The position numbers were made by a program, and so were the translations under genes. Positions 1 to 64,000 of a stretch of 64,000 nt of DNA are shown here, one piece after another. Numbering within the stretch: the first letter of the stretch is position 1; every line of letters begins with the position of its first letter. The stretch is from an uncultured Sphingomonas sp. (GTDB taxonomy: Bacteria > Pseudomonadota > Alphaproteobacteria > Sphingomonadales > Sphingomonadaceae): contig CAJYOI010000055.1 in the NCBI GenBank assembly GCA_913776045.1, positions 1 through 64,000 on the forward strand, read 5' to 3'. Below the pieces are notes generated by a model. The model was given only the letters and a program-made list of their open reading frames with translations, did no database searches and had not been told where the DNA came from.

Positions 1-120
1 GCGGGTCGCCTCAATCGTGGCGAATTCGGCATCAAGCGAGGCCAGCTGCTCGAGCATGGCGATCGCCGCCTCGTCGGTCTCGGGCACGGGAAAGGCGGTG
101 GCGACAGGGTGCTCGATCAT
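1..120 (-). CDS. Hypothetical protein, partial (cut by window edge)
   Basis: This is the N-terminal 40 codons of a leftward gene that runs off the left edge. It starts at ATG 120, overlapping the TGA of the preceding gene by four bases (ATGA), so it is probably translationally coupled. The visible part is acidic and helical (it contains DEAAIAMLEQLASLDAEF), compatible with a coiled coil. I do not recognise the family. It is the last visible member of the leftward group that begins at 1940. Confidence 0.6.
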   Translation of the reverse strand, partial: MIEHPVATAFPVPETDEAAIAMLEQLASLDAEFATIEATR

Positions 121-296
121 CGCGCCAAGCTCCCCCCGATGTCGCCGATCGCCGATGCGGCGGCCAGCTGGGCCATGCGCGCATCGCGGCCGCGGATGTC
201 GCGAGCGACTTCACGAAGGAAGCTGACCGGCACGCTGACGCGCGCGTCATCAGGATGGCCGGCGATGGTCCGTTCAATGTCGTCGACGTTTACCAC
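117..296 (-). CDS. Hypothetical protein, 59 aa
   Basis: I place the start at GTG 296, which overlaps the TAA of the upstream gene by seven bases. The longer reading upstream in this frame is arginine-rich and looks like a shadow of the neighbouring gene. The protein starts VVNVDDIERTIAG and is helical and charged, with no signal peptide, membrane segment or recognised domain. Its stop overlaps the next start (ATGA). The tight packing on both sides is the main reason to believe it is a gene; its function is unknown. Confidence 0.5.
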   Translation of the reverse strand: MVNVDDIERTIAGHPDDARVSVPVSFLREVARDIRGRDARMAQLAAASAIGDIGGSLAR

Positions 297-523
297 CAGC
301 AGCCCCCGTTCTTGTCGATAAGCAGCGGCGGCGCGCTCGATCGGCGCGCGGGCTCGCCGCGGAATGTCACGACCAGCGCGTCGGCGAAGCGCTGCGCGTC
401 TGTTTCCAGCTCGTGCAGATCGTCGCTGTTGCGGGTCAGCCCCGCGCGACGGCAGAGATCGTCCCACAGGGGCGTCAGCTGCTCGAGCTTGCGCTCGATC
501 GTCGCGCGGGGCTGTGTCGCCAC
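290..523 (-). CDS. Hypothetical protein, 77 aa
   Basis: The gene starts at ATG 523, two bases after the stop of the preceding leftward gene. The product begins MATQPRATIERKLEQLTPLW and has a helical, charged N-terminal half, then a basic stretch and a short tail ending in GGCWW. Two cysteines occur at about positions 24 and 75. No family is recognised. It belongs to the same tightly packed leftward group and its role is unknown. Confidence 0.6.
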   Translation of the reverse strand: MATQPRATIERKLEQLTPLWDDLCRRAGLTRNSDDLHELETDAQRFADALVVTFRGEPARRSSAPPLLIDKNGGCWW

Positions 524-525
524 GC

Positions 526-774
526 TCAGAAGGCTCCGGCTAGGCCGAGCCGCGCCTTACGGCGGAACCGGCGTGCGAGCTTCGAGGGGCCGCGCGTGGC
601 GCGGCGCAGGGCGAAGGCGGCGTTGACCAGCGCGGTTCGTGCTTCACGCTCCATGCCTGCCGTCAGCGCTACGATCGTCTTACGACGATAGTGGCTGAGC
701 GTTTCGGCCGGCGCGATCAGTGGTGCGGCGTTGGCCTCGGCGAGATCGGCGCCGATGATCTTGAGAGCATCCAT
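526..774 (-). CDS. Hypothetical basic protein, 82 aa
   Basis: ATG 774 is chosen because GGAG lies seven bases upstream; a longer reading to 807 would bypass this site. The first half (MDALKIIGADLAEANAAPL) is helical. The second half is rich in arginine and lysine (RRATRGPSKLARRFRRKAR), which would suit nucleic-acid contact, though that is only inference. It is the first gene after the hairpin at 890-920 and two bases separate it from the next gene. Confidence 0.6.
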   Translation of the reverse strand: MDALKIIGADLAEANAAPLIAPAETLSHYRRKTIVALTAGMEREARTALVNAAFALRRATRGPSKLARRFRRKARLGLAGAF

Positions 775-889
775 GCGGGATCTCCGAAAATGAAAACGCC
801 CGCGCACCCCAGGGGAAGGGTGGCGGGCGTCTGCTGCAGGCGCAGCGATGGCGGGGTCGTTCTGGACCGGTACGTGACCGCTTTTCGAC

Positions 890-920
890 GTGACCTTTGG
901 GGACGTTCCCCAAAGGTCAC
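890..920. repeat. 14-bp perfect inverted repeat
   Basis: The arms are GTGACCTTTGGGGA (890-903) and its exact complement TCCCCAAAGGTCAC (907-920), with a 3-base centre. It lies between the stop of the 926-1567 gene and the start at 774. Sixteen bases of it recur at 1612-1627 inside the winged-helix gene. No U-tract follows on either strand, so an operator is more likely than a terminator; the binding protein is unknown. Confidence 0.7.
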
Positions 921-925
921 CCCCG

Positions 926-1567
926 TTACGTTGGCCGCCGCCACCGATCGAGGGCCAGCACGAGGGTGGCGCGCGCCCGACGATTGGACATCCGGTACCG
1001 GCGCGCAGCCGCGGTCACAGGAATGTCGTCAACGATGATGGCCAGCAGCATCGCCGCGTCGGCGCCAACGGCCGCACGCCACTGCGTATAGGCGAGGTCC
1101 AGGAAAGCCGCAGCAATCCCCTCTCCTGCTGCATCCTTCCGGCCACCGCCGGCCCGATCGTATCTCGCCGTTCGAACGGCAACGTCGGCGACCGTGCGGC
1201 TGTACGCCAGCGCGATCTCCTCGGCCGCCGCTAGCTGATGCGTATCGAGTGCGCCGGTTGCGACCAGGCGCGCCAAAGCGCCAGGCCGGCTATTGAGCGC
1301 TTGAGCATGCTGCAGCGTCTGCGGCGTGCCCTCGATCCCCCGCCATTCTTCCCGAAGGGCGACCTGTTCCTCGATCCCCGCTGCGAGCTGGACGCCTTTG
1401 TCGCGTAGCCGCCGGCGCTCGATTTTCCATGCCGACTTCGCCATCCCCTCCGGCTTCTTCAGCTCCGGGGGGGCTGGCCTCGGCGCCTCCAGAACCAGGT
1501 GGGCGACCCTCTGGCGCTCGTACTCCGCAGCAGGAACCGTCATCGTCATCGTCGCCACCTTCGCCAT
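926..1567 (-). CDS. Hypothetical protein with C-terminal helix-turn-helix-like region, 213 aa
   Basis: The product begins MAKVATMTMTVPAAEYERQR. Residues about 35-80 are strongly charged and helical. The last 45 residues (including DIPVTAAARRYRMSNRRAR) look like a helix-turn-helix of the kind found in phage and plasmid regulators and small replication proteins. No catalytic motif is seen. The start lies 278 bases inside the upstream winged-helix frame, an unusually long overlap; the repetitive GATGAC tract around the start could have allowed a length change that uncoupled the two frames. A role in element replication or regulation is inference. Confidence 0.65.
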   Translation of the reverse strand: MAKVATMTMTVPAAEYERQRVAHLVLEAPRPAPPELKKPEGMAKSAWKIERRRLRDKGVQLAAGIEEQVALREEWRGIEGTPQTLQHAQALNSRPGALARLVATGALDTHQLAAAEEIALAYSRTVADVAVRTARYDRAGGGRKDAAGEGIAAAFLDLAYTQWRAAVGADAAMLLAIIVDDIPVTAAARRYRMSNRRARATLVLALDRWRRPT

Positions 1568-1940
1568 CGTCAGGATCCGGCGTGTGCTCCAAGACCGCGA
1601 CGATTGGCAGATGACCTTTGGGGAACGCCGATGGACGCGACGTGAAGTCCTCGTCGACGCGCATGCCGGCGTCGCGCAAAAGCGCCTTCGCCTGCTCGAT
1701 TTGCATCTGCCGGCTGAGCCCCGGCACGCTGATCGCGCGCTGCGCGCCTGGCTGGCGGATGATCAGTTGCTCTTGGGCGAGTTTGTGGACCAGCGCTTTG
1801 GCGCGCGTGTCACTGAATCCAAAATGCGCAGCGATCTCGTCGATCGATGGGCTGCGCCCCTCGCTGACGAGATAATTGGTGATGAACCCAAGCACCTGGT
1901 ACTTGCGGCTCTGCGACGTCGCGAGAAACGGCGCGCCCAT
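1290..1940 (-). CDS. LexA-like winged-helix DNA-binding protein
   Basis: Residues about 8-60 read as a LexA-type winged helix (QVLGFITNYLVSEGRSPSI, then DEIAAHFGFSDTRAKALVHKL). AGGAG lies just upstream of two tandem ATGs (1943 and 1940); I use the second for better spacing. There is no Ser-Lys autoprotease domain, so it is not LexA itself. After about residue 105 the protein becomes acidic and then looks out of frame, because from 1567 down the neighbouring frame carries the coding signal. The true end may therefore be near 1560, with the 278-bp tail being read-through. The gene contains a copy of half the 890-920 palindrome. Confidence 0.6.
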   Translation of the reverse strand: MGAPFLATSQSRKYQVLGFITNYLVSEGRSPSIDEIAAHFGFSDTRAKALVHKLAQEQLIIRQPGAQRAISVPGLSRQMQIEQAKALLRDAGMRVDEDFTSRPSAFPKGHLPIVAVLEHTPDPDDGEGGDDDDDGSCCGVRAPEGRPPGSGGAEASPPGAEEAGGDGEVGMENRAPAATRQRRPARSGDRGTGRPSGRMAGDRGHAADAAACSSAQ

Positions 1941-1943
1941 CAT

Positions 1944-2311
1944 GCTCCTAAATCCCCCGCAGGGAACATAGGTGAAACAGCGGCTCAACGCCAGCTCGGC
2001 CTATCCGATCATGCACCGTCGAAAAGAGCATCGTCGAAAAAAAGCGACGCCTCCATCTTGTGACTCTACGTCACGTTATATATATGCGTCCTCACGAGCG
2101 GGATGGTCCGCTCGTCCTACTACGGAGAACGAAAACAATGGAACATCGAGCAAAGCCACGGCCAACGGCCGCAACCGAATAATATTTTGCATTTATTTTA
2201 TGCGTAACCCTCCGGCATTTGAAAACTCGGCGGTCCAAACGTCTGATGTTCTCAGGGCCGAGCAGGTCAAGGCCTTACGGCGGACCTGAACAAGGAGGCA
2301 TGTATGTGGAG
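1944..2311. other. Intergenic region between divergent regulators
   Basis: About 370 bases separate the leftward winged-helix gene from the rightward PadR-like gene. The region is AT-richer than its surroundings. It contains the promoter-like site and GTGAC palindrome listed separately. A short open frame at 2200-2289 (29 codons) has no ribosome binding site and I do not call it. Nothing else is recognised. Confidence 0.6.
2058..2086 (+). promoter_or_regulatory. Promoter-like site with embedded inverted repeat
   Basis: TTGTGA (2058-2063) and TATATG (2081-2086) are separated by 17 bases, within an AT-rich TATATATA stretch. A 5-bp inverted repeat GTGAC-N5-GTCAC (2060-2074) overlaps the -35 hexamer and part of the spacer, as an operator would. 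It points rightward toward the PadR-like gene about 225 bases away. Assignment is by eye only. Confidence 0.35.
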
Positions 2312-2623
2312 ATGTCACATAAACAACTAGAACACGCGGCGATCCCAGATCGCCTACTCGGGTCATTCTCTTTAAGGCTTCTGGCCTCGATAGAACGACT
2401 TGGGGATCGAGCAACAGGTGCAAACCTTTTGGTCGATTTATCGGAAAAACTCGGACGAGACGTCGCAATCGGTCAGCTTTATCTGACGCTAGCGCGCCTA
2501 TCTGATCACGGTTTGATCAGTTCCGAGATTCTGAACTCAGAGCCTGTCAAAGGCGGCCGTAGGAAGAAGCTCTTCAAACTGGAGACTTCGGGTAAGCGGG
2601 CTCTGAATACTATGGTCGTCTAA
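2312..2623 (+). CDS. PadR-family transcriptional regulator
   Basis: The product is a winged-helix repressor of the PadR type. Visible family features are the helical start, GRDVAIGQLYLTLARLSDHG as recognition helix and wing, and GGRRKKLFKLETSGKRAL, the usual PadR wing and strand. AAGGAGG at 2292-2298 serves ATG 2312; GTG 2306 and ATG 2300 are alternatives in frame. PadR proteins usually control an adjacent membrane or efflux gene. Here the only downstream partner is the 77-residue protein at 2659, 35 bases away, and the pair ends at a strong terminator, so they probably form a two-gene unit. Confidence 0.8.
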   Translation: MSHKQLEHAAIPDRLLGSFSLRLLASIERLGDRATGANLLVDLSEKLGRDVAIGQLYLTLARLSDHGLISSEILNSEPVKGGRRKKLFKLETSGKRALNTMVV

Positions 2624-2658
2624 CTTGCCCGTCGTCTCCCCTTTGCGGGAGAAGGCCA

Positions 2659-2892
2659 ATGAGGGAAGAAAAGAAAGCGGTCACCAACCCGCGAGAACCT
2701 CCGAAGTACATGCAGTACCTGATCTGGAGTTCGTTTGGTGAGGACGCGCTGATCACGTTCGAGGAAAACTTCGAGCGCGCAGTCAGCAGGTTCGGTTACA
2801 AGGCGGCTTGGATTTGGGGACTGCGTCAATGTCTCAGGATCGTCCCCCACAAACTGTGGGCTCTGATCTTGAAAATTGCCGGCTCTTGGTAA
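2659..2892 (+). CDS. Small protein resembling a stand-alone permease-prefix domain, 77 aa
   Basis: After a polar N-terminus, the segment LITFEENFERAVSRFGYKAA followed by WIWGLRQCLRIV has the pattern I associate with the N-terminal prefix domain of FtsX/MacB-like permeases that are encoded beside PadR regulators. The end is hydrophobic (LWALILKIAGSW) and could touch the membrane. Here no permease follows: a terminator lies 17 bases after the stop. It may be an orphaned remnant or a stand-alone form. The family assignment is from memory and tentative; the gene itself is plausible from its position and ribosome binding site (GGGAGAAGG). Confidence 0.55.
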   Translation: MREEKKAVTNPREPPKYMQYLIWSSFGEDALITFEENFERAVSRFGYKAAWIWGLRQCLRIVPHKLWALILKIAGSW

Positions 2893-2909
2893 GGGCGAAC
2901 ACGAGGTTC

Positions 2910-2942
2910 GGGGGAAGGGTTGCAGCCCTTCCCCCTTTTTTT
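2910..2942 (+). terminator. Rho-independent terminator
   Basis: A perfect 10-bp stem (2910-2919 with 2926-2935), a 6-base loop and seven Ts follow the 77-residue gene by 17 bases. It ends the PadR unit. Confidence 0.9.
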
Positions 2943-3037
2943 GGCCGATTGAACTGAAAGAATCAAGTACCTCGCTTGCCGCCGTCGATACGGGCGCGGA
3001 TCGCGTCCTGTGATGCTCGGCAGCCGGTAGCGCTATC

Positions 3038-3412
3038 TCAGCGCTTTACCATGTAGCTGGTCGGCCAACTCGTCATGCAGTTCTTTACGCCTTGCCATTC
3101 GCTGTACTGGGCGCACCCGCGGAAAGTTGTGTCGAGCGTGTGGTCGATCCTGAGCGTTCGATAGCCGCTTGGTGCTGCAAACCCCTTCCAGTGCGAAACT
3201 TGGATCTGACGGGTATTTGTTCTGGCGATACAGACAAGGTCCGGATCTAGGCCATTCCAGCGCACGGTGACGGGATGATAACCGCGCGGGATCTGGCTTA
3301 GGCTCGTCATACTGCGGCAAGCGCGATCTGGCGCTGCTGGACGATGTGACCTAACCACGGGCGCCGCTTGCGCCAGCGCAAACATCGATACGGTCGATAT
3401 GATCACGAACAT
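3038..3412 (-). CDS. Secreted hypothetical protein, 124 aa
   Basis: The N-terminus MFVIISTVSMFALAQAAPVV is a probable Sec signal peptide, with cleavage likely after AQA. The mature part is basic and contains four cysteines (at about 32, 61, 100 and 112), which could form disulfides in the periplasm. No domain is recognised. It is the last of four leftward genes (5248 to 3038); the gap of 30 bases to its upstream neighbour suggests cotranscription. Cargo role unknown. Confidence 0.65.
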   Translation of the reverse strand: MFVIISTVSMFALAQAAPVVRSHRPAAPDRACRSMTSLSQIPRGYHPVTVRWNGLDPDLVCIARTNTRQIQVSHWKGFAAPSGYRTLRIDHTLDTTFRGCAQYSEWQGVKNCMTSWPTSYMVKR

Positions 3413-3442
3413 CTTCGCTCCTTCAATCAGCGCGGCAAAGCC

Positions 3443-4255
3443 TCATTCAAGCTCGCGTTCGATCCAAAGCTCTATGGCTTCATCGGCAACCTGAGATCCG
3501 ACATGGTCGTTGAGGTACGAGTTGAGTTCCGAAACCCACTCATGCTCGTCGCCGCAGATTTCGCCATCCGCGACGATGACATCCGCGACAGCGTTTTTCA
3601 GAATCGCGGTCGAGGATTTGCTGCGCGCATAATAGTTCAGCGCTTTGAAAAACGTCTCCGTATCCGGCGCCAGACGTTGCGCATGGGCCATGATCTCGCC
3701 GACCGGCGGGTCGCCATCCCATTCCTTGCGCAGCCAAAGCGAGTAGATAAAGCGCTCCAGCGGCGCGATTTCCAAAGGATGCCAGCGACCGTCGCAGCGA
3801 GCCATGAATGCGAGAACATTGAGCCCGGCGACCAAGAGGGCTTTCCGCGCCGGTGGAAGTCCCCAGGTCGGAGCACTGCGGCGAACCGATCGCGGCTCGA
3901 AGCGATCGAAATATGAACCGTCGCCTAGAACCTCACCGGTATGTGCGTCTGAAACTGCGGTGATCCGGTCAGTACGAAACTGGCGGTACCCGTTCGCTGT
4001 ATGGCAAATCGCGCCGACGTACCCATACTCGCCGATCACATCGAACGATCGACAGCTGATGAACCGGGTCTCTTCCTTATAGTCGATCAGGCAGACAAAT
4101 GCCGAAATCGGATGGACTCGTGACGCCGGGCTATCGACGATTGTCTCGGGATCGTCGACGATCTCGATCGTGACCTTCTCGTGACGCTCCGGTCGCGGTG
4201 GCTCTTTGCCCACCCACGAGGTGAAACGAAGTGTGCTTACAAAATCTTCCACCAC
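3443..4255 (-). CDS. WYL-like / TerB-like domain protein, 270 aa
   Basis: Residues about 45-115 form a small beta-rich segment (ISAFVCLIDYKEETRFISCR, then GYRQFRTDRITAV) resembling a WYL domain, a ligand-sensing fold common in defence and phage regulators. Residues about 140-250 are helical with two short acidic loops, DGRWHPLE and VADGEICGDEHEW, typical of TerB/DjlA-type metal-binding domains. No DNA-binding domain precedes the WYL-like part. The gene lies 13 bases after a lipoprotein gene. WYL plus TerB-like combinations are known mainly from defence-related and stress proteins; the function here is not established. Confidence 0.6.
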   Translation of the reverse strand: MVEDFVSTLRFTSWVGKEPPRPERHEKVTIEIVDDPETIVDSPASRVHPISAFVCLIDYKEETRFISCRSFDVIGEYGYVGAICHTANGYRQFRTDRITAVSDAHTGEVLGDGSYFDRFEPRSVRRSAPTWGLPPARKALLVAGLNVLAFMARCDGRWHPLEIAPLERFIYSLWLRKEWDGDPPVGEIMAHAQRLAPDTETFFKALNYYARSKSSTAILKNAVADVIVADGEICGDEHEWVSELNSYLNDHVGSQVADEAIELWIERELE

Positions 4256-4268
4256 CCCCCCCTGTACG

Positions 4269-4727
4269 TTACTTCGTCAGTTCTGCTGGTGCATCGATTT
4301 TGACGACACCCAAAACCTTGATGGAGCAGCGCGGATCGCTGACGCTGTCCTCCCCCTTCGCAATTTTGACATCATAATATTGAGCGCAATCCAGCGTGTA
4401 ATTCCCATCCTTTACAAATATCGTCGCGGCCTCGTCACGAGTGATCACTTTTTGGCCCACCGTTTTGGTGTACGTGAGAGCCAGGAGATGCGGTTGCCTC
4501 GCAGCTTCCGATTTCCCGCTGAGCCTGTACTTTTGCGTGCGAGTGAACGTCACGTCGCCTAAGCTATCGAACACCTGTCGATTGCTCGTTTCCGGCGACC
4601 CTTCCTCGGTGAAGGTGTAGCGGTAGGCATTGGCGTCAGTCTGTGTTGCGCTGCTGTTGTTGCCTGGTGAGCATCCGGCTGCCAGGACGGCCGAACAAAT
4701 CGCACACATTATCGCTGGAAATTTCAT
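4269..4727 (-). CDS. Lipoprotein, hypothetical, 152 aa
   Basis: The start at 4727 gives MKFPAIMCAICSAVLAAGCS, a lipoprotein signal peptide whose lipobox LAAGC places the lipidated cysteine at residue 19. A much longer reading upstream would hide this signal. The mature domain has beta-strand character (YRYTFTEEGS, YRLSGKSEAA), contains two further cysteines and ends in PAELTK. No family is recognised. It stands 17 bases after the secreted protein gene at 4745 and 13 bases before the WYL/TerB gene, so the group is probably one operon. Confidence 0.7.
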   Translation of the reverse strand: MKFPAIMCAICSAVLAAGCSPGNNSSATQTDANAYRYTFTEEGSPETSNRQVFDSLGDVTFTRTQKYRLSGKSEAARQPHLLALTYTKTVGQKVITRDEAATIFVKDGNYTLDCAQYYDVKIAKGEDSVSDPRCSIKVLGVVKIDAPAELTK

Positions 4728-4744
4728 GTCTCGGTCTCCAGCGC

Positions 4745-5248
4745 TCAGAGGCCGAACCCGGCATCTGCCTTCGTGTAGGTCAGTTCCCAAGACGCCTTCG
4801 CGAGCCCTCCGCCCCCGAAAATTCCATTCTCGTATTTCTTGAAGCGCATAGCGACACCGTCCGGCCGGCTCCAAATCGCGACCTTACCTTGCCGACCGAG
4901 GATGCTGCCCCTGCTGCTATCCCAATTAGCGGGCTGCCCATATTTAGCCGACAGATTCGTCATGACTGTGTCGCTGCAGCGCCCGCCCATCGAAGGATTG
5001 CCAGCGACCATCACCTCGCGAACGAGATTTGCATCGTCGAAACGGATGTTCACTTCCGCATCGCACTTCGGCGTGATCGCGATCCCCGAGATTTCGATCG
5101 CCTTCGGCTGATAATCGACCTTGCTGCCCTTCGGATAAAGCGCCTCGACCTCGGCGCGGGACATGCCGAAGGCGACCTTGTCCCAAGCGATCGTCGGTGC
5201 CCCCTGCGCAGTCGCGGCCAGAACCATCGCCGACAATATTCCGATCAT
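4745..5248 (-). CDS. Secreted hypothetical protein, 167 aa
   Basis: The start MIGILSAMVLAATAQGAPTI is a short signal peptide, probably cleaved after QGA. The mature protein opens with WDKVAFGMSRAEVEALYPKG, a motif frequent in small periplasmic proteins of alphaproteobacteria (a 'kvafGMs..ev..lyP' start), and continues as mixed alpha/beta with cysteines at about 62 and 91. The first gene of the leftward cargo group. No enzymatic motif is seen. Confidence 0.65.
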   Translation of the reverse strand: MIGILSAMVLAATAQGAPTIAWDKVAFGMSRAEVEALYPKGSKVDYQPKAIEISGIAITPKCDAEVNIRFDDANLVREVMVAGNPSMGGRCSDTVMTNLSAKYGQPANWDSSRGSILGRQGKVAIWSRPDGVAMRFKKYENGIFGGGGLAKASWELTYTKADAGFGL

Positions 5249-5467
5249 TCTTTCATCCCCCCAAGTGCCAATTTAAGCGGCAAAGCTTGTTCTGCGGTTC
5301 TCGTCCCGTGCAACCAGAGACGCGTTCATTCTGACCCGACCGCAACACGGCGGCACGACCCCCACGCCCACCGTGCCGGGATGAGAAAAATCAAAAAGAG
5401 CGCCGCCCAATGCGGATGATGTATCTCGACGCACCCGCGTGCGGGACCGGCTGCACGCGATGTGAGG

Positions 5468-5959
5468 TCAAGTGCGCGATGCTCGCTGCCGTCCGCGATC
5501 GGCGCTGGGCAGAGCTTCAACAGCTGCGCGAGGATCATCGTCGCGCCCCTGGTCGCCAAACGTCAGCGGACCTCGCAGCAGCCGAAGCCCGCTGGGCAGA
5601 CTCCTGGCGAGCTCACGAGCGAGCGCGTCGAGCGCCATCCCCGGCGACGCCTCCAGCACGCCGAGAAACATTCGCGTCAGCGCATCCTCGCCTGGCAGTG
5701 CTACCTGCATCGTCACCAGCTGAGCGTCGGGCCTAGGTTGGGGGAGAGGCGCGCCCACATCAGGTTCGTCGGTCGCGCCGGTTAGGTACGCTGGGGTGGT
5801 CTCCAGGGCGGCGGAGATCTGCACCAAGTACGGCGTCATACGGGGATTTTTCCGGATGATACCATTCATTGTTGACTGACTGACCTTAGCGCGTCTCGCC
5901 GCTTCGGATTGCGAAATCCGAAGCACTGCAAGTCGGGCTAGGATGCGCTCGCCGATCAT
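5468..5959 (-). CDS. CI-like XRE-family repressor, 163 aa
   Basis: The N-terminal 60 residues form a classic helix-turn-helix of the XRE/CI family (RISQSEAARRAKVSQSTMNG, then LVQISAALETTPAYLTG). The rest is short and lacks the Ser-Lys autocleavage domain of lambda CI, so induction would need another route, such as an antirepressor or partner. It is transcribed leftward and faces the Cro/YdaS-like gene across 85 bases, the usual arrangement of a lysogeny or maintenance switch. The C-terminal 20 residues are low in complexity and may be read-through. Confidence 0.8.
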   Translation of the reverse strand: MIGERILARLAVLRISQSEAARRAKVSQSTMNGIIRKNPRMTPYLVQISAALETTPAYLTGATDEPDVGAPLPQPRPDAQLVTMQVALPGEDALTRMFLGVLEASPGMALDALARELARSLPSGLRLLRGPLTFGDQGRDDDPRAAVEALPSADRGRQRASRT

Positions 5960-6044
5960 GTGCTGACGATTACCGACAAGTTAGTGGTCGGAAATGGGAA
6001 GATGTCGTTTGACAGGGTAACGACTTCTAGTTAGCCACCGAAAA
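5960..6044. promoter_or_regulatory. Divergent control region of the CI-like/Cro-like switch
   Basis: The 85 bases between the two start codons hold an inverted repeat CCGAC-N9-GTCGG (5973-5991), a direct repeat GTTAG...(G/A)AAATGGG (5980-5998 and 6030-6049), a near-palindrome around GGTAAC and GTTAGCC (6016-6036), and TTGACA at 6009-6014 pointing rightward. These are candidate operators for the two regulators. No convincing -10 hexamer is seen after TTGACA. Confidence 0.5.
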
Positions 6045-6311
6045 ATGGGTAACGCGCTTCGATTCGATCCCGGTCTGGAAGTGGCCATCGGAAAAGCGGG
6101 CGGCGTATCGGCTTTGGCCCGACTTCTCGGGCGAAAGCAGCAGACGGTAAGCTCTCGGCTCCACGCCGGTCGCAAGTTGTGGCCTGAGGACGTTCTAAAG
6201 GTCGAAGCCGCCACCGGCATCAGCCGCCACGACCTCCGACCCGACCTGTACCCGCGCGAGGCGACCGCTCGCCCTGTTACCGACCTCGGCGAGCTGGAGC
6301 CTGCCCGGTGA
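6045..6311 (+). CDS. Cro/YdaS-like DNA-binding protein, 88 aa
   Basis: The segment LEVAIGKAGGVSALARLLGR followed by KQQTVSSRLH, then VEAATGISRHDLRPDLYP, matches the Cro/YdaS family of phage regulators, whose members end the domain with a characteristic ATGxSRHDLRPDLYP. It would act as the counter-repressor of the CI-like protein at 5468 and open the rightward operon. No clear ribosome binding site precedes ATG 6045. After it the operon is interrupted by two strong hairpins before the next gene. Confidence 0.85.
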   Translation: MGNALRFDPGLEVAIGKAGGVSALARLLGRKQQTVSSRLHAGRKLWPEDVLKVEAATGISRHDLRPDLYPREATARPVTDLGELEPAR

Positions 6312-6366
6312 TGCGCGCTGAACGCCATTCCGTTCCCCTCTTCGGCCGACGACACCCCGGTCGGAG

Positions 6367-6404
6367 CCCCCGCGCCGTGCTTTCGAAATCCGACGGCGCG
6401 GGGG
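6367..6404 (+). terminator. Strong hairpin in the early leader (first of two)
   Basis: A perfect 12-bp GC-rich stem (CCCCCGCGCCGT, 6367-6378, with 6393-6404) encloses a 14-base loop. There is no T-tract, so termination is uncertain; it may be a pause, an RNA-processing or a regulatory structure. It occupies the gap between the Cro-like gene and the next gene. Confidence 0.5.
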
Positions 6405-6434
6405 ATCACTTCCGCAAGAGGCTACCTACCCCTG

Positions 6435-6474
6435 CCCGCCGATCGCCGTCACCGACGTTCGGCGGGTCGTTTTT
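6435..6474 (+). terminator. Terminator-like hairpin in the early leader (second of two)
   Basis: An 8-bp stem (CCCGCCGA, 6435-6442, with 6459-6466) is followed by TCGTTTTT. It sits 13 bases before ATG 6487. Its place between a Cro-like and a CII-like gene resembles that of the early terminators of lambdoid phages, where antitermination controls read-through. Confidence 0.6.
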
Positions 6475-6486
6475 GGAGCAGGCGGC

Positions 6487-6945
6487 ATGACGAAAGTTAG
6501 AGCCGCCGGCACGATCGAGGACGCGCTGTTCCGGGTGCTGGGCCACATTGGCGTCGATCGCGCGGCCGAAGAGGTGCTCGGAATCTCCGGCGACTATTTG
6601 CGCCGCTTGTCCGATCCCGACAGCCGGTACCGGCTGACCGTCGAGGACGCGATCAAGCTCGATCTCGCCTACCTCGCCGCCGGCGGCGGGGCCGCCCCGA
6701 TCTACCAGACCTACACCCTGCTGCTCGACCAGGCGAACGCGGAGCGCTTCAGTGACCGCGAGGAACTGGTGCGCCGCACCGCCACCGCGATGAAGGAAGG
6801 CGGCGACGCCGACGCCGCACTGGTGCTGGCCACACTCCCCGGCGCGACGCCCGCCGATCGCGAGCGCGCGCGCCGCGAGGTGCACGAAGCGATCGAGGCG
6901 AAAGCCGCGGTCCTCGCCTGTCTGGACGAACCCGCCCCACCATAA
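6487..6945 (+). CDS. Phage-type regulatory protein (CII-like), 152 aa
   Basis: The first 75 residues (TIEDALFRVLGHIGVDRAAE, then ISGDYLRRLSDPDSRYRLTV) look like a helix-turn-helix of the phage CII/CP76 type that reads a 'gIs.dyLrrlsdPd' pattern. The second half is helical and charged. ATG 6487 follows GGAG by about nine bases. By position after the Cro-like gene it is likely a delayed-early regulator. The exact family cannot be fixed by eye. Confidence 0.65.
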   Translation: MTKVRAAGTIEDALFRVLGHIGVDRAAEEVLGISGDYLRRLSDPDSRYRLTVEDAIKLDLAYLAAGGGAAPIYQTYTLLLDQANAERFSDREELVRRTATAMKEGGDADAALVLATLPGATPADRERARREVHEAIEAKAAVLACLDEPAPP

Positions 6946-7048
6946 GCGCGCCCGGCGCGCACCGACCCTTCGGACCTCAACCTTCGAACCACCGCACCCG
7001 CCGGCAATCGCGCCGGCCGGGGCGGCTTTCTGCTGCCTGGACACCATC

Positions 7049-7255
7049 ATGAGCGACGCTGCCGTCATCAGAGCCCTCGACCGTGAGATCGCGACCATCG
7101 CCGTCTCGCTCGACCGCGTGTCCGCGCGGATGCGGACGTCCTGGTCGGCCAGCGCGATCGACAGCGCGCGCGGCCACCTCGCCCAGGCGCGCTTCGACCT
7201 GTCCGTCGCTCTCGCGGCCGGCGTCGATCCCGTCATCGAGGTCACGGCAGCATGA
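7049..7255 (+). CDS. Hypothetical protein, 68 aa
   Basis: A small, entirely helical protein (MSDAAVIRALDREIATIAVS ...). It lies about 100 bases after the CII-like gene, behind a third GC-rich hairpin (6998-7020), and its stop overlaps the next start by four bases (ATGA). No family recognised; the coupling argues that it is translated. Confidence 0.55.
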   Translation: MSDAAVIRALDREIATIAVSLDRVSARMRTSWSASAIDSARGHLAQARFDLSVALAAGVDPVIEVTAA

Positions 7256-7698
7256 CCGCCACACTGCTCCCCGGCGCATATCTTGCCATGCGGCGGAAGG
7301 CCGCCGGCCTGACGATCGCGGACGTCGCAGATCGAATCGGCACGGATCCACGCCTGGGCGAAATCGATCGCCGCGAATTGATCGAGCAAATTGAAGCCGA
7401 CGCACGCGGCGCTACGATCCACACGCTGACCGCGCTTCGTCGCGCATATCCTTTCAGCGTCGACGTGCTGAGCCAGCTCGCTCGTCTGGCTGACGGCGAG
7501 CCGTTCCCGCCGCCACGGCTTTGCCGGGTGTGCGGATGCAGCGAGCTCGACGCGTGTTCCGATCGCTCCGGCTACGGCTGCTGGTGGGTCGAGCTAGATT
7601 TTTGCAGCTCGTGTGCGGCTGCGGACGATCGCGCTGCAGGCGCCGAGGATCTGCAGGACGCAGGGCCTGACGATTTCTGTCAGGCGGAGCTCTCGTAA
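7252..7698 (+). CDS. HTH protein with C-terminal cysteine cluster, 148 aa
   Basis: Residues 7-75 resemble an XRE-type helix-turn-helix (GAYLAMRRKAAGLTIADVAD, then ATIHTLTALRRAYPFSVDVL). Residues about 85-125 carry CRVCGCSELDAC and later CWW and CSSC, a cysteine-rich zinc-binding-like cluster of a kind often seen in small phage proteins. It starts at ATGA overlapping the preceding gene and its final base is the first base of the next ATG. Likely a DNA-binding regulator of the element; target unknown. Confidence 0.65.
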   Translation: MTATLLPGAYLAMRRKAAGLTIADVADRIGTDPRLGEIDRRELIEQIEADARGATIHTLTALRRAYPFSVDVLSQLARLADGEPFPPPRLCRVCGCSELDACSDRSGYGCWWVELDFCSSCAAADDRAAGAEDLQDAGPDDFCQAELS

Positions 7699-7883
7699 TG
7701 CTGAGCCGCCCGCCTCTCGGCCCCTACACCCGCCGCACCCTCGCATGCGCCGCGATCATGACCGGGGTGACCTTCATCCTGATCGTCGCCGGCCGCGGCC
7801 CGGTCGCGGTCGGCACCGGCGCGATCGCCGCGGCCGCCGCCCTCTCCGTCCTCCGTCAGCTCGTCAACCGGGAGTCCCTGTGA
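7698..7883 (+). CDS. Small membrane protein, 61 aa
   Basis: Two hydrophobic segments, about residues 15-32 (CAAIMTGVTFILIVAG) and 36-52 (VAVGTGAIAAAAALSVL), suggest a two-pass inner-membrane protein. It overlaps its neighbours by one base on each side (TAATG, TGATG). Function unknown; it could be a membrane-acting phage protein, but nothing specific supports a holin. Confidence 0.55.
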   Translation: MLSRPPLGPYTRRTLACAAIMTGVTFILIVAGRGPVAVGTGAIAAAAALSVLRQLVNRESL

Positions 7884-8107
7884 TGCGCCCTCAGCCCAAG
7901 ATCCTGCCGATGCACGCGCGCGACAAGCGCCAGCATCGCCCCCGCCCCCGCTTCCAGCCCCTGCGCGCGCCGCACGCCTCGCTGCGCCACGCGATCACGA
8001 CGACGTCCGGACAGATCGTCGCCGGCATGGCGATCGGCCAGCTCGCCGTCATCGCCTGGGACTGGGCCACCGCCGGCCCCGGGCCGTTTGTGGTGTTCGG
8101 CCTGTGA
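7883..8107 (+). CDS. Small protein with one membrane segment, 74 aa
   Basis: ATG 7883 overlaps the previous stop (TGATG). The first 40 residues are basic (RDKRQHRPRPRFQPLRAP) and the last third is hydrophobic (IVAGMAIGQLAVIAWDWA), so a cytoplasmic basic arm with one C-terminal membrane helix is likely. No family recognised. It ends in a GTGA overlap with the next gene. Confidence 0.5.
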   Translation: MRPQPKILPMHARDKRQHRPRPRFQPLRAPHASLRHAITTTSGQIVAGMAIGQLAVIAWDWATAGPGPFVVFGL

Positions 8108-8355
8108 GCGGCCTGGGCGCGCCGATCGCGCGGATGGCGGAGATCGCCAGGAAGCATATGAACGCGCTGAGGGAGGGCGAGACGATCGCGCTCCAGGATA
8201 TCGCGTTCGACGACGATATCAGCCCGGCCGAACTGATCGCCTTCTTCCGTTACCGCGCGGCCTCGCAACTCCGGACGGCCTTCCGCGACGATCCGGCCGC
8301 GCTGCAGGCGTTCCTGCAGTCACCCGACTTCCAGCAGATTGGGCTCGAGCTGTGA
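8104..8355 (+). CDS. Hypothetical protein, 83 aa
   Basis: It starts at GTG 8104 within a GTGA overlap. The product is helical (MAEIARKHMNALREGETIAL, then SPAELIAFFRYRAASQL) and soluble. It directly precedes, and is coupled by a four-base GTGA overlap to, the GapR-like gene. No family recognised. Confidence 0.55.
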   Translation: MSGLGAPIARMAEIARKHMNALREGETIALQDIAFDDDISPAELIAFFRYRAASQLRTAFRDDPAALQAFLQSPDFQQIGLEL

Positions 8356-8591
8356 TCGACAACGTCAGCGCCGAGCAGCTGCGCCTGTTTATCGAGCGCA
8401 TCGAGCGGCTCGAGGAAGAGAAGCGCGGCATCACCGACGACATCAAGGATGTCTACGGAGAGGCGAAGTCGACCGGCTTCGACGCGAAGACCATGCGCGT
8501 GATCGTGAAGCTGCGAAAAATGGAGAAGCACCACCGCGACGAGGCGGACGCGCTGATCGAGACCTACCGCAACGCGATGGGGCTCAACTGA
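8352..8591 (+). CDS. GapR-family (DUF2312) DNA-binding protein, 79 aa
   Basis: The sequence QLRLFIERIERLEEEKRGIT, then DDIKDVYGEAKSTGFD and VIVKLRKMEKHHRDE, is the GapR signature. In Caulobacter GapR is an essential nucleoid-associated protein that clamps overtwisted DNA ahead of forks and RNA polymerase and stimulates type II topoisomerases. The length matches the family. GTG 8352 is the only start that fits, overlapping the preceding stop. This is a mobile-element copy, distinct from the chromosomal one expected elsewhere. In this early operon it may serve element replication or compete with the host protein; that role is inference. Confidence 0.9.
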   Translation: MIDNVSAEQLRLFIERIERLEEEKRGITDDIKDVYGEAKSTGFDAKTMRVIVKLRKMEKHHRDEADALIETYRNAMGLN

Positions 8592-8818
8592 TGGAGATGG
8601 AACAATCGCTCGCCCTCGCGGGCAAAATGCTTTCGGCACTGCCCGCGGATCTGTCGCACGCTGACACGGTGCGCACGGCGGCTTTTGCCCTCGGTGGCGC
8701 GATTGCCTTTGCCCGTCAGGAGAACGCGTTCGTCATAGGCACAGGTAGCGGGCTAATGCGCAGCCTGGTCGACCTCGTCGAAGAGGTCGCGTGCTCCGGC
8801 AAGGTGACCGTACGATGA
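8591..8818 (+). CDS. Hypothetical protein, 75 aa
   Basis: ATG 8591 shares one base with the GapR-like stop (TGATG). The product (MEMEQSLALAGKMLSALPAD ...) is helical, with a mildly hydrophobic middle (FALGGAIAFARQENAF) but no clear membrane segment. It ends in an ATGA overlap. No family recognised. Confidence 0.55.
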   Translation: MEMEQSLALAGKMLSALPADLSHADTVRTAAFALGGAIAFARQENAFVIGTGSGLMRSLVDLVEEVACSGKVTVR

Positions 8819-9087
8819 CGTCCGGCCGGAGCCCCGCGAGTCTCGCGGCGCTTGCCCGCGGCCGTGTCACAGCCGCGGCAAACAAGGCCGCGCGTATTGC
8901 AGCGAGGACGGCGCCTCGGCCGACGAAGCGCGACCGCGACCTGGTAGACATTTTCCCTCCGAGTTTTGCCCGCGCGAAAGAAAAGCCCGACGTCGGTGTC
9001 CGCCCCCCGGCCTCCCAGAGATCCGACCCACCCCCCCCTCCTGAGACGTTGCCGGGCGCGTGCGCGGCTTCGGGGAGCGCGCGCTGA
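8815..9087 (+). CDS. Basic, proline-rich hypothetical protein, 90 aa
   Basis: ATG 8815 overlaps the previous stop by four bases. The first half is rich in alanine, arginine and lysine (RVTAAANKAARIAARTAPRP); the second is proline-rich (SDPPPPPETLP). It looks disordered with a nucleic-acid-binding charge, but no domain is recognised. Evidence is mainly its position in the overlapping series. Confidence 0.45.
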   Translation: MTSGRSPASLAALARGRVTAAANKAARIAARTAPRPTKRDRDLVDIFPPSFARAKEKPDVGVRPPASQRSDPPPPPETLPGACAASGSAR

Positions 9088-9260
9088 TGCCCGCGCCGAC
9101 ACCGCCGCTGGTGCTGCGCGCCTGGATGGCTGACCTCGCCGATCACGTCGCAAATGGCGGCACGATCGTTGAATGGGGGAAGTCTGCCGGACTGAAGCAG
9201 CATCAGGCGATCAAAATCTGGCGCAAGATCACCGATCGGCTCGGGGTCCAGGCAAGATGA
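9087..9260 (+). CDS. Small helix-turn-helix-like protein, 57 aa
   Basis: ATG 9087 shares its first base with the preceding stop (TGATG); a longer GTG start at 9060 would overlap more. Residues 20-57 (GGTIVEWGKSAGLKQHQAIK, then IWRKITDRLG) have the spacing of a helix-turn-helix. It ends in an ATGA overlap. A small DNA-binding accessory protein is likely but unproven. Confidence 0.5.
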   Translation: MPAPTPPLVLRAWMADLADHVANGGTIVEWGKSAGLKQHQAIKIWRKITDRLGVQAR

Positions 9261-9706
9261 GCACCGACAAGCTCGTCCGCTTGCGCTGCGACCGTTGCCC
9301 GGCCGAGGTGACAATCGACGCAGGCGCGCGGGCTGAAGGCTGGGCCGCGCTCAGCACGGTGCCGCAGGGTGACGTCCGCGATCTCGGGCAGCGCGACCTA
9401 TGTCCGGCTTGCTACACCGGGCTCCTGGCCTGGTTCGCCGAGGCCGCGCCACCACCGCCGGCGCCGCCGGCCGCCCGGACGCGCAAGCCTGAGATCAGCA
9501 AGCCTGTCCGCCTTGCGGCATACGATGCGGTTGAGGCCGTGCTGCGCGCGCAGGTCGCAGCCAGCATGGTGGTGGTGCGCGAGCAGCCGACCTCGCTGAT
9601 CGAAGGCACGCTGCACGACGACGCATTCACTTCGGTGCGGCCACGCGCCGAGGCCACGGTCGATCGGCTCATCTCCGACTTCGGACTTCTGCGGAGGGGG
9701 CGATGA
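9257..9706 (+). CDS. Zinc-ribbon-like hypothetical protein, 149 aa
   Basis: Two cysteine pairs, CDRC at about 11-14 and CPAC at about 49-52, fit a zinc ribbon. A proline-rich linker (PPPPAPPAARTRKP) follows, then a helical C-terminal half. It overlaps the previous gene by ATGA and the following small frame by ATGA. Function unknown; probably nucleic-acid related. Confidence 0.55.
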   Translation: MSTDKLVRLRCDRCPAEVTIDAGARAEGWAALSTVPQGDVRDLGQRDLCPACYTGLLAWFAEAAPPPPAPPAARTRKPEISKPVRLAAYDAVEAVLRAQVAASMVVVREQPTSLIEGTLHDDAFTSVRPRAEATVDRLISDFGLLRRGR

Positions 9707-9819
9707 TCGACCTATCCGCACCATCGAACGACCCGCCGGCGGCTCACGACCGCCGGCGTGCCGCCCGCCCGGCATCCGCCGGACGGCATCTCCCTGCATT
9801 GGAGACTGCCTGTGTCTAG
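9703..9819 (+). CDS. Possible 38-codon leader peptide before parB
   Basis: A frame opens at ATG 9703 (ATGA overlap with the previous stop) and closes at TAG 9819, eight bases past the parB start at 9812. It could couple translation of the two larger genes. The codons are arginine- and proline-rich because the DNA holds a perfect hairpin (GCCGGCGG, 9735-9742, with 9750-9757). It may equally be an untranslated structured leader. Confidence 0.3.
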   Translation: MIDLSAPSNDPPAAHDRRRAARPASAGRHLPALETACV

Positions 9820-11674
9820 CACGACGCTGACGATCGACCAGATCGACATCTCACCTTTGAACGTCCGCACGTACCGACCCGACATCGAGGACACGACCGC
9901 GCTCGAGGATTCGATCCTGGAGCGCGGCTTGATCCAGCCGATCGCCGTCCACCCAATGATGGGGTCGAAGCGCTGGGGCGCGATCGCCGGCGGCCGCCGC
10001 ACACGCGCTATCAAGGCGCTCGTAGCTCGCGATGCCCTGCCCCGCGATTGGCAGGTGCCGGTGACCCAGCACGTCGGGCTGTCCGACGCCGAGCTGATCG
10101 AGATCTCGATCAACGAAAACCTGATCCGCCGTGATCTGCGTGAGCACGAGCTATTCGCCGGTGTCGCACGCGCGGCCGCCAAGGGCCATGACGCTGAGAC
10201 GATCGCCCGCAGCCTCGGCCAGGACGATGTGGCGAAAGTGAAACGCTGGATCCGCCTCGGCCAACTTGCGAAGCCGATTTTCGAAGCGCTCGCCGTCGGC
10301 CGGCTAACGATCGATCAGGCCCGCGCTTACGCGGCGACCGAGGACGCGGCGCTGCAGGCGGCTACCTATCTACGGCTGTCCGCCGGTCCACCACATGCCC
10401 ATACGCCTGGCACAATCCGCCTTGCGATGAATATCGGCGACGTAGAGCAGCGACGCCAGCTCGCCTTCGTCGGCGCTGACGCATATCGTGCTGCAGGCGG
10501 GTGGCTTGAGCCCGACATGTTCGCAGAGCCGGGCGAGGATCGAGGCCGGATCGCCGACGTCGGCATCCTGCAGAAGCTGGTCGAAGCACGCATGGAGGGC
10601 CTGCGCGCCGAGGTCCGTGCAGCCTACGGCCGGCCCGACCTGCGCTTTGTGCCGAAACCGCCGCAGACGTCTTACGACGTCGACGATTATCACCTCCAGG
10701 CGAGCCCAAAGACCGACGAGAGTGGGTCGTCGTTGCCCGACGGCGATGTCGTCGGGCTTATCCGCATCGATGCCGCGGGTAAGCCCGTCGTAAGTTTCTG
10801 GTGGGCGAGCCGCACGGCGAAGGCGGCCGGTGCGCCCAAGCCTGACGCGCCGGTATCCACCGGTCCCGTCCCGAAGGTCCACCCGGGTGCGGCAATCGAC
10901 AGCCTGTCCTCGCCCGGTGCCCGACGCGATGCGGATGCCGCGATCAAAGAGGAAGCTGGGCTAGGCAAAGACGCGATCGAGCTTCTGCGCTCGATGCGGC
11001 GGGTCCTGCTGCGGAGCGCGCTAGTTCGCAATGCTGACATGCACGGCGACGTCGGCCGCGATTATCTGGTGTGGGCGCAAGCCCGTCAGATCCTCGGCGC
11101 AGACACAGGGTCTCGGGTCGGCATGCGCCGCCTGCAGACCGACGACATCGGCGGGTTCGACCTCAGCCAAAAGGCCCGTGCGCTTATCGACGAGACCGGT
11201 GCGGCCGGACCTTATGCGGCGGCCATCCGTGAGGTCAGCGCGCAAAGCTTCATGAAGGGCGGCAACCTGGTCGAAGCCTTCCTGGACTTCCAGGCATCGT
11301 CTGACCGACTGAAAAACATGACCGCAGCGATCGTCGCGGGCTTCGCGCTCGAGCGCAGCCTGTCGGCCGACGGCTACGCTCTGCCGATTCACGACGCTGT
11401 CGCCGTCGCGACGTGCGCTGCCGACCCGGCCGTCCTCCGCGAGACATGGACGCCATCTGCTGGCCTCGTAGCGCTGACACCAAAGTCGCAGCGGCCCGAG
11501 CTGGTAGCCGAGCTGGTCGACGATGCCACGCGCGATGTTTGGCGGACAAAGAAGGGCGACGAGGTCACCGAACATGTCCTTCGTGCGGCCACGGCGTCAG
11601 AGGAGTGGGTTCACCCGCTTCTCCGCTTCGATCCACCGTCGTGCACGGCCGGGCAAAAGGAGGCCGCTGAGTGA
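9812..11674 (+). CDS. ParB/RepB-family partition-like protein, 620 aa
   Basis: The N-terminal 100 residues form a ParB nuclease-like/CTPase domain: DQIDISPLNVRTYRPDIED, LIQPIAVHPM, AIAGGRRTRAIKAL, with INENLIRRDLREHE following, the usual ParB signature. A KorB-like helix-turn-helix follows (ETIARSLGQDDVAKVKRWIR). The remaining 400 residues are much longer than in chromosomal ParB and lack recognised domains; such long ParB-like proteins occur on plasmids and integrative elements. I start at GTG 9812, seven bases after GGAG. No parA neighbour is visible. It may spread on parS-like sites of the element or act as a regulator. Confidence 0.85.
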   Translation: MSSTTLTIDQIDISPLNVRTYRPDIEDTTALEDSILERGLIQPIAVHPMMGSKRWGAIAGGRRTRAIKALVARDALPRDWQVPVTQHVGLSDAELIEISINENLIRRDLREHELFAGVARAAAKGHDAETIARSLGQDDVAKVKRWIRLGQLAKPIFEALAVGRLTIDQARAYAATEDAALQAATYLRLSAGPPHAHTPGTIRLAMNIGDVEQRRQLAFVGADAYRAAGGWLEPDMFAEPGEDRGRIADVGILQKLVEARMEGLRAEVRAAYGRPDLRFVPKPPQTSYDVDDYHLQASPKTDESGSSLPDGDVVGLIRIDAAGKPVVSFWWASRTAKAAGAPKPDAPVSTGPVPKVHPGAAIDSLSSPGARRDADAAIKEEAGLGKDAIELLRSMRRVLLRSALVRNADMHGDVGRDYLVWAQARQILGADTGSRVGMRRLQTDDIGGFDLSQKARALIDETGAAGPYAAAIREVSAQSFMKGGNLVEAFLDFQASSDRLKNMTAAIVAGFALERSLSADGYALPIHDAVAVATCAADPAVLRETWTPSAGLVALTPKSQRPELVAELVDDATRDVWRTKKGDEVTEHVLRAATASEEWVHPLLRFDPPSCTAGQKEAAE

Positions 11675-11766
11675 TGCCTGACAAGCCAACCAATATTGCG
11701 GCGTCCGTCAAGGCGTCGCGCGAGCGAGCGCTCGGCGAAGTACGCACCAGGGTAGGTGCGGCATGA
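11674..11766 (+). CDS. Possible 30-codon coupled small ORF
   Basis: It starts at ATG 11674, sharing a base with the parB stop, and ends in an ATGA overlap with the next gene. The 30 residues (MPDKPTNIAASVKASRERAL ...) are polar. It fits the pattern of coupled starts along this operon. Whether the peptide has a job or only carries ribosomes to the next start is not known. Confidence 0.4.
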   Translation: MPDKPTNIAASVKASRERALGEVRTRVGAA

Positions 11767-12110
11767 CACGCGACGAGGAAATTCAACGCGATCTCGGTAT
11801 CAAGCTGTCCACCGCGATCGGCGAGGTACTGGAGCGCGAAATGCGTCTGATCCAGCAGGTGCTGCCGCCAACGCGTATCGCGAAGCTCCTGCTCGCTACA
11901 GCCACAGGCCTTAGCGCCAGCGCGTTGAGCATAATCCTGCAGATGCGGAAGGACGAGCGGGATCCGTCCGAGGCTTTCGACGTCCTTGCCGCCGCGCTCC
12001 ACGTCCAGCTCTCCGATCATAAACCCGCCGTCATGGACGGAATCGCACTGATAGACGCGGGTCAAGGTGACGAGGCCGTACGACGGTACGGTTCGGGACG
12101 GAGACGATGA
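11763..12110 (+). CDS. Hypothetical protein, 115 aa
   Basis: A helical soluble protein (MTRDEEIQRDLGIKLSTAIG, then RIAKLLLATATGLSASALSI). It sits between the parB-like gene and the excisionase gene, with ATGA overlaps on both sides. No family recognised. Confidence 0.55.
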   Translation: MTRDEEIQRDLGIKLSTAIGEVLEREMRLIQQVLPPTRIAKLLLATATGLSASALSIILQMRKDERDPSEAFDVLAAALHVQLSDHKPAVMDGIALIDAGQGDEAVRRYGSGRRR

Positions 12111-12340
12111 GAGCCGTAAGCGCCGCGAAGGAGCGAGGGCGGCCATCTGATCGCGGCCGCTTTCTTCGTATCGACGACACGATTGCCACCACCGGTCTCA
12201 GCCGCGCGACCGTCTACCGATACATCAAGGAAGGCGACTTCCCGAAGCAGCGACAGCTGACGCGTCGATGTGTGGGCTGGTGGGAGTCCGATGTGTTGGC
12301 CTGGCTGGAGGCCCGCACGGGCGCGCCAGGCGCCGCTTAG
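12107..12340 (+). CDS. AlpA-family excisionase/regulator, 77 aa
   Basis: The core GRFLRIDDTIATTGLSRATV followed by YRYIKEGDFPKQ and SDVLAWLEAR is the AlpA/Xis-type MerR-like helix-turn-helix used by P4-like and other integrative elements to control integrase and excision. It is the last gene of the rightward operon and lies about 110 bases from the proposed attachment site, where an excisionase is often found. No integrase follows in the window. Confidence 0.88.
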   Translation: MRAVSAAKERGRPSDRGRFLRIDDTIATTGLSRATVYRYIKEGDFPKQRQLTRRCVGWWESDVLAWLEARTGAPGAA

Positions 12341-12446
12341 CAACAAAAACTTGGGGGCATCGCAGGGGGCATTAAGCCGCGCCCGCGATCGAAAAAAGAC
12401 GAGAAAACGGGAGAAAACCTAATGATGCCAGCCTTCGCTCTGTCCG

Positions 12447-12461
12447 CCACTCTCTCCGCCA
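12447..12461 (+). other. Candidate attachment site (3' fragment of tRNA-Ser)
   Basis: CCACTCTCTCCGCCA equals the T-arm end, acceptor strand and CCA of tRNA-Ser genes as I recall them from alphaproteobacteria; no tRNA body lies upstream. This is what the distal end of an element integrated into a tRNA 3' end looks like. Just upstream are two short direct repeats, GGGGGCAT (12353-12360 and 12365-12372) and GAGAAAAC (12401-12408 and 12411-12418), which could be recombinase or excisionase arm sites. Confidence 0.55.
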
Positions 12462-12478
12462 GTCGCGTCTGCAGCGCG

Positions 12479-12814
12479 TCAGTTGCCAACGAGCGTGTCG
12501 AACAGATCGTGGTCGAGCGATTCCTGGAATTCGCAGCCGGCTTCGAAATCGTCGGACCAGCGAACGGTCGCGACTACTGGGCCGATGACCGGCAGCGTCA
12601 GCCAGATCAGCAAGCCTTTCTTAAGCGCGGAATAGGTCTGGATCCGGGCGCCGTGGATCGACAGGTCGGTGACCTTGCAGAGCGTCCGGTCGAGGCCACC
12701 GCGGCCGATCTTCGCATCAAGCGAAACGGGCGCGCGGGGCGTGCGACGCCGGTCGTTGGACACGGCCGGCTCGAATTCGGCATTGAAGAGGACGGGCTCT
12801 TTGGGCGTCAACAT
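12479..12814 (-). CDS. PilZ-domain protein, 111 aa
   Basis: The c-di-GMP-binding signature is visible: RRRTPRAP (RxxxR-type box at about 22-29) and DLSIHGARI (the D/NxSxxG box). The domain fills nearly the whole protein, so it is a single-domain c-di-GMP receptor or adaptor, cytoplasmic, without an output domain. It is the first chromosomal gene right of the element and is read toward it. Motility or polysaccharide control is usual for the family; the partner here is not visible. Confidence 0.85.
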   Translation of the reverse strand: MLTPKEPVLFNAEFEPAVSNDRRRTPRAPVSLDAKIGRGGLDRTLCKVTDLSIHGARIQTYSALKKGLLIWLTLPVIGPVVATVRWSDDFEAGCEFQESLDHDLFDTLVGN

Positions 12815-12879
12815 GGGACCGCCCTTGTGCCACGCGAGGGTTAACGCCGCGTTGACCCTGCCCGTCCTCTTTCGTCGAT

Positions 12880-13110
12880 TTACTTCTTGCCGAGCGAAAG
12901 GCCACCGAAACGCTTGTTGAAGCGTGCGACCTGGCCACCCGAATCGAGCACCTGACCACGGCCACCGGTCCAGGCCGGATGCGCCAGCGGATCGATGTCC
13001 AGCTGCATCGTGTCGCCTTCCTTGCCCCAGGTGGAGCGGGTTTCGAACACGGTGCCGTCGGTCATCTGGATCTTGATCATGTGGTAATCGGGATGCGTAT
13101 CGGCCTTCAT
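12880..13110 (-). CDS. rpmE: 50S ribosomal protein L31
   Basis: The product ([20 protein letters not shown] ... ) is L31, a small protein at the 50S central protuberance that bridges the subunits. HPDYH and the central THxAWTGG-like region (HPAWTGG) and the end RFNKRFGGL fit the alphaproteobacterial form. The CxxC zinc motif is absent, so it is the zinc-independent type. The start at 13110 gives 76 residues; the longer reading upstream is arginine-rich shadow. It stands alone, 211 bases after fabZ. Confidence 0.92.
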
Positions 13111-13321
13111 GGGTCTTACTCCGGTGAGTGGCTGGTTCCGACCAGCCTGAAAGGAAGGCGCGCCGTTACAGGGAGCGCCTAGGAAAGTCAAAGTTCTGCG
13201 GGATCGGCGCGGCGCGCCGCGGCGAAGCCGCGTCGTCGGTCGGCACTGAATGCCGCCGGCCGGCTTGCCGTGCGCCTTGCGCACCGCGGCCGTCGCTACC
13301 GCCGACGCCGCTCGGCTCAGC

Positions 13322-13801
13322 TCACGCCGGCGGATCCGCGATCATCGCGGTGAACTCGCATTCCGCCGCCAGCTCGCCATCGATCTTCGCCTTGCCGGCG
13401 AACTTGCAGACACGCGCACGCTTCTGGACGAACTCGACCTCCAGCCGCAGCAGCACGCCCGGTTCGACCGGCTTGCGGAACTTCACGCCGTCGATCGACA
13501 TGAAATACACGAGCTTGCCGGTGCCGGCGAGGCCCAGGCTCTCAACCGCCAGCACGCCAGCGGCCTGCGCCAGTGCTTCGACGATCAGCACGCCGGGCAT
13601 GATCGGACGGCCAGGGAAATGCCCCTGGAAGAAACCTTCATTGATCGTCACCGCCTTGATCGCGGCGATCGACCGGTCGAGGATCAGTTCCTCGACACGG
13701 TCGACCAGCAGCATCGGATAACGGTGCGGCAGTGCCGCCATGACCCGCGCGGTATCGAGCGGGCCGATGGCGGTCACGGCCGTGTCCGCACCCTCGCTCA
13801 T
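13322..13801 (-). CDS. fabZ: 3-hydroxyacyl-ACP dehydratase FabZ
   Basis: FabZ removes water from beta-hydroxyacyl-ACP in fatty acid elongation. Its hot-dog fold motifs are present: [11 protein letters not shown] and [20 protein letters not shown] with the catalytic His and Glu. Length (159 aa) is usual. The start overlaps the skp/ompH stop by four bases. In most proteobacteria lpxD precedes and lpxA-lpxB follow this gene; here all three are absent, as expected for a bacterium without lipid A. The next gene is rpmE. Confidence 0.95.
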
Positions 13802-14418
13802 CGGCCGGTGGCGGGCCGGGTGGGAGCCGGGGTGGTGGCCGCCGGAGCCGCCGGGGCGGTCGCCTGTGCCGGCGCGGTGACGCTGACCGACGGCAGCGCG
13901 GCATTGAGCGCCGCAAGCACCGCGTCGGTGATCTCGACGCCCGGCGCGTTGTAGAAAGTGTTGTTCTTGTCGACCGCGATCGTCGCGCCACGCTGGGTCG
14001 CGACCTGCGTGATCACCGGGCCCAGACGCTCGCCGATCTGCTGGCGGACATACGCCACGTTGCGCTGGAACGTCTGCTCTTGCGTCTGAACTTGCTGCTG
14101 CGCCTGCTGCTGGCGGGTTTCGAACGCGCGGATGCGGGTCTGGAGAGCCGCGTCCGGGTTGCCCTTTGCAGCGGCCACGGCGGTCTGCAGCGACTGCGCT
14201 TCGGTGGTCAGCGGCGCGCTCAGCTGCTGCGCCAGCGTCTGGAGCTGCTGGCGCTGGGCCTGCAGCTGGGTGTTGGCGGCGACGCACGCGGTGCACTGGC
14301 CGAAGATGCGATCCGAATCGACGACCGCGATCTTGGCATCGGGCAGCGCCTGCGCCGCGGCCAGATTCGGGGTCATCGCCGTCGCAGCGAACAGGGCGGT
14401 GGCAAAAACGGTCTTCAT
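13798..14418 (-). CDS. skp: OmpH/Skp-family periplasmic chaperone
   Basis: A signal peptide ([20 protein letters not shown], cleavage near AAAQA) is followed by the OmpH/Skp start [11 protein letters not shown] and a long glutamine-rich coiled coil (residues about 50-120). The C-terminal strand region ([20 protein letters not shown]) is typical. An alanine- and proline-rich tail ends the protein. Skp carries unfolded outer-membrane proteins to the Bam complex; consistently its gene follows bamA with a one-base overlap. Two cysteines near residues 42-45 are unusual for the family. Confidence 0.9.
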
Positions 14419-17165
14419 CAGAACTGAGTCCCTACGTTGAAAGTCAGAAGCTTGGTGTCGTCGCCCGGCTGCTTCAGCAACGCCTTGGCAAGGTCGATGC
14501 GGAGCGGGCCGAACGGGGAGTTCCAGTTGACGCCGATGCCGACAGACAGGCGCGGACGCGCGGAGTCGCCGACGAAGCGTTCGAGGAACGCCGGCTGTGG
14601 CGTTCCCAGAAGCGGCGTATTGATCTGCGAACCGACGCACGGCCCGCCCAGCGTCGCCGAACTGCCGACAGCGCAGGTCGTGGGCGCAGCGGCGGGGTCA
14701 AGCGCGTTGGCGTAAAGGATCCGTCCCTGATCCGTCACATAGTTCTGGAAATCGAGGAGCGTCGGCGAGCCGTCCTTGTTAAACCGCAGCGAGCCGTCGG
14801 CATTGCGCGCCTGCGCGAACGGCGTCGACGGCAGCGGGCGGGTCACGCCGAACAACGCACCGGCCTGGACGTAGATCGACGGACGCAGGCCCATTTCGCG
14901 GGCGCCCGCGCCGAGCGGAATCTCGAGCTCCGCCTTGGCGAGGTAATAGGCGCGACCGCCCAGCGCGTCGTCGCGGATCTGATTGCGATCCGTCGTCAGC
15001 GCCTGATCGCCGGTCGCGGCCGAGCCCGTATAGGGGATGTTCTGGATCCGCGGGCCGACACCACGGATGTCGAAGCCACGGAACTGCGGTTCGCCGAGGT
15101 AGAAGCGGTCGACGATCCGCACCGGATCGATGCCCGGGCCGGGGCTCTTTTCCAAGCTGTGGATGTAGCCGCCCTCGGCTGTCGCCGAGAAGATGAAGCC
15201 GCTGCGGCCGATGCCCCAGAATTTCGCAGCATTGGCGACGCCGCGCAGATAGCGCACTTCGCCGCCGAGCCCTGCGAAGTCGCCAGACAGCGACACGCGC
15301 TGCCCGCGCGTCGGGCGCAGGCGACTGTTCAGACTGTCGAAGCTGAGGCCGATACCGATCGACGACAACAGCCGGTTGCCGACCTGTTCGCACAGGAAGC
15401 GGCCGGCAATGCAGACACCGTTTGCGTAATATTGGGTGCGATCGAGCGAGACGTCGTCCTGTTGCAGATTGTAGCGGCCGGACAGCGTCCAGAACTCGGT
15501 CAGCGGCAGGCCGGTGGCCAACTGGAACCCGGTCGAGACCTGAGAATAGGTCGTATTGCGATCACCCGCCTGGGTAAACCCGAACGCGTTCAGGTCGCGA
15601 CGGAACAGCGTGGCACCAAGCGCGATATTCTTGTCGAACAGATAAGGCTCCGTAAAGCCCAGCTCGACGGCTTTCGAGAAGCTCGAATAGTTGACCGAGG
15701 CGCGGAGATCCTGCCCCTTGCCGCGGAAGTTGCGCTGGCGGATCGAGCCCTGGATGATGAAGCGTTCGAGGCTGGAGAAGCCTGCCGACAGCGACAGTTC
15801 GCCGGTCGCGCGTTCCTCGACATTGGCGTTCAGCGCGATGCGATCGCCGCTCGAGCCCGGCTTCTGTTCGATTTCGAACTTGTCCTGGAAATAGCCGAGC
15901 GAGTTGATGCGGTCGGTCGAGCGCTTCACCAGGAAGGTATTGAACGCATCGCCTTCGGCCAGACGCATCTCGCGGCGGATCACGCGATCCTGGGTCTGCG
16001 TGTTGCCGGTGATGTCGATCTTTTCGATGTAGGTACGATTGGCTTCCTTGATGTGGAAGTTGATCGTCATCGTCAGGTTTTCGCGGCTGCGCTGGAACTC
16101 GGGTTCCACTTCGGCAAACGCATAGCCGAACAGGCCCGACGCCTCGCTCAGGGATTCCACCGAATCCTCGACCTTCTTCGCGTCGTACCAGTCGCCCTTC
16201 TTCATCGGCAGCGAGGCGGCGAGCGCGGCATCGCTGAAGTCGCGGATGTCGCTGTCGACGGTGACGTCGCCGAACTTATAACGCGGGCCTTCCTCGACCA
16301 CATACGTGATGATGAAGTCGCGCTTGTCCGGCGTCAGCTCGGCCACCGCGGAAATGACGCGGAAGTCGGCATAGCCCTGGGTCAGGTAGAAACCGCGGAG
16401 CTTCTGCTGGTCGGCGGCCAGACGATCCTGGTCGTAGGAGGTGTTCGACGACAGCAGGGTCAGCAGACTCGCCTGCTTCGTGTACATTTCCTTCTTGAGT
16501 TCGCTGTCCTTGAACACCTCGTTGCCGATGATGTTGATCTGGCGAACCTTGGACTTGGGCCCTTCGCGGATTTCGAAGATCACGTCGACGCGGTTCTGGT
16601 CGAGGCTCACCATCTTCGGCTCGACGACCGCGGCGAAACGGCCCTGGCGGCGATACAGCTCGACAATGCGCGCGACGTCAGCGCGAACCGCGGTGCGCGT
16701 GAAGATCTGCCGCGGCTTGAGCTTCAATTCCTTTTCGATCTTGTCGTTCTTCAGCCGCTTGTTGCCCTCCAGCACCACGCGGTTGATAATCGGATTTTCG
16801 CGCACCCGGACGACGATCTCGCCGGTTTCGACACCTGCGATCGACACGTCAGCCAGCAGGTCGGACGCCAGCAGGTCCTTGATCGCCTGGTCGATGGTCT
16901 CGTTGGTATAGTCCTGGCCTATACGGAGCTTGGTATAGCTCAAGATCGTATCCGGCTCAACGCGCTGAGAGCCTTCGACGCGCAACGAGCGAATGGTCCG
17001 CGTCACCGCGGGTGCGGTCACGGGAGCCGCCGCGGCCGGCTGCTGGGCCGTCGCCGGCGGTGCCGTCTGCGCCTGGGCGAGCGCGGGTACACCGGCCAGG
17101 ATGGTGCCGGTCAGCAGCGCAGCGGCGCCACGCACCGAAGCTGTCGAGCGCTTGTTCGAAGTCAC
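14418..17165 (-). CDS. bamA: Outer-membrane assembly factor BamA
   Basis: BamA (Omp85) inserts beta-barrel proteins into the outer membrane. The start GTG 17165 yields a signal peptide ([20 protein letters not shown]...). Five POTRA repeats follow over about residues 55-425 ([18 protein letters not shown] marks the first), then the barrel, which contains the conserved loop-6 element [17 protein letters not shown] with the (V)RGF-type arginine. The last residues LTFNVGTQF give the terminal aromatic beta-signal. The length, 915 aa, is somewhat long for the family owing to a Pro/Ala-rich linker and barrel loops. It lies 66 bases after rseP in the leftward operon. Confidence 0.96.
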
Positions 17166-17231
17166 GTATCCACCCCAGTCGGAAAAAAATCTGCTCGACG
17201 GCAAGTCATCCGTCGCCCTGCCCCATGCGGG

Positions 17232-18374
17232 TCAGCCGATCAAGCCGGCGATTCCCCGCCATAGCCCGAAGGCCCCCAGATCGTTGATCGTCACCAGCAC
17301 CATCAACGCCAGGATCGCTGCCAGCCCGCCTCGAAACGCCCACTCCATCGCCTGCGGACTGACCGGACGGCGACGAACAGCCTCGACCGCGTAGAACATC
17401 AGATGCCCCCCGTCGAGAACCGGAACTGGCAACAGGTTGATGAATCCCAGATTAATCGAGATGAGCGCCATCAGCGAGATGAATTCGGGCCAGCCGAGCG
17501 TCAGCTGCTCGCCGGACACCTGCGCGATCTTCAGCGGCCCGCCCAGTTCCTGCAACGACCGGCGTCCGGTCACGATCTGGCCAATGGTGTCGACCATCAT
17601 GCCCAGAATCTCGCCCGTGCGCTGAACGCCGACGACCGGCGCCCGCGCCAGCGACACCGGCGACCAAACGGGCGCCGACGGCCCGATGCCGATCCGGCCG
17701 ACGCGGTACGTATTGCCGAACCGATCGCCTTCCCGAATCGTGCCAATCGTTAGCGGCAGCGCGATCGTGCGGCCGTCGCGAACGACATCGACACTGACCG
17801 TCTCGCCAGGGCGCATCGCGGCGTACATGCGCAGGTCGTCGAAGCGGTCGACATTCTTGCCACTAATCTCGACGATGCGGTCGCCGGGACGCAGCCCGGC
17901 CTTCGCCGCAGCGCTGTCGGCCTGGACCACGCCGACGACCGGCGGCGTGGTGCTCTGGCCGTATGCCAGCGCGAAACCGGCCAGGATAAGCACGGCGAGC
18001 GCCAGATTAATGAACGGACCCGCCGCGACGATGATCGCACGCTGCCAGAGTGGCTTGGCCTGGAAAGTCTTGGCGCGTTCCGACGGCGGCAGCTGCAGCC
18101 ATTCGGCCGATGGCTGCGACGCCGGGTTCATGTCGCCGGCGAACTTGACGTAGCCACCCAGCGGCAGCCAGCCGAATTTCCAGCGGGTGTCGCGCTTGTC
18201 GGTGAAGCCGGCGACCTCGCGCCCGAAACCGATCGAGAACTCCTCCGCCTTCACTCCGAACCAGCGGCCGGCGATGTAATGGCCGAATTCGTGGATGAAC
18301 ACGAGCGGCCCGAGCAGCAGGAGAAAGGCGCCGATGTAGAGAAAGAATCCGGGAGCTTCGGTCACTTGGGCCAA
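17232..18374 (-). CDS. rseP: Site-2 zinc metalloprotease RseP
   Basis: RseP is the intramembrane protease that cuts anti-sigma factors and leftover signal peptides. The zinc site HEFGH is at residues 28-32 in the first membrane helix, the third ligand lies in the C-terminal motif LPVPVLDGGHLMF, and a PDZ domain spans roughly 120-200 (VVQADSAAAKAGLRPGDRIV). Four membrane segments are expected. One PDZ domain rather than two is normal in alphaproteobacteria. It sits two bases after the dxr stop. Confidence 0.95.
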   Translation of the reverse strand: MAQVTEAPGFFLYIGAFLLLLGPLVFIHEFGHYIAGRWFGVKAEEFSIGFGREVAGFTDKRDTRWKFGWLPLGGYVKFAGDMNPASQPSAEWLQLPPSERAKTFQAKPLWQRAIIVAAGPFINLALAVLILAGFALAYGQSTTPPVVGVVQADSAAAKAGLRPGDRIVEISGKNVDRFDDLRMYAAMRPGETVSVDVVRDGRTIALPLTIGTIREGDRFGNTYRVGRIGIGPSAPVWSPVSLARAPVVGVQRTGEILGMMVDTIGQIVTGRRSLQELGGPLKIAQVSGEQLTLGWPEFISLMALISINLGFINLLPVPVLDGGHLMFYAVEAVRRRPVSPQAMEWAFRGGLAAILALMVLVTINDLGAFGLWRGIAGLIG

Positions 18375-18376
18375 TC

Positions 18377-19534
18377 CTAAGCGGCTTTCGCCATCACGCG
18401 ATCCCCTGCGATCCGTCGCGCCCCCGCGTCGACGTCCAGCACGGCATCAAGGCTGTCCGGCGCTCCCGGATCGTATGAATCGAGGGTATCCGCCACGATT
18501 GCGGCAATTTCAAGAAAGCCGATCTTGCCGGCCAGGAAGGCGGCGACCGCGATTTCGTTGGCAGCGTTCAGGATCGCCGGGCGCGCCCCGCCCGTCTCCA
18601 GCGCCGCACGCGCAAGCGCGAGTGCGGGGAAGCGCACCATGTCCGCCGCTTCGAAATCCAGGCGGCCGATGGTGGCGAGGTCGAGCGGCGCCATCGGCGT
18701 CGACATCCGGTCGGGCCAGGCCAGTGCGTGCGCGATCGGCACACGCATGTCGGGCGGTCCGAGCTGCGCGAGCAGCGAACCGTCGACATATTCCACCAGG
18801 CTGTGGATCACCGATTGGCGGTGGACCAGCACGTCGAGCTGATCGGGCGCCAAAGCGAACAGATGGCTGGCCTCGATCAGTTCGAGCCCCTTGTTCATCA
18901 TTGTCGCCGAATCGACCGAGATCTTGGCGCCCATCGACCAGTTGGGATGGGCGACCGCCTGCGCCGGCGTGATGGTCCGCATCTCGTCGAGCGTGCGTTC
19001 GCGAAACGGGCCGCCACTGGCCGTCAGGATCACGCGACGGACGCGGCCGCGGTTGGCGGGCTCCAGGCACTGGAAGATCGCGTTATGCTCGGAATCGACC
19101 GGCAGCAGCGTCGCGCCGGTGCGGGCGACCGCGGCCATCATCACGTCGCCGGCGGACACCAAAGCTTCCTTATTGGCAAGCGCGACCGCCCCACGCTGCT
19201 CGATCGCCGCCATCACCGGCTTCAGACCTGCACAGCCGACGATCGCGGCCATGGTCCAGTCGGCGCCCATAGCGGCGGCTTCGACGACCGCCTCGGCCCC
19301 ACCGGCGACACGCGTTTCGGTATCGGCGAGCGCCGCACGAAGGTCGGCAAGGCAGCTTTCGTCCGCCACCACCGCCAGTTCGGCGCGGGTACGGCGGGCG
19401 GCGGCAGCCAGCTTCGCCACGTCGCAATTCGCCGTCAGCGCGACGACGCGGAAATCGTCGGGCGCGCGTTCGACCAGGTCGAGCGTCGAGGTGCCGACCG
19501 ATCCGGTCGCGCCGAGGATCGTGACGCTCTTCAT
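18377..19534 (-). CDS. dxr: 1-deoxy-D-xylulose 5-phosphate reductoisomerase
   Basis: Dxr makes 2-C-methyl-D-erythritol 4-phosphate, the first committed step of the MEP isoprenoid pathway, with NADPH and a divalent metal. The Rossmann motif GATGSVGTSTLDL is at residues 7-19; LANKEALVSAG, PVDSEHNAIFQCL (metal ligands) and LTASGGPFRE are all present. Length 385 is normal. The start overlaps the cdsA stop by four bases. Its product feeds the UppS reaction encoded two genes upstream. Confidence 0.96.
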   Translation of the reverse strand: MKSVTILGATGSVGTSTLDLVERAPDDFRVVALTANCDVAKLAAAARRTRAELAVVADESCLADLRAALADTETRVAGGAEAVVEAAAMGADWTMAAIVGCAGLKPVMAAIEQRGAVALANKEALVSAGDVMMAAVARTGATLLPVDSEHNAIFQCLEPANRGRVRRVILTASGGPFRERTLDEMRTITPAQAVAHPNWSMGAKISVDSATMMNKGLELIEASHLFALAPDQLDVLVHRQSVIHSLVEYVDGSLLAQLGPPDMRVPIAHALAWPDRMSTPMAPLDLATIGRLDFEAADMVRFPALALARAALETGGARPAILNAANEIAVAAFLAGKIGFLEIAAIVADTLDSYDPGAPDSLDAVLDVDAGARRIAGDRVMAKAA

Positions 19535-20307
19535 CCCAGCCACTTCGGCAACTCCACAAGAATGGCGGCGACGGGCGCCACGGGGACGAGGCCGTCCAGA
19601 CGGTCCATGACGCCGCCGTGCCCGGGCAGCAGCGTGCCGGAATCCTTGACGCCGGCGCGACGCTTCAACCAGCTTTCGTAAAAGTCGCCGGCCTGAGCCA
19701 GAATCGCCAGCAACGGCGTCCACATTACGAGACGAAACGGCAACCCGCCCCAGACATGCAACGCGAAGGCGAACAGCGTGGCGGCGATCATCCCGCCGAT
19801 CAGGCCCGCCCATGTCTTGCTGGGGCTGATCGCCGGCGCAATCTTCGGGCCGCCGATCGTGCGGCCGGCGAAATAGGCGCCGATGTCGGTCGCCCAAACG
19901 AGCGCCATCGCCCAGAAGGCAAGCAGCAGCCCTGCCGAACCGGGCTGCGCGCGTAGCAGCAACACCGCGAGCACCGGCAGGCCGACATAGATCGCCCCCC
20001 AGCCCAACTGCCCGTTGCGCGTGATGATCGCGATGAAAAAGGCCGCTCCCGCGATCAGTCCGAGCGCGAAGAAGCCCGGCCCGGCGGCCAGCGGGCCGAG
20101 GATCGCCAGCGGAATGACCAGCGCGAATTGCGCGACCTGCTTGTTGCGCGCGACGCCGGGCGTGTGGAGCGAAACCCATTCCGCCATCATCAGCAATGCG
20201 GCGACGACGGTCAGCAGCCAGAACGGGAACCCGCCCAGTACCAGACAGATCGCCGCCACCGCGATCAGGATGACGCCCGACATCGTCCGCTTGGCGAGAT
20301 CACCCAT
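19531..20307 (-). CDS. cdsA: Phosphatidate cytidylyltransferase CdsA
   Basis: CdsA forms CDP-diacylglycerol from phosphatidate and CTP, the precursor of all phospholipids. The protein is a polytopic membrane enzyme. The family signature is seen near the C-terminus (GPKIAPAISPSKTWAGLIGG, then KRRAGVKDSGTLLPGHGGVM and DRLDG). The start MGDLAKRT (20307) shares one base with the uppS stop; a longer upstream reading is shadow. Length 258. Confidence 0.94.
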   Translation of the reverse strand: MGDLAKRTMSGVILIAVAAICLVLGGFPFWLLTVVAALLMMAEWVSLHTPGVARNKQVAQFALVIPLAILGPLAAGPGFFALGLIAGAAFFIAIITRNGQLGWGAIYVGLPVLAVLLLRAQPGSAGLLLAFWAMALVWATDIGAYFAGRTIGGPKIAPAISPSKTWAGLIGGMIAATLFAFALHVWGGLPFRLVMWTPLLAILAQAGDFYESWLKRRAGVKDSGTLLPGHGGVMDRLDGLVPVAPVAAILVELPKWLG

Positions 20308-21005
20308 CACAGTCCTCCGAACCGGCGGTGGCGCGCCGCGAAGGCGGCGACCGCGTCGGCGAGTGCCGCGCCGTCGAAATCGGGCCAGAGCGTATCGACG
20401 AACAGCAGTTCGGCATAAGCCGCCTGCCACAGCAGAAAATTCGACAACCGCTGCTCGCCAGACGTGCGGATCAGCAGGTCGACCGGCGGCAAGGCGCCCG
20501 ATTGCAGCGCGCCTTCGAACAGACGTTCGTCGATCGTTTCCGGATCGAGGTTGCCGGCCGCCGACGCGATCGCCAGATTGCGCGCCGCCGCGGCGATTTC
20601 CGCCTGCGCGCCATAGTTCAGCGCGATGACCAGGGTTGGCCCCGGATTATCTGCGGTTTGTGCGACGGCATCGTCGATCAGCTCGACCAGATCGGGCGCC
20701 AGCGCGCGATAGGCGCCGATGATATGCAACCGCACGCCTTCGCGGTTGAACTCTTCCAGATCCTCGCGGATAAACCGCCGCAGCAGCCCCATCAAGTCGC
20801 CGACCTCCTCGGCCGGGCGGCGCCAATTCTCGCTGGAAAAGGCGTAGAGCGTCAGCACCTCGATGCCCTGCTCCCGCGCCGCACGCGCGACTTTGCGCAC
20901 CGCCTCGACCCCTTTGCGGTGGCCGGCGATGCGCGGCAGGAACCGGGCCTTGGCCCAACGCCCGTTGCCGTCCATAATGATCGCGACGTGACGGAGAGCG
21001 GTCAT
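20307..21005 (-). CDS. uppS: Undecaprenyl diphosphate synthase (cis-prenyltransferase)
   Basis: UppS extends farnesyl diphosphate with eight isopentenyl units to make the lipid carrier for peptidoglycan. Catalytic and binding motifs are complete: VAIIMDGNGRWA (Asp12), GHRKG, LYAFSSENWRRP, and DLLIRTSGEQRLSNFLLWQ near the C-terminus. Start at 21005; the extra N-terminal residues upstream are not conserved. It follows frr by 76 bases. Confidence 0.95.
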   Translation of the reverse strand: MTALRHVAIIMDGNGRWAKARFLPRIAGHRKGVEAVRKVARAAREQGIEVLTLYAFSSENWRRPAEEVGDLMGLLRRFIREDLEEFNREGVRLHIIGAYRALAPDLVELIDDAVAQTADNPGPTLVIALNYGAQAEIAAAARNLAIASAAGNLDPETIDERLFEGALQSGALPPVDLLIRTSGEQRLSNFLLWQAAYAELLFVDTLWPDFDGAALADAVAAFAARHRRFGGL

Positions 21006-21081
21006 CGGCGTGCGGCCCGAGGAGTGCCGCGCCGGTCGTGCCCCCGGCACGACCTGAACGACGCGCAGCGTCGTTCGCGCG

Positions 21082-21639
21082 TCACTTTCCGAGAATTTCC
21101 TTTTCCTTCGCCGCCGCCGCCGCGTCGATGTCGCCGATGGTCGCGTCGGTCAGCTTCTGAACCTCCGCCTCGTGGCGCTTGCGCTCGTCTTCGCCGAACA
21201 GACCCTTCTTCTCGTCGGTCTTCAGCCCATCCATGCCGTCGCGGCGGACGTTGCGGGCGGCGATGCGGGCGTTCTCGGCGTATTTGCCGGCCAGCTTGGC
21301 CAGTTCCTTTCGGCGCTCTTCCGTCAGGTCGGGGATCGGCAGGCGGAGCGTCTGGCCGTCGACGATGGGATTGAGACCTAGGCCCGCCGAGCGGATCGCC
21401 TTGTCGGCGGGGCCGACGTTCGACTTGTCCCACACCTGCACGCTCAGCAGCCGCGGCTCGGGCGCCGAGACGGTCGCGACCTGGTTGAGCGGCATGTGGC
21501 TGCCGTAGACTTCGACCGTGACCGGATCGAGCATGTTGACCGACGCGCGGCCGGTACGCAGACCGACCAGGTCATGCTTCAGCGCTTCGACGGCGCCGGC
21601 CATGCGGCGTTCGAGGTCGGACTTGTCATAGGCGGCCAT
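21082..21639 (-). CDS. frr: Ribosome recycling factor
   Basis: RRF splits post-termination ribosomes with EF-G. The 185-residue length and the sequence ([20 protein letters not shown], then [18 protein letters not shown], and [20 protein letters not shown]) are diagnostic. It lies three bases after pyrH, in the usual pyrH-frr pair. Confidence 0.97.
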
Positions 21640-21642
21640 GTC

Positions 21643-22371
21643 TCAATTCTCCTGCGCAGATTGAACGACCGTCGAGGTGCCATCGCCCGCCAGCACGCGA
21701 GCGAGGTTGCCGCGTTCGCGGATGTTGAACACGACGATCGGGATATTGTTGTCGCGGCAAAGCGCAACGGCAGACGCGTCCATTACCTTCAGATTGTCGG
21801 AGAGGACACGGTCGTAAGTCACTGTCGGATAACGGGTCGCGCTCGCAACCTTCTTCGGGTCGGCGTCGTACACGCCGTCGACGGAGGTGCCCTTGAACAG
21901 CGCGTCGCACTTCATCTCGGCCGCGCGCAGCGCCGCACCCGAATCCGTGGTGAAGAACGGTGAGCCGACGCCCGCCGCGAAGATTACGATGCGACCCTTT
22001 TCCAGATGGCGCTCTGCCCGGCGGCGGATGAAGGGTTCGCAGACGCTGGCCATCGGGATCGCCGACTGGACGCGGGTCTGGACGCCGATCTGTTCCAGCG
22101 CGTTCTGCACGGCCAGCGCGTTCATCACGGTCGCGAGCATGCCCATATAGTCGCCGGTCGCGCGGTCCATGCCGCGCGCGGCGCCCGAGATGCCGCGGAA
22201 GATATTGCCGCCACCGACGACGATGCACAGTTCATAGCCTTGCGCACGCACGTCCGCAATTTCGGCGGCCACGCGGCCGATCGTATCGGGATCGATCGAC
22301 AGACCGCCGTCCCCCATCAGCACTTCGCCCGAGAGTTTCAGCAGGATGCGCTTGAATCGGGGCGTACTCAT
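21643..22371 (-). CDS. pyrH: UMP kinase
   Basis: PyrH phosphorylates UMP to UDP in pyrimidine synthesis; bacterial hexameric amino-acid-kinase fold. Seen: [16 protein letters not shown] at the start, [31 protein letters not shown], and [12 protein letters not shown]-like uracil site region. The start at 22371 removes a 24-residue shadow extension. It is separated from tsf by a hairpin at 22405-22436 and followed closely by frr. Confidence 0.96.
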
Positions 22372-22404
22372 GGGTGCGGAACAACTCGTTACGATAGATA
22401 CGGA

Positions 22405-22436
22405 AGCGGCGCGGACCCTAGGGGGACCGCGCCGCT
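22405..22436 (-). terminator. Hairpin between tsf and pyrH
   Basis: A perfect 10-bp GC stem (AGCGGCGCGG, 22405-22414, with 22427-22436) follows the tsf stop by about 40 bases. The T-tract is weak on the minus strand, so partial termination or attenuation that lowers pyrH relative to rpsB-tsf is plausible. Confidence 0.5.
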
Positions 22437-22474
22437 TTGCCAACTCTTATCCCGCCCTCAGGACGGGAGCGAGC

Positions 22475-23404
22475 TTACTTCGTGATACCGGCGGTCGCAG
22501 CGACCTCGGCGGCGAAGTCGCTCTCTTCCTTCTCGATGCCTTCCCCGAGCTGGAAGCGGACATAGTCCTTCAGCACGATGGTCGTGCCGGCGCCCTTGCC
22601 CGCCTTGGCGATGACGTCCGACACCGGCGTCTTGCCGTCCATGACGAACAGCTGGCTGAGAAGCGCGTTCTCCTTGGCGAACTTCTTCACGCCGCCTTCG
22701 ACCATCTTTTCGATGATGTCGGCCGGCTTGCCGCTCTCGGCTGCCTTTTCGCGCGCGATGGCGCGCTCGCGCTCCAGCACTTCCGGATCGAGACCGCTCT
22801 CGTCCAGCGCCAGCGGGAAGGCGGCCGCGACGTGCATCGCGATCTGCTTGCCCAGCGGCTCGAGCACGTCGACGCCGGCGTCCGATTCGAGCGCGACGAG
22901 CACGCCGATCTTGCCCAGGCCCGGAGACTGCGCGTTGTGGACGTAGGGGATGACCGCGCCCTGCGACACTTCCAGGTGCTTCGCGCGGCGGATCGACTGG
23001 TTCTCACCGATCGTCGCGATGTTGTTGGTCAGCGCGTCTTCGACAGTGGTGCCCGACGGCATCTTGGCGGCCTTGATCGCCGTGACGTCGTCGCCGTTCG
23101 CCAGGGCGATCTGGACGACTTCCTTCACGAAGTCCTGGAACTGGTCGTTCTTGGCGACGAAGTCGGTTTCCGAGTTTACTTCGACCGCCGCACCCTTGGT
23201 GCCGGCAACCGCGACGCCGACCAGACCTTCGGCGGCCGTGCGGCTCGACTTCTTGGCCGCGGCGGCGAGACCCTTGGTGCGCAGCCAGTCCATGGCGGCA
23301 TCGACGTCGCCACCATTCTCGGCCAGCGCCTTCTTGCAATCCATCATGCCCGCGCCGCTCTTCTCGCGCAGGTCCTTGACCATCGAAGCCGTGATGTCGG
23401 CCAT
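22475..23404 (-). CDS. tsf: Elongation factor Ts
   Basis: EF-Ts exchanges GDP for GTP on EF-Tu. The N-terminal UBA-like domain ([20 protein letters not shown], then [20 protein letters not shown]) and the core [10 protein letters not shown] are plain. Length 309 is usual. It follows rpsB by 86 bases in the universal rpsB-tsf order. Confidence 0.97.
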
Positions 23405-23490
23405 GTGAAATTCCTTCTGAGTTGAATACGAACGCGGCGGAACAGAGCGTGTGTGCGCCCTGCCCCGCCGATGTTACGGTTCAGCGACGC

Positions 23491-24309
23491 TTACGCGTTG
23501 GCGGGCTGCTGCTCGCCCTCGGCGGCCGAAGCGGCCTGCTGCTCGACGATCGGATCGCTCGACAGCGCTTCCTCAGCCGGCGGCGTGTCCATGGCGCCGA
23601 TGTCGACGCCACGCTTGGCCTGACCCTGCTGGTTGCCGCGGGTCGCCGCGATCGCGACGGCTTCGCAGTAGAGGCGGATCGCACGGCTCGCATCGTCGTT
23701 CGCCGGAACCGGGAAGGCGATGCCATCCGGGCTGACGTTCGAATCGAGGATCGCGACGACCGGGATGCCAAGCGTGTTGGCTTCCTTGATCGCCAGCTCT
23801 TCCTTGTTCGCGTCGATCACGAACATGATGTCCGGCACGCCGCCCATGTCCTTGATGCCGCCCAGGCTCAGCTCGAGCTTGTCGCGCTCGCGGGTCAGCT
23901 GCAGGACTTCCTTCTTCGTGAGGCCGGCGGTGTCGCCCGACAGCTGCTCGTCCAGTGCCTTGAAGCGCTTGATCGAACCCGAGATGGTCTTCCAGTTGGT
24001 GAGCATGCCGCCCAGCCAGCGGTGATTCACGTAATACTGACCGGCCTTGCGCGCAGCCTCGGCGATCGGTTCCTGCGCTTGGCGCTTGGTGCCAACGAAC
24101 AGCACCTTGCCGCCGCTGGCGACCGACGCGCTGATGAAATCGAGCGCGCGCGCGAAGAGCGGAACCGTCTGCGACAGATCGAGGATGTGCACGCCGTTGC
24201 GATCGCCGAAGATGTACGGCTTCATCTTCGGGTTCCAGCGATGCGTCTGGTGGCCGAAGTGCGCGCCCGATTCGAGCAGGGCGTGCATGGAGACGACGGG
24301 AGCCGCCAT
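23491..24309 (-). CDS. rpsB: 30S ribosomal protein S2
   Basis: S2 binds the 30S head-body neck and is needed for S1 loading. [31 protein letters not shown] and [12 protein letters not shown] are signature segments. The C-terminus carries an alanine/glutamate-rich extension typical of sphingomonads. The gene heads the rpsB-tsf-pyrH-frr series; its leader and promoter lie in 24310-24621, a region shared with the divergent gene at 24622. Confidence 0.97.
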
Positions 24310-24621
24310 AGGGTAGGTCCTTTCCGGTTAAGCCTCTGGGAAGCGATGACCGGCCGTTTGATGCGCTAAAAGCGCCGGCGGGCACCGGGTTATGTGCTTC
24401 CCATGCGGGGTTGAGGCGGCGCGCTTAGTCGAAATCCGCCGGACACGCAAGTGCGCAAATTGGAACAAAAAGAGATTGACACCCGGAACGTTGGCAGAAC
24501 ATAACAGCACCACCGCTCGAACAGAGCGCATGTTCCAGCTGTTCTGGAACAACATATGTGGTCAAGCGTCTGGATTCATTGAGTTTCGGGTCAACGAAGC
24601 TCGGCAGGGAGCCCAAGGGTG
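24310..24621. other. Divergent intergenic region with dense GTTC/GAAC motifs
   Basis: This 312-bp stretch separates rpsB (leftward) from the small membrane protein gene (rightward). It holds the LexA-type box listed next and further half-sites: GAAC 24519-24522, GTTC 24532-24535, GTTC 24541-24544, GAAC 24547-24550, the middle two spaced by 5 rather than 7. TTGACC on the minus strand near 24566 may be a -35 for rpsB. No RNA gene is recognised. Confidence 0.55.
24476..24504 (+). promoter_or_regulatory. Promoter with alphaproteobacterial LexA (SOS) box
   Basis: TTGACA (24476-24481) and ACATAA (24499-24504) are 17 bases apart. The spacer and -10 carry GAAC-N7-GAAC (24486-24489 and 24497-24500), the direct-repeat operator of alphaproteobacterial LexA, so repressor would block the promoter. 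The same arrangement, on the opposite strand, is found before recA in this window. It points at the gene starting at 24622. Confidence 0.6.
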
Positions 24622-24849
24622 ATGGCAATTCTCTCATACGCAATGTTCGCCGCGGCCTTCGTGGCGTCGGTCTGGACGATCTGGGCGACCATTGCGCCGC
24701 AATTTTCGCGCATCGTCGATCTTCTGACCAACGGCCCTGTCGCGACCCCGACCCTGCCCGCACCGGTTCCAGCGCGCAGCAACCTGCGCAACGTCAGGGT
24801 GCAGGGCGTGGCGGCGTCGCCGCGATCGCCGCAGCGCGCTGTCGCCTGA
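24622..24849 (+). CDS. Small single-pass membrane protein, candidate SOS-induced
   Basis: The 75-residue product starts MAILSYAMFAAAFVASVWTI, one strong membrane helix (about residues 3-27), then a short amphipathic stretch (APQFSRIVDLL) and a proline-rich, basic, probably disordered tail. ATG 24622 (or GTG 24619) lies 118 bases after the promoter that contains a LexA-type box. Caulobacter makes small SOS-induced membrane proteins that halt division (SidA, DidA); those share this topology class, but no sequence homology is claimed. The last 56 bases overlap the 3' end of pssA, read from the other strand. Confidence 0.6.
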   Translation: MAILSYAMFAAAFVASVWTIWATIAPQFSRIVDLLTNGPVATPTLPAPVPARSNLRNVRVQGVAASPRSPQRAVA

Positions 24850-25627
24850 TCTTCGCATACGACCGGACGCTGAACGGCAGCGTCAGCAGGTAGAGGAAGG
24901 TCACGACGCTCAGCGTCTGCCACGGGGCGGAGATGATTGCAGCCCCGACTGCGACGACCACCACGATCGCTTCGAATCTTATGTTTCGGCGCAGCTTCAG
25001 CGACGACCAGCTATAGGTCGCAAAGCTCGACACCATCAACACCGCGATCAGCGCGATCCACGGCGCCATCAACCACGGCGAGCGCAGCCACGGTTCGCCG
25101 GTTACGAACCACAGATACATCGGCAGTAATGCAAGGGCGGCACCGGCAGGGGCCGGCACGCCAGTGAGGAATCCCGCCGATTTGTGCGGCTGATCTGCGA
25201 CATCGATGCGGGCGTTGAACCGTGCGAGACGAAGCGCTGCGAACACCGCATAGACGAGCGCGCAGATCCAGCCGATCCGCGGCTCGGCCTGAAGCGACCA
25301 GAGGTAGATGACGATCGCCGGCGTCACACCGAAGTCGATCGCGTCGGCGAGCGAATCGAGTTCGGCACCGAACCGGCTCTCGCCGCGCAGCATCCGCGCG
25401 ATCCGTCCGTCGATGCCATCCAATGCGGCGGCGACCATGATGAAGACGACCGAACGCTCCCAGTCGCCGCCGATCGCATAGCGTATCGCGGTCAGGCCGG
25501 CGCAGAGCGCCAGCGCGGTGATGGCGTTCGGCACGAACGCTCGCAGCGGAATGCCGCGATCGGCACGATCCGATCGGTCACGGCGTCTCAAACCAAAGCG
25601 CGGCTCGCGGATTGTATCATTGGGCAA
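24794..25627 (-). CDS. pssA: CDP-diacylglycerol-serine O-phosphatidyltransferase
   Basis: PssA makes phosphatidylserine from CDP-diacylglycerol and serine at the inner membrane; Psd, encoded just upstream, turns it into phosphatidylethanolamine. The CDP-alcohol phosphotransferase motif [11 protein letters not shown] followed by GxxxDxxxD ([15 protein letters not shown]) is complete, within 7-8 membrane segments. No ATG fits; TTG 25627, overlapping the psd stop by 11 bases, is the likely start, giving 277 residues. Confidence 0.92.
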
Positions 25628-26363
25628 CGCCAATCGCTTTCTGACCGCCGACGCGGCCGATAATCGTCTCACCAGCAACCGCACGCTGGCCGAGCGCCAC
25701 CTGCGGTTCGCAGCCGTCGGGCAGGTACACGTCGACGCGGCTGCCGAAGCGGATCAGGCCGATCCGCTGGCCCGCCGCGACGATGTCGCCGACCTTGGCG
25801 AATGTCATGATTCGCCGCGCGACCAACCCGGCGATCTGGGTGAAGCCGACCTTCGCCCCGTCCGCGCCTTCGACGATGAAGTGCTGCCGTTCGTTCTCGT
25901 CCGACGCCTTGTCGAGATCGGCATTCAGAAACTTGCCCGAAATATAGACGACCTGCCGCACCGTGCCCGAGATCGGCGTACGGTTGATGTGCACGTCGAA
26001 CACCGACATGAAGATCGACACGCGCACCAAGGGCGCGTCCCCCAGACCCTGCGGCCCGGCGAGTTCGCGCGGCACCGGCACGCGTTCGATCATCGTGACC
26101 AAGCCATCGGCGGGCGAAACGATCAGCCCCTCCCCCTGCGGCGTCGTGCGGATCGGATCGCGGAAGAACGCAGCAACCCAGATCGTCAGGCCGATGAACG
26201 GCCACGCCCAGAACCACCCCCCCAGCCATAGCGCCAGCAGCGCAAGGCCGCCCGCGATCACGGTATATTTGCGCCCTTCCGAGTGAACGCTGGGAAAACG
26301 CCACTTGACGGTCGTCATAATGGACAGGCCGCCGGGGCCTTCGGGCTTGCGAAGCGAAGTCAT
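25617..26363 (-). CDS. psd: Phosphatidylserine decarboxylase proenzyme
   Basis: Psd cleaves itself at a Gly-Ser bond to form a pyruvoyl group and decarboxylates phosphatidylserine. Residues about 20-55 carry two membrane-associated segments ([18 protein letters not shown]). The family blocks [29 protein letters not shown] and the cleavage site [13 protein letters not shown] are clear; it belongs to the short (about 230-250 aa) type. ATG 26363 is used; ATG 26318 is an alternative. It is translationally coupled to pssA. Confidence 0.93.
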
Positions 26364-26441
26364 TACGGATGGACTAGACGCGGTGGCATAGCGTGACAAC
26401 GACGGATGCGGTGCGAACGATCCTTCACCGCGTCGCGCGGG

Positions 26442-27119
26442 TCAGACGCCTGTCCATTCCAGGCCGGCTGACAGATCGGCATTCGCGAAGTCGACCTGCA
26501 GCACCCGGCGCCGCGTCGGCGTCACCGCAGCCTCCGACGCGTGCAGAATCGGCGTCGCGTACATCCACACGTCGCCCGCTTCGGCAATGCATCGATACAC
26601 GGCGCTCGCTCGCGCGGTGGCTTCGACCTCGGCAACAGGTATGCGACCAAGACGGTGCGACCCCAGCGCGATCAGAAGCGGCGCATTGGTGTCCGGCACA
26701 TCGTCGAGGTGGACACGCAGCGTGACCATGCGTGCGAGAATATCGAACGGCGGTTCGACATGATGCAGACCGGACTTGGTGGTCCACGGGCCGAAGCCTG
26801 GGACATCCGCGCGATCACGCACGCAGATCGTGCGATCCTGGTGTCAACCGAGCGACCAATTCGCCGCCGCGGACTTGTCGAACAGAATTGCCCGAACCGC
26901 CCGAGTACCGGGACCTAGGACGGTTGCCGCGAGTAACCCGATCGCGCCCTTGGTTTCGAGAAAGGGCCGGAGTGCCGCGATCCCCTGAGGCCGCACGCCC
27001 GCGCGATCCACCGGGACAGCCGAAGCCACCGCGCAGAGGGCGGACAGGTCCGCCAGGGCGGCACCGCGGCGACGCTCGGCGCCGTCCCGTACCAACGTCG
27101 GTAAACAGCTGTTCCCCAT
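26442..27119 (-). pseudogene. Phytanoyl-CoA dioxygenase-like gene interrupted by TGA
   Basis: The frame from ATG 27119 to 26442 encodes a PhyH-like Fe(II)/2-oxoglutarate oxygenase of about 225 codons, but codon 92 is TGA (26844-26846). Related proteins as I know them read ...W(A/S)LGWHQDRT..., so the stop replaces a tryptophan just before the iron-binding HQD (HxD). After it the frame continues without shift: HQDRTICVRDR, FGPWTTKSGLHHVEPPFDI, and HASE with RRRVLQVDFA near the end, including the last His. All parts are preserved, so the lesion is recent or a sequencing error. Without readthrough, neither half would be active. Confidence 0.75.
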
Positions 27120-27233
27120 CCAACCAGCTAAGCCCGAGCGGCGCGAACGGCAATGATCCTTTCGCCACGGTTGATCCCCGCCGCCCCCTCCCCTAGACGC
27201 GCCTCAAACCCTCGTTTGAAGGACGAAAAGAGC

Positions 27234-28457
27234 ATGGCGAAGATCAAGGTGAAGACGCCCGTCGTGGAGATCGACGGCGACGAAATGACGCGGATCATCT
27301 GGGAATGGATCCGTGAGCGCCTGATCAAGCCGTACCTCGACATCGACCTGAAGTACTATGACCTCTCGGTCGAGAAGCGCGACGAGACCAACGACCAGAT
27401 CACGATCGATTCGGCCAATGCGATCAAGCAGTACGGCGTCGGCGTGAAGTGCGCGACGATCACCCCGGACGAAGCGCGCGTCGAGGAATTTGGCCTCAAG
27501 GAAATGTGGAAGTCGCCCAACGGCACGATCCGCAACATTCTGGGCGGCGTCGTCTTTCGCGAACCGATCGTCATCAGCAACGTTCCGCGCCTGATCCCGG
27601 GCTGGACCAAGCCGATCGTCGTCGGCCGTCACGCGTTCGGCGACCAGTATCGCGCGACCGACTTCAAGGTGCCGGGTGCGGGCAAGCTGCGCATGGTCTG
27701 GGAAGGCGAGAACGGCGAGAAGATCGACAAGGAAGTGTTCAACTTCCCCGCGGCCGGCGTCGCGATGGGGATGTACAACCTCGACGACTCGATCCGCGAC
27801 TTCGCGCGTGCGTCGTTCAACTACGGTCTGAACCTGAAGTGGCCGGTGTATCTGTCGACCAAAAACACGATCCTGAAGGCCTATGACGGCCGCTTCAAGG
27901 ACCTGTTCCAGGAAGTGTTCGACACCGAAGGCTTCGCCGAAAAGTTCAAGGAAGCGGGCATCGTCTACGAACACCGCCTGATCGACGACATGGTCGCCTC
28001 GGCGCTCAAGTGGAGCGGCGAGTTCGTTTGGGCGTGCAAGAACTATGACGGCGACGTCCAGTCGGACCAGGTCGCGCAAGGGTTCGGCTCGCTCGGTCTG
28101 ATGACCTCGGTCCTACTCTCGCCCGACGGCAAGACCGTCGAGGCGGAGGCCGCGCACGGCACCGTGACGCGCCACTATCGCCAGCACCAGCAGGGCAAGG
28201 CGACGTCGACCAACCCGATCGCGTCGATCTTCGCCTGGACCGGCGGCCTGAAGTTCCGTGGCAAGTTCGATGACACGCCCGACGTCACCCGCTTCGCCGA
28301 GACGCTGGAGCAGGTCTGCATCGAAACGGTCGAAAGCGGCCAGATGACCAAGGACCTTGCCATCCTGATCGGCCCGGACCAGCCGTGGATGACCACCGAG
28401 CAGTTCTTCGAGGCCGTCCGCCAGAACCTCGAAACGAAGATGGCGGCTTGGCAGTAA
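27234..28457 (+). CDS. icd: NADP-dependent isocitrate dehydrogenase
   Basis: This is the 407-residue, mitochondrial/cytosolic-like type of NADP-IDH common in alphaproteobacteria; it makes 2-oxoglutarate in the TCA cycle. Start [20 protein letters not shown]; substrate-site segments [12 protein letters not shown] and [13 protein letters not shown]; the metal/nicotinamide block [20 protein letters not shown] and the signature [20 protein letters not shown]. It is monocistronic, with its own terminator 25 bases past the stop. Confidence 0.96.
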
Positions 28458-28481
28458 GCCGGTCGCGCCGACTTCGGTGAC

Positions 28482-28518
28482 AAAAAGCCCCGGTCGCCCA
28501 GTGCGGCCGGGGCTTTTT
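28482..28518 (+). terminator. Rho-independent terminator after icd
   Basis: A stem AAAAAGCCCCGG/CCGGGGCTTTTT with a 13-base loop, ending in a T-run. A-rich on the other side, so it could work in both directions. Confidence 0.88.
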
Positions 28519-28596
28519 GCATGATCCGTGTCGCGATGCGGCAAAGATGGCCTCAATGCGGGTGACAGGCGTAACAATCACTGCCTAAAGTTCGGC

Positions 28597-30369
28597 ATGG
28601 CGCTTAACCTCGGCAATCATCAGTTTTCGGACGCTCTCGTCATCCTCGGTGCCGCGGGCATCGTCATCCCGGCCTTCGCGCGGTTCCGCATCAGCCCGGT
28701 GATCGGGTTCATCCTGGTCGGTATCCTCGTCGGACCTGCCGGACTGAGCACGATGCTGCCGCAGGCGCCGTGGCTCTATTACGTCACGATTAGCGATCCT
28801 GAATCGATCGAGCCGTTCGCCGAACTCGGCATCATCCTGCTGCTATTCTCGATCGGACTCGAGCTGTCGTTCAAGCGCCTGTGGACGATGCGACGGCTGG
28901 TGTTCGGGCTGGGAGCGTTCGAGTTGCTGGTGGCGGCGGCGATCATCGCTGCGGGGCTGCATGTGTTGGGACAGGCCTGGTCGGGGTCGATCGGGTTAGG
29001 ACTTGCACTGGCGTTGTCCTCGACCGCCCTCGTCCTCCCACTCGTCGGCGCCGCGAGCCAGGTCGGGCGGCCGGCATTCGCGATGCTGTTGTTCGAGGAC
29101 CTGGCGCTCGTCCCGATCATCTTCGCGCTGGGGGCGATGGCGCCGACGGCGGGCAGCGATGGCTGGGCGAATCTCGGTACCGTCGCTATCCGCGGAGCGA
29201 TTGCGGTGGCGGCGCTGTACGTCGCCGGTCGCTTCTTCCTGCCGCGGCTGTTCGCCCAGGCCGCGAGGACGAAGAACCCGGAGCTATTCCTCGCCGCCAG
29301 CCTTCTCGTCGTCATCGTCGCCAGTCTCATCACAACCGCCGCCGGCCTCTCGCCGATCGTCGGTGCGCTACTCGCGGGTCTGCTGATCGCGGAAACCGAG
29401 TATCGCGAAGAGGTCGAAGTGATGACCGAGCCGTTCAAGGGACTCGCGCTCGGCGTGTTCCTGCTGACGGTCGGCATGCAGCTCGATCTGCGGCTCATCA
29501 TGGCGAACTGGCCGTCGCTTCTCGCGGCGATCGTCGGCGTCATGGCGGTCAAGATCGTCGTCACGACCGGCGTGCTCAAGTTTACCGGCACCCGCACCGG
29601 CACCGCCGCAGAGACGGGGGTGCTGATGTCTAGCCCGTCGGAAACCACGCTGATCGTGCTCGGCGTCGCGACGCAGGCGGCGCTCATTCAGCCCTCGACC
29701 GCGGCGTTCTGGACGACGGTCACCGCGATCGGCCTGACGATCACGCCCCTACTCGCAAAGGCGGGCCAAGGCATCGCCCGGCGAATCGACCGGCAGGAAC
29801 GGCTTGCCGACCCGGAAGTCGATGCCGACCGCCCCGGCACCGTCATCATCGGCTTCGGACGCGTCGGACGGACCGTGGCCGATATGCTGCGCGTCCACAG
29901 CAAGCCCTTCGTCGCGGTCGATGCCGACATCGACGGGGTGAATGCGGCGCGCAAGGACGGCTACCCGGTCATCTTCGGCGACGTCGCGCGCTCCGAAATG
30001 GTGGACAGGCTGCGGCTGGGCCACGCCGACGCGCTGATCCTGACGATGGACGATCCCGTGCTGACCGTCAGCCTAGCGCGGCGCGTGCGGGCGTGGGTGC
30101 CGAACCTGCCGATCATCGCCCGTGCCCGCGATGCGGCGCATGCCGCCGAACTTTACAGGGCCGGCGTCACCGACGCCGTGCCCGAGACGCTCGAAAGCTC
30201 GCTCCAGCTGTCGGAAGCCGTGCTGGTCGACATCGGCGTGGCGATGGGGCCGGTGATCGCCTCGATCCACGAGAAGCGCGATGAGATGCGCCAGCAAATC
30301 AAGGCCGCCGCCGATCTGGACCGCGAACCGCGCATCCGCCGCGTTCGGCGCACAGGTGAGCTTGGCTGA
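28597..30369 (+). CDS. Monovalent cation:proton antiporter-2 (Kef-type)
   Basis: The N-terminal 390 residues are a CPA2 sodium/proton exchanger domain with about 12-13 membrane helices (FRISPVIGFILVGILVGPAG near the start, LGIILLLFSIGLELSFKRLW next). Residues about 410-530 form a TrkA-N/RCK domain (GTVIIGFGRVGRTVADMLRV, the NAD-binding GxGxxG). This fits KefB/KefC-like K+/H+ antiporters that protect against electrophiles and pH stress. ATG 28597 gives 590 residues. No KefF/KefG partner gene is adjacent. Confidence 0.88.
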   Translation: MALNLGNHQFSDALVILGAAGIVIPAFARFRISPVIGFILVGILVGPAGLSTMLPQAPWLYYVTISDPESIEPFAELGIILLLFSIGLELSFKRLWTMRRLVFGLGAFELLVAAAIIAAGLHVLGQAWSGSIGLGLALALSSTALVLPLVGAASQVGRPAFAMLLFEDLALVPIIFALGAMAPTAGSDGWANLGTVAIRGAIAVAALYVAGRFFLPRLFAQAARTKNPELFLAASLLVVIVASLITTAAGLSPIVGALLAGLLIAETEYREEVEVMTEPFKGLALGVFLLTVGMQLDLRLIMANWPSLLAAIVGVMAVKIVVTTGVLKFTGTRTGTAAETGVLMSSPSETTLIVLGVATQAALIQPSTAAFWTTVTAIGLTITPLLAKAGQGIARRIDRQERLADPEVDADRPGTVIIGFGRVGRTVADMLRVHSKPFVAVDADIDGVNAARKDGYPVIFGDVARSEMVDRLRLGHADALILTMDDPVLTVSLARRVRAWVPNLPIIARARDAAHAAELYRAGVTDAVPETLESSLQLSEAVLVDIGVAMGPVIASIHEKRDEMRQQIKAAADLDREPRIRRVRRTGELG

Positions 30370-30458
30370 CGCTCGGTACAGTCGCAGTTCAGTCAGGAAA
30401 CCCTATCCAGTCCCGGATCGTTCCCCTTGCGATCCAACACCAAGACTGGAGAAGATCG

Positions 30459-31010
30459 ATGAAGTTTCTCGCGACCGCCCTGCTGATCGGCACTGCCGCG
30501 GCGCCGGCCGCGCTGGCTCAGACTGCGCCTGCGACGCCTGCAACACCCGCCCCCGCCGCCCAGACTGCGCCGCAAGGCCCGGCCGTAGGCGTGACCGTGA
30601 AGGACACCGCAAACGGCGACGTCGGCACGATCGAAGCGATCAACGGCGACCTGGCCGTCATCAACACCGGCACGAACAAGGTCAGCTATCCGCTGAACGC
30701 CATGACGCCGACCCCGACGGGTCCGATCATCGCGCTGACCAAGGCACAGCTCGACGCGAGCTTCGCCGAACAGCAGGCGAAGGCGGCGGCCGAGTTGCAG
30801 ACGCGCCTGGCCGCCGGCACCGAAGTGTTCGCTCGCGACGGATCGACCAAGCTCGGCACGATCAAGGCCGTCGACGCCGAATTCGTGACGCTGACGACGA
30901 CCGCCGGCAAGGACGTGCGCCTGCCCAAGGGCGGTTTTGCCACCGGCCGGGTCGGACTGGTTATCGGCATGACCGCGCCGGAATTCACCGCGGCGACTGC
31001 CGGGGCATAA
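30459..31010 (+). CDS. Periplasmic hypothetical protein, 183 aa
   Basis: A signal peptide (MKFLATALLIGTAAAPAALA, cleaved at ALA-QT) precedes an Ala/Pro/Thr linker. The mature part has two similar beta-rich repeats: VKDTANGDVGTIEAINGDLA (about 46-65) and FARDGSTKLGTIKAVDAEFV (about 123-142), the pattern of PRC-barrel-like domains. A small secreted protein of this make-up is common in sphingomonads; no function is known to me. It ends at a strong terminator. Confidence 0.75.
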   Translation: MKFLATALLIGTAAAPAALAQTAPATPATPAPAAQTAPQGPAVGVTVKDTANGDVGTIEAINGDLAVINTGTNKVSYPLNAMTPTPTGPIIALTKAQLDASFAEQQAKAAAELQTRLAAGTEVFARDGSTKLGTIKAVDAEFVTLTTTAGKDVRLPKGGFATGRVGLVIGMTAPEFTAATAGA

Positions 31011-31019
31011 CCATCAAGG

Positions 31020-31050
31020 CGCCCCTCCCCATCCGGGAGGGGCGTTTTTT
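31020..31050 (+). terminator. Rho-independent terminator
   Basis: Perfect 10-bp stem CGCCCCTCCC/GGGAGGGGCG (31020-31029 with 31035-31044) followed by six Ts. It ends the 30459 gene and touches the alaS stop on the opposite strand. Confidence 0.92.
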
Positions 31051-33692
31051 CATGCGGAGAGCGCGGTACGCACAGCGTCAAGCGCCGCGGCCGCATGGGC
31101 GCCATCCGGGCCACCGCCCTGCGCCATGTCCGGGCGACCGCCACCGCCCTGGCCGCCGACGGCGGCGACCGCAGCCTTCACCAGAACGACCGCGTTCAGC
31201 CGGTGCTTCAGGTCGTCGGTCACGCCGATCGCCACCGTTGCGCGGCCGTCGTTGACCGCGACTAGCGCAGCGACGCCCGACCCTATCCGCGCTTTTGCCT
31301 CGTCTACCGCGCTGCGCAGGCCCTTAGCTTCGAAGCCGTCGAGCACCTGACCGACGAAGGCGACACCGCCGATCGTCTCCGGTCCAGCCGCTTCCGCCGG
31401 GCCACCGCCGCCGAGCGCCAGCGCCTTCTTGGCCTCGGCCAGCTCGCGCTCCAGGCGACGCTTTTCCTCGACCAGGGTCGCGACACGCGCCGGCACTTCG
31501 TCGGGCGACGCCTTCAGCGCCGCCGCGGCTTCCTTCAACTTGTCATCGCGCGACTGAAGGTAACCACGGGCGGCCTCGCCCGTCAGCGCCTCGATGCGGC
31601 GAACGCCCGAGCTGACCGCGCTTTCGCCGACGATCTTGAGCAAACCGATTTCGCCGAGCGCGTTGACGTGCGTGCCGCCGCACAGCTCGACCGAATAGGT
31701 CTTGCCCCCGTCTTCGGTGCCCATCGACACGACGCGAACTTCGTCGCCGTACTTCTCGCCGAACAGCGCCATTGCGCCCATCGCGATCGCGTCGTCGGGC
31801 GTCATCAGGCGGGTCGTGACCGGCGTGTTCGCGCGGACCTGGGCATTGACCTTCGTCTCAACGTCGCTGAGTTCGGCCGGCGACATGCTGTTCGGGTGCG
31901 ACACGTCGAACCGCAGGCGGTCGGGCGACACCAGCGAGCCCTTCTGCGCGACATGGGTGCCCAGGCGCTGGCGCAGCGCTTCGTGCAGCAGATGCGTCGC
32001 CGAGTGGTTGGCGCGGATCTGCGCGCGGCGGGTGCGGTCGATGGCGAGCTTCACCATGTCGCCGACCTTCAGCGTGCCGTCGTCGATCGTCGCGACATGG
32101 CCGTGAAGCTTGCCGACATGCTTCTGCGTATCGGTGACGGTCGCCGTCACGCCGTCGCCGGTGATCGTCCCCGCGTCGCCGACTTGGCCGCCGCTTTCGG
32201 CGTAGAAGGGCGTCTGGTTGACCAGCACTTCGACGGTGTCCCCGGTTTCGGCGCTGTCGACGCGGGCGCCATCCTTGACGATGGCGATGACCTGGCCTTC
32301 GCCGACGTCATTGGCGTAGCCGGTGAATTCGGTGGTGCCTTCCTCGGCGATGTCGAACCAGACGTCGTCCGACGCCTTGGCGCCCGAACCCTTCCACGCC
32401 GCACGCGCCGCGGCCTTCTGCTCGGCCATTGCGGCGTCGAAACCGGCGCGATCGACCGCGATGCCCTGCGGGCGCAGCGCGTCCTCGGTCAGATCATAGG
32501 GAAAGCCGTATGTGTCGTAGAGCTTGAATGCGGTTTCGCCGGGTAGCGTGTCGCCCTCGCCCATCGTACCGGTCGCGTCGTCGAGCAGGCGCAAGCCATT
32601 TGCCAGCGTGCGGCGGAAGCGGGTTTCCTCCTGTAGCAGCGTCGCTTCGATCAGCGGCTGCGCGCGGACGAGTTCGGGATAGGCGCCGCCCATCTCGGCG
32701 ACCAGCGACGGCACCAGGCGGTGCATCAGCGGATCCTTGGCACCCAGCAGGTGGGCGTGGCGCATCGCGCGCCGCATGATGCGGCGAAGCACGTAACCGC
32801 GGCCCTCGTTCGCCGGCAGCACGCCGTCCGCGACCAGGAAGCCCGCCGAGCGCAGGTGATCGGCGATGACGCGATGGCTTGCCTGGGTGTCGCCCGTCGT
32901 GGCCGTGCCGGTCAGCGCGCCGCTTTCGGCGATCAGTGCCTTGAACGTGTCGGTGTCGTAATTGTCATGCACGCCCTGCAAGACGGCAGCGACGCGCTCC
33001 AGCCCCATGCCGGTGTCGATCGACGGGCGCGGCAGGTCACCGACGATCTCGTCCGCTTCCTGCACGAACTGCATGAAGACGAGGTTCCAGATCTCGACGA
33101 AGCGGTCGCCGTCTTCCTCCGCCGATCCCGGCGGACCGCCCCAGATATGGTCGCCGTGGTCGTAGAAGATCTCCGAACACGGTCCGCATGGCCCGTCCGA
33201 CCCCATCGCCCAGAAGTTATCCTTGGTCGGGATGCGGATGATGCGTTCTTCCGGCAGGCCGGCGATCTTCTTCCACAGATCGAACGCCTGATCGTCGGTG
33301 TGATAGACGGTCGCGGTCAGCTTGTCCGCCGGCAGCCCCCATTCCTTCGTCAGCAGCGTCCACGCATGGGTGATCGCCTGTTCCTTGAAATAATCGCCGA
33401 ACGAGAAGTTGCCGAGCATTTCGAAGAAGGTGTGGTGACGCGCGGTATAGCCGACATTGTCGAGATCATTATGCTTGCCGCCCGCGCGGACGCACTTCTG
33501 GCTCGACGTCGCGGTCGAATAGGGACGACTTTCGAGGCCGGTGAACACGTTCTTGAACGGCACCATGCCGGCGTTCACGAACATCAACGTCGGATCGTTC
33601 TGCGGAACGAGCGGCGCCGAGGGGACGATCTGGTGCCCGGTCTTGCCGAAATAATCGAGGAACGAGCGGCGGATGTCGTTGGTCGAGGTCAT
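31050..33692 (-). CDS. alaS: Alanyl-tRNA synthetase
   Basis: AlaRS, 880 residues. Domains in order: class II catalytic core ([20 protein letters not shown], then [20 protein letters not shown]), tRNA-recognition region, editing domain with the zinc-type motifs [13 protein letters not shown] and [16 protein letters not shown], and the glycine-rich C-Ala dimerisation domain. ATG 33692 gives the usual start [14 protein letters not shown]. It is read toward the terminator at 31020 and faces the TPR gene divergently over 71 bases. Confidence 0.97.
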
Positions 33693-33763
33693 GGGGTGGC
33701 GACTTAGGCGAGGCGCGGGCTGCACTCAAGCGCCCGAACGTGGTAGTGTCGGGACGAACGGCG

Positions 33764-35419
33764 ATGCGATTATACGTAACGGGGGCACTGGCCGCGCTGT
33801 TGATGCCGGCACTTGGGGCGCAGGACCTGCCGAAGACGGAGAGCCCGCCGGCGTCCGCCCACCCGATCTGCGGTGGCGACGACGTCGCGGCGAAGCGGCC
33901 GACGCTGCTCGAAGGCTATGGCAAGGGCGGTTGGGCGATCTCGACCACGGTGCCGCAGGCGCAGGCGTTCTTCGACAACGGCATGCAGTTGGGCGCTGCC
34001 TTTGCGCACAAGGCGTCGATTGCGGCAATGCAGGAGGCTGCGCGGCTCGATCCGGCGTGCGCGATGTGCGCCTGGGGGGATGCCTGGGCGTCGGGGCCGA
34101 CGCTCAACTACGACAAGGATGCGGACGAGACGGCGAAGCTGCATGTGCGTGCGAAGCAGGCGCAGGCGCTGGCGGCAACGTCCGGCACGCCGCTCGAACG
34201 CGCGCTGACCGATGCGCTCGTCCTACGCTATCGACCCGGCCAACCCAATGCCGGCGCCATCGCCTATGCGAACGCGATGGATGCGCTGGCCCGCGCCAAC
34301 CCGACCGACATCGCGATCGGGACGCTGGCGGCGGATGCGATGCTGCTCGCCGGTACGCGGGAAAAGAAGAATGGGCGGCCGATGATCGACCGTTCGGTCG
34401 TGCTGCTGCAGGACGCCTTGGCGCGCAACCCCGACTATTCGCCGGCGATCCACTTCTACATCCACGCGACCGAAATTGCCGACGTGCCCGACCGCGCGAC
34501 ACCCTATGCCGACCGCCTGCGTGCACTGGCGCCGAAGGCCAGCCACCTCGTCCATATGCCGAGCCACACCTATTACTGGATCGGCCGCTATCAGGACGCC
34601 GCCAACGCCAATGTCGCTGCGGTGAAATTGGGGATCGAAAACGCCAAGCGACTGGGCATGACCGGGCCGGACGGTGTCTGGGACCTGCCGTACCACGCGC
34701 ACAACGTCCATTTCGGCGTGGGCGGCGCGATGATGTCGGGCGACAGGGACGCGGCACTGCTGCTCAGCGACCCGCTGGTCGACGTCGCCGCGCGGCGGGA
34801 AAAGGGCTCGGTCTTCTGGCAGGCGATCGCCGGCATGGGCTATGCCGCGGAAGGGCGCTTCGCGGAGCCGGCGAAGGTGCTCGCCCTGCCCCAGCCCAAG
34901 CTGCCCTACGCACGCGCCTTCTGGCACTATGCCCGCGGCGAGGCGCTGGCGCGGCTGGGCAAGGCGGCCGAGGTGCGCGCCGAGGCGGATGCGATCGCGG
35001 CGCAGATGCGCACGCTCGACGACAAGGAGGGCAAGACGCTGGCGAAGATCGCCGCGCTGGTGCTCGGCGGACGCGCGGCCATGCTCGACGACGACCCGCG
35101 CAAGGCGGTGAAATTCTATGCCACGGCGGCCAGGATCGAGGAGGCCAAGCCGATCTCCCAATATTCCGATCCGCCGGTGTGGTGGTATCCGCCGCGTCGG
35201 TCGCTGGCAGAAGCCAGATTGGCCATGGGGGATGCCCGCGCGGCGCTGGCCGAAGCGGACGCGACGCTGAAGCGGCGGCCGAACGACCCGATGACCTTGT
35301 CGGTGCGCGCCCGGGCCCAGGCCGCACTGGGGACTGCGAGCGCTGCCGGGCGAGATGCGAAGAGGGCGCTGGCCGGCTGGCGCGGCAAGCGGGCGATGTT
35401 CGGCAAGGGGCTGACCTGA
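33764..35419 (+). CDS. Secreted TPR-repeat protein, 551 aa
   Basis: The N-terminus MRLYVTGALAALLMPALGAQ is a signal peptide. The mature chain is composed of helical TPR-like pairs; the first visible block, FFDNGMQLGAAFAHKASIAA followed by MQEAARLDPACAMCAWGDAW, is a family hallmark of tetratricopeptide proteins seen in many alphaproteobacteria. Later blocks (DRDAALLLSDPLVD, LAEARLAMGDARAALAEADA) repeat the pattern. Probably a periplasmic scaffold; the partner is unknown. Confidence 0.8.
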   Translation: MRLYVTGALAALLMPALGAQDLPKTESPPASAHPICGGDDVAAKRPTLLEGYGKGGWAISTTVPQAQAFFDNGMQLGAAFAHKASIAAMQEAARLDPACAMCAWGDAWASGPTLNYDKDADETAKLHVRAKQAQALAATSGTPLERALTDALVLRYRPGQPNAGAIAYANAMDALARANPTDIAIGTLAADAMLLAGTREKKNGRPMIDRSVVLLQDALARNPDYSPAIHFYIHATEIADVPDRATPYADRLRALAPKASHLVHMPSHTYYWIGRYQDAANANVAAVKLGIENAKRLGMTGPDGVWDLPYHAHNVHFGVGGAMMSGDRDAALLLSDPLVDVAARREKGSVFWQAIAGMGYAAEGRFAEPAKVLALPQPKLPYARAFWHYARGEALARLGKAAEVRAEADAIAAQMRTLDDKEGKTLAKIAALVLGGRAAMLDDDPRKAVKFYATAARIEEAKPISQYSDPPVWWYPPRRSLAEARLAMGDARAALAEADATLKRRPNDPMTLSVRARAQAALGTASAAGRDAKRALAGWRGKRAMFGKGLT

Positions 35420-35449
35420 TGTCCCCCACTCCGTCAAGGGAGCCGGCTT

Positions 35450-36700
35450 TTACACCGGCGCGTCGATCGACGCCGGGGGTTCGCTGAACCACTTCGGCCC
35501 CGCCGGCGTCATGTAAAAGCAATCCTCCAACCGCACTCCGAATGTGCCCGGCAGATAAATTCCCGGCTCGTTCGAGAAACACATGCCCGGCGCGAGCGTC
35601 GTCGTCTCCCCGTGAACCAGATTCACCGGCTCGTGCCCGTCCATACCGATCCCATGCCCCGTGCGGTGGGACAGCCCCGGCAGGCGATAGCGTGGGCCGT
35701 AGCCCTTCGCCTCGTAGCTTGCGCGCACCGCGTCGTCGACGCTGCCGGCCGTCGCCCCGATTCGGGCCGCGGCGAAGGCGGTTGCCTGCCCCGCCCGGAC
35801 GTCGTCCCAGACCTTGCGCACCGCCGTAGGCACGCTGCCCTTCACGAAGGTGCGGGACACGTCGGACTGATAACCCTGCACGGTGCACCCGCAGTCCATC
35901 AGCACGACCGAACCCTGACGGACGACCTGCGGTTTGCGCGTTCCGTGGGGCAGAGCGGCGGCCTCGTCGACCAACGCCATCGAGAATTCCGGGCTACCGC
36001 CGAGCTTGCGAGTCGCCGCGCTCATCATCGCACCGATCTCCGCGCCGGTCATGCCGACCTCGACCCGCGGCACGGTGAAGCGATAGGCGGCGATCGTGAC
36101 GTCGGTAGCAAGCTGCATCAGCGCGATTTCGGCCGGCGTCTTGACCATGCGACACCCCCGCACGATCGGGTTCGCCGACACGAGGCGCGCGTTGGGGAGA
36201 GCTCGCTTCAACCCGTCGACCGCGAAATAGCGCACCGTCTCCTCGATTCCGATCGGTCGGGCGTCGAGCCTGCGCTCCTTTAGGAACGCGGCGACCAGTT
36301 TCAGCGGGTCTTCATCCTCCTGCCACACGCGAACCTCGGCAGGGATGCCCAGCGATTCGCGCACCGATGGTTCCTCGAAGAACGGCGTGACGACCAACGC
36401 GTCGCCCTCGACCGGCAAAACCGCCGCGGTCAGTCGCTCGCTGCGTCCCCAGCGGACACCGGTGAAATAGATCAGGCTCGATCCCGGCTCGATCAGCACC
36501 GCGCCGATGCCATTGGCCTTCATCAGCGCCTGCGCCCGGGCGACCCGCGCCGCGCGCTCTACCGCACCGATCGGCACCGCGACCGTCGTCACGTCGCGCA
36601 GTTCGGACAGGTCCGGCTCGGCCGCGCGGAGCAGCCCCGGACGGACGAGAAGCGGCAGCGCGGCGGCGCCGGCGACGAGGGTGCGACGGGTCAGGATCAT
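35450..36700 (-). CDS. M24-family metallopeptidase (Xaa-Pro type), exported
   Basis: An N-terminal creatinase-like domain (about 50-180) is followed by the pita-bread peptidase domain. Metal ligands are in place: VVLMDCGCTVQGYQSDVSRT (two Asp), GHGIGMDGHE (His), FSNEPGIYLPG (Glu) and VRLEDC (Glu). The start ILTRRTLVAGAAALPLLVRP is a twin-arginine-type signal, so the enzyme is probably periplasmic. It would act on X-Pro dipeptides or peptides. Divergent from the symporter gene at 36777. Confidence 0.88.
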   Translation of the reverse strand: MILTRRTLVAGAAALPLLVRPGLLRAAEPDLSELRDVTTVAVPIGAVERAARVARAQALMKANGIGAVLIEPGSSLIYFTGVRWGRSERLTAAVLPVEGDALVVTPFFEEPSVRESLGIPAEVRVWQEDEDPLKLVAAFLKERRLDARPIGIEETVRYFAVDGLKRALPNARLVSANPIVRGCRMVKTPAEIALMQLATDVTIAAYRFTVPRVEVGMTGAEIGAMMSAATRKLGGSPEFSMALVDEAAALPHGTRKPQVVRQGSVVLMDCGCTVQGYQSDVSRTFVKGSVPTAVRKVWDDVRAGQATAFAAARIGATAGSVDDAVRASYEAKGYGPRYRLPGLSHRTGHGIGMDGHEPVNLVHGETTTLAPGMCFSNEPGIYLPGTFGVRLEDCFYMTPAGPKWFSEPPASIDAPV

Positions 36701-36776
36701 GGTTTCGAACGATAGGGTGCTTGACCGCGCGGTCGCAATCCCCTTCCCTATACGGCACTTCTCGGGGAGAGATTCT

Positions 36777-38099
36777 TTGGCCAAGCGGCTGACCTATTAT
36801 ATTCTCGGCGCGCTGATCGCGGGCATCGTCTGCGGCCTGGTGCTGAACGCGATCTTCGACGGCACCGAAGCGGGGGCGGCGACGCTGAAGTCGATCGCCT
36901 ATTATCTGTCGATCGTCACGACCGTGTTCCTGCGCCTGATCAAGATGATCATCGCGCCTCTCGTCTTCTCGACACTGGTCGTCGGCATCGCGCACATGGG
37001 CGACACCGCGGCGCTGGGACGTGTCGGACTACGCTCGATCCTGTGGTTCGTCGGCGCGAGCCTGCTGTCGTTGACGCTCGGCCTGATACTGGTGAACCTG
37101 TTCCAGCCGGGCGTCGGCCTGAGCATCCCGATTCCGCCGGCCGATGCGACGAGCGGCGTCGACAAGGCGGCGTTCGATTTCAAAAATTTCGTCTCCCACG
37201 TCTTTCCCGCCTCTGGCATCGAGGCGATGGCGAACAACGAAATCCTGCAGATCGTCATCTTCTCGGTCTTCATCGGCGTCGCGATCACCGCGGTCGGCGA
37301 GAAGGCGGCACCTCTGGTCAAGGGGATCGAGGCGCTGGTGCAGGTGATGCTGCAGGTGACCAACTACGTCATGCGGTTCGCGCCGTTCGCCGTGTTCGCG
37401 GCGGTGACGGCGACGCTGGCGGAGCGCGGCCCCGAAATCCTCGGCACCCTCGGCTATTTCATGCTGACCTTCTACATCGCGCTCGGCCTGCTGTGGTGCG
37501 TGCTGATCGGCATCTGTTATCTGCTGGTCGGCACGCGCACCGGGCTGCTGGTCAAATACATCCGCGATCCGCTGTTGCTCGCCTTCACGACCGCATCGTC
37601 GGAGGCCGCCTATCCGCGCACGCTGGAGGCGCTCGACAAGTTCGGTGTGCCGCCGCGGATCGCCAGCTTCGTGCTGCCGCTCGGCTATTCGTTCAACCTC
37701 GACGGCTCGATGATCTATATGACCTTCGCGACGATGTTCATCGCGCAGGCCTATGGCATCGAGATGACGCTGGGCCATCAGATCACCATGCTGCTGATCC
37801 TGATGATCACGTCGAAGGGCATCGCGGGCGTGCCGCGCGCCAGCCTGGTCGTCATCGCCGGCACGCTGTCGTTCTTCGACATTCCCGAGGCGGGCCTGCT
37901 GCTGATCCTGGCGATCGACCATTTCCTCGACATGGGTCGATCGGCGACCAACGTCGTGGGCAATGCGGTCGCCGCGACGGTCATCGCCAAATGGGAAGGC
38001 GACCGGCTCGACCCGATCGAGAGCCCGGTGATCGACGCGCCCCAGGCCCCAAGCGGGCAAGGACCCGCGGCGGACGTCGACAGCTTCCGCAAAGTCTGA
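36777..38099 (+). CDS. Dicarboxylate/amino acid:cation symporter (DAACS/SDF family)
   Basis: A 440-residue membrane carrier of the GltP/DctA family. Conserved parts: FLRLIKMIIAPLVFSTLVVG, the serine-rich reentrant loop AFTTASSEAAYPRTLEALDK, the second loop SKGIAGVPRASLVVIAGTL, and SFNLDGSMIYMTFATMFIAQ and DMGRSATNVVGNAVAA at the substrate and cation sites. TTG 36777 lies eight bases after GGGGAGAG and no ATG fits upstream. Substrate (glutamate, aspartate or C4-dicarboxylates) is not decided by sequence alone. Confidence 0.9.
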   Translation: MAKRLTYYILGALIAGIVCGLVLNAIFDGTEAGAATLKSIAYYLSIVTTVFLRLIKMIIAPLVFSTLVVGIAHMGDTAALGRVGLRSILWFVGASLLSLTLGLILVNLFQPGVGLSIPIPPADATSGVDKAAFDFKNFVSHVFPASGIEAMANNEILQIVIFSVFIGVAITAVGEKAAPLVKGIEALVQVMLQVTNYVMRFAPFAVFAAVTATLAERGPEILGTLGYFMLTFYIALGLLWCVLIGICYLLVGTRTGLLVKYIRDPLLLAFTTASSEAAYPRTLEALDKFGVPPRIASFVLPLGYSFNLDGSMIYMTFATMFIAQAYGIEMTLGHQITMLLILMITSKGIAGVPRASLVVIAGTLSFFDIPEAGLLLILAIDHFLDMGRSATNVVGNAVAATVIAKWEGDRLDPIESPVIDAPQAPSGQGPAADVDSFRKV

Positions 38100-38129
38100 G
38101 GGAGGGGGCGTCCCCTCCCCGTTCGGGCG

Positions 38130-38756
38130 TCAGGCGTACGCGTACGGTCCGCCCGCTGCCAGCGCCCGCTGGTACGCCGGGCGGGCATGGATCTTCTCCA
38201 GCCAAGCGATCGTCGCCGGGCGGCTGGCGTCGAGCCCGGCGCGACTGCGGGCGGCCTCCAGCGGAAAGCTCATCATGACGTCGGCCGCGGTCATCTCGTC
38301 GCCGGCGAACCATGGGCGACTGGCGAGTTCGCGCTCGACCCAGTCGAGATGGACGTCGATCATCGGCTGGATACGCTTTTGCGCGCGCTTGCCGAGGAAT
38401 GGGATGCGACCAAGCACCAGCTTCACCAAGAGCGGCGGCATCAGCGAGCCTTCGGCATAATGGAGGAAGTGACGGTAGCGGAGCACCCCGTCGCGGTGCG
38501 CCGGCGCGCCGAGCTTCCCATCTGCCCTCTCGACGAGATATTCGACGATCGCTCCCGTCTCGGCGATCGCGCGCTCGCCATCGGTCAGGATCGGCGACTT
38601 GCCCAGCGGATGAACCTGGCGCAGCTCGCCGGGTGCGAGCATCGTCACCGGATTGCGGTCGTAGCGCTTGACCGCATAGGGCAACTCCAGTTCCTCCAGT
38701 AGCCAGAGCACGCGTTGCGAGCGGCTGTTCTCGAGGTGGTGGACCGTCAGCGTCAT
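38130..38756 (-). CDS. Glutathione S-transferase family protein
   Basis: The thioredoxin-like N-domain (HHLENSRSQRVLWLLEELEL, HPLGKSPILTDGERAIAETG with the GSH-binding SxA-like loop) and helical C-domain are complete at 208 residues. The Ser in ENSRS is the probable catalytic residue, as in beta/Ure2-like groups. Three in-frame ATGs exist; 38756 is six bases after AGAGG. The stop is 21 bases before the preceding methyltransferase reading ends at 38778, so the two may be cotranscribed. Confidence 0.88.
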   Translation of the reverse strand: MTLTVHHLENSRSQRVLWLLEELELPYAVKRYDRNPVTMLAPGELRQVHPLGKSPILTDGERAIAETGAIVEYLVERADGKLGAPAHRDGVLRYRHFLHYAEGSLMPPLLVKLVLGRIPFLGKRAQKRIQPMIDVHLDWVERELASRPWFAGDEMTAADVMMSFPLEAARSRAGLDASRPATIAWLEKIHARPAYQRALAAGGPYAYA

Positions 38757-38777
38757 CGGCATCCTCTCACTCATGGG

Positions 38778-39686
38778 TCAGGCCTTGGCCGACCATATCC
38801 AGGCGGCGGCAGGGAAGTCGACCGCATCGGTGGTGCGATAGCGGTCGATGACGCCGCGCAAGCGATCGATCGCGGCGCCGCGGTCCCCGTCCGCCATCCC
38901 ACGCAACGCGGCGGCAGCAGGTCCGATCCGCTGCAGCATTTCGAGCGCATCGCCGAGCGGATCGGTCCCGCCGCCGGCACGGTAGGCGAAAGCGACGGGC
39001 GTCGCGTGCGCATCACGCCATCCCGCCCCCGCCAGGATGCCCGCAACACGGTCGCGATCGGCAAAGGCGAACGGACCGGGCCCCGATCCTGGTGGAGACA
39101 GGCCGAGCGCTTCGGCCGGAGCGGTGGCGAAGGCGTTGGCCGACCAATTTCGAAAGCAGGAGAAGATAAGTCGCGCGCCCGGCACCGCGGCGTGGCGCAG
39201 CGTTGCGAAGGCGGCGACCGGATCGTCGAAGAACATTACACCGTGGCGGGAATAGAGCAGGTCGAACGGTGCGTGGACGGTGGCGAGATCGAGCGCGTCA
39301 CCGGCGAGGAAGGTGACATTTCCAACCGCCCCGCCCTGCTCCGGAGCAGGCCGATCCGAATGGGCGTCGCTCGACCCGCATATGGCGCCGGGAATCCGCC
39401 CACGCGAGAGCACGGCGCGGATGAGGCGATCGTTGGCGATGTCAACCAACGACGTGGACAGATCGACGCCGATGATCGTCGCGTCCGTTCGCGTCGTCGC
39501 GAGGGCGAGGCTGGTGCCGCCCGCTCCGCAACCGATATCGAGCGCCCGGAACGGCCTGTCCGGGGCCACCGCCAGTATCGCCGCATCGAGATGACGCGAC
39601 AGGTCGGCGAAGCTGCGGTCGGTGCGCCGCCATTCTGCGGCCCATACATCGCCGACGCGGCCGGTCCAGTCGGTGGGGCTGGTCAT
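38778..39686 (-). CDS. SAM-dependent methyltransferase, 302 aa
   Basis: A class I methyltransferase: motif I ALDIGCGAGGTSLALA at about 53-68, motif II IIGVDLSTSLVDIA, and the motif IV-like FDLLYSRHGVMFFDDPVAAF. The C-terminal third probably gives substrate specificity. ATG 39686 gives WTGRVGDVWAAEWRRTDRSF, the typical start; the longer reading upstream is the recA terminator region. Substrate unknown. It lies just upstream of the GST gene on the same strand. Confidence 0.85.
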   Translation of the reverse strand: MTSPTDWTGRVGDVWAAEWRRTDRSFADLSRHLDAAILAVAPDRPFRALDIGCGAGGTSLALATTRTDATIIGVDLSTSLVDIANDRLIRAVLSRGRIPGAICGSSDAHSDRPAPEQGGAVGNVTFLAGDALDLATVHAPFDLLYSRHGVMFFDDPVAAFATLRHAAVPGARLIFSCFRNWSANAFATAPAEALGLSPPGSGPGPFAFADRDRVAGILAGAGWRDAHATPVAFAYRAGGGTDPLGDALEMLQRIGPAAAALRGMADGDRGAAIDRLRGVIDRYRTTDAVDFPAAAWIWSAKA

Positions 39687-39744
39687 CCCCGTCCCTCGCA
39701 AAGTTGAGAAAGTTGAGACATGCGGCGCGCATCCACCGCCGCCT

Positions 39745-39782
39745 GAAAAACGAAAGGGCCCGCCGCGCGCGACGAGCCCTTC
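39745..39782 (-). terminator. Terminator after recA
   Basis: On the minus strand AAGGGC...GCCCTT arms (39776-39781 and 39754-39759) with extra CG pairs inside are followed by TCGTTTTTC. It lies about 60 bases past the recA stop and just before the methyltransferase start. Confidence 0.8.
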
Positions 39783-39840
39783 CAGATGATCGCATCGATC
39801 CGACGATCCGCCGGCGGATGCGACCGAGACACCCAAGGCC

Positions 39841-40911
39841 TCAGAGATCGTCCTCGGCATCCGGGCCGGTCATCATTTCCTCGGCGACCTTTTCGGTGCG
39901 CTGGCGAATTGCCTTTTCCAGACGATCGGTCAGCTCCTGATTTTCCTTCAGAAAGGTCTTGGCATTCTCGCGACCCTGACCGATGCGGATGCTGTCGTAG
40001 CTGAACCACGCACCCGCCTTTTCGACCAGGCCCGCCTTCACGCCGAGATCGAGGATCTCGCCGATCTTCGAAATGCCTTCGCCATACATGATGTCAAATT
40101 CGACCTGCTTGAACGGCGGGGCGACCTTGTTCTTCACCACCTTCACGCGGGTCGCGTTGCCGATGATGTCTTCCTTGTCCTTGATCTGCCCGGTGCGACG
40201 GATGTCGAGGCGGACCGAGGCGTAGAATTTCAGCGCGTTGCCGCCCGTCGTCGTCTCCGGGTTGCCGTACATCACGCCGATCTTCATGCGCAGCTGGTTG
40301 ATGAAGATCACCATGCAGCGCGAACGGCTGATCGAGCCTGTCAGCTTGCGCAACGACTGCGACATCAGGCGTGCCTGCAGGCCAACGTGGCTATCGCCCA
40401 TCTCACCTTCGATTTCGGCGCGCGGCACGAGCGCGGCGACCGAATCGACCACCAGCACGTCGATCGCGTTGGAGCGGACCAAAGTATCGGTAATTTCCAG
40501 CGCCTGTTCGCCGGTATCCGGCTGCGACACGATCAGTTCGTCGATGTTGACGCCCAGCTTCTTCGCATAGACCGGGTCGAGAGCGTGTTCGGCATCGACG
40601 AAGGCCGCAGTGCCGCCGTTCTTCTGCGCCTCCGCGATGACGTGCAGCGCCAGCGTCGTCTTGCCCGACGATTCCGGGCCATAGACCTCGATCACGCGAC
40701 CGCGCGGCAGGCCGCCGACGCCGAGCGCGATGTCGAGTCCGAGCGAGCCGGTCGAGATCGCCTCGACCTGCATCGCTTCTTTCTGGCCCAGCTTCATTGC
40801 CGAGCCCTTGCCGAACGCGCGGTCGATCTGCGCGAGAGCGGCATCCAATGCCTTTTGCCGATCAGAATTCGTTGCCATGCCGCTGTCGATGACCTTCAGG
40901 TTCGCTGCCAT
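39841..40911 (-). CDS. recA: Recombinase A
   Basis: RecA, 356 residues: strand exchange and activation of LexA self-cleavage. Walker A GPESSGKT, the [20 protein letters not shown]-like loop 2 (here [20 protein letters not shown]) and [20 protein letters not shown] are present; the C-terminus is acidic (GPDAEDDL). ATG 40911 follows GGAG by eight bases; ATG 40878 is the shorter alternative. A perfect LexA box is 78 bases upstream. Confidence 0.97.
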
Positions 40912-40988
40912 GTGGGGAGCTCCATCGCTAGGGCATCCAGTTGCCCTGTTCAACTTAACTGCGACTACGTACGCCACATGTTCCGCGA

Positions 40989-41003
40989 GAACAAGTGTGG
41001 AAC
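40989..41003 (-). promoter_or_regulatory. LexA box of recA
   Basis: GAAC-N7-GAAC on the plus strand (40989-40992, 41000-41003), that is GTTC-N7-GTTC on the recA strand, exactly the alphaproteobacterial SOS consensus. An extra inverted GTTC at 40980-40983 stands five bases left of it. It lies 78 bases upstream of the recA start. Confidence 0.88.
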
Positions 41004-41075
41004 ATGGATTTTTCTGTGGTCAAATCGGCTCTATACGCCACAGTCGGCGCCTGTCGTCCCGCGGAGATCCTGCCC

Positions 41076-42572
41076 GTGTCCCTCGCTGCCCTGATCGCCC
41101 CGCTGATCCTGCAATCCGCCCCGGCGACCGTCGATCCCGATACGCGCGCCTGGTGGGCCATGACCGCCGCGCTGTCGAACAACGTCATGGAGGGTCGCGA
41201 CGTCGGCAGCGCGGGCCATGAACGTGCCGCCACGCTCGTGGCAGAGCGCTTGGCCAAGGCGGGCGTCCAACCGACAGGCGAGGCCGGCGGATGGTTCCAG
41301 CGCGTGCCGATGGAGGAGATGGCGATCCCCCGCGCGACGATCCATGTCGGCGGTCGCCCGTTGCGCTTCCTCCACGATCTCTACGCGTTGCCGGGACAGG
41401 TGCCGCAGGCGATCGACTATCCGCTTGCCTATCGCGGCTATTGCGCGGCGGACGCGCTGGGCGATGTCCGGGGCAAGATCGTCCTCTGCCACGGGTCGCG
41501 GCGGGCGGGTATGCCCTCCCCGGCCGATCGCGTGGCGGCCCTGCGCAAGGGCGGCGCGGAGGGGCTGATCACGATCGCCGACCCCGGCTTCACCGTCGAA
41601 CCGCCCCGCTGGCCCTATGCCTATGCGCGATCGGTGCGGATTCGCGGCAGCCTGGTCGTCCCGGCGTCGCTGCCGCAGATGACACTACGCGCGGGCGCGC
41701 TCACGACCGTGCTCGCTGGCAGCGGGCACGACGCCGCCGCCTTGATCGCGGCCGGTAGCGAAGGACGCCCCCTGCCCGCCTTCGATCTGACCACGCGCTT
41801 TACCGCCCGATTCCCGATGACCCACCGCAGCCTCGGCGCATCGAACGTGATCGGCATCCTGCCCGGCACCGACCCGGCGCTGGCCAACCAGGCGATCGTG
41901 CTGACCGCGCATCTGGACGGCTATGGACGCGGCACGCCGGTCGACGGCGATGGGCTGTACGACGGGACGCTCGACGATGCGGCCTATGTCGCGCTGCTGG
42001 TGCGACTGGCCGAACGGCGTGACGGCAAGGGGTTTCGCCGGCCGATCCTGTTCGCGATCGTGACGGGCGAGGAAAAGGGGCTGCTGGGCACGCGCTGGTT
42101 CCTCGATCATCCCACGATCCCGCGCGCGCGGATGGCGGCGAACATCAATCTCGATCAGCTACGCCCGATCTTTCCGCTGAAGCTGCTGACGGTCCATGCA
42201 CTGGATGCGACAACGCTGGGTGACGATGCCCGGGCGGTCGCGCAGGCGATGGGCGTCGCGGTGCAGGCCGATCCCGAGCCCGAGCGCAACCTGCTGCGCC
42301 GATCGGACCATTGGCCGTTCCTACAGGCGGGCGTGCCGGCGACCAGCTTCGTCTTCGGCTATCGCCCCGGCAGCGCGAGCGAGGCGATCTATCGCCGCTG
42401 GTATGTCACCGGGTACCACACGCCGAAGGACGATCTGAGACAGGCGATCGACTGGAAGGCCGCGGCGGATTTCAACCGCTTCTTCTACACGCTCGTCGAT
42501 CGTGTCGCGAGTCAGGATGCGCCACCCGCGTGGAAGGTCGGCGGCAAGGCGAGCCTGGGGCTCACCCCGTAG
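41076..42572 (+). CDS. M28-family zinc metallopeptidase with PA-like insert
   Basis: An exported aminopeptidase-type enzyme. GTG 41076 (ten bases after GGAG) gives a short signal peptide (VSLAALIAPLILQSAPATV). A PA-like domain occupies about 110-240. The M28 core has VLTAHLDGYG (His and Asp ligands), DDAAY (bridging Asp), VTGEEKGLLGTRWFLDHP (catalytic Glu pair), NINLDQLRP (Asp) and YHTPKDD (His). AHLDGYG replaces the common AHYDHLG, keeping the ligands. It is divergent from recA and its promoter lies in the same region. Confidence 0.88.
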   Translation: MSLAALIAPLILQSAPATVDPDTRAWWAMTAALSNNVMEGRDVGSAGHERAATLVAERLAKAGVQPTGEAGGWFQRVPMEEMAIPRATIHVGGRPLRFLHDLYALPGQVPQAIDYPLAYRGYCAADALGDVRGKIVLCHGSRRAGMPSPADRVAALRKGGAEGLITIADPGFTVEPPRWPYAYARSVRIRGSLVVPASLPQMTLRAGALTTVLAGSGHDAAALIAAGSEGRPLPAFDLTTRFTARFPMTHRSLGASNVIGILPGTDPALANQAIVLTAHLDGYGRGTPVDGDGLYDGTLDDAAYVALLVRLAERRDGKGFRRPILFAIVTGEEKGLLGTRWFLDHPTIPRARMAANINLDQLRPIFPLKLLTVHALDATTLGDDARAVAQAMGVAVQADPEPERNLLRRSDHWPFLQAGVPATSFVFGYRPGSASEAIYRRWYVTGYHTPKDDLRQAIDWKAAADFNRFFYTLVDRVASQDAPPAWKVGGKASLGLTP

Positions 42573-42840
42573 CGGCGTCCCCGCGCGTCCAGTCGAGCAT
42601 TTCCGGTGTCACCCAGCCATTCACGTAGTTCACATAGTACACGCCGAACAGGATCGTCGCGACGACGGTGACGCGCAGCGCGATCCGGCCGGCGGCGAAA
42701 TGATGCGGGGCGCTATCGGCCTGCCCGGGAATCCGCTGGCCACCCACTTCGTCGGTGGTCCGCACGCCGAACGGCAGGACGAGGAAGACGGAGAACGCCC
42801 AGAACAGGACGTAGATGGCCAGGGCGGATGTCCAACGCAT
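42562..42840 (-). CDS. DUF1467-family small membrane protein
   Basis: A 92-residue protein with two membrane helices (LAIYVLFWAFSVFLVLPFGV and VTVVATILFGVYYVNYV) separated by a short loop RTTDEVGG, the DUF1467 pattern found throughout alphaproteobacteria. The start at 42840 removes an unrelated leader. The last 11 bases overlap the 3' end of the M28 peptidase gene on the other strand. Function unknown. Confidence 0.85.
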   Translation of the reverse strand: MRWTSALAIYVLFWAFSVFLVLPFGVRTTDEVGGQRIPGQADSAPHHFAAGRIALRVTVVATILFGVYYVNYVNGWVTPEMLDWTRGDAATG

Positions 42841-42901
42841 GGCGTCGTCCCTAGCGCGGGACGGCGGCGCTGCCCACTCACCTCTCGCAATAACGGCGGA
42901 C

Positions 42902-42930
42902 AAAAAAAGGGGCGGCCGTGGCCACCCCTT
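42902..42930 (-). terminator. Terminator of the tonB-exb operon
   Basis: On the minus strand AAGGGGTGGCC and GGCCGCCCCTT form a stem that ends in seven Ts. It lies 35 bases after the second exbD stop. Confidence 0.9.
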
Positions 42931-42964
42931 GCATCAGCATCCCGCTGTTCGATCCGGCAAAGGA

Positions 42965-43387
42965 TCAGAAGGCGTTGCGATACTGTTCGTTGCCGACGAA
43001 GCCCAGCTTCGACACGTTCGCGCGCTTGATGATCGCGAGAACCTGGTCGACCTTCTCGTACCGGGCCGAGGGGTCCGGACGGAAGTGCAGTTCCGGCTGC
43101 GGTGCCATCACGACCGTGCGGTCGAGATACTGTCGCAGCGTCACTTCGTCGATCGGCGCGCCGTTCCAGTAGGTCTGGCCCTGCGGGTCGATCGTCAGCG
43201 TGTTCTTGTCCGACTGGATGTCCTGCCGGTTGTTCGAGTTCTGCGGGAGGTCGACCTTCACCGCATGCGTCTGGATGGGGATCGTGATGATGAACATGAT
43301 GAGGAGCACGAGCATGACGTCGATCAACGGCGTCGTGTTCATTTCCATCATCGGCTCGCCGTCGTCCTTGCCGCCGCTCATAGCCAT
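42965..43387 (-). CDS. exbD: ExbD/TolR-family biopolymer transport protein (second copy)
   Basis: One N-terminal membrane helix with the proton-site aspartate in NTTPLIDVMLVLLIMFII (D23), then a periplasmic domain with the usual ending YEKVDQVLAIIKRANVSKLG. 140 residues. It is the last gene of tonB-exbB-exbD-exbD and is 32 bases from the first exbD. Two different exbD genes in one TonB operon are usual in sphingomonads and xanthomonads, where the pair may form a heteromeric stator or serve different receptors. Confidence 0.93.
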   Translation of the reverse strand: MAMSGGKDDGEPMMEMNTTPLIDVMLVLLIMFIITIPIQTHAVKVDLPQNSNNRQDIQSDKNTLTIDPQGQTYWNGAPIDEVTLRQYLDRTVVMAPQPELHFRPDPSARYEKVDQVLAIIKRANVSKLGFVGNEQYRNAF

Positions 43388-43419
43388 TTCAAGATACTCC
43401 TAGACTGTGCCGCAGCAGC

Positions 43420-43896
43420 TTACTGGCGAACGCCACCGGTGCCGGCGGGCGGTTCGGAAATGAAGCCGACCTTGGCGTAGCCTGCCGACTGCATCGTGTA
43501 GACTGCGCCACCGATGCACTTATACGGCGTGTTCACGTCACCGCGGATGTGCACTTCGGGAATGTCGTCCGGGGTGATGTTCGATCCCAGACGATCGACC
43601 ACGCCCTTGAGCTTGGCGACGCCGCGATCGAGCAGTTCCTGGCTGGTCACCGGGGTCATGCCCCAGACCACCGTGCACTGATCACCATTGCCGGTGACCG
43701 AGAGCAGGACGTTCTCCGGCTTCGTCGTCGTGACTTCGTACGCCACCTTCGGCAGCGTCAGCGGGATCGACTGGACCACGACCGGAACCGCGATCAGGAA
43801 GATGATGAGGAGCACCAGCATGACGTCGACGAGCGGCGTCGTGTTGATGTCCGACATGGGGGTGGAGTCGTCGCCACCACCTGAACTCATCGCCAT
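43420..43896 (-). CDS. exbD: ExbD/TolR-family biopolymer transport protein (first copy)
   Basis: Same layout as its neighbour: NTTPLVDVMLVLLIIFLIAV with the key aspartate, then a 120-residue periplasmic domain. It differs by carrying two cysteines (TGNGDQC and TPYKC, near residues 73 and 128), possibly a disulfide, and a longer C-terminus (PPAGTGGVRQ). It follows exbB by about 110 bases. Confidence 0.93.
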   Translation of the reverse strand: MAMSSGGGDDSTPMSDINTTPLVDVMLVLLIIFLIAVPVVVQSIPLTLPKVAYEVTTTKPENVLLSVTGNGDQCTVVWGMTPVTSQELLDRGVAKLKGVVDRLGSNITPDDIPEVHIRGDVNTPYKCIGGAVYTMQSAGYAKVGFISEPPAGTGGVRQ

Positions 43897-44008
43897 TGCG
43901 AGCTTTTCCTATTCTACGTGTCGGCCCTTTACGGCTCCCTGAAGAACCGTCCGGGGCTGGTCCGGAACCGCGCAGGACCTGAAGCCCGTCGCGGTCCCGG
44001 CAGTCCCA

Positions 44009-44812
44009 TTACGCCTTGGTCTGCACGCCACCGGCCTGGCCGGCGGTCGTCGTCGCAGCGGGCTTCGCCGGAGCGGCCGGCTTGGCCGGGGCACCCTTGG
44101 CGACGGCCGGACGGACAGCGCCGTTCGACGCCAGGAAGCCCAGCACGTCGTTCGAGAAGGCCGACAGGTCTTCGGCGATCGACTTGTTGCGGCGCTGCAG
44201 CCAGTTGTAGGCGAGCACGGCCGGAACCGCGACGGCCAGACCCAGCGCGGTCATGATGAGTGCTTCACCGACCGGGCCGGCGACCGCGTCGATCGACGCC
44301 TGACCGGCAGCGCCGATCTTGATGAGTGCGCGGTAGATGCCGATAACCGTACCGAACAGACCGATGAACGGCGCGGTCGCACCGACGGTCGCGAGGAAGG
44401 CGAGGCCGGTGCCGAGTTTGGCATTGATCGCCGCTTCCGAGCGAGCGAGCGAGCCGTGCAGCCAGTCGTGCGCTTCGACCGGATCGGTCAGCTTGGCATG
44501 CTGGTCCTGCGCGGTGATGCCGTCGTCGACGATCTGACGATAGGCCGAGTTCTTCTCGAGCTTGGCGGCGCCTTCACGCAGCGAGTTCGACGTCCAGAAG
44601 CCGGTGCGGACGCGCTTGGCCTGGTTGATGACCTTCTGCTGCTCGAACAGCTTCGTGAACATGATGTAGAACGAAACGATCGAGAAGGCGCAGAGGATGA
44701 GGAACACGGTCCAGGCGATCGTGCCGCCCTGTTCCAGTGCCGCCCACAGGCCGTACGGGTTTTCGCCCGCTGCCGCGCCCTTGGTTGCCGCGGCGAGAAT
44801 GGTGGTGATCAT
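44009..44812 (-). CDS. exbB: ExbB/TolQ/MotA-family proton channel protein
   Basis: ExbB with three membrane helices: IAWTVFLILCAFSIVSFYIM, TGLAFLATVGATAPFIGLFG followed by TVIGIYRAL, and GPVGEALIMTALGLAVAVPA. The last two hold the conserved T/A-PF-GLFGTV and the GLAVAVPA-YN segments. A cytoplasmic loop of about 90 residues lies between helices 1 and 2; the C-terminal tail is rich in Ala, Pro and Lys. It works with ExbD as the proton-driven motor of TonB. 84 bases after tonB. Confidence 0.94.
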   Translation of the reverse strand: MITTILAAATKGAAAGENPYGLWAALEQGGTIAWTVFLILCAFSIVSFYIMFTKLFEQQKVINQAKRVRTGFWTSNSLREGAAKLEKNSAYRQIVDDGITAQDQHAKLTDPVEAHDWLHGSLARSEAAINAKLGTGLAFLATVGATAPFIGLFGTVIGIYRALIKIGAAGQASIDAVAGPVGEALIMTALGLAVAVPAVLAYNWLQRRNKSIAEDLSAFSNDVLGFLASNGAVRPAVAKGAPAKPAAPAKPAATTTAGQAGGVQTKA

Positions 44813-44896
44813 TGCTCGGTTGGTCCTTTTACGAAAAGCGTATCTTGGTGAGAATTCGAGGGGAGCGGCCGGTGCGCAGTGACACCGGCAAGGTCC

Positions 44897-45580
44897 TTAC
44901 TGTTCCAGCTGCCAGCGGATCGCCAACGGATAGCTGGATGCCACCGGGTTGCCCGCATCGTCCTTCGCCGGCGTGAAGCGCACGCGGCTACGGGAGATAC
45001 GGCAGGTCGCGTCGTCGAGGTCGCGGTTGCCACTCGACGAGGTGACCCGACAATCGGTGACGCGGCCGTCCACGCCAACCGTCAGTGTCGCGGCGACTCG
45101 ACCTTCGGCACCTTCACGGCGAGCCGTCGGCGGATAGTTGTCCGGTCCGAAGAACTGGCTCACGTTACCCTTCAGCCCAGCCTTCTGGCTGATCCGCGGG
45201 GGTGCCGGCGGCGCAGGCGGAGCCGGCGGCGCAGGCGGCGCGGGCGGAGCCGGTGGCGGCGCCGTGTAAGCCGGCGGCGGCGTCGTCTGCGCCTGCATCA
45301 CCACCGGCGGCGCGACCGTCTGTACGATCGGCGGCGGGGTGACAAGGACCGGCGGTGGCGGAGTCGACGGCTGATCCGGCGGCGGCGGCGGCGGAGGCAC
45401 CTCCTCCGGCGGGGGCGGCGGCTCCTCGACCTCGAACGTCGTCAGCTTTTCCTGGGTCTTCTTGATGTACTGATAGGCGAGGCCCGTCACAAAGGCGTAG
45501 CCTATCACGGCGTGGATCAGGGCGACGATGACAAGCGCCACCACCCTGCTCCCGCTCATATTCTTGTCAGCGTAGGCCAT
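44897..45580 (-). CDS. tonB: TonB energy-transducing protein
   Basis: An N-terminal membrane anchor (VVALVIVALIHAVIGYAFVT), a long proline-rich periplasmic span (residues about 50-140, partly PPPPP and APPAPP repeats) and a C-terminal TonB domain (NYPPTARREGAEGRVAATLT, then VGVDGRVTDCRVTSSSGNRD). It couples the inner-membrane proton gradient to TonB-dependent outer-membrane receptors, which are numerous in sphingomonads. First gene of the leftward operon; no Fur box is evident in the 240-bp region upstream. Confidence 0.94.
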   Translation of the reverse strand: MAYADKNMSGSRVVALVIVALIHAVIGYAFVTGLAYQYIKKTQEKLTTFEVEEPPPPPEEVPPPPPPPDQPSTPPPPVLVTPPPIVQTVAPPVVMQAQTTPPPAYTAPPPAPPAPPAPPAPPAPPAPPRISQKAGLKGNVSQFFGPDNYPPTARREGAEGRVAATLTVGVDGRVTDCRVTSSSGNRDLDDATCRISRSRVRFTPAKDDAGNPVASSYPLAIRWQLEQ

Positions 45581-45821
45581 TCAGCTACGAAACTCCCTCA
45601 TGACTGACTGAGGTGGGTGGCGGTATGCACACGAGTGTCTCGGTCCTCTACCACTGCCCACCTTCTGCCGCAGACGTTATGCCATCGCGCGACAGGGCCA
45701 TGCGGCTCTATCACATGGTTCCGATGACGCAAACGCTTTGTCGGGCGCAACAAACGTACGGACGGAAAACGACAAAATAATTTCTGTATCGTTCAGGGGC
45801 GTCGCGCTAACGCTTTCGATC

Positions 45822-46661
45822 ATGTTTACCCGCGTTAACCTTTCGAAGCCGCTCGCGCTCGCTGTGGCCGTTTTCGCCGCATTTCCGTCGCAAAGTGCGC
45901 AGAATTCCGCCGCGCAGCCGCAAACGATTGCATCCTATGCAAGTGTCGCAGACCGGGTCATCGCCGCGCCTCTTCTTATCGACGCCACCATCCGCGATGC
46001 GACCCGATTGAAGCCTGCTGAGGCACCCGACGTCCGCCCGGGGTTTGTGCGATTCTACATCGTCGCCGATGTCGAAGCCCTGATTCGCGGGCCATCGGAA
46101 GTGTCTGCGCAGGTATCCTACCTGGCCGACGTGCCGCTCGATGCGCGGGGCAAGGCGCCGAAGCTCAAGAAGATGCGCGTCCTGCTGTTCGCGCGGCCCG
46201 TGCCGGGGCGCGCAGGGGAAATTCAGCTGCTCGGTGCCGAAGGGCAGCAGCCTTGGACGCCGACGCTCGACGCTCGCATCCGCAGCATTTCCCGCGAAGT
46301 CGTCGCCGCTGACGCCCCACCGGCGATCCGCGCGGTCGGCAACGCCTTCCATGTCGCAGGATCGTTGCCCGGCGAAGGTGAGACGCAGATATTCCTGACG
46401 ACGGCCGACAATCGACCGGTATCCCTGTCGATTCTCCGGCGCCCGGGCGAACAGCGCCGCTGGGCCGTGGCACTCAGCGAAATCGTCGACGAAGCCGGCG
46501 GCCCGCCCGCGCGCGACACGCTTTTATGGTACCGGCTCGCCTGCGGCCTGCCGCGCGTCCTCCCTGATCGCTCGGTCGCGGCGATGGAGCCAATGGACGC
46601 GGCGATCGCGCGCGAAGATTATGCCTTCGTCCTGGCGCAGCTTGGACCGTGTACCCGCTGA
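45822..46661 (+). CDS. Secreted hypothetical protein, 279 aa
   Basis: ATG 45822 gives a signal peptide (NLSKPLALAVAVFAAFPSQS). The mature domain begins with SYASVADRVIAAPLLIDATI and contains a beta-strand region (RFYIVADVEALIRGPSEVSA, then KMRVLLFARPVPG). A sphingomonad periplasmic protein of unknown role; cysteines near residues 256 and 277 might pair. It is divergent from tonB and three bases before the GNAT gene, so cotranscription with it is likely. Confidence 0.75.
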   Translation: MFTRVNLSKPLALAVAVFAAFPSQSAQNSAAQPQTIASYASVADRVIAAPLLIDATIRDATRLKPAEAPDVRPGFVRFYIVADVEALIRGPSEVSAQVSYLADVPLDARGKAPKLKKMRVLLFARPVPGRAGEIQLLGAEGQQPWTPTLDARIRSISREVVAADAPPAIRAVGNAFHVAGSLPGEGETQIFLTTADNRPVSLSILRRPGEQRRWAVALSEIVDEAGGPPARDTLLWYRLACGLPRVLPDRSVAAMEPMDAAIAREDYAFVLAQLGPCTR

Positions 46662-46664
46662 GCG

Positions 46665-47192
46665 ATGTGGAACCCGCTCAAGATTCGCGGCACCACCGCC
46701 GCTGACCTCGCGCTGCTGCATCCGGTCATCGAGCGTGCGTACCGCGGCGAGACGGCCCGGCGCGGCTGGACGCATGAGGCGGATCTGCTGACCGGGCCAC
46801 GGACGACCGGAGATGTGCTTGCCCAGATCGTCAGCGATCCGCGCCAGCGGCTGCTGTCCGCGTGGTTCGGCAAACGCGCGGTCGGATGCGTCGCGGTCGC
46901 CGACCGCGGCGATCGACTCGCCTATCTCGGCCAATTGTGCGTCGAGCCCGAGTTGCAGGCCGGCGGCATCGGCCGGCAATTAATCGCCGCGACCGAGGCC
47001 ACCGCAGTGGCATTGTTCGGCGCTGACCGGATCGAGATGACGGTGATCGAAAGCCGTGCCGCGCTGATCGCCTATTATCTGCGCCGCGGCTATGTCGCGA
47101 CCGGCGAACGGCGCGATTTCCCCATCCCGCTCGATCCGCCGCTGTTCATGACGGTGCTCGAAAAGCCGCTCGGGACGCTTGCCCGTCCCTGA
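46665..47192 (+). CDS. GNAT-family N-acetyltransferase
   Basis: A 175-residue GNAT enzyme. Motif A for acetyl-CoA is LGQLCVEPELQAGGIGRQLI (QxxGxG/A type) at about 90-110; IEMTVIESRAALIAYYLRRG matches motif B. The acceptor is unknown. It sits three bases after the secreted-protein gene and its stop overlaps an alternative trpF start. Confidence 0.88.
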   Translation: MWNPLKIRGTTAADLALLHPVIERAYRGETARRGWTHEADLLTGPRTTGDVLAQIVSDPRQRLLSAWFGKRAVGCVAVADRGDRLAYLGQLCVEPELQAGGIGRQLIAATEATAVALFGADRIEMTVIESRAALIAYYLRRGYVATGERRDFPIPLDPPLFMTVLEKPLGTLARP

Positions 47193-47215
47193 TGCGCGCG
47201 GCATGGGCGCGGGCC

Positions 47216-47854
47216 ATGTCCGTTTCTGCCAAGATCTGCGGCCTGTCGACGCCCGAGACGACCGATGCCGCCATCCGCCATGGCGCGCGCCACATCGGCC
47301 TGGTCTTCTTCCCGCCCAGCCCGCGCCATGTCGGCCTCGACCGTGCGCAGGGGCTGGCGGCGCGCGTGCCCGCGCACGTCGGCATTGTCGGCGTCTTCGT
47401 CGATCCCGATGATTCGCTGGTCGATGCCGCCGTCGCGGCGGGGGAGCTCGACATTATGCAACTCCACAAGACAGCGCCCGAGCGTGTCGCTGCCTTGAAG
47501 CGGCGGACGGGGCTGGAGGCCTGGGCCGCGGTCGCAGTTAAGACCCGTGCCGATCTCGACGCGGCGCGCAGTTTTGTCGGCGCTGCCGATCGCATTCTTT
47601 ATGACGCTAAGACGCCGGAGGGCGCGGCGCTGCCCGGCGGCATGGGGCTGCGATTCGACTGGGCGTTGCTCGACGGCCATCGCCATCCCCTGCCCTGGGC
47701 GCTGTCGGGGGGGCTCGATCCCGACAATGTCGCCGCCGCGGCCACCCGAACGGGCGCGACCCTGGTCGATGTCTCCTCCGGCGTCGAAAGCGCGCCCGGC
47801 GTGAAGGATATGGACAGGATCGCGCGCTTCCTCCAAGCGGTTCGGCACGTATGA
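47216..47854 (+). CDS. trpF: Phosphoribosylanthranilate isomerase
   Basis: TrpF catalyses the Amadori rearrangement in tryptophan synthesis. TIM-barrel motifs: KICGLSTPE near the start (catalytic Cys), [29 protein letters not shown], and [12 protein letters not shown] with the phosphate-binding loop; [14 protein letters not shown] near the end. I use ATG 47216; ATG 47192 overlaps the GNAT stop and is possible. It overlaps trpB by four bases. Confidence 0.95.
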
Positions 47855-49080
47855 ACGCTCCCAATTCCTTCCGCGCCCAGCCCGACGATCGCGGGCATTT
47901 CGGTGATTACGGCGGCCGCTACGTCGCCGAGACGTTGATGCCGCTGATCCTGGACCTGGAGCGCGAATATCGCGCGGCCCAGGCCGATCCGGAATTCGCC
48001 GCCGAGTTCGACGACCTGCTCGAACATTATGTCGGCCGGCCGAGCCCGCTCTATTATGCCGAGCGGCTGACCGAGGCGCTGCGGGAAAGCGCGTCCGACG
48101 GCAAGGGCGCGCAGGTCTGGTTCAAGCGCGACGAGCTGAACCACACCGGCGCGCACAAGATCAACAATTGCATCGGCCAGATCCTGCTCGCGCGCCGCAT
48201 GGGCAAGACGCGGATCATCGCCGAGACGGGCGCAGGCCAGCACGGCGTCGCGACCGCCACCGTCTGCGCGCGTTTTGGTCTCCCCTGCACCATCTTCATG
48301 GGCGCGAAGGACGTCGAACGGCAGGCGCCGAACGTGTTCCGGATGAAGCTGCTCGGCGCCGAGGTGCGGCCGGTGAAGTCGGGCGCATCGACGCTGAAGG
48401 ACGCGATGAACGAGGCGCTGCGAGACTGGGTCGCCAACGTCCACGACACCTTCTACATCATCGGCACGGCGGCGGGCCCCCATCCGTACCCGGAACTGGT
48501 CCGCGACTTCCAGAGCGTGATCGGCCGCGAGGCGCGCGAACAGATGCTGTCTCGCACCGGGCGCCTCCCCGACCTGCTTGTCGCGGCGATCGGCGGCGGG
48601 TCGAACGCGATTGGGCTGTTCCACCCCTTCCTGGACGACGCCGACGTCGCGATGCTGGGCGTAGAGGCGGCAGGCGAAGGACTGGACGCGAAGCACGCCG
48701 CGAGCCTCGCCGGCGGCTTCCCGGGTGTCCTCCACGGCAACAAGACCTATCTGTTGCAAGACGACGACGGTCAGATCGCCGAGGCGCATTCGATCTCGGC
48801 GGGCCTCGACTATCCGGGCATCGGGCCGGAGCATAGCTGGCTGAAGGACATCGGCCGCGTAGAATATACGAGCGTGACCGACACCGAAGCGCTCGACGCC
48901 TTCCAGCTGCTCTGCCGGACCGAAGGCATCATCCCGGCGCTGGAGCCCAGCCACGCGATCGCCGCCGTGACCAAGCGCGCGCGAGAAATGGACCGCGATC
49001 AGGTCATTTTGGCGAACCTGTGCGGGCGCGGCGACAAGGACATCTTCACCGTCGCTGAAGCGCTTGGGGTGGAGATATGA
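47851..49080 (+). CDS. trpB: Tryptophan synthase beta chain
   Basis: TrpB condenses indole and serine with [19 protein letters not shown], the PLP lysine in [16 protein letters not shown], the [14 protein letters not shown] loop and the phosphate site GGGSNAIG are all present. Length 409 is typical for the alphaproteobacterial form. It has ATGA overlaps on both sides, with trpF before and a small membrane gene after. Confidence 0.97.
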
Positions 49081-49304
49081 GCGCGGCAGGTGGGAGCCTT
49101 ACGAAGTTCGTGGTAACGGCAGTGCTTGCTTTGATTGCCGCTGAGGTAATTGGGCGCGCTCTGGCGACATGGTTCGGCATCGAGCCGTTTTACAACGACA
49201 ATAGCGGCTGGCTTCGCATGATTTTCGTTGGGCCCGTAGTTACGTGGGCATTCTTCCACTTCCGCGTGATCGAACGCCTGCGCGATCGGGGGCACATCCA
49301 ATGA
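49077..49304 (+). CDS. Small membrane protein encoded between trpB and trpA, 75 aa
   Basis: Two hydrophobic stretches ([20 protein letters not shown] and [15 protein letters not shown]) suggest a two-pass inner-membrane protein; the end is polar ([13 protein letters not shown]). ATGA overlaps trpB and the stop overlaps the trpA start by four bases, so it is translationally embedded in the operon. Its base composition is lower in GC than its neighbours. No family is recognised and an insert of this kind in trpBA is not usual. Confidence 0.65.
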
Positions 49305-50092
49305 GCACCCGCCTCGCCACCGCCTTCACGCGCGGCCCTGCGCTCGTCACATTCGTGACCGCGGGCGACCCGAAGCCGGCCGCGACGCCCGTCATCCTCG
49401 ACGCGCTCGTCGCAGGGGGCGCCGACGTGATCGAGCTGGGCATGCCGTTCACCGATCCGATGGCCGATGGTCCCGCGATTCAGGCGGCGAACATCCGCAG
49501 TCTGGGTGCGGGAACCACCACCGCCGACATCCTGTCGATCGCCAAGGGCTTCCGCGCGCGCCACCCGGACGTTCCGCTGGTCCTGATGGGCTATGCCAAC
49601 CCGATGCTGCGTCGCGGGCCGGAATGGTTTGCCGAAGCCTGCGCCGGCGCGGGCGTCGACGGCGTGATCTGCGTCGATATTCCGCCGGAAGAGGATGATG
49701 CGCTCGGGCCGGCGCTGCGGGCGAAGGGCATCGACCCAATCCGGCTCGCCACCCCGACGACCGATGTCGCGCGCCTGCCCGCCGTCCTGAATGGTGCGAG
49801 CGGGTTCCTCTATTACGTCTCGGTCGCTGGAATCACCGGGCTGCAACAAGCCGCGCAATCCTCGATCGAGGATGCGGTCGCGCGCCTCAAGGCCGCAACC
49901 CAGGTTCCCGTCGCGGTCGGCTTCGGCATCCGCACCCCCGAACAGGCCGCCGCCATCGCGCGGGTCGCGGACGGCGTCGTCGTCGGCTCCGCGATCGTCG
50001 ATCTGGTCGCGCAACATGGCGCCGATGCCGCCGAGCCGGTGCGTGCCTATATCGACACCCTGAAAACCGCCATCAGCAAGGCTACATCATGA
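49301..50092 (+). CDS. trpA: Tryptophan synthase alpha chain
   Basis: TrpA cleaves indole-3-glycerol phosphate. LVTFVTAGDPKP, the catalytic Glu in DVIELGMPFTDPMADGPAIQ with its Asp, LRLATPTTD, GFLYYVSVAGITG and VAVGFGIRTPEQ are present. ATG 49301 overlaps the preceding small gene by four bases; the longer reading is shadow. 263 residues. accD follows with an ATGA overlap. Confidence 0.97.
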   Translation: MSTRLATAFTRGPALVTFVTAGDPKPAATPVILDALVAGGADVIELGMPFTDPMADGPAIQAANIRSLGAGTTTADILSIAKGFRARHPDVPLVLMGYANPMLRRGPEWFAEACAGAGVDGVICVDIPPEEDDALGPALRAKGIDPIRLATPTTDVARLPAVLNGASGFLYYVSVAGITGLQQAAQSSIEDAVARLKAATQVPVAVGFGIRTPEQAAAIARVADGVVVGSAIVDLVAQHGADAAEPVRAYIDTLKTAISKATS

Positions 50093-50943
50093 GCTGGATC
50101 GACCGCGTCCGCAACGCGATCCCCTTCGTCACCAAGCGCGAGACGCCCGACAACCTCTGGCACAAGTGCAAGGGGTGCGGGCAGATGGTGTTCGTGAAGG
50201 AGTTGGAGGAAAACCAGCACGTCTGCCCGAAGTGCCAGCATCATGAGCGGATCGGTGGGCGTCTGCGGTTCGAGTACCACTTCGACGAGGGTAGCTGGAC
50301 TGTGCTGCCCAATCCGCGCGTTGCCGAAGACCCGCTGAAGTTTCGCGATTCGAAGCGCTATACCGATCGCCTGAAGACGGCCCGGACCGATACGGGTGAG
50401 CAGGATGCGTATCTGAACGCGGTCGGCACGATCGACGGCCACCGCGCGGTCATCGGCGTGCAGGATTTCGCCTTCATGGGCGGATCGATGGGCCAGTTCG
50501 TTGGCGAGGCGTTCATCGCCGGCTGCGAAGCGGCGATTCGCGAATCGGCACCCTATATCGTCTTCACCGCCAGCGGCGGCGCGCGCATGCAGGAGGGCAT
50601 CCTGAGCCTGATGCAGATGCCGCGATCGACCGTTGCGATCGAGATGCTGCATGACGCGCGCCTGCCCTACATCGTCGTGCTGACCGACCCGACGTCGGGC
50701 GGCGTGATGGCGGCCTATGCGATGCTGGGCGACGTCCAGATCGCCGAGCCCAACGCGACGCTCGCCTTCACCGGCCGCCGCGTGATCGAAAGCACGATTC
50801 GCGAGAAGCTTCCGGAAGATTTCCAGACGTCCGAATATTACCGCGACCACGGGCTGATCGACATGGTGACGCATCGGCACGAGCTGAAGGAAACGCTGGG
50901 CAAGCTGGTCGGCTATCTCGCCGGCGGCAAGATGGCGGCGTAG
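50089..50943 (+). CDS. accD: Acetyl-CoA carboxylase carboxyltransferase subunit beta
   Basis: AccD forms malonyl-CoA with AccA. The N-terminal four-cysteine zinc ribbon (LWHKCKGCG ... HVCPKCQHH) is intact, followed by the crotonase-like carboxyltransferase domain (FMGGSMGQFVGEAF, TASGGARMQEGILSLMQM, DPTSGGVMAAYAMLGD). 284 residues. Coupled to trpA by an ATGA overlap; the trpFBA-accD-folC order is common in alphaproteobacteria. Confidence 0.97.
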   Translation: MSWIDRVRNAIPFVTKRETPDNLWHKCKGCGQMVFVKELEENQHVCPKCQHHERIGGRLRFEYHFDEGSWTVLPNPRVAEDPLKFRDSKRYTDRLKTARTDTGEQDAYLNAVGTIDGHRAVIGVQDFAFMGGSMGQFVGEAFIAGCEAAIRESAPYIVFTASGGARMQEGILSLMQMPRSTVAIEMLHDARLPYIVVLTDPTSGGVMAAYAMLGDVQIAEPNATLAFTGRRVIESTIREKLPEDFQTSEYYRDHGLIDMVTHRHELKETLGKLVGYLAGGKMAA

Positions 50944-50960
50944 CCTAGGAAAGCCCTCTG

Positions 50961-51052
50961 CCCTTCAGGTCAGAGGGTTGGGAGAGGGGGAGGTCTCACC
51001 GAGAGCAACGCTCGCGGATAGGCCCCTCTCCCCACCCCTCTCGTCTGAAGGG
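50961..51052. repeat. Palindromic intergenic element (about 92 bp)
   Basis: Ends CCCTTCAG (50961-50968) and CTGAAGGG (51045-51052) are complementary; inside them AGAGGG and CCCTCT, then GGGAGAGGGG and CCCCTCTCCC pair, with a 30-base centre. About 28 bp of imperfect inverted arms. It fills the accD-folC gap. Such elements recur in sphingomonad genomes; RNA from it would fold as one long hairpin. Confidence 0.65.
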
Positions 51053-51066
51053 GACAGGGAGTAGCT

Positions 51067-52389
51067 ATGGACCACGCCACCTCCACCTCCCCCGCCGTCC
51101 AGGCGCAACTCGACCGGCTGACGATGCTGTCGCCGGGCGCCGACATCCTCGGCCTGGGTCGCATCCGCGCGTTGCTCAACCGGCTCGGCAACCCCGAACG
51201 GCGCCTGCCGCCGGTGTTTCACGTCGCGGGCACGAACGGCAAGGGATCGACCTGCGCCTTCCTTCGCGCCGCCCTGGAGGCGGAGGGGTATCGCGTCCAC
51301 GCCTATACCTCACCCCACCTCGTCCGCTTCAACGAACGTATCCGCGTGGCGGGGAAACTGATCGAGGACGATGCACTCGCCCCCCTGCTCGCCCGCGTGC
51401 TCGACGTGGCCGACGGCATCGGCGCCAGCTTCTTCGAGGTTTCGACCGCTGCGGCCTTCCTCACCTTTGCCGAAACGCCGGCCGACGCGTGCGTGATAGA
51501 GGTGGGCCTGGGCGGCCGGCTGGACGCGACCAACGTCGTCGTCGACCCCGCGGCATGCGGCATCGCGCAACTCGGGATCGACCATCAGGCCTTCCTCGGC
51601 AACACAGCCGAAGCCATCGCGCGCGAAAAGGCGGGGATCGCCAAGCCGGGAAGGCCGCTGGTCACCCTGTCCTATGCCGACAGCGTGAATGCCGCGGTGC
51701 GAACCATCGCAGAGGCAGCCGGGGCCGACCTGCAAGTGCAGAATGCGGCGTGGACGTTCCGGACCGACCCGGAGCGGCGAACGGCGGAGCATCGCTATTG
51801 TGCCGATGGACCATGGATCGTCACGCCGTGGCCGTCGCTCGCCGGCGAGCACCAGATCACGAACCTCGCGCTCGCTATCGCGATGCTCAGCGCGCAGGAC
51901 CGGGTTCGGGTGTCCCCGACCGCGATGTTCACCGCTGCGACCGCGGTGCGTTGGCCGGCGCGGATGCAGCAGCTGTCGGATGGCCCGTTGGTGAGGTGCT
52001 TACCCGCCGAAACCCCGGTCTGGCTCGACGGCGGTCATAACGAACCCGCGGCAAGGGCCGTGACGGAAACGCTCGCCACGATGGCGGCGGGGCGCAAGGT
52101 CGACCTGGTCGTCGGCATGCTCGCCAACAAGGATGCCGCCGGCTTCCTCGCGCCGATACTGCCGCTTGCTCGGTCGCTGACCGGCGTACCGACGCCGGGC
52201 CACGATCATCATCCGCCAGAGGCGCTGGCGGCGATTGCCAGGTCGGCCGGCGTACCTGGACGTACCGCGCCCGGTGTTCGCCACGCCTTCACCGCGCTTG
52301 CCCAGGCCGGCACGCAGGCGGTCGCCGTGCTCGGCTCGCTCTATCTAGCCGGTGAAGTGCTCGCGGAGAACGACGAGCTGCCGGACTGA
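51067..52389 (+). CDS. folC: Dihydrofolate synthase/folylpolyglutamate synthase
   Basis: FolC adds glutamates to folate. The Mur-ligase-type ATP site HVAGTNGKGSTCAFL, then YTSPHLVRFNERIRV, FEVSTAAAFL, CVIEVGLGGRLDATNVV and LGIDHQAFLGNT are present; LDGGHNEPAA marks the C-terminal domain. AGGGAG lies five bases before ATG 51067. 440 residues. Confidence 0.95.
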   Translation: MDHATSTSPAVQAQLDRLTMLSPGADILGLGRIRALLNRLGNPERRLPPVFHVAGTNGKGSTCAFLRAALEAEGYRVHAYTSPHLVRFNERIRVAGKLIEDDALAPLLARVLDVADGIGASFFEVSTAAAFLTFAETPADACVIEVGLGGRLDATNVVVDPAACGIAQLGIDHQAFLGNTAEAIAREKAGIAKPGRPLVTLSYADSVNAAVRTIAEAAGADLQVQNAAWTFRTDPERRTAEHRYCADGPWIVTPWPSLAGEHQITNLALAIAMLSAQDRVRVSPTAMFTAATAVRWPARMQQLSDGPLVRCLPAETPVWLDGGHNEPAARAVTETLATMAAGRKVDLVVGMLANKDAAGFLAPILPLARSLTGVPTPGHDHHPPEALAAIARSAGVPGRTAPGVRHAFTALAQAGTQAVAVLGSLYLAGEVLAENDELPD

Positions 52390-52461
52390 TGGTTATTGCG
52401 ATTGACTATCAATAGCGCAGTGGTGAACATGCCGGCCTGATCTCGCAATAGAGTCGCGCCC

Positions 52462-52878
52462 ATGACCAACGCCTTCACCATCCTGCCCCAGCTACAGCCG
52501 GAAGACCCCGCGCCGCGCCTGCTGCTGTTCGCCTTTCGCCAGATGGGCGCCCACGGCATCGACGACGCGGCGGCGGCGCACGCTTTCGTCACCGCGTTCG
52601 GCAAGGATTTCCGCCGCCCGCTGATCCTGCTGCGCACGCTGATGCTCGAACTGTCCGCCGCCGCCTGCCGCCCGCTGCAAATCGCGCCGTGGTGCTGCGG
52701 GCGGATGACGGGATGCGAAGGCGCGGTTCTGGCTATCGTCGGCAAGAGCCTGACCAACGAAGCCGCCGCGGATCTGCTGCTCGCCGACCTGCTCGGCACG
52801 CGCGACGCGAAGGGCCCGCTGGCGACGGCGACCGCGCTCGGGATCGCCTTCGCCGATTTGGGGATGCCGTTAGGCTGA
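52462..52878 (+). CDS. Conserved hypothetical protein, 138 aa
   Basis: A soluble helical protein (APRLLLFAFRQMGAHGIDDA, then FRRPLILLRTLMLELSAAAC, WCCGRMTGCEGAVLAIV) with three near-adjacent cysteines. It matches a small uncharacterised family I know from sphingomonads only as a conserved hypothetical (a DUF6628-like entry); the assignment is from memory. It converges on, and overlaps by nine bases, the ampG-like gene. Confidence 0.7.
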   Translation: MTNAFTILPQLQPEDPAPRLLLFAFRQMGAHGIDDAAAAHAFVTAFGKDFRRPLILLRTLMLELSAAACRPLQIAPWCCGRMTGCEGAVLAIVGKSLTNEAAADLLLADLLGTRDAKGPLATATALGIAFADLGMPLG

Positions 52879-54210
52879 GGCGCCCGCGCGGGCGCGGCGG
52901 ACGCTCTCGACCACGAATCCGCGGCGCCACAGCAACCACAGCAGCAGCAGACCCGGCAGCGCGACGACGGTCGTCAGAATCCAGAAGCCGACCCAGCCCA
53001 ATTGCTCCGCGGCAATCCCCGCAGGCGCCGAGAGCCATGTCCGCCCGACCGCGGCGAAGGACGAGAGGAGCGCGAACTGAGTGGCAGTGAAGGCAAGGTT
53101 GGACAGGCCTGACAGATAGGTCACGAAGACCGTCAGGCCGATGCCACTCGTCACCTGCTCGGTCATCACCGCAATCGCCAGCCACGTCGAATCATGCCCG
53201 CGCGACGCCAGTACCGCGAAGGTCAGGTTGCTAAGCATCATCAGCATACCCGACACGAACAGCGCCCGCCCCATGCCGAGCCACGCCAGGAACGGCGCAC
53301 CGAGCGCGGTGCCGACGATGATCCCCCACAGGCCGACGACCTTGTTGATCGCGATGAATTCGGCGTCGGTGAAGCCCAGGTCGACAATCATAGGGTTCAA
53401 CATCACCTGCCCCATCGCGTCGCCGACCTTGTAGATCAGGACGAACAGCAGGATCAGCACCGCTCCGCGCCGCGAGAAGAACTCTCTGAACGGACTGACG
53501 ATCGTGGTTTCCAGCCACGACCCGCCCCGCGCCTCCGGATCGACGGCAACCGCGCGTTCGTGGGCGCCGGGGCCGACCCAAAGCGCGGCGAGAGCGCCTG
53601 GAATGACGCAGAAGGCAGTGAGACCGTATGCGAGTGCCCAGCCGAGGTTCAGCCCTTGCGGCGACGCCAGCGCTACCGTGACCACGCCCGCGATCAGCGC
53701 ACTGCCGATGCGATAGCCAAGCTGGTTCGCGGCGGTACCGTGCGCCAATTCCTCGTCGGGCAAGATTTCGATGCGATAGGCGTCGATCACGATGTCCTGC
53801 GTGGCCGAAAGGAACGACGTCATGATCGCCCAGAAAGCGAACAGCCCAAGGTTGCGCGCGGGATCACTCGCGCCAAGCATCCAGATCGCTCCGAACAGAA
53901 GCGCCTGAACGAAGAACAGCCACGCGCGCCGCTGGCCGAACCAGCCGGTGAGGATCGGCAGACGGATGCGGTCGATCAACGGGGCCCACAGGAACTTGAG
54001 CGTGTACGGCGTGGTCAGCCCCACCGCAAAGCCGATCGTCGATTTCTCGATACCGACCCGGGCTAGCCAGAAAGTCATCGTGCCGAGCAGCAAGGTGAGC
54101 GGAAATCCGCTGGAGATGCCGAGCAACAGCGCGGCGAACGGACGCTTGCGGAAATAGGGCGCGATCGTCGCCAGAATGCCCGGCCGTTCGACCTGTCCGA
54201 TATCCGCCAT
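52870..54210 (-). CDS. AmpG-like muropeptide MFS permease
   Basis: A 446-residue, 12-segment major facilitator. [20 protein letters not shown] at residues about 28-47, [20 protein letters not shown], and [16 protein letters not shown] with [20 protein letters not shown] are typical of AmpG, which imports GlcNAc-anhydro-MurNAc peptides for peptidoglycan recycling. No beta-lactamase or ampR neighbour is visible, so a role in resistance is not indicated. Start at 54210 from MADIGQ. Divergent from the Rieske gene. Confidence 0.87.
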
Positions 54211-54266
54211 ACTTGCTCCCACGCCCCAAAGGCGCGACACTAACCCAAAAATTCGGGAGAGGAAGG

Positions 54267-55439
54267 GTGAACGCACCGACCGAAGGACAACGGGCGCTCG
54301 CCGCGCGGCTGGCGGCGGGCGGGGATTGTGCTGACGCCGTTACCTATGTCGATGCCACGGTTTACACCGACCCCGCGCGCCACATCGCCGAGCGTGCGAC
54401 GATTTTCGAGCGAGTACCGCTGGTCATCGCGCCGTCCGCACTGCTGCCCGATCGCAATATGGCCGTGCCGCACGATGGGTTCGGCAAGCCCCTTCTGATC
54501 ACCCGCGATGGCGAGGGGCGCGTCCACGTCTTCCTGAACGTCTGCCGCCACCGCGGCACGCGACTGGTCGAGGGCGATACGTGCGTCACGGCGCTGCGGC
54601 TGGTCTGCCCCTATCATGCGTGGGCCTATGCCACCGACGGCCGGCTGACGGGCATGCCGCGGGGGGACAGCTTTCCGGGGCTCGACAGATCCGCGTACGG
54701 CTTGCGCGAACTCCCGGCGCTCGAGATCGGGGGGCTGATCTGGTTCGCGTTCGACGACGCCGCCGACTTCGCCGATGCCGCGGCGCTGGCACCGGACTTA
54801 GCCGCCTTCGACCTCGCCGGTCACCACCTGTTCCGCCGCCGGACGCACGACGTGCCGGCGAATTGGAAGCTGGTGATGGATGCGTTTCTGGAGAGCTATC
54901 ACCTCTCCCGCTTGCACGCAGATACGATCGGCAAATTCTTCAAGGATGGCGTGGCGGCGGCCGACACGATCGGCGTGCATCAACGCTCCGCCGTGGGCCG
55001 CGCGGCGGAGGATGCGGCGCTCAACGCCAGCGACTGGGCGGTGCTGCGTGGCGCGATCACCTTCACCTATCAGATGTTTCCCGGCACCGTGCTAGCGGCA
55101 AGCCCCGATTACATCAATCTGATGGTGCTGATGCCGCAGGCGGCGAACCGCGTGCTGGTCGAGAGTTTCATGCTGATCCCGCAAGCGCCTGCCACCGACA
55201 AGGCGCGCGAGCATTGGGAGCGCAGTTGGGCGCTGCTCGACGGCGGGGTGTTCGGGTCGGAGGACTTCAGGGCCGCGGCGTTGTGTCAGCAGGGGCTGGC
55301 GTCGGGGTCGCTGGATCGGGTGACGCTGGGCGGGCTGGAGCATGGGATACGCGTGTTCCATGACCAGGTGGAGGGCCAATTGGTAAAAGCTTGCCCCTCA
55401 GGCGTCGTCACCGCGAAGGCGGGGATAAATAGTCGCTGA
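54267..55439 (+). CDS. Rieske [2Fe-2S] aromatic-ring-type oxygenase, alpha subunit
   Basis: The Rieske centre CRHRG(T)...CPYHAW lies at about 94-116 and the mononuclear iron site [14 protein letters not shown] at about 206-219 supplies two His; the catalytic domain continues to about 370. It is of the two-component type that needs a separate reductase, none of which is adjacent. GTG 54267 follows GGAGAGGAAGG. The last 14 codons are supplied by an intergenic repeat (55403-55500) that seems to have inserted or drifted into the stop region. Substrate unknown. Confidence 0.88.
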
Positions 55440-55500
55440 AGTTTGCGAGTCTCAATGGTGTCAGCGACCATTGATCCCCGCCTTCGCGGGGATGACGACG
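55403..55500. repeat. Bipartite inverted-repeat element, copy 1
   Basis: Arms cgtcgtcaccgcgaaggcgg (left) and its near complement ccgccttcgcggggatgacg (right) flank a 50-base centre. The left arm has lost three bases compared with copy 2 at 60531, and thereby keeps the Rieske frame open to 55439. Centres of the two copies align over most of their length, so this is one mobile or amplified family (REP/MITE-like). Confidence 0.75.
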
Positions 55501-55514
55501 GATAGGAACACGCC

Positions 55515-55946
55515 TCACGCCACCGTCGCGAACAGCTTGAAGCTCGACGGCAACCGTTTCGGCATCTTGCCGTCCATCACCTTTTCCAACGCCGCGATCG
55601 CGGTCAGCAGGTCGCGCTGGGCATAGGGTTTCGCCAGACATCCGACCGCCAACGCCCGCGCATCGCCCGGGCAGTTGCCGGTTACGAACACGACCTTGAT
55701 CCCGCGATCCGCGGCGGCTTGCGCCACGGTCACACCGCTGCCGTCGGACAGGTTCACATCGACCAGCACCAGATGAATGTCCTCCCCGCGCTCGATCACG
55801 CCGCATGCATCGACCACTGTGTCGACGGTGCCGACAATCTCGAACCCCTCGCTGCCCAGGAAATGCTCGGTGTCGAAGGCGACAAGGGGCTCATCCTCGA
55901 CGACGAGGATTCGCGTGATCCGGCGCTCCTTCCTGGCGAACAGCAT
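55515..55946 (-). CDS. Single-domain response regulator
   Basis: A CheY-like receiver of 143 residues without an output domain. Acidic pair DE at 18-19 (VVEDEPLVAFD), phospho-acceptor Asp in LVLVDVNLSDGSG (about 63), Thr in VVFVTGN and Lys in LAKPYAQRDL are all in place. The C-terminal 20 residues are unrelated to a known domain. No kinase is adjacent; the HisKA_2-type kinase at 60636 is the nearest in this window, but a pairing is speculation. Confidence 0.9.
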   Translation of the reverse strand: MLFARKERRITRILVVEDEPLVAFDTEHFLGSEGFEIVGTVDTVVDACGVIERGEDIHLVLVDVNLSDGSGVTVAQAAADRGIKVVFVTGNCPGDARALAVGCLAKPYAQRDLLTAIAALEKVMDGKMPKRLPSSFKLFATVA

Positions 55947-56063
55947 GGGCCTCGTTTCAATTCCGCTGATGTGACACCTGGTTACGAAGCCGTAACGCGC
56001 AACACACGTTCGGGACGCAAAGTTTTTTTGTCAGTCCCCACCGCCTTACGCTAAGGCGCGCCG

Positions 56064-57287
56064 GTGCAGACTTCAGGACAGAAAGAGCCGCAGCGGATCG
56101 CCAAGCTGCTCGCCCGCGCCGGCGTCGCCTCGCGCCGCGAGATCGAACGGATGATCGCCGAAGGGCGGATCGCCATCGACGGTGTGGCCGTCGACACCCC
56201 CGCCACTCTGCTCGCTTCGCTGCGCGGCGTGACCGTCGATGGCGAGGCGGTGAAGGACGCCTCTCCCGCCCGGCTGTTCCTGTTCAACAAGCCGGCGGGC
56301 ACGCTGACCGCGGCGGTCGATTACAACGGCCGCAAGACGATCTACGACGTGCTGCCGAAGGACCTGCCGCGGCTGATGCCGGTCGGGCGGCTCGATCTCA
56401 ACACCGAAGGTCTGTTGCTGCTGACGACCGATGGCGAGTTGAAGCGCCAGCTGGAACTGCCCGCGACCGGAGTCGAGCGGTCCTACCGCGCGCGCGCCTA
56501 TGGCGACGTGACGCAGGAACAGCTGGAGGATCTGATCGAGGGCGTGGAGGTCGATGGCGTCCGCTACGGCCCGATCGACGCCAATCTCGAACGCCGGACC
56601 GGTGCGAACGTCTGGGTCGAAATGGTCCTGACCGAGGGTAAGAACCGCGAAGTCCGCCGGGTGCTTGAATATCTCGGCCTTCAGGTGTCACGCCTCATCC
56701 GCACGCGCTACGGCCCATTCGTGCTGGGAGACCTGCCGGTCGGCGGGATCGGCGAAGTGCGGCAGGTCGACCTGATCCAGTTCCGCGCCAGCCTGAAGGG
56801 CAACAAGGCGAAGGCGGTCGAGGAGGCGCGGGCGAACCCGGTGATGGCTCGGGTGCCAAAGCGCGAGCCGCAGCCGGATGCGGAGGCACCTGCAACACGT
56901 GCCGAGCGCAAGCCCGCGGTGGAACGTCGGGTAACCCTAGCGAAACAGACCCGCCGGCATGAAGAGGCGAGCGCTGCCCCCGCCACAAGGCCAACCCGTG
57001 CTCCGGCGAGGGCCGGAACCGTGGCCGCCGCCGGTCGTCGATCGCCAACGTTCCGGCCTGCGTCGGAGCATGAGGAGGGGGGGCGGTCGAACCGGACCCG
57101 TCGCGAACGCCCTGCCAAAGCCTATGAAGGCCGCGAGACGCGCGACGAGCTTGCGACCTCACGCCCCCGTGGACCGCGGCCCGATGCCGAGCCGACCGCC
57201 CCCACTCCCCGCCCGAAGCGCGGCACCGGCTGGGCGAAGGCCAAGCCGAAGGCCCGCCCCGGCAAGCCCCGGAAACCCCGTTCATGA
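56064..57287 (+). CDS. rluB: Ribosomal large-subunit pseudouridine synthase B-type (RsuA family)
   Basis: An S4 RNA-binding domain (QRIAKLLARAGVASRREIER) followed by the RsuA/RluB core: PVGRLDLNTEGLLLLTTDGE holds the catalytic Asp, and VLTEGKNREVRRVLEYLGL the second conserved block. It would modify U2605 of 23S rRNA. After about residue 255 comes a 150-residue basic, disordered tail rich in Arg, Pro and Ala, longer than in gamma-proteobacterial RluB but usual in this group. GTG 56064 start. Coupled to rsmD by ATGA. Confidence 0.9.
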   Translation: MQTSGQKEPQRIAKLLARAGVASRREIERMIAEGRIAIDGVAVDTPATLLASLRGVTVDGEAVKDASPARLFLFNKPAGTLTAAVDYNGRKTIYDVLPKDLPRLMPVGRLDLNTEGLLLLTTDGELKRQLELPATGVERSYRARAYGDVTQEQLEDLIEGVEVDGVRYGPIDANLERRTGANVWVEMVLTEGKNREVRRVLEYLGLQVSRLIRTRYGPFVLGDLPVGGIGEVRQVDLIQFRASLKGNKAKAVEEARANPVMARVPKREPQPDAEAPATRAERKPAVERRVTLAKQTRRHEEASAAPATRPTRAPARAGTVAAAGRRSPTFRPASEHEEGGRSNRTRRERPAKAYEGRETRDELATSRPRGPRPDAEPTAPTPRPKRGTGWAKAKPKARPGKPRKPRS

Positions 57288-57826
57288 GAATCATAGCCGG
57301 ACAGTGGCGCGGCCGCCCGCTCGTCGCGCCTGCGGGCGACGCCACCCGCCCCACCGCCGACCGCACGCGCGAGGCGCTGTTTTCGATGCTGCAAAGCCGC
57401 GTCGGCAGTTTTGAGGACCTAGCGGTCGCCGACCTGTTCGCGGGATCGGGTGCGCTCGGGCTGGAAGCGTTGTCGCGCGGGGCAGCGTCGTGCCTGTTCG
57501 TCGAACAGGATCGCGGAGCGCTGGACGTGCTCAAGGCAAATATCGCCAAGCTCGGCGCGAAGGGCGCGGAAGTGCGAGCGTCGTCCGTGCTCGCGATCGG
57601 CCCGGCGCGCGTGCCGCTCGACCTGATCATGATGGATCCGCCCTATGCCAGCGGTGCCGGCAACGTTGCGCTCGACAAGCTGGCGCGCCTCGGCTGGACG
57701 ACCCCGGCGACGTGGGTGAGCATCGAGACGGGCAAGACCGAGGACGTCGAAGTGGCCGGCTTCGCGATCGAGGCCGAGCGGGTCCACGGCAAGGCGAAGA
57801 TCACGCTGCTGCGGGCAGAGGGCTGA
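57284..57826 (+). CDS. rsmD: 16S rRNA (guanine966-N2)-methyltransferase
   Basis: RsmD: RIIAGQWRGRPL start, RPTADRTREALFSML, SAM motif LADLFAGSGALGLEALSRGA (as VADLFAGSGALGLEALSR), and the catalytic DPPY in LIMMDPPYASG. 180 residues. ATGA overlap with rluB. Confidence 0.95.
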   Translation: MRIIAGQWRGRPLVAPAGDATRPTADRTREALFSMLQSRVGSFEDLAVADLFAGSGALGLEALSRGAASCLFVEQDRGALDVLKANIAKLGAKGAEVRASSVLAIGPARVPLDLIMMDPPYASGAGNVALDKLARLGWTTPATWVSIETGKTEDVEVAGFAIEAERVHGKAKITLLRAEG

Positions 57827-57869
57827 CACAAAGCCCCTTCCCTGAACGTGGCGAGGGGCTGAAACCGTC

Positions 57870-59180
57870 TCAATCCCCCGCCTTCGCCGGCCCCAGCAAC
57901 TCCAGCACCGCCGCGGTCATCGCCGTCGCGCCCGTCACGATCGCCGGTTCGGCCTCGACCTTGAACAGCGGCGAATGATGGGACGCGACCGCCGGCCCGG
58001 TGCCGTTCGCCGCCGCCTCCAGTGTCGCGCGCGACGTGCCGCCGACCGCGAAATAATAACCCGGCACCTTGAGATCCGGCTGGACGAGATAGGCGAAATC
58101 CTCGGCTCCCATGCCGTTCTGCTCGAACGGGATCACCGCCGCCGGGCCCATGTCGCGCGCCAGGGCGGCGTTGAGGCGGCGGGCAAGTTTCGCATCGTTG
58201 ATCGTCGTCGGCGTGCCTTCGCTGACCGTCACCTTCGGCAGCTTGTCGTCGGGCATTCCGTTCAAGCGACCGACGCCCTCCGCGACGCGCTTGATCCCGG
58301 CGAGCAACTGCGCGCGGGTCTTTTCGTCGTTCGCACGCACGGTCACCTGCAGCCGCGCTTCGTCGGAGATGATGTTGTGCTTCGTGCCCGCGTGGAACGA
58401 ACCGACGGTAACGACGCCTGGCACCAATGGCGCGCGTTCGCGGCTGATGAGGCCCTGGAGCGCGATCACGATCTGGCTCGCCATATAGACCGGGTCCTTG
58501 CCGGAGTTCGGCGCCGCGCCATGCGCACCCACGCCGGGCACCACGATATCGACCGAGTCGGCCGACGAATATTGGATACCCTCCGACGCCGCGACGGTGC
58601 CGGTCGGCTGCTGTGCGGAAACGTGGAAGGCCAGCGCATAGTCGGGCTTCGGAAACCGCGTGTAAAGCCCGTCCTTCAGCATCGCCGCCGCACCGCCGAC
58701 ACGTTCCTCCGCAGGCTGGACGATCATCACGACCGTGCCCTTCCATCGGTCCTTCATCGCCGCGAGCCGCCGTGCGGTCGCGACCATCGCGGTGATGTGG
58801 GTGTCGTGGCCGCACGCGTGCATGACCGGGCTCTCGACGCCATCGACGCCGACCTGGCGCGCGACCGACATACTGGACAGACCGCTGGCTTCCTTGACCG
58901 GCAGGCCATCCATGTCGGCGCGCACAAGGACAGTCGGGCCTGCGCCGTTGGTCATCACCGCGACGACGCCGGTACCGCCGATCTTCTCGGTCACCGTCGC
59001 ACCGGTCTTGCGCAACTCGGCCGCCATCCGCGCGGCGGTGTTGACCTCCTTGAAGCTCAATTCCGGATTGCGGTGGAACCAGTCGAACAGCGCGCCCAGG
59101 TCTTTTTTGTAATCCGCGCGGATCGCGGCCTCGTAATCCGGGGAGGGCGAAGCGGCGGCGAGCAACAGCGGCAGGATCAT
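57870..59180 (-). CDS. M20-family amidohydrolase, exported
   Basis: A 436-residue member of the IAA-amino-acid/N-acyl-amino-acid hydrolase group. A short signal peptide (MILPLLLAAASPSPDY) leads to HACGHDTHITAM (metal ligands), QPAEERVGGAAAMLKDG (catalytic Glu pair) and the lid domain; the last His is in VASHHSPLFKVE. ATG 59180 overlaps neither neighbour; TTG 59186 would overlap the MFS stop. It is probably cotranscribed with the MFS gene, which may import or export its substrate. Confidence 0.88.
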   Translation of the reverse strand: MILPLLLAAASPSPDYEAAIRADYKKDLGALFDWFHRNPELSFKEVNTAARMAAELRKTGATVTEKIGGTGVVAVMTNGAGPTVLVRADMDGLPVKEASGLSSMSVARQVGVDGVESPVMHACGHDTHITAMVATARRLAAMKDRWKGTVVMIVQPAEERVGGAAAMLKDGLYTRFPKPDYALAFHVSAQQPTGTVAASEGIQYSSADSVDIVVPGVGAHGAAPNSGKDPVYMASQIVIALQGLISRERAPLVPGVVTVGSFHAGTKHNIISDEARLQVTVRANDEKTRAQLLAGIKRVAEGVGRLNGMPDDKLPKVTVSEGTPTTINDAKLARRLNAALARDMGPAAVIPFEQNGMGAEDFAYLVQPDLKVPGYYFAVGGTSRATLEAAANGTGPAVASHHSPLFKVEAEPAIVTGATAMTAAVLELLGPAKAGD

Positions 59181-59182
59181 GG

Positions 59183-60463
59183 TCAAACCCCCTCGAGCGG
59201 AACCGGCGCAGCCGGTCGTTGACGTAAGAGCAGCAGCGCGATCAGGCTGAGCGCCGTCGCTGCGCTGAGGTACAGGCCGACATAGGCGAGCCCGCCCTTA
59301 AGCGTCAGCCACTGCGAAATCAGCGGGGTCAGCCCGCCGCCCAGCACGCCCGCGATGTTGAAGGTCATCGACGCGCCGGTGTAGCGCACCCGCGGCGGGA
59401 ACAGTCCCGGCAGCCAGGCACCCAGCGGGCCATAAACGAAGCCCATCGCCAGCAGCGCGAGCGACAGGAAGATGAAGGCGCCGAACAGCGATGCCTGCAT
59501 CAGCGGCGCGATGACGAAGCCCAGCAGGATCGTCGCGACGCACCCGCCTGCCAACACCCGGCGTTCGTCGAAATGCCGGTCCGCCAGCCATGCCGCCGAA
59601 TAGATGCCGATGGCCATGAACAGGATCGCGACCAGCTGTATGCTGAGGAACGCCTGCATCGTATAGCCGAGCGTCTTGGTGCCGTAGCCGAGGAGGAAGG
59701 CGGTGCCGACATAATAGGTCGCGAAACAGGCGATCGCGCCGACCGTGCCCCCGACCAGCATCCGCCAGTGATCGCTCAGCAATTCGGCCAGCGGCACCTT
59801 GGGCGGCGGCGCGTCCTTCAGCGACTGGGCGAATTCGGGCGTCTCGGTCAGCTTCAGGCGGATGTAGAGGCCCACCGCGACCAGCAGCGCGCTGATCGCG
59901 AAGGGCAGGCGCCAGCCCCAGTCGCGGAATTGCTCGGGCGTCAGCACCACGCCCAGGATCAGGAACAGGCCGTTGGCCGCGATGAACCCCGCCGGCGCCC
60001 CCATCTGCGGTGCGCTGCCATAACGGGCGCGCCAGCCCGGCGGGGCGTTCTCGACCGCGAGCAGCGCCGCCCCGCCCCATTCGCCGCCCAGACCGAAGCC
60101 CTGGCCGAAGCGCAGCACGCACAGCGCAAAGGGCGCGATCCAGCCGGCCTGTTGATAGGTCGGCAGCAGCGCGACGAGCGTGGTCGAGATGCCCATCGTG
60201 AGCAGCGACGCGACCAGCGTCGACTTGCGCCCGATCCGGTCGCCGAAATGTCCGAAGAACGCCGCCCCCACCGGCCGCGCGAAGAAAGCTACCGCCAGCG
60301 TCGCGAACGCCGCCATCTGCTGCAGGCTCGGGTCGTGCGAGGGAAAGAAAATGCTTCCGAAAACCAGGCTCGCCGCGGTCGCATAGATGTAGAAGTCGTA
60401 GAATTCGATGGCCGTGCCGACGAAGCTGGCGGTCAGCACGCGGCGATGTGATGGTGCGGTCAA
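59183..60463 (-). CDS. MFS transporter, metabolite:H+ symporter type
   Basis: A 426-residue, 12-segment carrier of the MHS/sugar-porter type: FVGTAIEFYDFYIYATAASL (helix 1), GAAFFGHFGDRIGRKSTLVA (the GxxxDRxGRK loop), GFGLGGEWGGAALLAVENAP and a second cytoplasmic R-rich loop. Such carriers move organic acids or osmolytes such as proline betaine. TTG 60463 has GGAGGAG eight bases before it, and the GTG further up lacks a site. It ends two bases before the amidohydrolase start. Confidence 0.88.
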   Translation of the reverse strand: MTAPSHRRVLTASFVGTAIEFYDFYIYATAASLVFGSIFFPSHDPSLQQMAAFATLAVAFFARPVGAAFFGHFGDRIGRKSTLVASLLTMGISTTLVALLPTYQQAGWIAPFALCVLRFGQGFGLGGEWGGAALLAVENAPPGWRARYGSAPQMGAPAGFIAANGLFLILGVVLTPEQFRDWGWRLPFAISALLVAVGLYIRLKLTETPEFAQSLKDAPPPKVPLAELLSDHWRMLVGGTVGAIACFATYYVGTAFLLGYGTKTLGYTMQAFLSIQLVAILFMAIGIYSAAWLADRHFDERRVLAGGCVATILLGFVIAPLMQASLFGAFIFLSLALLAMGFVYGPLGAWLPGLFPPRVRYTGASMTFNIAGVLGGGLTPLISQWLTLKGGLAYVGLYLSAATALSLIALLLLRQRPAAPVPLEGV

Positions 60464-60530
60464 CTGGCGCTCCTCCCCGGCCGAGACGATAGAGCGGTGG
60501 TTTGGGGACACAAGACCCGACGCCCCCCTC

Positions 60531-60628
60531 TCGTCATCCCCGCGAAGGCGGGGATCAATAATCGCCGAAAACTGCGCGTCTCATGTCGACTAGCCAGAAT
60601 TTATCCCCGCCTTCACGGGGATGACGAC
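60531..60628. repeat. Bipartite inverted-repeat element, copy 2
   Basis: Left arm tcgtcatccccgcgaaggcg and right arm ccgccttcacggggatgacg are complementary, around a centre that aligns with that of copy 1 at 55403 (AATA-TCGC-GAA-GCG-GTCTCA-TG). It lies between the MFS gene and the kinase gene. Confidence 0.8.
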
Positions 60629-60635
60629 CAACGGC

Positions 60636-61655
60636 TCACGCTCCTGGCAGCACCAGCGTCGCCCGCGTTCCCGCCGCACGCGCGAGGTCGAACCGCCCGC
60701 CCCGCGACTTGGCGAGCATCGTCGCGATCCGCAGGCCCAGGCTCGACGACGCACCGCCGTCGAAGCCCTCGGGCAATCCGTGTCCGTCGTCGTCGACGCT
60801 GACGACGATCTCGCCACTCGCGGTATCGCGCAGCACCCGCACGTCGATCGCCCCGGCACGGTCGCCGGCAAAGCCGTGCTCGACCGCGTTGGCGACCGAT
60901 TCGGCGACGATAAGCGCGGTCGGTATCGCGGCATCGGGTTCGATCCCGATCGCCGGGTCGCCAGTCACGCTGAGCGTCACATCGCACCGCCCGGTGGCCT
61001 CGATCACCCCGCGGCACAGTTCGTCCAGGAACGGCACAAGCATCTGCGCCGTGCCGCTGGGGTCATAGAGCTGGCGGCTGATCCGACCGATCAGCTCGAG
61101 CCGTCGCGACGCCTCTGCGAGAGCAGCCTTCGCATCGGGATCGCTCAACTGCCGCGTCTGCACCGTCAGCAAGGCCGCTGCGACCTGTAAATTGTTCGAC
61201 ACGCGGTGCTGCAACTCGCGGAACAGCAGTTCACGCGTTTCCGCCAGCACCCGGTTCGCTTCCCGTTCGGCGGCGAGCTTGCGATTGCCCGACTGCATCC
61301 AGTGGACGAGCACCAGGTCGGTCCCGACGACGAAGAGATAGAAGCCCAGCGCGATCGACGACCCCAGGTTCAGGTCGAGCGTGTAGCGCGGCGTCAGGAA
61401 GAAATACCACGCCAGTAACCCGCAGATCACTGCGGACGCCGCCCCCAGGCGGACGCCGAACAGGAACGAGATGACGATGACCGCCGGGAAGAACGTCACA
61501 TAGGGAAAACCCGGCGGCATCCATGGGTCGACAGCCTCGCGCACGATCAGCGCCAACGCCGCGAGCGATAGCGTCGCCATCACGCCCAGCCAGGGTCGAT
61601 CCTGATAGACGGGAAACCGCTCGACCCAACGCAGGCGATCGCGGGCTGTGGTCAA
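60636..61655 (-). CDS. Membrane histidine kinase, HisKA_2/HWE-like
   Basis: Four hydrophobic helices in the first 140 residues (LGVMATLSLAALALIV, FPYVTFFPAVIVISFLFGVR and others) form a DUF4118-like anchor. The phospho-acceptor is in LLFRELQHRVSNNLQVAAAL (His at about 197), the HisKA_2 type, and the ATPase domain follows with ALIVAESVANAVEHG (N box), VDDDGHGLPEG and SSLGLRIATMLAKSRGG. TTG 61655 overlaps the GFA-domain stop by four bases; no other good start is seen. The signal is unknown. Confidence 0.85.
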   Translation of the reverse strand: MTTARDRLRWVERFPVYQDRPWLGVMATLSLAALALIVREAVDPWMPPGFPYVTFFPAVIVISFLFGVRLGAASAVICGLLAWYFFLTPRYTLDLNLGSSIALGFYLFVVGTDLVLVHWMQSGNRKLAAEREANRVLAETRELLFRELQHRVSNNLQVAAALLTVQTRQLSDPDAKAALAEASRRLELIGRISRQLYDPSGTAQMLVPFLDELCRGVIEATGRCDVTLSVTGDPAIGIEPDAAIPTALIVAESVANAVEHGFAGDRAGAIDVRVLRDTASGEIVVSVDDDGHGLPEGFDGGASSSLGLRIATMLAKSRGGRFDLARAAGTRATLVLPGA

Positions 61656-62056
61656 GCGTCCATTCCCGGGAAGCGCGCGAACTTCGGCAATTCGTGCATC
61701 GTCGCCATCCATCGTGGCGCCTCGACCGTCTGGATCAGCAGGCCCGGCAACGTCGCGTCGGGGTCGTCGAACGTCGCCGACTGGATGTCGACTTGTCCCG
61801 GAAACACGGTGTCCGAATAGAAGAACAGCCCCGTCCCGCAGGTACCGCAGAACTGGCGGATCGACTGCGCGGACGACCGATAGCTGACCGGCGAGCCGGT
61901 GATCGTCACCTTGTCCTGGTCGAACAATGCCCAGCCGACGGGTGTCGCACCCGCGGATTTGCGGCAATCCGCGCAGCAGCACAGGGCATTATGATGTGGA
62001 TCGCCCTCGGCCGCGTAGCGCACCGCACCGCACTGACACCCACCGGTGATCGTCAT
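61652..62056 (-). CDS. GFA-domain (CENP-V/formaldehyde-activating-like) protein
   Basis: A 134-residue zinc protein: GGCQCGAVRY, then CCCADCRKSAG and FCGTCGTGLFF provide the conserved cysteine ligands of the GFA fold, related to glutathione-dependent formaldehyde-activating enzyme. Most members are uncharacterised. It is read leftward from a 61-bp gap shared with the helicase gene and overlaps the kinase start. Confidence 0.9.
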   Translation of the reverse strand: MTITGGCQCGAVRYAAEGDPHHNALCCCADCRKSAGATPVGWALFDQDKVTITGSPVSYRSSAQSIRQFCGTCGTGLFFYSDTVFPGQVDIQSATFDDPDATLPGLLIQTVEAPRWMATMHELPKFARFPGMDA

Positions 62057-62117
62057 CGCCTCACCCCATGTTTCGCGAACCTTGCCCCGGCCGCTGACGT
62101 TCTCTACCTGTTCGCCG

Positions 62118-64000
62118 ATGCCGACGCCAGCCCCCCGTCCCGACGAGCCATCCTATCTGAACGGCCTTAACGAACCCCAGCGCGAAGCCGTGCTGACGAC
62201 CGAGGGCCCGGTGCTGGTCCTGGCCGGCGCCGGCACCGGCAAGACCGCGGCACTGACCGCGCGGCTGGCGCACCTGCTCTACACGCGCAAGGCGTACCCG
62301 TCCGAAATCCTGAGTGTCACCTTCACCAACAAGGCGGCGAAGGAAATGCGCGAGCGCGTCGGCCGCCTCGTCGGCGATATGGTGGAGGGTATGCCGTGGC
62401 TTGGCACCTTCCACGCGATCGGCGCGAAAATGCTGCGGCGCCATGCCGAGCTCGTCGGGCTGCAATCGAACTTCACCATCCTCGACACCGATGACCAGAT
62501 CCGCCTTTTGAAGACCCTGATCGCCGATGCCGATATCGACGAGAAGCGCTTTCCAGCGCGCAGTCTGGCCGGTTTCATCGATAGCTGGAAGAACAAGGGG
62601 CTGACCCCGGCGCAACTCGATGCCGGCGAAAGCGAGCTCTACGCCAACGGCAAGGGCCAACAGCTATACCAGGCGTATCAGGACCGGCTGAAGACGCTGA
62701 ACGCCTGCGACTTCGGCGACCTGCTGCTCCACAGCCTGGTCATCCTGCGCGAACACCGCGAGGTGTTGCAACAGTATCAGCAGCGCTTCCGCTATATCAT
62801 GGTCGACGAATATCAGGACACCAACAGCGTCCAGTATCTCTGGCTGCGGTTGCTGGCGCAGGAGCGCAAGAACATCGCCTGCGTCGGCGACGACGACCAG
62901 TCGATCTATTCCTGGCGCGGCGCACAGGTCGAAAACATCCTTAAGTTCGAACGTGACTTTCCGGGCGCGGTCGTCATCCGGCTGGAGCAGAATTATCGCT
63001 CCACGCCGCACATCCTGGGCGCGGCGTCGGGCGTGATCGCCAACAACGGCGGACGGCTCGGCAAGACATTGTGGACCGAGCTCGACGCCGGCGAGAAGGT
63101 GAAGGTCATCGGGGTCTGGGACGGCCCCGAGGAAGCCCGCCGCGTAGGGCAGGAGATCGAGGCGTGTCAGGTCGCGGGCAAGAGCCTGGACGACATCGCC
63201 ATCCTGGTCCGCGCGCAACACCAGACCCGCGAGTTCGAAGACCGCTTCATCGCGATCGGCATGCCGTACCGCATCGTCGGGGGCTTCCGCTTCTACGAAC
63301 GCGCCGAAATCCGCGATGCGCTGGCATATCTGCGCGTGGTCGCGCAGCCTGCGGACGATCTAGCGTTCGAACGCATCGTCAACGTGCCGAAGCGTGGATT
63401 GGGCGACAAGGCGGTGGCGAAGCTCCACCAGCTCGCGCGCGCACTCGGCGTGCCGCTGAGCGAGGCCGCCGCGCGCATTCTCGACACCGACGAGATGACT
63501 GGCGCTGCGAAGAAATCGCTCGGTCGACTGGTGGCTGATTTTGCCAGCTGGCGGACCAAGGCGGCGGAGCTGCCGCATGCCGAGCTCGCGCGGCAGTTGC
63601 TCGACGAGAGCGGCTATACCGCGATGCTCCAGGCCGATCGCTCGGCGGAGGCTGCCGGGCGGCTCGAGAATCTCACCGAACTCGTCCGTGCGATGGAGGA
63701 ATATGACTCGCTAGGCGCGTTCCTCGAGCACGTCAGCTTGGTCATGGAGAACGATGGCGGCAACCGTGGTGCCCAGGTGACGATCATGACGATCCACGCC
63801 GCCAAGGGGTTGGAATTCGACACCGTGTTCTGCGCCGGGTGGGAGGAAGGGCTGTTCCCCTCGCAGCGATCCCTCGACGAAGGCGGCCTCGCCAGCCTCG
63901 AGGAGGAACGCCGCCTAGCCTATGTCGCAATCACCCGCGCGCGGCGCCGGGCGATCATCCTCCATGCCGCGAACCGTCGCATCTATGGCCAGTGGAATTC
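62118..64000 (+). CDS. uvrD: UvrD/PcrA-type DNA helicase, partial (cut by window edge)
   Basis: An SF1A 3'-5' helicase, 627 codons visible and running off the right edge. Motifs in order: Q motif LNEPQREAV; I LAGAGTGKT; Ia TFTNKAAKEM; II MVDEYQDTN; III VGDDDQSIYSWRGA; IV IRLEQNYRS; V TIMTIHAAKGLEF; VI YVAITRARRR. The end of the visible part approaches the C-terminal region. ATG 62118 (PTPAPRPDEP) is used. It works in nucleotide excision and mismatch repair and in fork rescue; no LexA box is seen before it. Confidence 0.94.
   Translation, partial: MPTPAPRPDEPSYLNGLNEPQREAVLTTEGPVLVLAGAGTGKTAALTARLAHLLYTRKAYPSEILSVTFTNKAAKEMRERVGRLVGDMVEGMPWLGTFHAIGAKMLRRHAELVGLQSNFTILDTDDQIRLLKTLIADADIDEKRFPARSLAGFIDSWKNKGLTPAQLDAGESELYANGKGQQLYQAYQDRLKTLNACDFGDLLLHSLVILREHREVLQQYQQRFRYIMVDEYQDTNSVQYLWLRLLAQERKNIACVGDDDQSIYSWRGAQVENILKFERDFPGAVVIRLEQNYRSTPHILGAASGVIANNGGRLGKTLWTELDAGEKVKVIGVWDGPEEARRVGQEIEACQVAGKSLDDIAILVRAQHQTREFEDRFIAIGMPYRIVGGFRFYERAEIRDALAYLRVVAQPADDLAFERIVNVPKRGLGDKAVAKLHQLARALGVPLSEAAARILDTDEMTGAAKKSLGRLVADFASWRTKAAELPHAELARQLLDESGYTAMLQADRSAEAAGRLENLTELVRAMEEYDSLGAFLEHVSLVMENDGGNRGAQVTIMTIHAAKGLEFDTVFCAGWEEGLFPSQRSLDEGGLASLEEERRLAYVAITRARRRAIILHAANRRIYGQWN

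Follow-up and report, generated by a model that had tools for sequence, protein, structure and literature searches.

The window analysed in this study, a stretch of 64,000 nucleotides from an uncultured Sphingomonas sp., contains a small gene between the divergent rpsB and the convergent pssA, and the 3' end of pssA overlaps the last 56 bases of the small gene on the opposite strand (Table 1). The original prediction had placed here a TTGACA-N17-ACATAA promoter overlapping a LexA-type box, followed by a 75-residue single-pass membrane protein with a proline-rich tail, and each of these parts was indeed found. An operator of the GTTC-N7-GTTC form of the alphaproteobacterial LexA regulon is present at 24486-24500, between the -35 and -10 elements. 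As had also been claimed, the box has the same form as that of recA, with the orientation relative to the gene being opposite at recA. Furthermore, the open reading frame has 75 codons, the AlphaFold2 model of its product (mean pLDDT 75.9) consists of one helix at residues 2-37 and a disordered tail, and the tail is rich in both proline and arginine and ends in -RAVA. A GTG at 24619 provides an alternative start, and the leader contains, as judged by eye, the inverted repeat GTTCCAG-N5-CTGGAAC (24532-24550) together with more GAAC/GTTC half-sites.

Table 1. Features of the small gene's locus and of recA in the window
Feature	Positions	Strand	Remarks
rpsB (ribosomal protein S2)	23491..24309	-	divergent neighbour; Pfam PF00318
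-35 element TTGACA	24476..24481	+	read from sequence
LexA-type box GAAC-N7-GAAC, GAACGTTGGCAGAAC	24486..24500	+	between/over -35 and -10
-10-like element ACATAA	24499..24504	+	17 bases past -35; read from sequence
Leader, 117 bases	24505..24621	+	between -10-like element and ATG
Small membrane protein gene (P0001)	24622..24849	+	75 codons, 75 aa; ATG 24622, stop 24847-24849
pssA (CDP-alcohol phosphatidyltransferase)	24794..25684	-	convergent; Pfam PF01066 and PF08009
recA	39841..40911	-	Pfam RecA
LexA-type box of recA, GAACAAGTGTGGAAC	40989..41003	-	77 bases upstream of recA

We then investigated how much weight the box can bear. The bare GAAC-N7-GAAC occurs four times in the window, where 1.62 copies are expected, with four or more copies in 7 of 100 shuffles, and 83 times genome-wide against 24 for the reversed pattern; since it is common in both the window and the genome, the box alone is weak evidence. 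The composite TTGAC-N2-8-GAAC-N7-GAAC was found once in the 3.15 Mb genome and not in the control. It is the conservation of the box across the family, described below, that settles the observation. The host itself has LexA and the operator at known SOS genes: lexA, on contig C23, is the sole strong match to Pfam PF01726 in the genome (57.3 bits) and has a box 14 bases ahead of the gene, and the box likewise precedes recA, uvrA and three polymerase genes of the IMS family, assigned by Pfam. This survey of the regulon covered 20 stretches around boxes, chosen by eye among the 83 for A+T-rich spacers, and two further loci. Three further box-led genes resemble, by eye, what we take to be imuA (two) and alkB (one), the two imuA-like proteins giving no Pfam match, and in several box stretches (e.g. 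L271, L272, L284 and L286-L289) no SOS gene was recognised.

A protein search with P0001 gave matches in 24 of 61 genomes, at 27 places, and a profile search with the small protein reached 102 of 397 genomes of the family. Since searching by sequence alone recovers few genomes, the loci were sampled through the neighbouring genes instead. The genus set comprised 21 loci from 21 genomes, the window's included, in each of which a single stretch carries both rpsB and the gene; six of the 27 places were excluded, five as not syntenic (L017, L027, L028, L034 and L035) and one (L014) as beginning 22 bases before the open reading frame. In all 21 loci, the box follows a few bases after TTGAC. A second GAAC-N7-GAAC lies in or beside the promoter at six loci, 23 bases apart in L023, L025, L030 and L033, and 29 apart in L011 and L013.

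For the family sample, one rpsB was taken per genome from 109 genomes of 95 genera, the window's genome among these, and membrane ORFs of 45-170 residues with a hydrophobic stretch were called by script. As a result, rpsB-pssA synteny was found in 81 of the 109 genomes, 77 of which carried both the exact box and a membrane ORF, as compared with none of the 77 control windows of the same size placed 1.6-2.3 kb upstream. Among the remaining 28 genomes, pssA was found in 25, of which 21 have a box behind TTGA at its 3' side, accompanied in 18 by a scripted membrane ORF. When the rpsB and pssA loci were pooled, the exact box was present in 102 of the 109 genomes and the small membrane ORF in 100 of the 102, the ORF script having been aimed at hand-chosen stretches near rpsB for G128 and G147. 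Thus the outcome that would have counted against the original prediction, a box that is not conserved where the gene is, did not occur. The expected conservation held for the box and the gene together, and was weak for the protein sequence, as the profile search indicated.

Five of the seven genomes lacking the exact box have a one-mismatch box at the same place in the promoter, namely AAAC-N7-GAAC as found by script in G061 and G154, and boxes located by eye in G110, G083 and G130. No box was found in the other two, G085, which gave no pssA match, and G100, whose locus is short. The two box-bearing genomes without a scripted ORF are G090, which encodes a 35-residue version, and G067, in which no clear ORF is visible. 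This version in G090 (L311) is nearly pure membrane helix and close to SidA in size. The geometry of the promoter is likewise kept, in that TTGA[CT] starts 9-12 bases ahead of the exact box in 92 of 102 genomes (the other 10 lack TTGA at this distance), and in at least 77 of the 102 the box is directly followed by AT, AA or AC. The distance from box to start has a median of 95.5 bases and a range of 27-168 among the 100 members with an ORF.

Next, a sample of 80 named rpsB loci, partly overlapping the first sample, was examined. The nearer set spans L065-L133, four of which are broadly or oddly titled, and 67 of these loci were counted after two with too little upstream sequence had been excluded. 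The exact box lies within 700 bases in 56 of the 67 loci, among them loci from Sphingomonas, Sphingobium, Novosphingobium, Sphingopyxis, Erythrobacter, Porphyrobacter, Croceibacterium, Tsuneonella and Blastomonas. A one-mismatch box was found in L085 and L115 and a box displaced beside pssA in L109 and L110, and the stretches of L095, L103, L111, L112, L124, L131 and L132 contained no box. The motif was found in one of the 11 outgroup loci (L138 among L134-L144), there with neither this promoter nor, by eye, a membrane ORF, and in the 700 bases from the rpsB start there was no box in any of the 80 named loci. In other families of the order, pssA was matched in 23 of 24 genomes, and boxes were found at two of the 22 loci examined, both of the family f2; both precede a small membrane ORF that may be related to the sphingomonad gene. 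By the named loci, the family holding the gene is the Sphingomonadaceae with the erythrobacters, and within it the box, the promoter geometry, the layout and the position persist while the protein sequence diverges beyond recognition.

The position of the gene was further analysed relative to its two neighbours. In 17 genomes, there is no pssA in the stretch upstream of rpsB, and the box is found at pssA instead; these are the 21 genomes with a pssA-linked box less G138, G149 and G084, in which that box has stayed about 3 kb or less from rpsB, and G072, the rpsB contig of which is too short to tell. In G147, pssA is on a different contig, and the promoter and the gene lie 4.6 kb from rpsB. G128 (L183) has two tandem copies of the gene, both ending in -EAA and with pssA not adjacent, the second copy having an exact box with unusual -35 spacing and the first having no exact box. 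In G066 and G159, in which no pssA was found, the box and the gene are kept and, by eye, a psd-like sequence adjoins. Since the box and the gene travel together away from rpsB or from pssA, the site is unlikely to serve either neighbour. In the family sample, the interval separating rpsB from the -35 element of the SOS promoter contains the recurrent words AATCCAGC and TGTGGAAT, which perhaps belong to the control of rpsB; the only Rfam match here was a sub-threshold rpsB leader at 24313-24407 of the window, on the minus strand.

The small proteins of the 100 members have a median length of 79 residues (range 49-117). One membrane helix in a small protein, a feature of the class of SOS division inhibitors, was found in the window's protein by the model and in the members by a script that itself demanded a hydrophobic stretch. 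The tails, with a mean of 58 residues, contain 907 arginines, 89 lysines and 529 prolines in 5828 residues and are net positive in 97 of the 100 members. No lysine or arginine stands ahead of the helix in the members, an outcome that is favoured by choosing the start nearest the helix. By the positive-inside rule, the tail is probably cytoplasmic. Its sequence is poorly conserved among the members.

Codon changes were compared over the first 50 codons of the 21 genus members, where nonsynonymous change was below synonymous change in 128 of 131 gene pairs, which are not independent of one another, and in all 16 pairs that include the window's gene. Among pairs at least 55% identical, nonsynonymous change was below half of synonymous change in 14 of 15, a choice by identity that itself favours low values. 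These changes fit a protein under selection, and since the constrained codons lie outside the overlap in the window, they indicate that the protein itself matters. No family model in Pfam, NCBIfam or PHROGs matched the small protein, and a profile search of the PDB gave as its best hit ribosomal L36, at a not meaningful E of 0.077, while a search of the PDB by fold gave no match. Pfam detected no LysM domain in 21 members, in line with the disordered tail of the window's model.

In 78 of the 79 genomes in which it could be measured, the small gene and pssA overlap, by a median of 59 bases. The small proteins end in AA in 87 of 100 members and in A in 96, as compared with an AA end in two of 40 long, mechanically chosen ORFs of the window. 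An -RAAA end was considered as a degradation tag resembling that of ssrA (the genome's own tmRNA tag is ANDNEALAIAA), and this idea was downgraded, since the conserved end of PssA, SYAR(V/I)RRQR-like, lies opposite the end of the small gene, in a single phase in 76 of 79 genomes. The overlap with the conserved PssA C-terminus thus means that the -RAAA end is at least partly forced. Where pssA is not adjacent, all five sequences from four genomes still end in AA (-EAA in both copies of G128 and in G147, -RAAA in G066 and G159), and these represent few lineages.

Published one-helix SOS division inhibitors are reported to act on FtsW or FtsN (PMC4211646, PMC6851548, PMC13396833), and they are among the known systems to which the gene was compared. 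SidA of Caulobacter crescentus, a 29-residue SOS-induced division inhibitor acting on FtsW, is likewise a LexA-controlled small inner-membrane protein from an alphaproteobacterium, with Caulobacter boxes of the form GTTC-N7-GTTC (PMC12700426, PMC4211646). Compared by description only, the sphingomonad members differ from SidA in their basic tail and in their fixed rpsB/pssA neighbourhood. DidA, also of Caulobacter, has 71 residues and one helix and is thus similar in size and build (PMC4211646), but it is SOS-independent, induced by DriD and in contact with the periplasmic part of FtsN, whereas the sphingomonad gene has LexA-type control and a tail predicted to lie inside. The 77-residue SosA of Staphylococcus aureus resembles the sphingomonad protein in build, with a helix on its N-terminal side followed by a tail, and in SOS control; it retains 25-60% identity among staphylococci at the same locus, and its C-terminus is implicated in turnover (PMC6851548). 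The tail of SosA is, however, extracellular according to PhoA-LacZ fusions (PMC6851548), again a comparison by description only. YneA of Bacillus, whose helix binds TM7 of FtsW, and ChiZ of Mycobacterium are SOS-induced one-helix division inhibitors as well (PMC13396833), but carry a LysM domain, whereas the sphingomonad protein has no Pfam domain. Finally, DinQ and TisB of E. coli are SOS-controlled one-helix membrane peptides, and DinQ, with 27 residues and under antisense-RNA control, depolarises the membrane when overexpressed (PMC3567139). By its kind, the gene has its place among the small membrane proteins of the SOS response; its sequence family had no match in any of the libraries searched.

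Because of the motif and its conservation, we infer that LexA controls the gene, and repression by LexA with induction by DNA damage is almost certainly its mode of regulation. LexA bound to GAAC-N7-GAAC would cover the -35/-10 spacer and keep the promoter shut; upon DNA damage, cleavage of LexA would open it. By analogy with the inhibitors above, the helix would then dock on the septal machinery and delay cell division during repair, and the tail might help the turnover of the protein, so that division would resume as LexA returns. We consider arrest through the septal machinery probable, and a LexA-controlled small membrane protein that stops division during repair, kept across one family, is, taken as a whole, a somewhat probable account of the gene. 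SulA (Pfam PF03846) was found in none of 21 genomes, a set with 13 members of the genus and with the window's genome, whereas the E. coli control was positive, and P0001 gave no match to the same model. Against a role in division stand the predicted topology, with its basic tail inside, opposite to that of SosA, and the fact that small SOS membrane peptides can act otherwise, as DinQ and TisB do. Also against this account stand the weak conservation of the protein, the lack of a box in G085 and G100, the lack of a clear ORF in G067, and the 10 of 102 boxes without TTGA at the usual distance.

Several other explanations were weighed. The protein might be an SOS membrane toxin of the TisB/DinQ kind, whose helix would depolarise the membrane and leave the cells dormant and tolerant, and it is true that E. 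coli has single-helix peptides under SOS control (PMC3567139) and that the 35-residue version in G090 is nearly helix only. However, an arginine-rich tail averaging 58 residues, or the 75 residues of the window's protein, compare poorly with the 27-residue DinQ (PMC3567139). The variable length of the leader, and the fixed place and near-universal presence of the gene in the family sample, also speak against a toxin, which we thus regard as unlikely. To our knowledge, such a near-universal, fixed-place presence is unusual for toxin-antitoxin modules. Another task for an SOS membrane protein would be tethering, with the arginine-rich tail holding the nucleoid or replisome at the membrane; the tail is indeed basic and probably cytoplasmic, and the DnaA-box-like arrays described below, found in roughly one leader in five, hint at a link to replication. 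However, the sequence of the tail is poorly conserved and one natural version (G090) does without it, and this task is quite improbable.

The frequent overlap with pssA, and the box found at pssA in the 17 genomes that have no pssA upstream of rpsB, would suit a target in phospholipid synthesis, either through interference of SOS transcription with the convergent pssA or through an action of the protein on membrane-located PssA. Yet the gene persists without an adjoining pssA in G147 and, with an unusual box spacing, in G128, the box and gene are kept in G066 and G159, where no pssA was found, and the first 50 codons, which the overlap in the window does not reach, show coding constraint, so that this target appears decidedly improbable. 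As for a box that is coincidental or serves rpsB, the commonness of the bare motif in the genome would allow it, but with the exact box in nearly all genomes of the sample, also away from rpsB, and in none of the control windows, this is contradicted by the comparison and scarcely conceivable. Arrest of division remains the preferred reading. In the accessible parts of the literature, our searches found no description of such a gene in sphingomonads and no answer to how these bacteria halt division after DNA damage, and SulA was absent from the genomes searched. A study of anaerobiosis in Sphingopyxis lists lexA, recA and imuAB, with no such gene mentioned in its accessible part, and the word 'transcriptome' is absent from a mitomycin study of Citromicrobium. 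For the signal that would halt sphingomonad division while the DNA is broken, the small gene offers a good candidate. Being near-universal in the family sample, tied to a LexA-type box and matched by no family model, it makes the open question of division arrest experimentally tractable, and it is a clear case of position, promoter and build being kept while the sequence changes.

Additional elements were detected in the leaders, downstream of the SOS promoter and ahead of the start codon. The 100 leaders, 8665 bases in all, contain 32 copies of the DnaA-box-like TTWTNCACA, in 30 genomes, as compared with 0.5 in shuffles, none in a control of 53,900 bases and one in 13,080 bases adjoining rpsB. 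At least two copies of TC[CA]ACA were present in 27 of the 100 leaders (shuffles: mean 0.08, maximum 1), and 23 of 29 spacings were exactly 11, defining in 21 of the 100 leaders an array of 11-bp period in which the 9-mers (TTATCCACA) stand 2 bases apart, as in G157 (L222), G120 (L190) and G073 (L208). In the named sample, the array was found in six of 57 leaders, four of them from Novosphingobium (L086, L093, L101 and L116). A genome-wide scan of 12 genomes, 10 picked for having the array, gave 15 matches in those 10, with one to three each and two for the reversed-pattern control, and at least one match lay in the small gene's leader in each of the 10. The window's own leader has no array, and TCCACA occurs in only four of the 21 genus loci.

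A 2-base gap between 9-mers is the spacing of cooperative DnaA arrays at oriC, and from the DnaA-box consensus, DnaA is predicted to bind the arrays in the leaders. Tentatively, part of the family might thus have two locks, LexA at the promoter and, in roughly one sampled leader in five, a DnaA-box-like array, on a tail-inside SOS division inhibitor of a new kind, which would be released only when DNA damage coincides with scarce or inactive initiator DnaA; we regard this proposal as rather doubtful. The link to DnaA, if real, would join the start of replication and arrest upon damage at one promoter.

The genome of the window showed a few further features. Two tmRNA genes, L196 on contig C11 and L197 on C5, encode the identical tag ANDNEALAIAA, and the pair reflects either duplication or contamination (estimated contamination 2.96%). 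The window also encodes, at 1290-1988 on the minus strand, another LexA-like DNA-binding domain (PF01726, 25.9 bits, at 1734-1907). Finally, two genes that appear radical-SAM-like by eye, at L278 and L285, start 3 and 23 bases past a box and are possible further SOS genes.
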